Assembly (NCBI GenBank): GCA_027021085.1 | Contig: JALUVB010000217.1 | Span: 1 to 15,081 of the forward strand | From: a bacterium | GTDB lineage: Bacteria; CAIJMQ01; JAADFP01 | Length of the DNA: 15,081 bases | Direction of reading: 5' to 3' | In this document: in pieces, positions 1 to 15,081 of the stretch | How the letters are laid out: the number at the start of each line of letters is the position of its first letter | How positions within the stretch are numbered: position 1 is the first letter of the stretch | Position numbers and translations under genes: made by a program | The notes under the pieces: model-generated | Told to the model about the DNA's origin: nothing | What the model saw: the letters and a program-made list of their open reading frames with translations, nothing else | The model's database searches: none

Positions 1-525
1 GCTGCTGCCCCGGTGCTTAGCCAGCTGGTGAAAATGTACAATGAGACAGCCCACCTGGGGGTATTAGATAGAGGAGAGGTGCTTTATGTGGATACGAAGG
101 AATGTTCACAATTCATGAGAATTACCTCTCATATCGGGCTGCGTAATCCGGTTCATTGCACGGCTCTGGGAAAAGCGATACTGGCATTTTTACCGGAAGA
201 GAGGGTGGAGCAGATATGCAAAGAAAAAGGCATGAAACGTTTCACAAAAAATACCATAACCAGGATAGATGACCTGAAGAACGAGTTAAAAAAGATACGC
301 CGCCTGGGATACGCAGTTGACAATCGGGAGCTGTACGAAAGTACCCGCTGTATTGCTGCTCCGGTGAGAAATCACGAAGGAAAAGTAGTGGGAGCCATTA
401 GTATTTCTGCCCCGGCTAATCGGCTGACCCTGCAGGAGATAAAGAAGATAGGCAAGACCATGGTAGCCATGGCAGGAGAAATTTCCCGGAGTTTAGGCTA
501 CCGGGAACATTCCGTGGGAGAATGA
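1..525 (+). CDS. IclR-family transcriptional regulator, C-terminal part (5' end outside window)
   Basis: The reading frame is open from base 1 and the protein lacks its N-terminal winged-helix DNA-binding domain, which must lie to the left. About 174 residues remain, matching the IclR effector-binding domain. They include a segment like TVHLGVL near the start (here TAHLGVL), the LRNPVHCTALGKAILAFLP stretch that is highly typical of the family, and the C-terminal block YAVDNRELYESTRCIAAPVR followed by VVGAISISAP. IclR proteins bind small metabolites and usually control nearby catabolic genes; the target cannot be read here. A GTG at 13 should not be taken as the start, because the family domain continues upstream of it. 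The last 33 bases overlap the 3' end of the convergent suhB gene, leaving no room for a terminator between them. The family call is secure; ligand and regulon are unknown. Confidence 0.9.
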   Translation, partial: AAAPVLSQLVKMYNETAHLGVLDRGEVLYVDTKECSQFMRITSHIGLRNPVHCTALGKAILAFLPEERVEQICKEKGMKRFTKNTITRIDDLKNELKKIRRLGYAVDNRELYESTRCIAAPVRNHEGKVVGAISISAPANRLTLQEIKKIGKTMVAMAGEISRSLGYREHSVGE

Positions 526-1305
526 TTTATTCTTGCGTATTTCTTCCAGCACTATCCTGTGCAGTTGAGAATTGGAAGCCAGTATTTCTCTCTTTTCCTC
601 GAAGTTTTTCTCTCCGGAAAGGTCAGTGACCTTTCCGCCCGCTTCTTTTACCAGAAGTGCCCCTGCGGATATATCCCAGGGATTGAGCCCAATTTCCCAG
701 AAACAGTCCAGGCGGCCGCAGGCTACGTAGGCAAGGTCTAATGCTGCCGAACCCAGCCTCCTTAAGGAGCCGGCTTTCTTAAGCAAGAGGGCAAATATTC
801 CCAGGTTTCTTTCCTGCCATTCCGGCACCTGGGAAAATCCAGTGGCGATGAGGGCTTCTTTCAAACGGAAACAGGAAGATACTTTTATCGGCAAATTATT
901 CAGGTAAGCTCCCTTTCCCCGCAATGCAGTGAACATCTCTTCCTTGGCAGGGTCATAAACTACTCCCAGCAGGCTTTCTCTGCAATAGGTCAGGGATATG
1001 GAAATAGCAAAATGGGGAATCCCATGAATATAATTCGTGGTTCCGTCAATAGGGTCAACCACCCACATCCACTCCCTTTCCTGCTGTTTACCGCTTTCTT
1101 CCCCGTGGAAACCGGCTACGGGGAAAAGGGGGGGTAGGGTCTCCTGCAGGAAATGTTCTACTTTCAGGTCTGTTTCGCTCACCGGCCCCTGCAGGGGTTT
1201 ATCTTTTATTTTTGCCTTTTTCCCCTGGCAGGCGATTTCCCCTGCTTTCCTGGCCAGTTCCTGTACCGGGTAGAGGAGTGTCTTTAAATCTTTACTTCCT
1301 TCCAT
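493..1305 (-). CDS. suhB: Inositol monophosphatase family phosphatase (SuhB-like)
   Basis: A 270-residue protein of the Mg-dependent inositol monophosphatase superfamily, close to the usual 260-270. Metal-binding motifs are in order: HGEES with Glu69/Glu70, WVVDPIDGTTNYIHG with Asp84 and Asp87, and NPWDISAGALLVKEAGG with Asp211. The family hydrolyses inositol-1-phosphate and related sugar phosphates or 3'-phosphoadenosine nucleotides; bacterial SuhB also works with ribosomal RNA transcription complexes, so the substrate should not be assumed. It is the last gene of the rpsA operon. Its ATG lies within the end of rpe (14-base overlap) and is preceded by an AAGGAA ribosome site about six bases upstream. 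Its 3' end overlaps the convergent regulator gene by 33 bases. Family assignment is firm; the gene name is by similarity. Confidence 0.9.
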   Translation of the reverse strand: MEGSKDLKTLLYPVQELARKAGEIACQGKKAKIKDKPLQGPVSETDLKVEHFLQETLPPLFPVAGFHGEESGKQQEREWMWVVDPIDGTTNYIHGIPHFAISISLTYCRESLLGVVYDPAKEEMFTALRGKGAYLNNLPIKVSSCFRLKEALIATGFSQVPEWQERNLGIFALLLKKAGSLRRLGSAALDLAYVACGRLDCFWEIGLNPWDISAGALLVKEAGGKVTDLSGEKNFEEKREILASNSQLHRIVLEEIRKNKSFSHGMFPVA

Positions 1306-2002
1306 GGTTGTTCCTTAGTGTAGAGAGCAGTTCTTTGATTCTGGGATTGCGGAAAAATGATGTTCCCATTACCAGGACATTTGCCCCGGCCTCTAATACT
1401 GCCGGGATAGTCTCCTCGTTTATTCCCCCGTCCACTTTGATATTCCCGGGGAAAATCTTACGCAGTGCCCGGATTTTATCCAGGGTTTCCGGGATAAATT
1501 TCTGTCCCCCAAACCCCGGGTTAACAGACATCAGCAAAATTTCATCCACCCGGGGGAATAAATTTTTGCCGCAGAGGGGAGTAGAAGGGTTGTAAACCAG
1601 GCATGCTTTCATGCCCAGCTCTTTGACTTCTGCTATTCTTTCCTGAAGAATTTCCTCGTTTACCGCCTCTACCCTTTTGGGATACTCGTAGCGAGGGGGG
1701 AGGGCTTTTCCGTACTCTTCTACGTGGAAGTTAATCTGGTCTGCTCCCGCTTTCCTGAAAGCGGAAAAATAACGGTGGGGCTTTTCTATCATGAGATGCA
1801 CGTCTAAGAAGAGGGGGGTGATTCTGCGGATGCATTCCACCACCACCTGGCCTATGCTTATGTTGGGAACGAAAACCCCGTCCATCACGTCAATATGAAG
1901 CCGGTCGGCTCCAAGGTTTTCTGCCTTTTTTATCTCTTCCCCCAGCCGGGTGAAATCACAGGCTAAGATGCTGGGAGCTATTTCAAGGGAAAGGGGTTTC
2001 AT
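1292..2002 (-). CDS. rpe: Ribulose-phosphate 3-epimerase
   Basis: A 236-residue TIM-barrel enzyme interconverting ribulose 5-phosphate and xylulose 5-phosphate in the pentose phosphate pathway. Visible signatures are APSILACDF at residues 9-17, LHIDVMDG with metal ligands His36 and Asp38, DVHLMIE with His69, LLMSVNPGFGGQ (phosphate-side loop), and KVDGGI with catalytic Asp191. The typical length is about 220; the extra residues lie at about 97-118, between FHVEE and the helix before MKACLVYNPSTPL, where related enzymes are shorter. The catalytic residues are all present, so it should be active. The gene joins accA through a TGATG stop/start overlap of one base, with only a weak ribosome site, suggesting translational coupling, and overlaps suhB by 14 bases. 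Confidence 0.96.
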   Translation of the reverse strand: MKPLSLEIAPSILACDFTRLGEEIKKAENLGADRLHIDVMDGVFVPNISIGQVVVECIRRITPLFLDVHLMIEKPHRYFSAFRKAGADQINFHVEEYGKALPPRYEYPKRVEAVNEEILQERIAEVKELGMKACLVYNPSTPLCGKNLFPRVDEILLMSVNPGFGGQKFIPETLDKIRALRKIFPGNIKVDGGINEETIPAVLEAGANVLVMGTSFFRNPRIKELLSTLRNNHGRK

Positions 2003-2964
2003 CAGTCTTTCTGCAAGGTAAATTTGCCTATTTTACGGTATTTTTTATAGCGTAATTCCAGAAGCTCCTCTACGGGAAGAGCAAGCAGCTCTTTTATAGA
2101 TTTCTTGAGAACTTTCCTGAGGTTTTCAGCGGATTCCCTGGGAAATTTGTGCGCTCCTCCCAGGGGTTCGGGTATTATCCCGTCTATTATCCCCAGTTTG
2201 GTTAAATCCTGGCAGGTGATTCCCTGCACTTTTGCCGCCTGGGGAGCGTTGGAGGCGTCTCTCCAGAGAATAGCACTGCATGCTTCCGGCGTACACACGT
2301 AATATACAGCATTTTCCATCATGTATATCCTGTCTGCCACTCCTATTCCCAGAGCTCCTCCACTTCCCCCTTCTCCGATTACGATGGAAATTATAGGTGT
2401 TTTCAAGCGAGCCATACTCATCAGATTCCTGGCAATGGCTTCTGCCTGCCCTCTTTCTTCTGCTCCTATTCCCGGGAAAGCTCCCGGAGTATCTATAAGA
2501 GTAAGCACGGGCAGATGAAACTTCTCTGCCAGCCTCATCAGCCTTAAAGCTTTCCGGTATCCTTCCGGGTTGGGCATACCAAAATTGCGGCGCAGGTTTT
2601 CCCTGGTCTCTCTTCCCTTCTGGTGTCCTATAACTATTACCGTGTGCTCTTCAAACCTGGCTAAACCGCCCACTATGGCTTCATCTTCAGAAAACAGCCT
2701 GTCTCCTGCCAGATTGACGAAATCCTCCATCAATAGGTTTATGTAATCAAGAGTATAGGGTCTTTTCGGGTGACGGGCAAGCAGAGTACGTTGCCAGGGG
2801 GTAAGGTTCTTAAATATCTTTTCCCGGGAAAGTTTAACTTCTTTCTCTAACTTTTCTATTTGCTGGGATAGGTCAAGATTCTTTTCCTCCCCGAATCTTT
2901 TTAATTCTTCTACTTTCCTCTCTAACTCGTAAATGGGCTTTTCAAAATCCAGTTCTCCCTTCAT
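2002..2964 (-). CDS. accA: Acetyl-CoA carboxylase carboxyltransferase subunit alpha
   Basis: A 320-residue protein, the usual AccA length. With AccD it forms the carboxyltransferase that moves the carboxyl group from biotin-BCCP to acetyl-CoA, making malonyl-CoA for fatty-acid synthesis. An N-terminal helical, coiled-coil-like segment (about residues 7-50) leads into the crotonase-type domain. Key blocks are LARHPKRPYTLDYI, NPEGYRKALRLMRLAEKF, LIDTPGAFPGIGAEERGQ and the oxyanion-loop motif IGEGGSGGALGIG at about 196-208, followed by YYVCTPEACSAILW. The zinc ribbon belongs to the partner AccD, which is not in this window, so the two halves are encoded apart. A GAGGT ribosome site lies about seven bases before the ATG. 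Only ten bases separate it from the upstream L,D-transpeptidase gene. Confidence 0.97.
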   Translation of the reverse strand: MKGELDFEKPIYELERKVEELKRFGEEKNLDLSQQIEKLEKEVKLSREKIFKNLTPWQRTLLARHPKRPYTLDYINLLMEDFVNLAGDRLFSEDEAIVGGLARFEEHTVIVIGHQKGRETRENLRRNFGMPNPEGYRKALRLMRLAEKFHLPVLTLIDTPGAFPGIGAEERGQAEAIARNLMSMARLKTPIISIVIGEGGSGGALGIGVADRIYMMENAVYYVCTPEACSAILWRDASNAPQAAKVQGITCQDLTKLGIIDGIIPEPLGGAHKFPRESAENLRKVLKKSIKELLALPVEELLELRYKKYRKIGKFTLQKD

Positions 2965-2974
2965 AAGATAAACC

Positions 2975-3973
2975 TCACTTCTTTATTACCACAGGAGTTC
3001 CTCTGGCTACCAGTACATAGAGTTCTTCCACGTCGTCCTTCAGCATTCTTATGCAGCCGTTGCTGACGCTTTTGCCGATATCTTCCGGGTTAACAGATTC
3101 ATGAATGCCGATTCCTTTCACATCCAGCCCAATCCAGCGGGATCCCAAGAGGTTCTCGGGACTGCCGGGTGGAATAGGGCCCTTATCGGAGTACCATACA
3201 GGATTCTTCAGCCTGTCTGTAACTTTGAATTCTCCCACCGGGGTCTTATCATCTGCGCCGGTAGCTACCGGGTACACCTTGAAAAGTTTACCCGCATAAT
3301 ACAGATAGAGACGATGCTTATTCAATAATATCTCTATGGAAAATTTACCCGGAATAACAGTAAGCTTATCACCCGGCCGGATGATAATTCGCTTTAAGTT
3401 ATTTCTCTTCATGAGAAGGTCCACGGTGGTATGGAATTTCTTGGCTATTTTATAGAGAGAATCACCCGGTTTAACCTCGTATTCCACACTTCCCGGGAAA
3501 GATATTTTCCCGGAGAGCATCTCTTCGCTAATGCTTCCCAGTTTTTTCTCTATTTCCTCTCTCAGCGGATGCTCCGGATAGGTCTCCAGCAAGGAGAGAA
3601 ACATCTCCCGTGCCTTCTCCAGGTTCCCCTTCTGGAATTCTATGTTCGCCTGGTAAAAAGCTACCATGTCCTGGTATTTATCGCCGGTTTGAGCCCAGTA
3701 CTCCCCTGCGCCATCGTAGTCTCCCAGCTGGTAGGCGCATACTCCCATGCGATAAAGTACTTCCTCGCGGTTTTCTTTTATCCTGGGAAGCAGGGATTTA
3801 TAAAGCTGGAGTGCTTCCGAATAATTCTCCTCCTGGAATAATTGGTTAGCTGAAGCGAGGCTGCGTGTAAACTCCTTCTCGGCTCTTACTGCTGCTCCCT
3901 TTTTCCAGCCCCAGAAACTTCCTGCCAATATAAGTGCCAGTATCAATACTACCCATACGATATTCTTTCTCAT
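2975..3973 (-). CDS. Membrane-anchored L,D-transpeptidase with TPR-like, LysM and YkuD domains
   Basis: Predicted periplasmic peptidoglycan cross-linking or lipoprotein-attaching enzyme, 332 residues. In order: a positively charged N-terminus and hydrophobic segment at about 5-22 (signal anchor); helical tetratricopeptide-like repeats at about 38-145; a LysM peptidoglycan-binding domain at about 164-207 (YEVKPGDSLYKIAKKF); and a YkuD catalytic domain at about 212-331. The active-site motif is complete: His291 in GIGIHES, then SVSNGCIRM with catalytic Cys307 and Arg309. I place the start at the ATG ending at 3973, not the one four codons upstream. It forms an ATGA overlap with the kinase stop and has GGAGGG at 3978-3983, which would lie inside the longer form. 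Sharing an operon with a Ser/Thr kinase suggests, but does not show, control of wall synthesis. Confidence 0.93.
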   Translation of the reverse strand: MRKNIVWVVLILALILAGSFWGWKKGAAVRAEKEFTRSLASANQLFQEENYSEALQLYKSLLPRIKENREEVLYRMGVCAYQLGDYDGAGEYWAQTGDKYQDMVAFYQANIEFQKGNLEKAREMFLSLLETYPEHPLREEIEKKLGSISEEMLSGKISFPGSVEYEVKPGDSLYKIAKKFHTTVDLLMKRNNLKRIIIRPGDKLTVIPGKFSIEILLNKHRLYLYYAGKLFKVYPVATGADDKTPVGEFKVTDRLKNPVWYSDKGPIPPGSPENLLGSRWIGLDVKGIGIHESVNPEDIGKSVSNGCIRMLKDDVEELYVLVARGTPVVIKK

Positions 3974-4794
3974 GTCTCCCTCCATTCTATTGTTCTGTCC
4001 ACTTTCCCCCAGGCAGTTCTTCCCAGGTCAAGCAGTAATTGCGATATATGCGGCCTATTTTTTGGCTCCCGGTGGATAGCAGAAAGGATGAGGGCATCTA
4101 AGGCAGGAGGGACCCGGGGATTATAGAAAGAGGGGGGTGGCACTCTTATTTTGTTATTGTTTTTCTTCCTGAGAAGCCCGGCGATACTTTCTGCTTCATA
4201 GGGAACCCTTTTGGTAATCATCTCGTAAAGCAAAACTCCGTAGGAAAATACATCCGAATGCTCGGAAAATTTCCCCTTGCTCAACACTTCAGGAGCTACG
4301 TACACAGGAGTTCCTTTTGCCTTCCTTTTCCACAAAAACCGCCTTTTCCTGGTAGCCAAGCCAAAATCTACCAGCTTGATTTCTCCCTTATGTGAAACCA
4401 TAATGTTTTCCGGCTTTATATCGTTATGTAATATACCATGCGTATGCAAATAATTAATCGCTTCTCCAATCTTCCAGGCCAGTGGGAAGAAATTTTCAGA
4501 TATTACTATTCTCTCTCTCATTAAAATATTTTTCAAGTTCCTTCCTTCCACCCATTCCAGGACCATAAGAGGAGTTCTTTTCAATTCGTATATCTTGACT
4601 ATGTAGGGATGGTTAAGGCGGTAGAGAATTTCTCCCTCTCTCCAGAAGTCAAGGTATACATCTCTGCGGTTTTTAAATTGAGGTTTAAGCATCTTTATTG
4701 CTACCTCTTTTCCCTTTTTATCAGTTGCCCGGTAAATTATAGATACACCTCCCTCGTGTGCTTTTTTTAAAATATTGTATCCTTCCAGTTCCAT
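3970..4794 (-). CDS. Hanks-type serine/threonine protein kinase, catalytic domain only, non-RD
   Basis: A 274-residue protein that is almost entirely a eukaryotic-like kinase domain. Visible: VAIKML with ATP-anchoring Lys34; a glycine loop reduced to HEGGVSIIY (residues 13-21) in place of the usual GxGxxG; the catalytic loop HNDIKPENIM with Asp115 and Asn120; DFG with Asp133; GTPVYVAPE with Glu159; and HSDVFSYGVLLYEM in subdomain IX. The residue before the catalytic Asp is Asn114 rather than Arg, so it is a non-RD kinase and may not need activation-loop phosphorylation. No transmembrane segment, PASTA repeat or other sensor is present, so it should be soluble. The start codon overlaps the upstream stop (TAATG) and the stop overlaps the transpeptidase start (ATGA), indicating coupled expression. 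Substrates are unknown. Confidence 0.93.
   Translation of the reverse strand: MELEGYNILKKAHEGGVSIIYRATDKKGKEVAIKMLKPQFKNRRDVYLDFWREGEILYRLNHPYIVKIYELKRTPLMVLEWVEGRNLKNILMRERIVISENFFPLAWKIGEAINYLHTHGILHNDIKPENIMVSHKGEIKLVDFGLATRKRRFLWKRKAKGTPVYVAPEVLSKGKFSEHSDVFSYGVLLYEMITKRVPYEAESIAGLLRKKNNNKIRVPPPSFYNPRVPPALDALILSAIHREPKNRPHISQLLLDLGRTAWGKVDRTIEWRET
3978..3983 (-). promoter_or_regulatory. Shine-Dalgarno site fixing the L,D-transpeptidase start
   Basis: Reading the minus strand, GGAGGG lies four bases before the ATG that overlaps the kinase stop codon as ATGA. An alternative in-frame ATG four codons upstream (3983-3985) has no ribosome site in front of it and would place this GGAGGG inside the coding region. 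The shorter protein is therefore preferred. Confidence 0.65.
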
Positions 4795-5105
4795 TATTTC
4801 TTAAGGATATCACGGAGCTCTTTTGCTACTCGGTAGGGTTTGCTAAGTAAACGGAAAGGAAGAGAAAATACAAAGTGGCTTAAATCCTTTCTCACTTCTT
4901 CTGTTAGACGGTCGGGCTTGCTGACGAAGCGGGAAATTACCTCTTCTGTGTAATACTTGAGCAATTTTTCCCGGGAAATATCGAGAGAGTAACCGCACTC
5001 CTCGCATTTGATTCTCTTGAGAATACCAGAAACGTATTCTACGGAGTGTGCTGTCTCTTTATCGCAACTGTGACAGAAGAGTTTCGTGGTGAAAGATTCT
5101 ATCAA
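4794..5105 (-). CDS. Small zinc-ribbon protein of unknown function
   Basis: A 103-residue protein. Near the N-terminus are two CxxC knuckles, CHSC (Cys11, Cys14) and CEEC (Cys34, Cys37), spaced as in a zinc ribbon; the rest is basic and probably helical, with no membrane segment. The start is a TTG placed directly after the rpsA stop codon (TGATTG). It is supported by a near-perfect ribosome site, AAGGAGG at 5114-5120, eight bases upstream, and by the absence of any other start codon before the zinc ribbon. It sits between rpsA and the kinase gene, so it is probably made along with S1. A role in RNA or ribosome binding, or as a kinase partner, is possible but not shown. I do not recognise a named family with confidence. 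Confidence 0.75.
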   Translation of the reverse strand: MIESFTTKLFCHSCDKETAHSVEYVSGILKRIKCEECGYSLDISREKLLKYYTEEVISRFVSKPDRLTEEVRKDLSHFVFSLPFRLLSKPYRVAKELRDILKK

Positions 5106-6671
5106 TCACTCCACCTCCTTCTCCGGCCCCTTCATGCTTAGACCCATTCTCCGTGCTTCCGGAGAGAGCCTGACAATCCAAACCTTCACCTTGTCTCCCA
5201 CAGAGAGAATCTCCCGTGGATTTTTGCTTTTTTCATCTACCATTTGAGAAATGTGGAGAAGTCCTTCTACCCCCTCTTCAACTTCTATAAAGGCACCGAA
5301 GTCAGTGATTTTGGTTACTGTTCCCTCTAATTCCATCCCCACAGAGTATTTCTTTCCCACGTTTTCCCAGGGGTCGGGAAGAAGCTGCTTGCGACTCAGA
5401 ACGAGCCGGCGGTTTTCTTCGTCCAGGTCCGTAACAATTGCCTGAACAGTTTCACCTTTTTTGACTATCTTCTTGGGATCCACCTGTCCCTGTGACCAGA
5501 CTAACTCATGGGCAGAGATTATCCCTTCTATTCCATCTTCTACTTCTATGTAAATGGCATGCTCAGTAATGCCTTTTACCTTCCCTTCCAGTATGGAGCC
5601 TACGGAGTATTTCTCTTTAACCTGCAGCCAGGGATCAGGTTCTATCTGTTTTATACTGAGAGCCATTTTTTTGTTCTCTTTGTCAATGGAGAGCACCACT
5701 GCTTCCACTATATCTCCCATGCCTGCCACCTGGGAGGGATGGGTAATTCTTTTTCGCCAGGAAAGCTCCGAGATATGCACCAGGCCTTCCACCCCTTCCT
5801 CCAATTCTACAAATAGACCGTAATGAGTGAGGTTCACTACCCGTCCTTTTACCCGTGAACCCGGAGGATACTTCTTCTCCACTTCTTCCCAGGGGTTGGG
5901 AGTCTTTTGTTTCAACCCGAGAGAAATCCTTTCCTTACTTTTATCCACGTCTAAGACCACTACCTCTATTTCCTGTCCCACCACCAATACCTCGGAAGGG
6001 TGCGAAATCCTTCCCCAGGAAATATCGGAGATATGCAGCAGTCCGTCAAGTCCTCCCAGGTCAATGAAAGCCCCGAAATCTGTTATATTCTTTACTTTTC
6101 CCTTTATCAGGGCACCTGCTTCCAGAGAAGAGAGCAACTCCTGCTTTCTCCGCTCTTTCTCTTCCTCCATAAACATTTTATGGGATACCACTACATTCCT
6201 GCGCCACTGGGTCATCTTGATTATTTTAAGGGCAAGTTCTTCCCCTACCAGTGCACGGGAACTGATATCCTCTGCGGAAATCTGGGAAGAAGGCAGGAAA
6301 GCTGGAACCCCTGCATCCACTACGAATCCACCCTTGATTTTCTTGACTACCTTGCCTTTTACCGGCTCGCTGTCCCGGTAGGCTTTCTGAAGCCTTTCCC
6401 AGTGTTTTATGAGGTCTGCTTTCTCCAGGGAGAGGACTACTCTCCCCTCAACGTTTTCCCTGCTTTCTACGAGCACATCAATTTCATGCCCTATTTTCAC
6501 TTCCTCCGGATTCTCAAAATCGTTGAGCGACAGAATCCCTTCAGATTTGTAGCCGATTTCTACCAGAACCTCGTTACCAATAATCTTGACTACTTTGCCC
6601 TTAACTACCTGCCCCTCTTTTATGCGGGGAACACTTTCCTCTAACAGCTTATTGAGTTCTTCTCTTTCCAT
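5106..6671 (-). CDS. rpsA: 30S ribosomal protein S1
   Basis: A 521-residue protein made of six S1 RNA-binding (OB-fold) domains at about residues 20-84, 102-165, 186-254, 271-341, 358-428 and 445-513. The first two are divergent, as in true S1, and the last four carry the canonical pattern such as ITDFGAFIDLGGLDGLLHIS. E. coli S1 is 557 residues with six domains, so this is full length. S1 binds mRNA on the 30S subunit and helps start translation of structured or weak-SD messages. It is the first gene of a seven-gene minus-strand operon. No Shine-Dalgarno sequence lies at a useful distance from its ATG, and an in-frame TAA lies within the -10 region upstream, so the ATG at 6671 is the first usable standard start. 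Confidence 0.96.
   Translation of the reverse strand: MEREELNKLLEESVPRIKEGQVVKGKVVKIIGNEVLVEIGYKSEGILSLNDFENPEEVKIGHEIDVLVESRENVEGRVVLSLEKADLIKHWERLQKAYRDSEPVKGKVVKKIKGGFVVDAGVPAFLPSSQISAEDISSRALVGEELALKIIKMTQWRRNVVVSHKMFMEEEKERRKQELLSSLEAGALIKGKVKNITDFGAFIDLGGLDGLLHISDISWGRISHPSEVLVVGQEIEVVVLDVDKSKERISLGLKQKTPNPWEEVEKKYPPGSRVKGRVVNLTHYGLFVELEEGVEGLVHISELSWRKRITHPSQVAGMGDIVEAVVLSIDKENKKMALSIKQIEPDPWLQVKEKYSVGSILEGKVKGITEHAIYIEVEDGIEGIISAHELVWSQGQVDPKKIVKKGETVQAIVTDLDEENRRLVLSRKQLLPDPWENVGKKYSVGMELEGTVTKITDFGAFIEVEEGVEGLLHISQMVDEKSKNPREILSVGDKVKVWIVRLSPEARRMGLSMKGPEKEVE
5114..5120 (-). promoter_or_regulatory. Strong Shine-Dalgarno site for the TTG start of the zinc-ribbon gene
   Basis: On the minus strand AAGGAGG (continuing GTGG) ends eight bases before the TTG at 5105. 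It lies inside the last codons of rpsA. This site is what makes a TTG start believable and allows the small protein to be translated independently of S1. Confidence 0.7.
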
Positions 6672-6683
6672 AATAATAGCCGA

Positions 6684-6712
6684 AGTTTACACTCTCCTTT
6701 CTTTTATGTCAA
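6684..6712 (-). promoter_or_regulatory. Sigma70-type promoter of the rpsA operon
   Basis: Reading the minus strand: a perfect -35 TTGACA (6707-6712), a 17-base spacer, and -10 TAAACT (6684-6689), then only 12 bases to the rpsA ATG. A start site about seven bases past the -10 would give an mRNA leader of roughly five bases, too short for a ribosome site. This is the only convincing promoter for the seven downstream genes. Confidence 0.75.
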
Positions 6713-6754
6713 TACCAAATCCTAACATAAAACACCCAAATCTACAATAGGGGG

Positions 6755-6783
6755 TGGTTAAATAAGGTAAACTTTGATAAAAT
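6755..6783 (+). promoter_or_regulatory. Weak candidate promoter for the gene at 6811 and dprA
   Basis: A -10-like TAAAAT at 6778-6783 is preceded after 17 bases by TGGTTA (6755-6760), a poor -35. Transcription would begin at about 6790, divergent from the rpsA promoter, placing the GGGAGG ribosome site at 6794-6799 just inside the transcript. The call rests mainly on the -10 and the position. Confidence 0.3.
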
Positions 6784-6810
6784 TTTTCTGTGTGGGAGGT
6801 AAATGTCTCT

Positions 6811-7347
6811 TTGGTGAGGGAATTTCTGGAAATGGAGGGGTTTTTTGTTTACCCTCTGAAGAGAAACAGCGGCAAAAGAGAAAACCCCTACGACCTATTT
6901 TTTACTAACCCCCAGGTTTTAAAAAGAGAACCTTCGTTCTTCCTCGATTCTTTCTCCATCAGGGGCATCAGGCAGGGCGTCATCAAAGTTCTCGGCTGGC
7001 ACAGGGAAGTATTCACCCTTTCCCTTCTTAAGAAATTGATGGATTTGGAGATGGACGGAATGTCTTCAGTAAAAGGAAAAAACTACCCCCGCAGCAAGGC
7101 AAAACCAAAAAAAATCCTGGCTCTTTCCCGCGTGACTTCCTCCCCGGAAGGAAGGCAAAACCTGGAAAAATTCTTAAAAGAAAAAGGGATTAACTATGTT
7201 ATCACTTTTGAAACACTGTTCCGGGGACTCTTGGACAAGATAAAGGAAAACCAGAACTATACTTCTCCCTTGCTGGAAATCCTGAGAATACTGAAGACTT
7301 ACCGCATGATAAAAACACCGCAGTTAAAGTTTTTTGATGAAACATAA
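6811..7347 (+). CDS. Uncharacterised protein upstream of dprA, possibly a degenerate PD-(D/E)XK nuclease-like fold
   Basis: A 178-residue basic protein with no membrane segment or signal peptide. I see no firmly recognisable domain. The start MVREFLEMEGFFVYPLKR and a central GVIKVLGWHREVF resemble, from memory, hypothetical proteins of uncultured bacteria in which the centre reads like VEVKGWH; here the ExK pair of a nuclease-type fold would be missing (KVL). Treat that as a low-confidence guess. A later stretch, KILALSRVTSSPEGRQNLEKF, continues into a mixed alpha/beta region. The start is uncertain: TTG 6811 or GTG 6814 follow a good GGGAGG at 6794-6799 (11 or 14 bases before), while GTG 6790 gives seven more residues with no ribosome site. 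The stop touches the dprA ATG (TAAATG), so the two are probably co-transcribed. Confidence 0.65.
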   Translation: MVREFLEMEGFFVYPLKRNSGKRENPYDLFFTNPQVLKREPSFFLDSFSIRGIRQGVIKVLGWHREVFTLSLLKKLMDLEMDGMSSVKGKNYPRSKAKPKKILALSRVTSSPEGRQNLEKFLKEKGINYVITFETLFRGLLDKIKENQNYTSPLLEILRILKTYRMIKTPQLKFFDET

Positions 7348-8430
7348 ATGGAAGACTATGAAACTCTTTTATTATTAAACGCTATATCCGTAAAAGAACC
7401 CTCTCTTCTTCGCCAGCTGAAAAGCAAGCTGCAAAAAGACTTTTCCTCTCTCTCGCCGCGTGAAATCTTGCGTGTTCTGGAAAAAAAGGAAAACATGGAC
7501 AGGAAAAAATGGCGGGAGTATTTTGACCTGGAGAAAGAAAAGAAAGTTTTAGAGAGAGAAAAAATCCGGGTGGTTCCTTTCTACTCGGAGGAATTTCCTG
7601 CTCTCCTAAGGGAGATTCCTTCTCCTCCCATTCTTCTTTACATTAAGGGCAAGCTTCCTCCCCGGCCCTGGAAAAGCATTGCCATTGTAGGAGCCAGAAA
7701 TCCTTCCCCCTACGGAAGGTTTACAGCAGAGCGATTATCCAGGGACCTCTCTTCCCGCGGAATTACCATTGTAAGCGGGATGGCGAGAGGAATTGATACG
7801 CACGCGCATCGGAGTGCTCTTAAAGCAGGGGGGATAACCCTTGCGGTGTTAGGAAGCGGTCTCCTGCATCCTTACCCGGCAGAGAACAGGCCTCTCATGG
7901 ATGAAATAAGCGGTGCGGGAGCAGTAATCTCCGAATATCCCCTTTTTACCCCTCCCTGGCGCTACAATTTCCCCCGGCGTAACCGGATTATTTCCGGGCT
8001 TTCTGCCGGAGTGGTTGTGGTAGAGGCCAGACGGAGAAGCGGAGCCCTTATTACTGCTGCTCTTTCCCTGGAGCAGGGGAGAGAAATTTTTGCAGTACCG
8101 GGGAAAATAGATTCTCCTCTTTCTGAAGGGACCAACCAGCTCATCCAGGAAGGGGCGAAATTGGTGAGGAATTGGGAGGATGTGTGGAGCGAATTCAGCC
8201 ATGTGTGGGGAGCGGGGGAAGAAAAGAGCAGGAAGGAAGCTAATGTTGCGCTAAAGCTTTCCCCGGAAGCAGAAAAAATTCTCCGGGTAATGGATGAGGC
8301 TCCATTGCACCTGGATGAAATTTCTCGTTTAGCAGAAATTTCCTCTCAGAGGATATATACTTATATAATGGAGCTTGCTTTCAAGGAGAAAGTAAAAGAG
8401 CTGCCAGGGAAATTTTACTTAAAGATATAG
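7348..8430 (+). CDS. dprA: DNA-processing protein DprA (DNA protecting / RecA loader)
   Basis: A 360-residue protein of normal DprA length. DprA binds incoming single-stranded DNA and loads RecA during natural transformation, but is also kept by bacteria not known to be competent. The N-terminal helical region (1-80) precedes the Rossmann-like core: IAIVGARNPSPYGR (111-124), IVSGMARGIDTHAH (141-154), LGSGLLHPYPAENR, FPRRNRIISGLSAGVVVVEA (208-227), RSGALITA (230-237) and VPGKIDSPLSEGTNQLIQEGA (250-270). A C-terminal winged-helix domain follows at about 285-360. The ATG lies immediately after the previous stop, with no clear Shine-Dalgarno site, so it probably depends on coupling with the upstream gene. 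The product is certain; whether the organism takes up DNA cannot be told from here. Confidence 0.96.
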   Translation: MEDYETLLLLNAISVKEPSLLRQLKSKLQKDFSSLSPREILRVLEKKENMDRKKWREYFDLEKEKKVLEREKIRVVPFYSEEFPALLREIPSPPILLYIKGKLPPRPWKSIAIVGARNPSPYGRFTAERLSRDLSSRGITIVSGMARGIDTHAHRSALKAGGITLAVLGSGLLHPYPAENRPLMDEISGAGAVISEYPLFTPPWRYNFPRRNRIISGLSAGVVVVEARRRSGALITAALSLEQGREIFAVPGKIDSPLSEGTNQLIQEGAKLVRNWEDVWSEFSHVWGAGEEKSRKEANVALKLSPEAEKILRVMDEAPLHLDEISRLAEISSQRIYTYIMELAFKEKVKELPGKFYLKI

Positions 8431-8596
8431 GATTGATTGTAGGCTTTGACGCCAGGTACGGCTTTTTTGGAATGAACAGTGAATGTAGTAGTGAGTAGCG
8501 GGTAAATGGTAGCGAGGGAAGATAGTAAACAGTGAATAGTGAATCGGTTTCCTGGTATCCCGGGATCTTAGTATTCTGGTATCCTGCCCGCATGTC

Positions 8597-8616
8597 ATGC
8601 CTGCGAAAGCAGGCAT
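8597..8616. repeat. Perfect palindrome with GAAA loop
   Basis: ATGCCTGC, loop GAAA, GCAGGCAT: an eight-base perfect stem with a four-base loop, flanked by GTC and CCAGG. The context matches a common intergenic repeat whose other strand reads like TGGATGCCTGC-TTTC-GCAGGCATGAC. No T-run follows on either strand, so it is not a standard terminator. Confidence 0.75.
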
Positions 8617-8638
8617 CCAGGACAGCCGAGCAAGACCT

Positions 8639-8666
8639 TAGACTATAGACTGTAGACGTTAGACAG
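8639..8666. repeat. Four-copy 7-bp tandem repeat (TAGACNN)
   Basis: TAGAC begins at 8639, 8646, 8653 and 8660, giving four copies of a seven-base unit: TAGACTA, TAGACTG, TAGACGT, TAGACAG. It sits between the two larger degenerate units. Confidence 0.7.
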
Positions 8667-8710
8667 GGAGACAGTGAACAGTAGTGAGTAGTGGGTAGAT
8701 AGGGTTATGG

Positions 8711-8730
8711 ATTCCTGCTTGCGCGGGAAT
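8711..8730. repeat. Palindromic repeat ATTCCTGC-ttgc-GCGGGAAT
   Basis: An eight-base stem with one T/G wobble around a four-base loop, followed by GACGGGG. The form ATTCCCGC-N4-GCGGGAATGACG is widespread as an intergenic repeat. A third, more decayed copy is visible at 8838-8871, where CCTGCCC (8841-8847) pairs with GGGCAGG (8865-8871). Confidence 0.65.
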
Positions 8731-8952
8731 GACGGGGAGTGAGAATAGTGAGTAGTGAGGGGAAAGGTAGTAAATAGTGAATAGTAAGCAGTTAATGGTA
8801 ACTCGGTATCCTGGTTTCTTGGTTATTAGAAGAATGGATTCCTGCCCTCACGTGGCACGGGAGCGGGCAGGGAGTCTTGGATAGTTAGGCGTTAGAGTTT
8901 TATTTCCCTATTTGTTAATTGGTGTATTTCCACGAAATAAGGAGGAGGTTCT

Positions 8953-9624
8953 ATGGAAACCTACGAGTTGTACGAGTTAGAAGATATATGGAGAATATTC
9001 CGCATAATCTCGGAATTTGTAGATGGTTTTGAAACCCTGCGCAATATTGGCCCGGCAGTAACTTTCTTTGGCTCAGCCCGGGAAAAGAAGGAGAGCAGAT
9101 ATTACCATGAAGCCAGAAAACTGGCAAAGATACTGGCTCTAAATGGTTATGCGGTAATTACCGGGGCAGGCCCCGGGATTATGGAGGCGGCAAACAAGGG
9201 AGCAAAAGAAGGAGGGGGGAAATCCATCGGGCTTAACATTGAACTTCCCAATCCCCAGGCAGCCAATGATTATGTGGATATCTTGCTCAATTTTCGTTAT
9301 TTCTTTGCCCGGAAGGTGATGTTTTTGAAATATGCGCAAACCTATGTAATTTTCCCCGGAGGCTTCGGCACTTTTAGCGAATTCTTCGAAGCAATAAACC
9401 TTATTCAGACCGGGAGAAGCGCACCGTTTCCGGTTATACTGGTGGGAGAGGATTACTGGCAGGGTATGGTGGAATGGCTGAAAGCGGAATGCCTGGGGAG
9501 AGGATTTATCTCGGAGGATGAGTTAGGCATATTCACCCTGGTGGATAAGGCAGAGGAAGCTTTTGCAATAATCAAGAAACAAATGGAAAAGGGAGAAATA
9601 AAAAAGAAGTTGAAAGGTTTTTAG
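8953..9624 (+). CDS. LOG-family protein (Rossmann-fold nucleotide 5'-monophosphate phosphoribohydrolase type)
   Basis: A 223-residue protein of the lysine-decarboxylase-like LOG superfamily. Shown by TFFGSARE (37-44), the glycine-rich VITGAGPGIMEAANKGA (68-84), FFARKVMF with Arg120, and the signature PGGFGTFSEFFE (135-146) with Glu143. In plants and some bacteria LOG enzymes cut nucleoside 5'-monophosphates into free base and ribose 5-phosphate, releasing cytokinin; most bacterial members are thought to act in nucleotide turnover, and many are wrongly called lysine decarboxylase. The Arg and Glu of the catalytic pair are present, so hydrolase activity is likely, but the substrate is unknown. 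The start is fixed by GGAGGAGG at 8941-8948, four bases before the ATG. It follows the repeat region and is 37 bases before the SurA-like gene. Confidence 0.9.
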   Translation: METYELYELEDIWRIFRIISEFVDGFETLRNIGPAVTFFGSAREKKESRYYHEARKLAKILALNGYAVITGAGPGIMEAANKGAKEGGGKSIGLNIELPNPQAANDYVDILLNFRYFFARKVMFLKYAQTYVIFPGGFGTFSEFFEAINLIQTGRSAPFPVILVGEDYWQGMVEWLKAECLGRGFISEDELGIFTLVDKAEEAFAIIKKQMEKGEIKKKLKGF

Positions 9625-9625
9625 G

Positions 9626-9655
9626 CCTCAACAAAAGTAGTATTTGAGGTATAAT
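9626..9655 (+). promoter_or_regulatory. Promoter of the SurA-like gene, with an overlapping inverted repeat
   Basis: A perfect -10 TATAAT at 9650-9655 lies six bases before the ATG at 9662, with a 4-of-6 -35 (TCAACA, 9628-9633) 16 bases upstream. The normal start site would be at or next to the A of the ATG, giving a leaderless mRNA. An inverted repeat CCTCAA (9626-9631) and TTGAGG (9644-9649) fills the space between and over the boxes. No T-run follows, so it looks more like an operator than a terminator. Confidence 0.55.
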
Positions 9656-9661
9656 TAGGTT

Positions 9662-10618
9662 ATGAATTGCAAGGCAAAAACGTTTAATAGGTATATATTC
9701 ATAGCCCTCTTCTTTTTCCTGGGGCTTTTCCCCCTCTATTCAGCCATAGTGGACCGTATAGTGGCCAGGGTGGGTAACGAGGTTATACTTTTAAGCGAAG
9801 TAAAAGAGCGCATGGCGCCTCTTATGGAAAGGCTGCCCTCTAATCTTTCCCCGGAAGAAAGGAAGAGCAAAATAAAGGCGCTGGAAAAGAAAGTCTTGGA
9901 TAACATGATAGAGGAAAAGCTTTTCCTGGTAGAGGCAAAGGAAAAAGGCTACCAGGTAGAGGAGTCGGATATTGACAGAGAACTGGAAAAAATAAAAAAG
10001 AATTTCCCTTCCGAAGAAGAATTTTTCCGGGCATTGAAAGAACAAGGGGAGAATATTTCCCAGTTGAAAGAAGATATAAAAGAACAGTTGCTTATCCGGT
10101 ACGTGATACAAAGAGAAGTTCTCTCCAAAACCAGGATAAGCGAGGAAGAGATTAAGAGTTTCTACGAAAAGTATAAGAATGACCTTGCCCCTCCGCCTGA
10201 GGTAAATATTTCCCAGATACTTATCAAAACATCTTCGGAAGATGCCCAGAAGAAAATCAAGGAGATAGAAGAAAAACTGAAAAAAGGAGAAGACTTTTAC
10301 ATTCTTGCCCGCCAGTATTCAGAAGGTCCCATGGCCGTAGAAGGCGGAAGGATTGGCTTTATCCGGGAGAATCAACTTCTGCCGGAAGTGCGGCTGCAGT
10401 TAAAAACCATGAAAGTAGGCGAAATATCTCCTCCGATAAAATGTGAGGACGGGTATAGGTTTGTAAAACTGGAAGGAGTAAAAGAATCACATGTGCCTTC
10501 CCTGAAGGAAGTAAAAGAAAAAATAGAACGGATACTCTTCAGGAAAAAATCCCAGGCTGCCCTGGAAAAGTGGATAGAAGAAGCCAAAAAGAGATTGGGG
10601 GTGGAGGTGAATCTCTAA
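9662..10618 (+). CDS. SurA/PpiC-like periplasmic peptidyl-prolyl isomerase chaperone
   Basis: A 318-residue secreted foldase. Residues 1-28 form a signal peptide (basic start, hydrophobic IFIALFFFLGLFPL, probable cut after YSA). Next is a SurA N-terminal-type chaperone region, IVDRIVARVGNEVILLSEV, with long charged helices to about 170. A single parvulin domain runs at about 180-272 (VNISQILIKT, FYILARQYSEGP, GGRIGFI, GYRFVKL). A C-terminal helix completes the chaperone fold. E. coli SurA has two parvulin domains, so this is the shorter SurA/PpiC type. Such proteins escort outer-membrane proteins through the periplasm, which supports a diderm organism. No Shine-Dalgarno site precedes the ATG; a TATAAT lies six bases upstream. 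Its stop is one base before the rarA start. Confidence 0.92.
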   Translation: MNCKAKTFNRYIFIALFFFLGLFPLYSAIVDRIVARVGNEVILLSEVKERMAPLMERLPSNLSPEERKSKIKALEKKVLDNMIEEKLFLVEAKEKGYQVEESDIDRELEKIKKNFPSEEEFFRALKEQGENISQLKEDIKEQLLIRYVIQREVLSKTRISEEEIKSFYEKYKNDLAPPPEVNISQILIKTSSEDAQKKIKEIEEKLKKGEDFYILARQYSEGPMAVEGGRIGFIRENQLLPEVRLQLKTMKVGEISPPIKCEDGYRFVKLEGVKESHVPSLKEVKEKIERILFRKKSQAALEKWIEEAKKRLGVEVNL

Positions 10619-10619
10619 G

Positions 10620-11948
10620 TTGGAGGAGACCCTGTTCCCGGAGTCTACCCAGAGTCCTGTTCCTCGTCCCCTGTCTGTTCGGCTGCGTCCCCGTAATCTG
10701 GAAGAGATAGAAGGGCAGGAGCATATCCTGGGAGAGGGGAAACTTTTACGGCGGGCTATCGAGTCTGACAGGCTCACTTCGGTAATCTTTTACGGACCTC
10801 CCGGCACGGGAAAAACAGCCTTAGCCTACTGTATTGCAAACCTGACCCGGGCACATTTTGCCAGGATAAATGCTGTTACCTCGGGTGTCCAGGAATTAAG
10901 AAGCATAGTAGAAAGGGCCAAAAAAAGGCTGGAGATAAATGGAAAACGCACTATCCTCTTTATCGATGAGATACACCGCTTCAACAAGGCTCAACAGGAT
11001 GCTCTCCTTCCCAGCGTAGAAGAGGGGCTGGTAACCTTAATCGGGGCAACCACTCACAACCCGTTTTTTGCCCTTACTTCCCCCCTTCTCTCCCGTTCGC
11101 AAATCTTTGAATTCAAGCGCCTGCCCGAAGAAGCTATCAAAAAAATCATAAAAAGAGCCTTAATAGATAAGGAAAGGGGGTTGGGTAAGTACCGCATTAA
11201 GATAGAGAAAAGGGCCATTGAATTCATTGCTAAAGTTTCCGAGGGAGATGCCAGGAGGGCGTTAAATGCCCTGGAAATAGGAGTGCTCACCACGCCTCCT
11301 GCCAGAGACGGCTTTATACACTACACACTGGCAGTGGCAGAAGAGTCCATACAAAGGAAATATATTTCCTATGACCGCGCTGAAGACGAGCATTACGATA
11401 CCATCTCTGCCTTCATAAAGAGCTTAAGGGGGTCTGACCCCGATGCAGCACTTTACTGGCTCGCAAAAATGCTGGAAGGGGGAGAAGACCCCCGCTTTAT
11501 TGCCAGGAGAATGGTAATCTTTGCGGCGGAAGATATAGGTAATGCAGACCCTCAGGCTCTGCTTATTGCAGTAGCAGCTTTCCAGGCACAGGAATTTGTA
11601 GGCATGCCTGAAGGCAAGATACCTTTAGCCCAGGCGGTCACTTATCTCTCCACTGCACCAAAGAGTAATGCATCTTACAAAGCCATCAGCGCAGCCGAGG
11701 AAGAGATTAAGAAAGAGAGCACGCAGGCGGTTCCGGCTCACCTGCGTGTGGGCACCTATCCCGGAGCTAAAACTTTAAAAAGGGGGGAAGGATATAAATA
11801 CCCGCATGATTATCCGGAGCATTTTGTAGTCCAGGAATACCTGAAACTAAGTAAGGAATTTTACCACCCTTCAGAGGAGGGTTTTGAGAAAATAATAAAA
11901 GAGAGGCTGCAGAAATGGAGAGAAAAGCGGAAATCAGGAAGCGAATAA
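10620..11948 (+). CDS. rarA: Replication-associated recombination protein A (RarA/MgsA AAA+ ATPase)
   Basis: A 442-residue clamp-loader-like AAA+ ATPase that acts at stalled replication forks. Signatures: SVRLRPRNLEEIEGQEHIL near the N-terminus; Walker A GPPGTGKT (59-66); Walker B ILFIDEIHRFNKAQQDALLP (112-131); sensor 1 IGATTHNP (141-148); sensor 2 GDARRALN (209-216). The C-terminal tetramerisation region contains LAKMLEGGEDPRFIARR, AAEDIGNADPQAL and YLSTAPKSN. The start is a TTG at 10620, one base after the previous stop, with GGAGG about 12 bases upstream; it gives the N-terminal length seen in E. coli RarA. The 3' end overlaps the cyclo-ligase gene by 34 bases. Length and motifs are complete. 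Confidence 0.96.
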   Translation: MEETLFPESTQSPVPRPLSVRLRPRNLEEIEGQEHILGEGKLLRRAIESDRLTSVIFYGPPGTGKTALAYCIANLTRAHFARINAVTSGVQELRSIVERAKKRLEINGKRTILFIDEIHRFNKAQQDALLPSVEEGLVTLIGATTHNPFFALTSPLLSRSQIFEFKRLPEEAIKKIIKRALIDKERGLGKYRIKIEKRAIEFIAKVSEGDARRALNALEIGVLTTPPARDGFIHYTLAVAEESIQRKYISYDRAEDEHYDTISAFIKSLRGSDPDAALYWLAKMLEGGEDPRFIARRMVIFAAEDIGNADPQALLIAVAAFQAQEFVGMPEGKIPLAQAVTYLSTAPKSNASYKAISAAEEEIKKESTQAVPAHLRVGTYPGAKTLKRGEGYKYPHDYPEHFVVQEYLKLSKEFYHPSEEGFEKIIKERLQKWREKRKSGSE

Positions 11949-12490
11949 AAGCAGAATTGGCAAAATTACCCGCGGAAGAGCGGGAAGCAAAAAGCAGGCA
12001 AATCAAAAAACATCTGTTAAATAATCCCTATTTTAAAAAAGCCAAAAACATCTTTATCTACCTCTCCTTTCAGAAAGAAGTGGATACCTTTCCCATAATT
12101 AGAGAATCCCTTGAGCTGGGAAAGACCATCCTGGTCCCCTGGACCATCAACCAGAAAGAGATGATTCCCCTGCTGTTAAATGACCTGGAGCACCTGGGGA
12201 AGGATGAAATGGGGATACCCTGTCCCCTGCATAAAATACCATTCCCCCCCCGGAGAATAGAGCTTGTTATTCTTCCCGGGTTGGCCTTTGACAAAAAGGG
12301 AAACCGCCTGGGAAGAGGGAAAGCTTTCTATGACCGCTTTCTCTCTGCTATTGACCCGGGAACCAGAAAGATAGCTTTGGCTTATGCTTTCCAGGTGATA
12401 GACAGCCTCCCGGTGAGTGCGCACGATGTCCCGGTGGATGAAATTATCACTGAAAACGGAGAGGTAATCCGGGGGAATAGTAGAGAGTAG
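11915..12490 (+). CDS. 5-formyltetrahydrofolate cyclo-ligase
   Basis: A 191-residue enzyme (YgfA/MTHFS family) that uses ATP to convert 5-formyl-THF to 5,10-methenyl-THF, returning stored folate to one-carbon metabolism. The N-terminal helix MERKAEIRKRIKAEL with ARSRQI-like KSRQI, the middle VPWTINQKEM and MGIPCP, and the C-terminal signature LPGLAFDKKGNRLGRGKAFYDRFL (ATP/Mg-binding loop, within residues 120-143) are all present, with family-typical DVPVDEIITE at the end. The ATG lies within the end of rarA, preceded by GAGAGG about eight bases upstream, so the two are read in different frames over 34 bases. It is the last gene of the + block. A weak hairpin follows its stop. Confidence 0.94.
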   Translation: MERKAEIRKRIKAELAKLPAEEREAKSRQIKKHLLNNPYFKKAKNIFIYLSFQKEVDTFPIIRESLELGKTILVPWTINQKEMIPLLLNDLEHLGKDEMGIPCPLHKIPFPPRRIELVILPGLAFDKKGNRLGRGKAFYDRFLSAIDPGTRKIALAYAFQVIDSLPVSAHDVPVDEIITENGEVIRGNSRE

Positions 12491-12516
12491 GCAATAAACT
12501 GCCCGCTTCTACTTTT
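12486..12516 (+). terminator. Possible weak intrinsic terminator after the cyclo-ligase gene
   Basis: AGTAG (12486-12490) can pair with CTACT (12509-12513), with an inner GGCA/TGCC stem (12490-12493 and 12500-12503), and a short T-run (12513-12516) follows. The stem is bulged and the T-run is only four bases, so this is a modest candidate. The 72-base gap to the convergent slyD holds nothing clearer. Confidence 0.3.
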
Positions 12517-12562
12517 CCCCTCCTGGGATGATCTATTTAAAGCTGTCGGGTGAATATCAGGT

Positions 12563-12991
12563 TCAGACGATTTCTACCAGCTGAATATCAAAGGTGAGGT
12601 CTTTTCCGGCCAGCGGGTGATTAGCATCCAGGGTGACACTTGCTTCGGAGACATCGGTTATTACCACTATCATGGCTCGACCATCCGGCTGACGCACCTG
12701 CAGTTGTTGTCCCACCTCCGGCTTCAAGTCTGCGGGGATTTGCTCCCGGGGTACTACTGCCACCATCTCCTTGCGGTGCGGGCCATAGGCCTTATCCATG
12801 GAAATTTTGGCAGTCTTGGATTCGCCCGGATTCATCCCGATTACAGCCTCTTCAAAACCAGGGATTATCTGGCCTTCGCCTATGGTAAATTGCAGGGGCT
12901 CACGCTCCACAGAAGAGTCAAATACCGTGCCATCGTCCAGTTTACCAGTGTAGTGAACCTTAACGGTATCACCAGTTTTTGCCTGTGCCAT
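12563..12991 (-). CDS. slyD: FKBP-type peptidyl-prolyl cis-trans isomerase, SlyD-like
   Basis: A 142-residue cytoplasmic foldase. The FKBP part (residues 1-68 and about 121-142) shows [17 protein letters not shown] and [16 protein letters not shown]. The inserted-flap chaperone domain lies at about 69-120, and the ending [18 protein letters not shown] is diagnostic of SlyD-type proteins. The His/Cys-rich metal-binding tail of E. coli SlyD is absent, so a nickel-delivery role is not supported. The open frame extends 26 codons further upstream, but the ATG at 12991 is preferred. It has AAGGAGA four bases ahead (12996-13002), it matches the family N-terminus, and the extra residues (rich in Cys, Phe and Tyr) look non-coding and would cover the promoter. 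It is a single gene on -, convergent with the cyclo-ligase. Confidence 0.94.
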
Positions 12992-12995
12992 TTTT

Positions 12996-13002
12996 TCTCC
13001 TT
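12996..13002 (-). promoter_or_regulatory. Shine-Dalgarno site fixing the slyD start
   Basis: AAGGAGA on the minus strand, four bases before the ATG at 12991. It would be inside the coding region of the longer open frame, so it decides in favour of the 142-residue protein. Confidence 0.65.
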
Positions 13003-13039
13003 TCATTAAAAAGTTAGCAAAATCCGAGAAACGCAGGAT

Positions 13040-13069
13040 ATAATAACACACTGTGCAGAAACTATGCAA
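13040..13069 (-). promoter_or_regulatory. Promoter of slyD, overlapping a + strand -10 box
   Basis: On the minus strand: TTGCAT (13064-13069), 18 bases, TATTAT (13040-13045, five of six matches), with about 48 bases to the ATG. The same bases read TATAAT on the + strand at 13039-13044, one base offset, with TTAGCA (13014-13019) 19 bases upstream. The box could therefore fire in both directions. Confidence 0.45.
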
Positions 13070-13364
13070 ACAAGCCGGGGAACAGATTTTTAGTAAATGT
13101 GTATCCTCTCGGGGCAGTTAGATTCCGGGCAAATTGTATATACTCTCCCCCGTCGGGGCCTATGGTTGCCCCTCCCGGCACTCTCAGGAACCATACCATA
13201 ATACATGCTGCTATCAGGAATGAGAAAAAACACGAATAAATAAGGGACGGAGAAAATTATTCCGGGATATTGGCAATGTATTCTTATCTTCCGGGTTTAA
13301 CTTCTTAATAGAATAGATACCATGCCTCTTGGTATTTTTCTTAATTTAGCGAGAGTTAAAAATT
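13070..13364. other. Gene-free gap with nested GC-rich inverted repeats
   Basis: No supported gene. Within it, GGGCAA (13127-13132) pairs with TTGCCC (13166-13171), enclosing a CCCC-GTC-GGGG hairpin (13148-13158). GGGGCA (13111-13116) and CCCGG (13174-13178) offer alternative pairings with the same region. At the right, ATACCA (13317-13322) and TGGTAT (13330-13335) form a six-base stem followed on + by TTTTCTT, a weak terminator shape. A short GTG frame at 13099-13239 could encode 46 residues but has no ribosome site. A structured RNA is possible; I recognise no RNA family. Confidence 0.4.
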
Positions 13365-14015
13365 TCAATCTCCCCGGAAAAGCTTGAACAAAAACCACGT
13401 CCCCAGGATATCCCAGACAGAAACCCCCCTTCTTGCCGGGACCTGCTGCAGTATTTTCCCTGGGTCTTCCCTCTCCTGGTATTCCTGCAACATCTTTAAA
13501 AATTCTTCTACTTCTCTATCTACTTCCAGGGTAAGAGTCAGGGTGAAAACGGGGGAGTCCTTTACCCTTCTGGCAGGATATTTCACTATATCTATAAACT
13601 CTTCCAGCAACCGGAAGACATCTTTTATCGGTCTTTCCAGTATCTGGATAAACAAGGGATAAAGTTTCCAGTAAGCAGGAGAGAATTCCATGTACCGTGC
13701 AGCCCGGTAAATATCTGCCATCTCCTGGAGGGGATAAAGCAGCCAGTCAGTGAACTTATCTGCATCTTCCGGGGTGGAAGAGCGGTTTTGCAGGTAATTG
13801 TTCATCCTGTTTACTCTCTTGCTCATGAGAGAAGTAAACCGGGAGTATTTTCTAAAACAATTACCGATATAAGAGGCCATTGCCTCAGAATTGTTTATAC
13901 ACTGGATGTCTTCTTTCCGGGGAGAGAAAAAGACCTTTCTCTTTATGTAGATAAGTTTCCTTAGCAGAGAATCTGCCAGGAAAACGTAATGGGGAGGAAC
14001 TTTTAACCCAGCCAT
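13365..14015 (-). CDS. Uncharacterised, mostly helical protein
   Basis: A 216-residue protein I cannot assign to a family. It has no signal peptide and is rich in aromatic and charged residues. Predicted long helices include LADSLLRKLIYIKRK (13-27), SYIGNCFRKYSRFTSLMSKR (48-67), DWLLYPLQEMADIYRAARYM (90-109) and DVFRLLEEFIDIVKY (132-146). One likely beta strand, VFTLTLTLEV (156-165), follows, and the hydrophobic end WDILGTWFLFKLF (201-213) might associate with membrane or with a partner. No catalytic motif stands out. Base composition resembles neighbouring coding DNA. GGGGGAG lies about 13 bases before the ATG. It follows the HEPN gene on the same strand after a 223-base gap but has its own promoter, so they need not be one operon. 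Confidence 0.7.
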   Translation of the reverse strand: MAGLKVPPHYVFLADSLLRKLIYIKRKVFFSPRKEDIQCINNSEAMASYIGNCFRKYSRFTSLMSKRVNRMNNYLQNRSSTPEDADKFTDWLLYPLQEMADIYRAARYMEFSPAYWKLYPLFIQILERPIKDVFRLLEEFIDIVKYPARRVKDSPVFTLTLTLEVDREVEEFLKMLQEYQEREDPGKILQQVPARRGVSVWDILGTWFLFKLFRGD

Positions 14016-14035
14016 TCTGAATTCTCTTCTCCCCC

Positions 14036-14062
14036 ATTATAGCATCACTCCATCCTTTGCAA
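14036..14062 (-). promoter_or_regulatory. Extended -10 promoter of the 216-residue protein gene
   Basis: On the minus strand, TGC directly precedes a perfect TATAAT (14036-14041), an extended -10. TTGCAA (14057-14062) is 15 bases upstream, a short but workable spacing for extended -10 promoters. Transcription would start near the GGGGGAG ribosome site, about 15-20 bases before the ATG. Confidence 0.5.
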
Positions 14063-14076
14063 CAGGCAACGTGATT

Positions 14077-14229
14077 ATGCCATTTTCAATGCAGGGGAAA
14101 AGTGCGGGTAAAGAGGCAGCCTTCTGCCTTGCACCAGAGGACACCTTTTTCTTCTTTGCCGGAGAGAACCGGTGGGAATTTAGCGAAATATTGCAAGAAG
14201 AATGGAGCGGAATTTTTAAACAAGGGTAA
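14077..14229 (+). CDS. Doubtful small open frame or gene remnant in the gap between two minus-strand genes
   Basis: The + frame encodes about 50 residues from ATG 14077 (GTG 14071 and ATG 14089 also possible), ending at TAA 14229. It includes AAFCLAPEDTFFFFAGE and ENRWEFSEILQEEWSGIF, whose composition and codon pattern look more like protein than random sequence. The frame has no stop upstream into the antisense of the next gene and no ribosome site. It could be the tail of a decayed gene or chance. The opposite strand is also open here (14037-14252), but with less natural residue use. Confidence 0.2.
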   Translation: MPFSMQGKSAGKEAAFCLAPEDTFFFFAGENRWEFSEILQEEWSGIFKQG

Positions 14230-14238
14230 CTTCCCGAA

Positions 14239-15030
14239 TCAGGCAATGCCAAATTTTATTTTAAAAGCCCTGACAAAATCGAAGTCAGAATCAATTTCCC
14301 GGGGGCTCTTGTAACGCACGGGATGCATAACCACCTTCCGGATTTCATTGAGATGCAAGATATCGGCAAGCAGCCTTTTTCTGTTGGATACTTGTTTGGG
14401 CAGCAGCTTCTGGAAAATCACCCAGTGCTTCTCCATGATGTAGCCCAAGTCCAGGAGGTCTGTGTAATCCCATGCCTCGCTGGGGCTATATTCATCCTCC
14501 TCCCTTCGTTCCTGGCATTTCTGGCGAATCCTGAGAGGCACACCCTTTCGCCACCATCCTGCCTCACCTGGGCCAAATGCCTCCTCCAGGGTCTTCTTGA
14601 TTAAATCATGCAGGTAGATTTCAATGGAACGAATATCCTGGTATAAATCACCGAAAGCTGTAGCGGCATCGTCATGGTAATCTATGAATATAGCTACCTC
14701 AATCCAATCTACATCCAGTCCCCGCCTGCGCAGGCTTCGGACAACCCCCTTAGAAGTTACCTTTTTCCCCTTGTATCTTTTCCGGATGGTTTCCTCTATC
14801 AACTGCCGCTTTTCTTTTGGTATGGAATAGAAAATATCCGACCTTCTGAGCCGACCTTCTCCCACCAGCCGGCGTAAAGTGCGAAGTGTTATCTCTTCTG
14901 ATACTTGGCGAGCCTGGGCAATCCTTGCCGGGTCGTAACCCTGCTTTATTAACTTTGCCACTTCATCGGCGGCTTTCCCTATCTTAATCTCGCAGGCAAG
15001 ATTTTCCGTTTCTTCTACATCCAGCTCCAT
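14239..15030 (-). CDS. HTH-containing protein with C-terminal Swt1-like HEPN domain
   Basis: A 263-residue protein. Residues about 18-66 look like a helix-turn-helix (AADEVAKLIKQGYDPARIAQ then SEEITLRTLRRLVGEGRL), and about 75-115 may be a second winged-helix-like unit. The C-terminal part (about 134-245) matches my knowledge of the Swt1-type HEPN fold: EIYLHDLIKKTLEEAFG, a WW pair, GVPLRIRQKCQERREED, DYTDLLDLGYIMEKHW, and LNEIRKVVMHP. The last holds the R-x4-H motif (Arg231, His236) that forms the RNase site in active HEPN proteins. HEPN proteins are often toxins or effectors in defence, but some are inactive or housekeeping. No antitoxin is identified next to it. The ATG has no ribosome site; a TATAAT lies nine bases upstream. 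Confidence 0.75.
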   Translation of the reverse strand: MELDVEETENLACEIKIGKAADEVAKLIKQGYDPARIAQARQVSEEITLRTLRRLVGEGRLRRSDIFYSIPKEKRQLIEETIRKRYKGKKVTSKGVVRSLRRRGLDVDWIEVAIFIDYHDDAATAFGDLYQDIRSIEIYLHDLIKKTLEEAFGPGEAGWWRKGVPLRIRQKCQERREEDEYSPSEAWDYTDLLDLGYIMEKHWVIFQKLLPKQVSNRKRLLADILHLNEIRKVVMHPVRYKSPREIDSDFDFVRAFKIKFGIA

Positions 15031-15039
15031 TGTGCAACG

Positions 15040-15068
15040 ATTATAAATCTATCCTCGCCCAAATGCAA
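15040..15068 (-). promoter_or_regulatory. Promoter of the HEPN gene, almost touching the start codon
   Basis: On the minus strand: TTGCAT (15063-15068), a 17-base spacer, a perfect TATAAT (15040-15045), then nine bases to the ATG at 15030. Transcription about seven bases past the -10 would leave a leader of about two or three bases, so the mRNA is predicted to be leaderless or nearly so. Confidence 0.65.
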
Positions 15069-15081
15069 ACCCCACCGGATG

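Follow-up and report, generated by a model that had tools for sequence, protein, structure and literature searches.

P0001, a gene near one end of the DNA analysed here, very probably encodes an RNA-cutting protein with a DNA-binding front end, as judged from its predicted domains. We consider it probable that this single polypeptide is a suicide ribonuclease associated with defence: most likely an enzyme that, as a last resort, halts growth or kills the cell. Such enzymes are well known, but the one-protein form has drawn little notice. The window (the whole stretch of DNA that was analysed) is an entire contig of 15,081 bp (C217) from a 1.93-Mb draft genome (G000), and among named relatives the closest is a metagenome bin of Caldisericota (JAADFP010000117.1). 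The original prediction had the feature span 14239-15068; the open reading frame was confirmed at 14239-15030, while position 15068 does not mark the end of the gene, the longer span taking in the promoter. The features discussed below are:

14239..15030, minus strand: coding sequence of P0001, HTH-HEPN protein of 263 aa with an ATG start (open reading frame and translation; 90% identical orthologue in L002)
14680..14976, minus strand: predicted N-terminal HTH_40-like domain (RecQ C-terminus type), residues ~19-117 (sub-threshold Pfam match and model)
14242..14679, minus strand: predicted C-terminal HEPN domain, Swt1/AbiF type, residues 118-263 (PADLOC, sub-threshold Pfam match and model)
14338..14340, minus strand: Arg231 codon, start of the R-x4-H motif (invariant in 12/12 homologues)
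14323..14325, minus strand: His236 codon, end of the R-x4-H motif (invariant in 12/12 homologues)
15064..15069, minus strand: -35-like hexamer TTTGCA (promoter scan; present in L002)
15040..15045, minus strand: -10 hexamer TATAAT, 9 nt before the ATG (promoter scan; identical in L002)

The strongest profile match to the C-terminal half came from PADLOC, where PDC-M34B, from a two-protein candidate anti-phage system, covered residues 118-237 (E = 2.7e-13). Two Pfam families were matched, both narrowly below their curated cut-offs: HEPN_Swt1 (PF18731) over residues 136-236 (25.7 bits against a cut-off of 27.5; E = 1.5e-5) and HTH_40 (PF14493) over residues 23-84 (21.1 bits against 27; E = 3.9e-4). 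Because its score lies under the cut-off, P0001 is a diverged relative of HEPN_Swt1 and not a member by Pfam's rule. No match was obtained in a scan of P0001 against NCBIfam, nor for Abi_2 (PF07751) in Pfam at E <= 1, and a sequence comparison with the PDB returned only spurious ribosomal-protein and generic HTH matches. A PF18731 profile search of the window's own genome also found nothing, but it missed P0001 itself and is thus uninformative on further copies. The predicted domains are nevertheless beyond chance, since the same two-domain order is read in four further genomes.

An AlphaFold2 model of P0001, built from two near-identical sequences, was all helical (pLDDT 72.7, pTM 0.65), with a predicted HEPN helical bundle at residues 118-263. 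Plain Foldseek against the PDB and viral models returned nothing significant. With VIA-align, the bundle aligned best to AbiF and to HEPN-MNT toxins: the top match was the PbAbiF-ncRNA complex 8vz6 (Z 10.6 over 142 residues, 120 to 263, at 3.5 Å), followed by toxins from HEPN-MNT pairs (Z 6.3-7.9); Cas13b and Csm6 ranked lower. Residues 8-123 aligned to the RecQ C-terminal domain 3iuo (Z 7.7, 5.3 Å). Matches that were neither HEPN nor RecQ began at Z 5.7, and all of these values call for caution, as helical bundles reach middling Z by chance; for that reason the model supports the sequence evidence for a HEPN domain and does not stand alone. The Swt1-type HEPN domain originally proposed for the C-terminus thus agrees with both the PDC-M34B match and the alignment to AbiF. 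The proposed N-terminal helix-turn-helix agrees with the HTH_40-like match, with the RecQ alignment and with a relative (L008) in which HTH_40 scores above its cut-off (38.8 bits versus 27).

Profile searches spanned roughly 790 distinct genomes, a small part of known diversity. Besides the orthologue in a sister genome (G001, locus L002; 90% identity), they recovered the HTH-HEPN order in three further, independent lineages outside the genus, one of them decayed: G343 (L032; 210 aa, 44% identity), G549 (L047; 239 aa, 37% identity) and G076 (L008; 30% identity across its intact part). Full-length relatives share 37-45% identity with P0001. More distant matches took in the HEPN part alone: PDC-M34B proteins adjoining DUF5343 genes (L005, L006, L013, L024, L042), a DndB/DGQHR-type fusion (L010), a ParB-like protein (L009) and a Croceicoccus plasmid protein. 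That phages or plasmids carry the complete HTH-HEPN architecture was considered and rejected: phage records and IMG/VR contained no match to it, and the plasmid matches were HEPN-only. The HTH-only matches inspected in other genomes were generic regulators.

An alignment of 12 HEPN domains, drawn from full HTH-HEPN relatives and the more distant HEPN-only matches, contained just four invariant positions: W159, W203, R231 and H236. The Arg231-x4-His236 motif, for which the original prediction had proposed conservation as the test, is encoded at the residues named and retained in all 12 homologues. Between window and sister, P0001 shows dN 0.054 and dS 0.68; the HEPN half is tighter (dN 0.033, dS 0.82, dN/dS 0.04) and the linker, residues 89-120, is the loosest region (dN 0.17, dS 0.65). 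The gene is under strong purifying selection, although such conservation across the genus would also fit a housekeeping role in RNA processing or regulation. The G076 copy (L008 1470-2058) is a decayed HTH-HEPN remnant with a frameshift in a run of A; its tail, now out of frame, reads LNRILNKVMYP against LNEIRKVVMHP in the window, with R replaced by L and H by Y. Sequencing error could account for the frameshift but not for the two catalytic substitutions. Loss of the frame, the R and the H is as expected if the intact protein is costly.

Defence genes neighbour the HTH-HEPN relatives in two other phyla. The G343 gene lies behind HsdR, HsdS and HsdM of a type I restriction-modification (R-M) system and a 446-aa gene; further along the same island, two proteins, one of the MauJ family and one of 224 aa, both contain an R-x4-H string, and an integrase follows. 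The G549 gene begins 73 bp after a DUF499/HmaC ATPase, itself preceded by a DUF1156/HmaB methylase, HerA and SIR2 (the name Hma is given in PMC8565338). The R-x4-H strings beside the relatives read RNAVAH, RNQVLH and RCAMLH (L032 9945-10916 and 11085-11759; L047 10719-11291), and the proteins that carry them are possibly more HEPN-like effectors of the same islands. A sub-threshold match to the whalefall-1 RNA was also observed in the G343 defence island, beside its tyrosine integrase (L032 13389-13464; 30.1 bits, cut-off 37, E = 7e-4). Swt1/Abi2-type HEPN domains fused to DUF499 ATPases are documented in the relevant sections of PMC3710099 and PMC12839542, and are read there as last-resort suicide back-up effectors. 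The HTH-HEPN proteins resemble such an effector in free-standing form. Among the HEPN fusions described in the same sections of PMC3710099, wHTH domains occur in giant proteins and the small HTH_40-HEPN architecture does not feature. The context of the relatives favours restriction-linked defence over a classical or stand-alone toxin-antitoxin module, and points to a reading beyond those first proposed for this gene.

Upstream of P0001, TTTGCA-18-TATAAT scored 10/12 in a promoter scan. Because that scan found two promoter-like sites where three are expected by chance, conservation is the better argument: the sister carries the same elements and spacing, nearly letter for letter. No Shine-Dalgarno match precedes the ATG in either the window or the sister, and 'leaderless', the term originally applied, appears a fair description of the layout of this putative promoter; a Shine-Dalgarno match is likewise missing from several more genes of the window, and leaderless-type expression would thus not be unique to P0001. 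Homology to the sister stops about 40 bp upstream of the ATG and the window itself ends 10 bp further. Since only 51 bp of the contig remain upstream of the ATG, the upstream neighbours of P0001 are not visible in the window. In both L002 and L032, about 0.5 kb of apparently non-coding DNA comes before the gene; in L002 it measures 530 bp, beyond which lies a dapA-like gene, presumably encoding dihydrodipicolinate synthase. A 32-bp inverted repeat upstream of the gene in the sister (L002 9907-9938) was considered as an operator and rejected, as it is dispersed at contig ends of the window's genome and hence not gene-specific. This palindrome (AATATTCTTAAGAATATT-like; C279, C55 and C290 in G000) is probably a small mobile element, or one of REP type, at which the assembly breaks.

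The neighbours of P0001 in the window are housekeeping genes, not defence genes, and run in the order FKBP-type isomerase, the gene for a 216-aa protein (P0002), P0001. P0002 had been suggested as a partner, but that P0001 is a toxin with P0002 as its antitoxin now seems very improbable. The two genes share a strand in the window, with P0002 ~220 bp downstream, and an orthologue of P0002 is retained in the sister region. There, however, the order is kept with 2.6 kb and four other genes between them (a 199-aa ORF, a 227-aa P0002 paralogue, a 128-aa ORF and an RlaP-type nucleotidyltransferase), and neither G343 nor G549 showed a neighbour resembling P0002. P0002 also evolves faster than P0001 (dN/dS 0.10/0.35 between window and sister), matches no family in Pfam or NCBIfam, and is modelled as a generic helical bundle with no informative structural match. 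On synteny, evolutionary rate and predicted fold, P0002 was ruled out: it is not plausible as a conserved antitoxin. Its family is small, with one copy in the window's genome and two, 45% identical, in the sister (window 13365-14114; L002 11352-14101). Since the region upstream of the window's P0002 resembles that of the other sister copy, the DNA separating the two copies has apparently been lost from the window. The RlaP-type gene (L002 12627-13397; RNA-repair family, E = 1e-37) is missing from that place in the window, where no nucleotidyltransferase ORF adjoins P0001 up to the contig end that limits the upstream side. The original observation that there is no obvious cognate antitoxin held: an antitoxin-like partner is not conserved in the sister, G343 or G549, no DUF5343 partner was found in the window's genome, and no such ORF was recognised in L002, L032 or L047. 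Given the position of the contig end, a partner gene beyond 15081 is possible in the window's genome. An R-M link in trans is also possible, because N6 methylase genes, one above its cut-off, lie on other contigs of that genome.

Three other explanations dispense with P0002. It is rather unlikely that P0001 is a self-controlled toxin, whose HTH represses its own promoter such that the RNase rises only under stress, with no separate antitoxin. The compact leaderless-type promoter, nearly identical in the sister, would suit such a circuit, as would the lack of a conserved antitoxin-like partner or a DUF5343 gene in the genome; yet window positions 14900-15081 yielded no inverted repeat of operator type, the upstream palindrome of L002 is a dispersed repeat, and the upstream regions of G343 and G076 show, by eye, no obvious shared site. 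AbiF-like control, with the HEPN protein bound and kept silent by a small RNA encoded upstream, is improbable. In its favour, AbiF is the closest solved fold to the P0001 model and is regulated by an upstream ncRNA (PMC12373285), and the 0.5 kb of apparently non-coding DNA lies before the gene in L002 and L032. Against it, the RF03085 abiF motif was found in none of the window (which ends 51 bp upstream of the ATG), L002, L032 and L033, the homology to the sister ends about 40 bp upstream of the ATG (the window itself stopping 10 bp beyond that), and the gene has a promoter of its own, 9 nt from the ATG, unlike abiF of C. difficile, which shares a transcript with its RNA (PMC12373285). Many HEPN proteins are inactive, according to PMC3710099, and P0001 might be a transcription regulator in which the HEPN fold serves merely for dimerisation or ligand binding. 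The HTH, and the conservation of the gene among housekeeping genes, would fit this reading. We nevertheless doubt it strongly: only four residues are invariant across the 12 aligned homologues, the catalytic R and H among them, and in the G076 copy a broken reading frame goes together with the loss of R and H.

RNases of the HEPN type turn up repeatedly in toxin-antitoxin, abortive infection and CRISPR systems, where a partner protein, small RNA or signalling domain usually holds them in check. Domains with an intact R-x4-6-H motif are established metal-independent RNases, which is the ground for predicting an RNase step in P0001. As a defence-associated suicide ribonuclease, P0001 would dimerise through its Swt1/AbiF-type HEPN domain; R231 and H236 from two chains would then make a metal-independent site predicted to cut cellular or phage RNA. 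The RecQ-C-like HTH would bind nucleic acid, most likely DNA, and either hold the enzyme off or direct it to a trigger, such as DNA that is invading or damaged, or the promoter of its own gene, the RNase being released during infection or DNA stress. In the relatives, the gene would be a back-up effector travelling with DNA-modification defence systems; in the Caldisericota genus, it would be a conserved stand-alone copy with its own leaderless-type promoter. A narrower version, which we put forward only tentatively and think unlikely in full, has the RecQ-type HTH sense foreign or abnormal DNA, or the failure of resident restriction, and directly activate the HEPN domain of the same chain. 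No antitoxin, guide RNA or nucleotide second messenger would then be needed, and P0001 would amount to a minimal guard effector whose gene has come to stand alone in Caldisericota. More broadly, the relatives place a putative DNA-binding module and an intact HEPN site on one chain behind two unrelated DNA-modification defence systems. Such a chain offers a simple, testable model for coupling restriction failure to RNA-level shutdown, and P0001 brings a gene of defence type to a lineage of anaerobes that has received little study.

Several known systems resemble P0001 in part. AbiF/AbiD (Abi_2) RNases act in phage abortive infection, and AbiF is the best solved-structure match to the predicted fold; P0001 differs in having an extra N-terminal HTH and its own leaderless-type promoter, with neither an Abi_2 Pfam match nor a detected abiF ncRNA. 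The type VII toxin-antitoxin pair HEPN-MNT (HepT-MntA) shares the HEPN fold at the lower Z of the model alignment, but a nucleotidyltransferase is not adjacent in the window and the sister alone has one, of RlaP type, 1.8 kb away. PDC-M34, a PADLOC candidate system of a DUF5343 protein A and a Swt1-HEPN protein B, is matched by the HEPN half of P0001 through protein B, with the R-x4-H and WW motifs common to both; P0001 is by contrast a single gene with an HTH on the same chain and no DUF5343 partner found in its genome. Compared with the Swt1/Abi2 HEPN-DUF499 fusions (Ava_2192; type-1 BR / Hma), the HTH-HEPN protein is a separate polypeptide, and the window has no DUF499 or methylase neighbour. 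The two nonetheless share a Swt1-type HEPN domain with an intact motif and a link to an R-M-like system, and the G549 relative sits directly behind the DUF499/HmaC ATPase and DUF1156/HmaB methylase.
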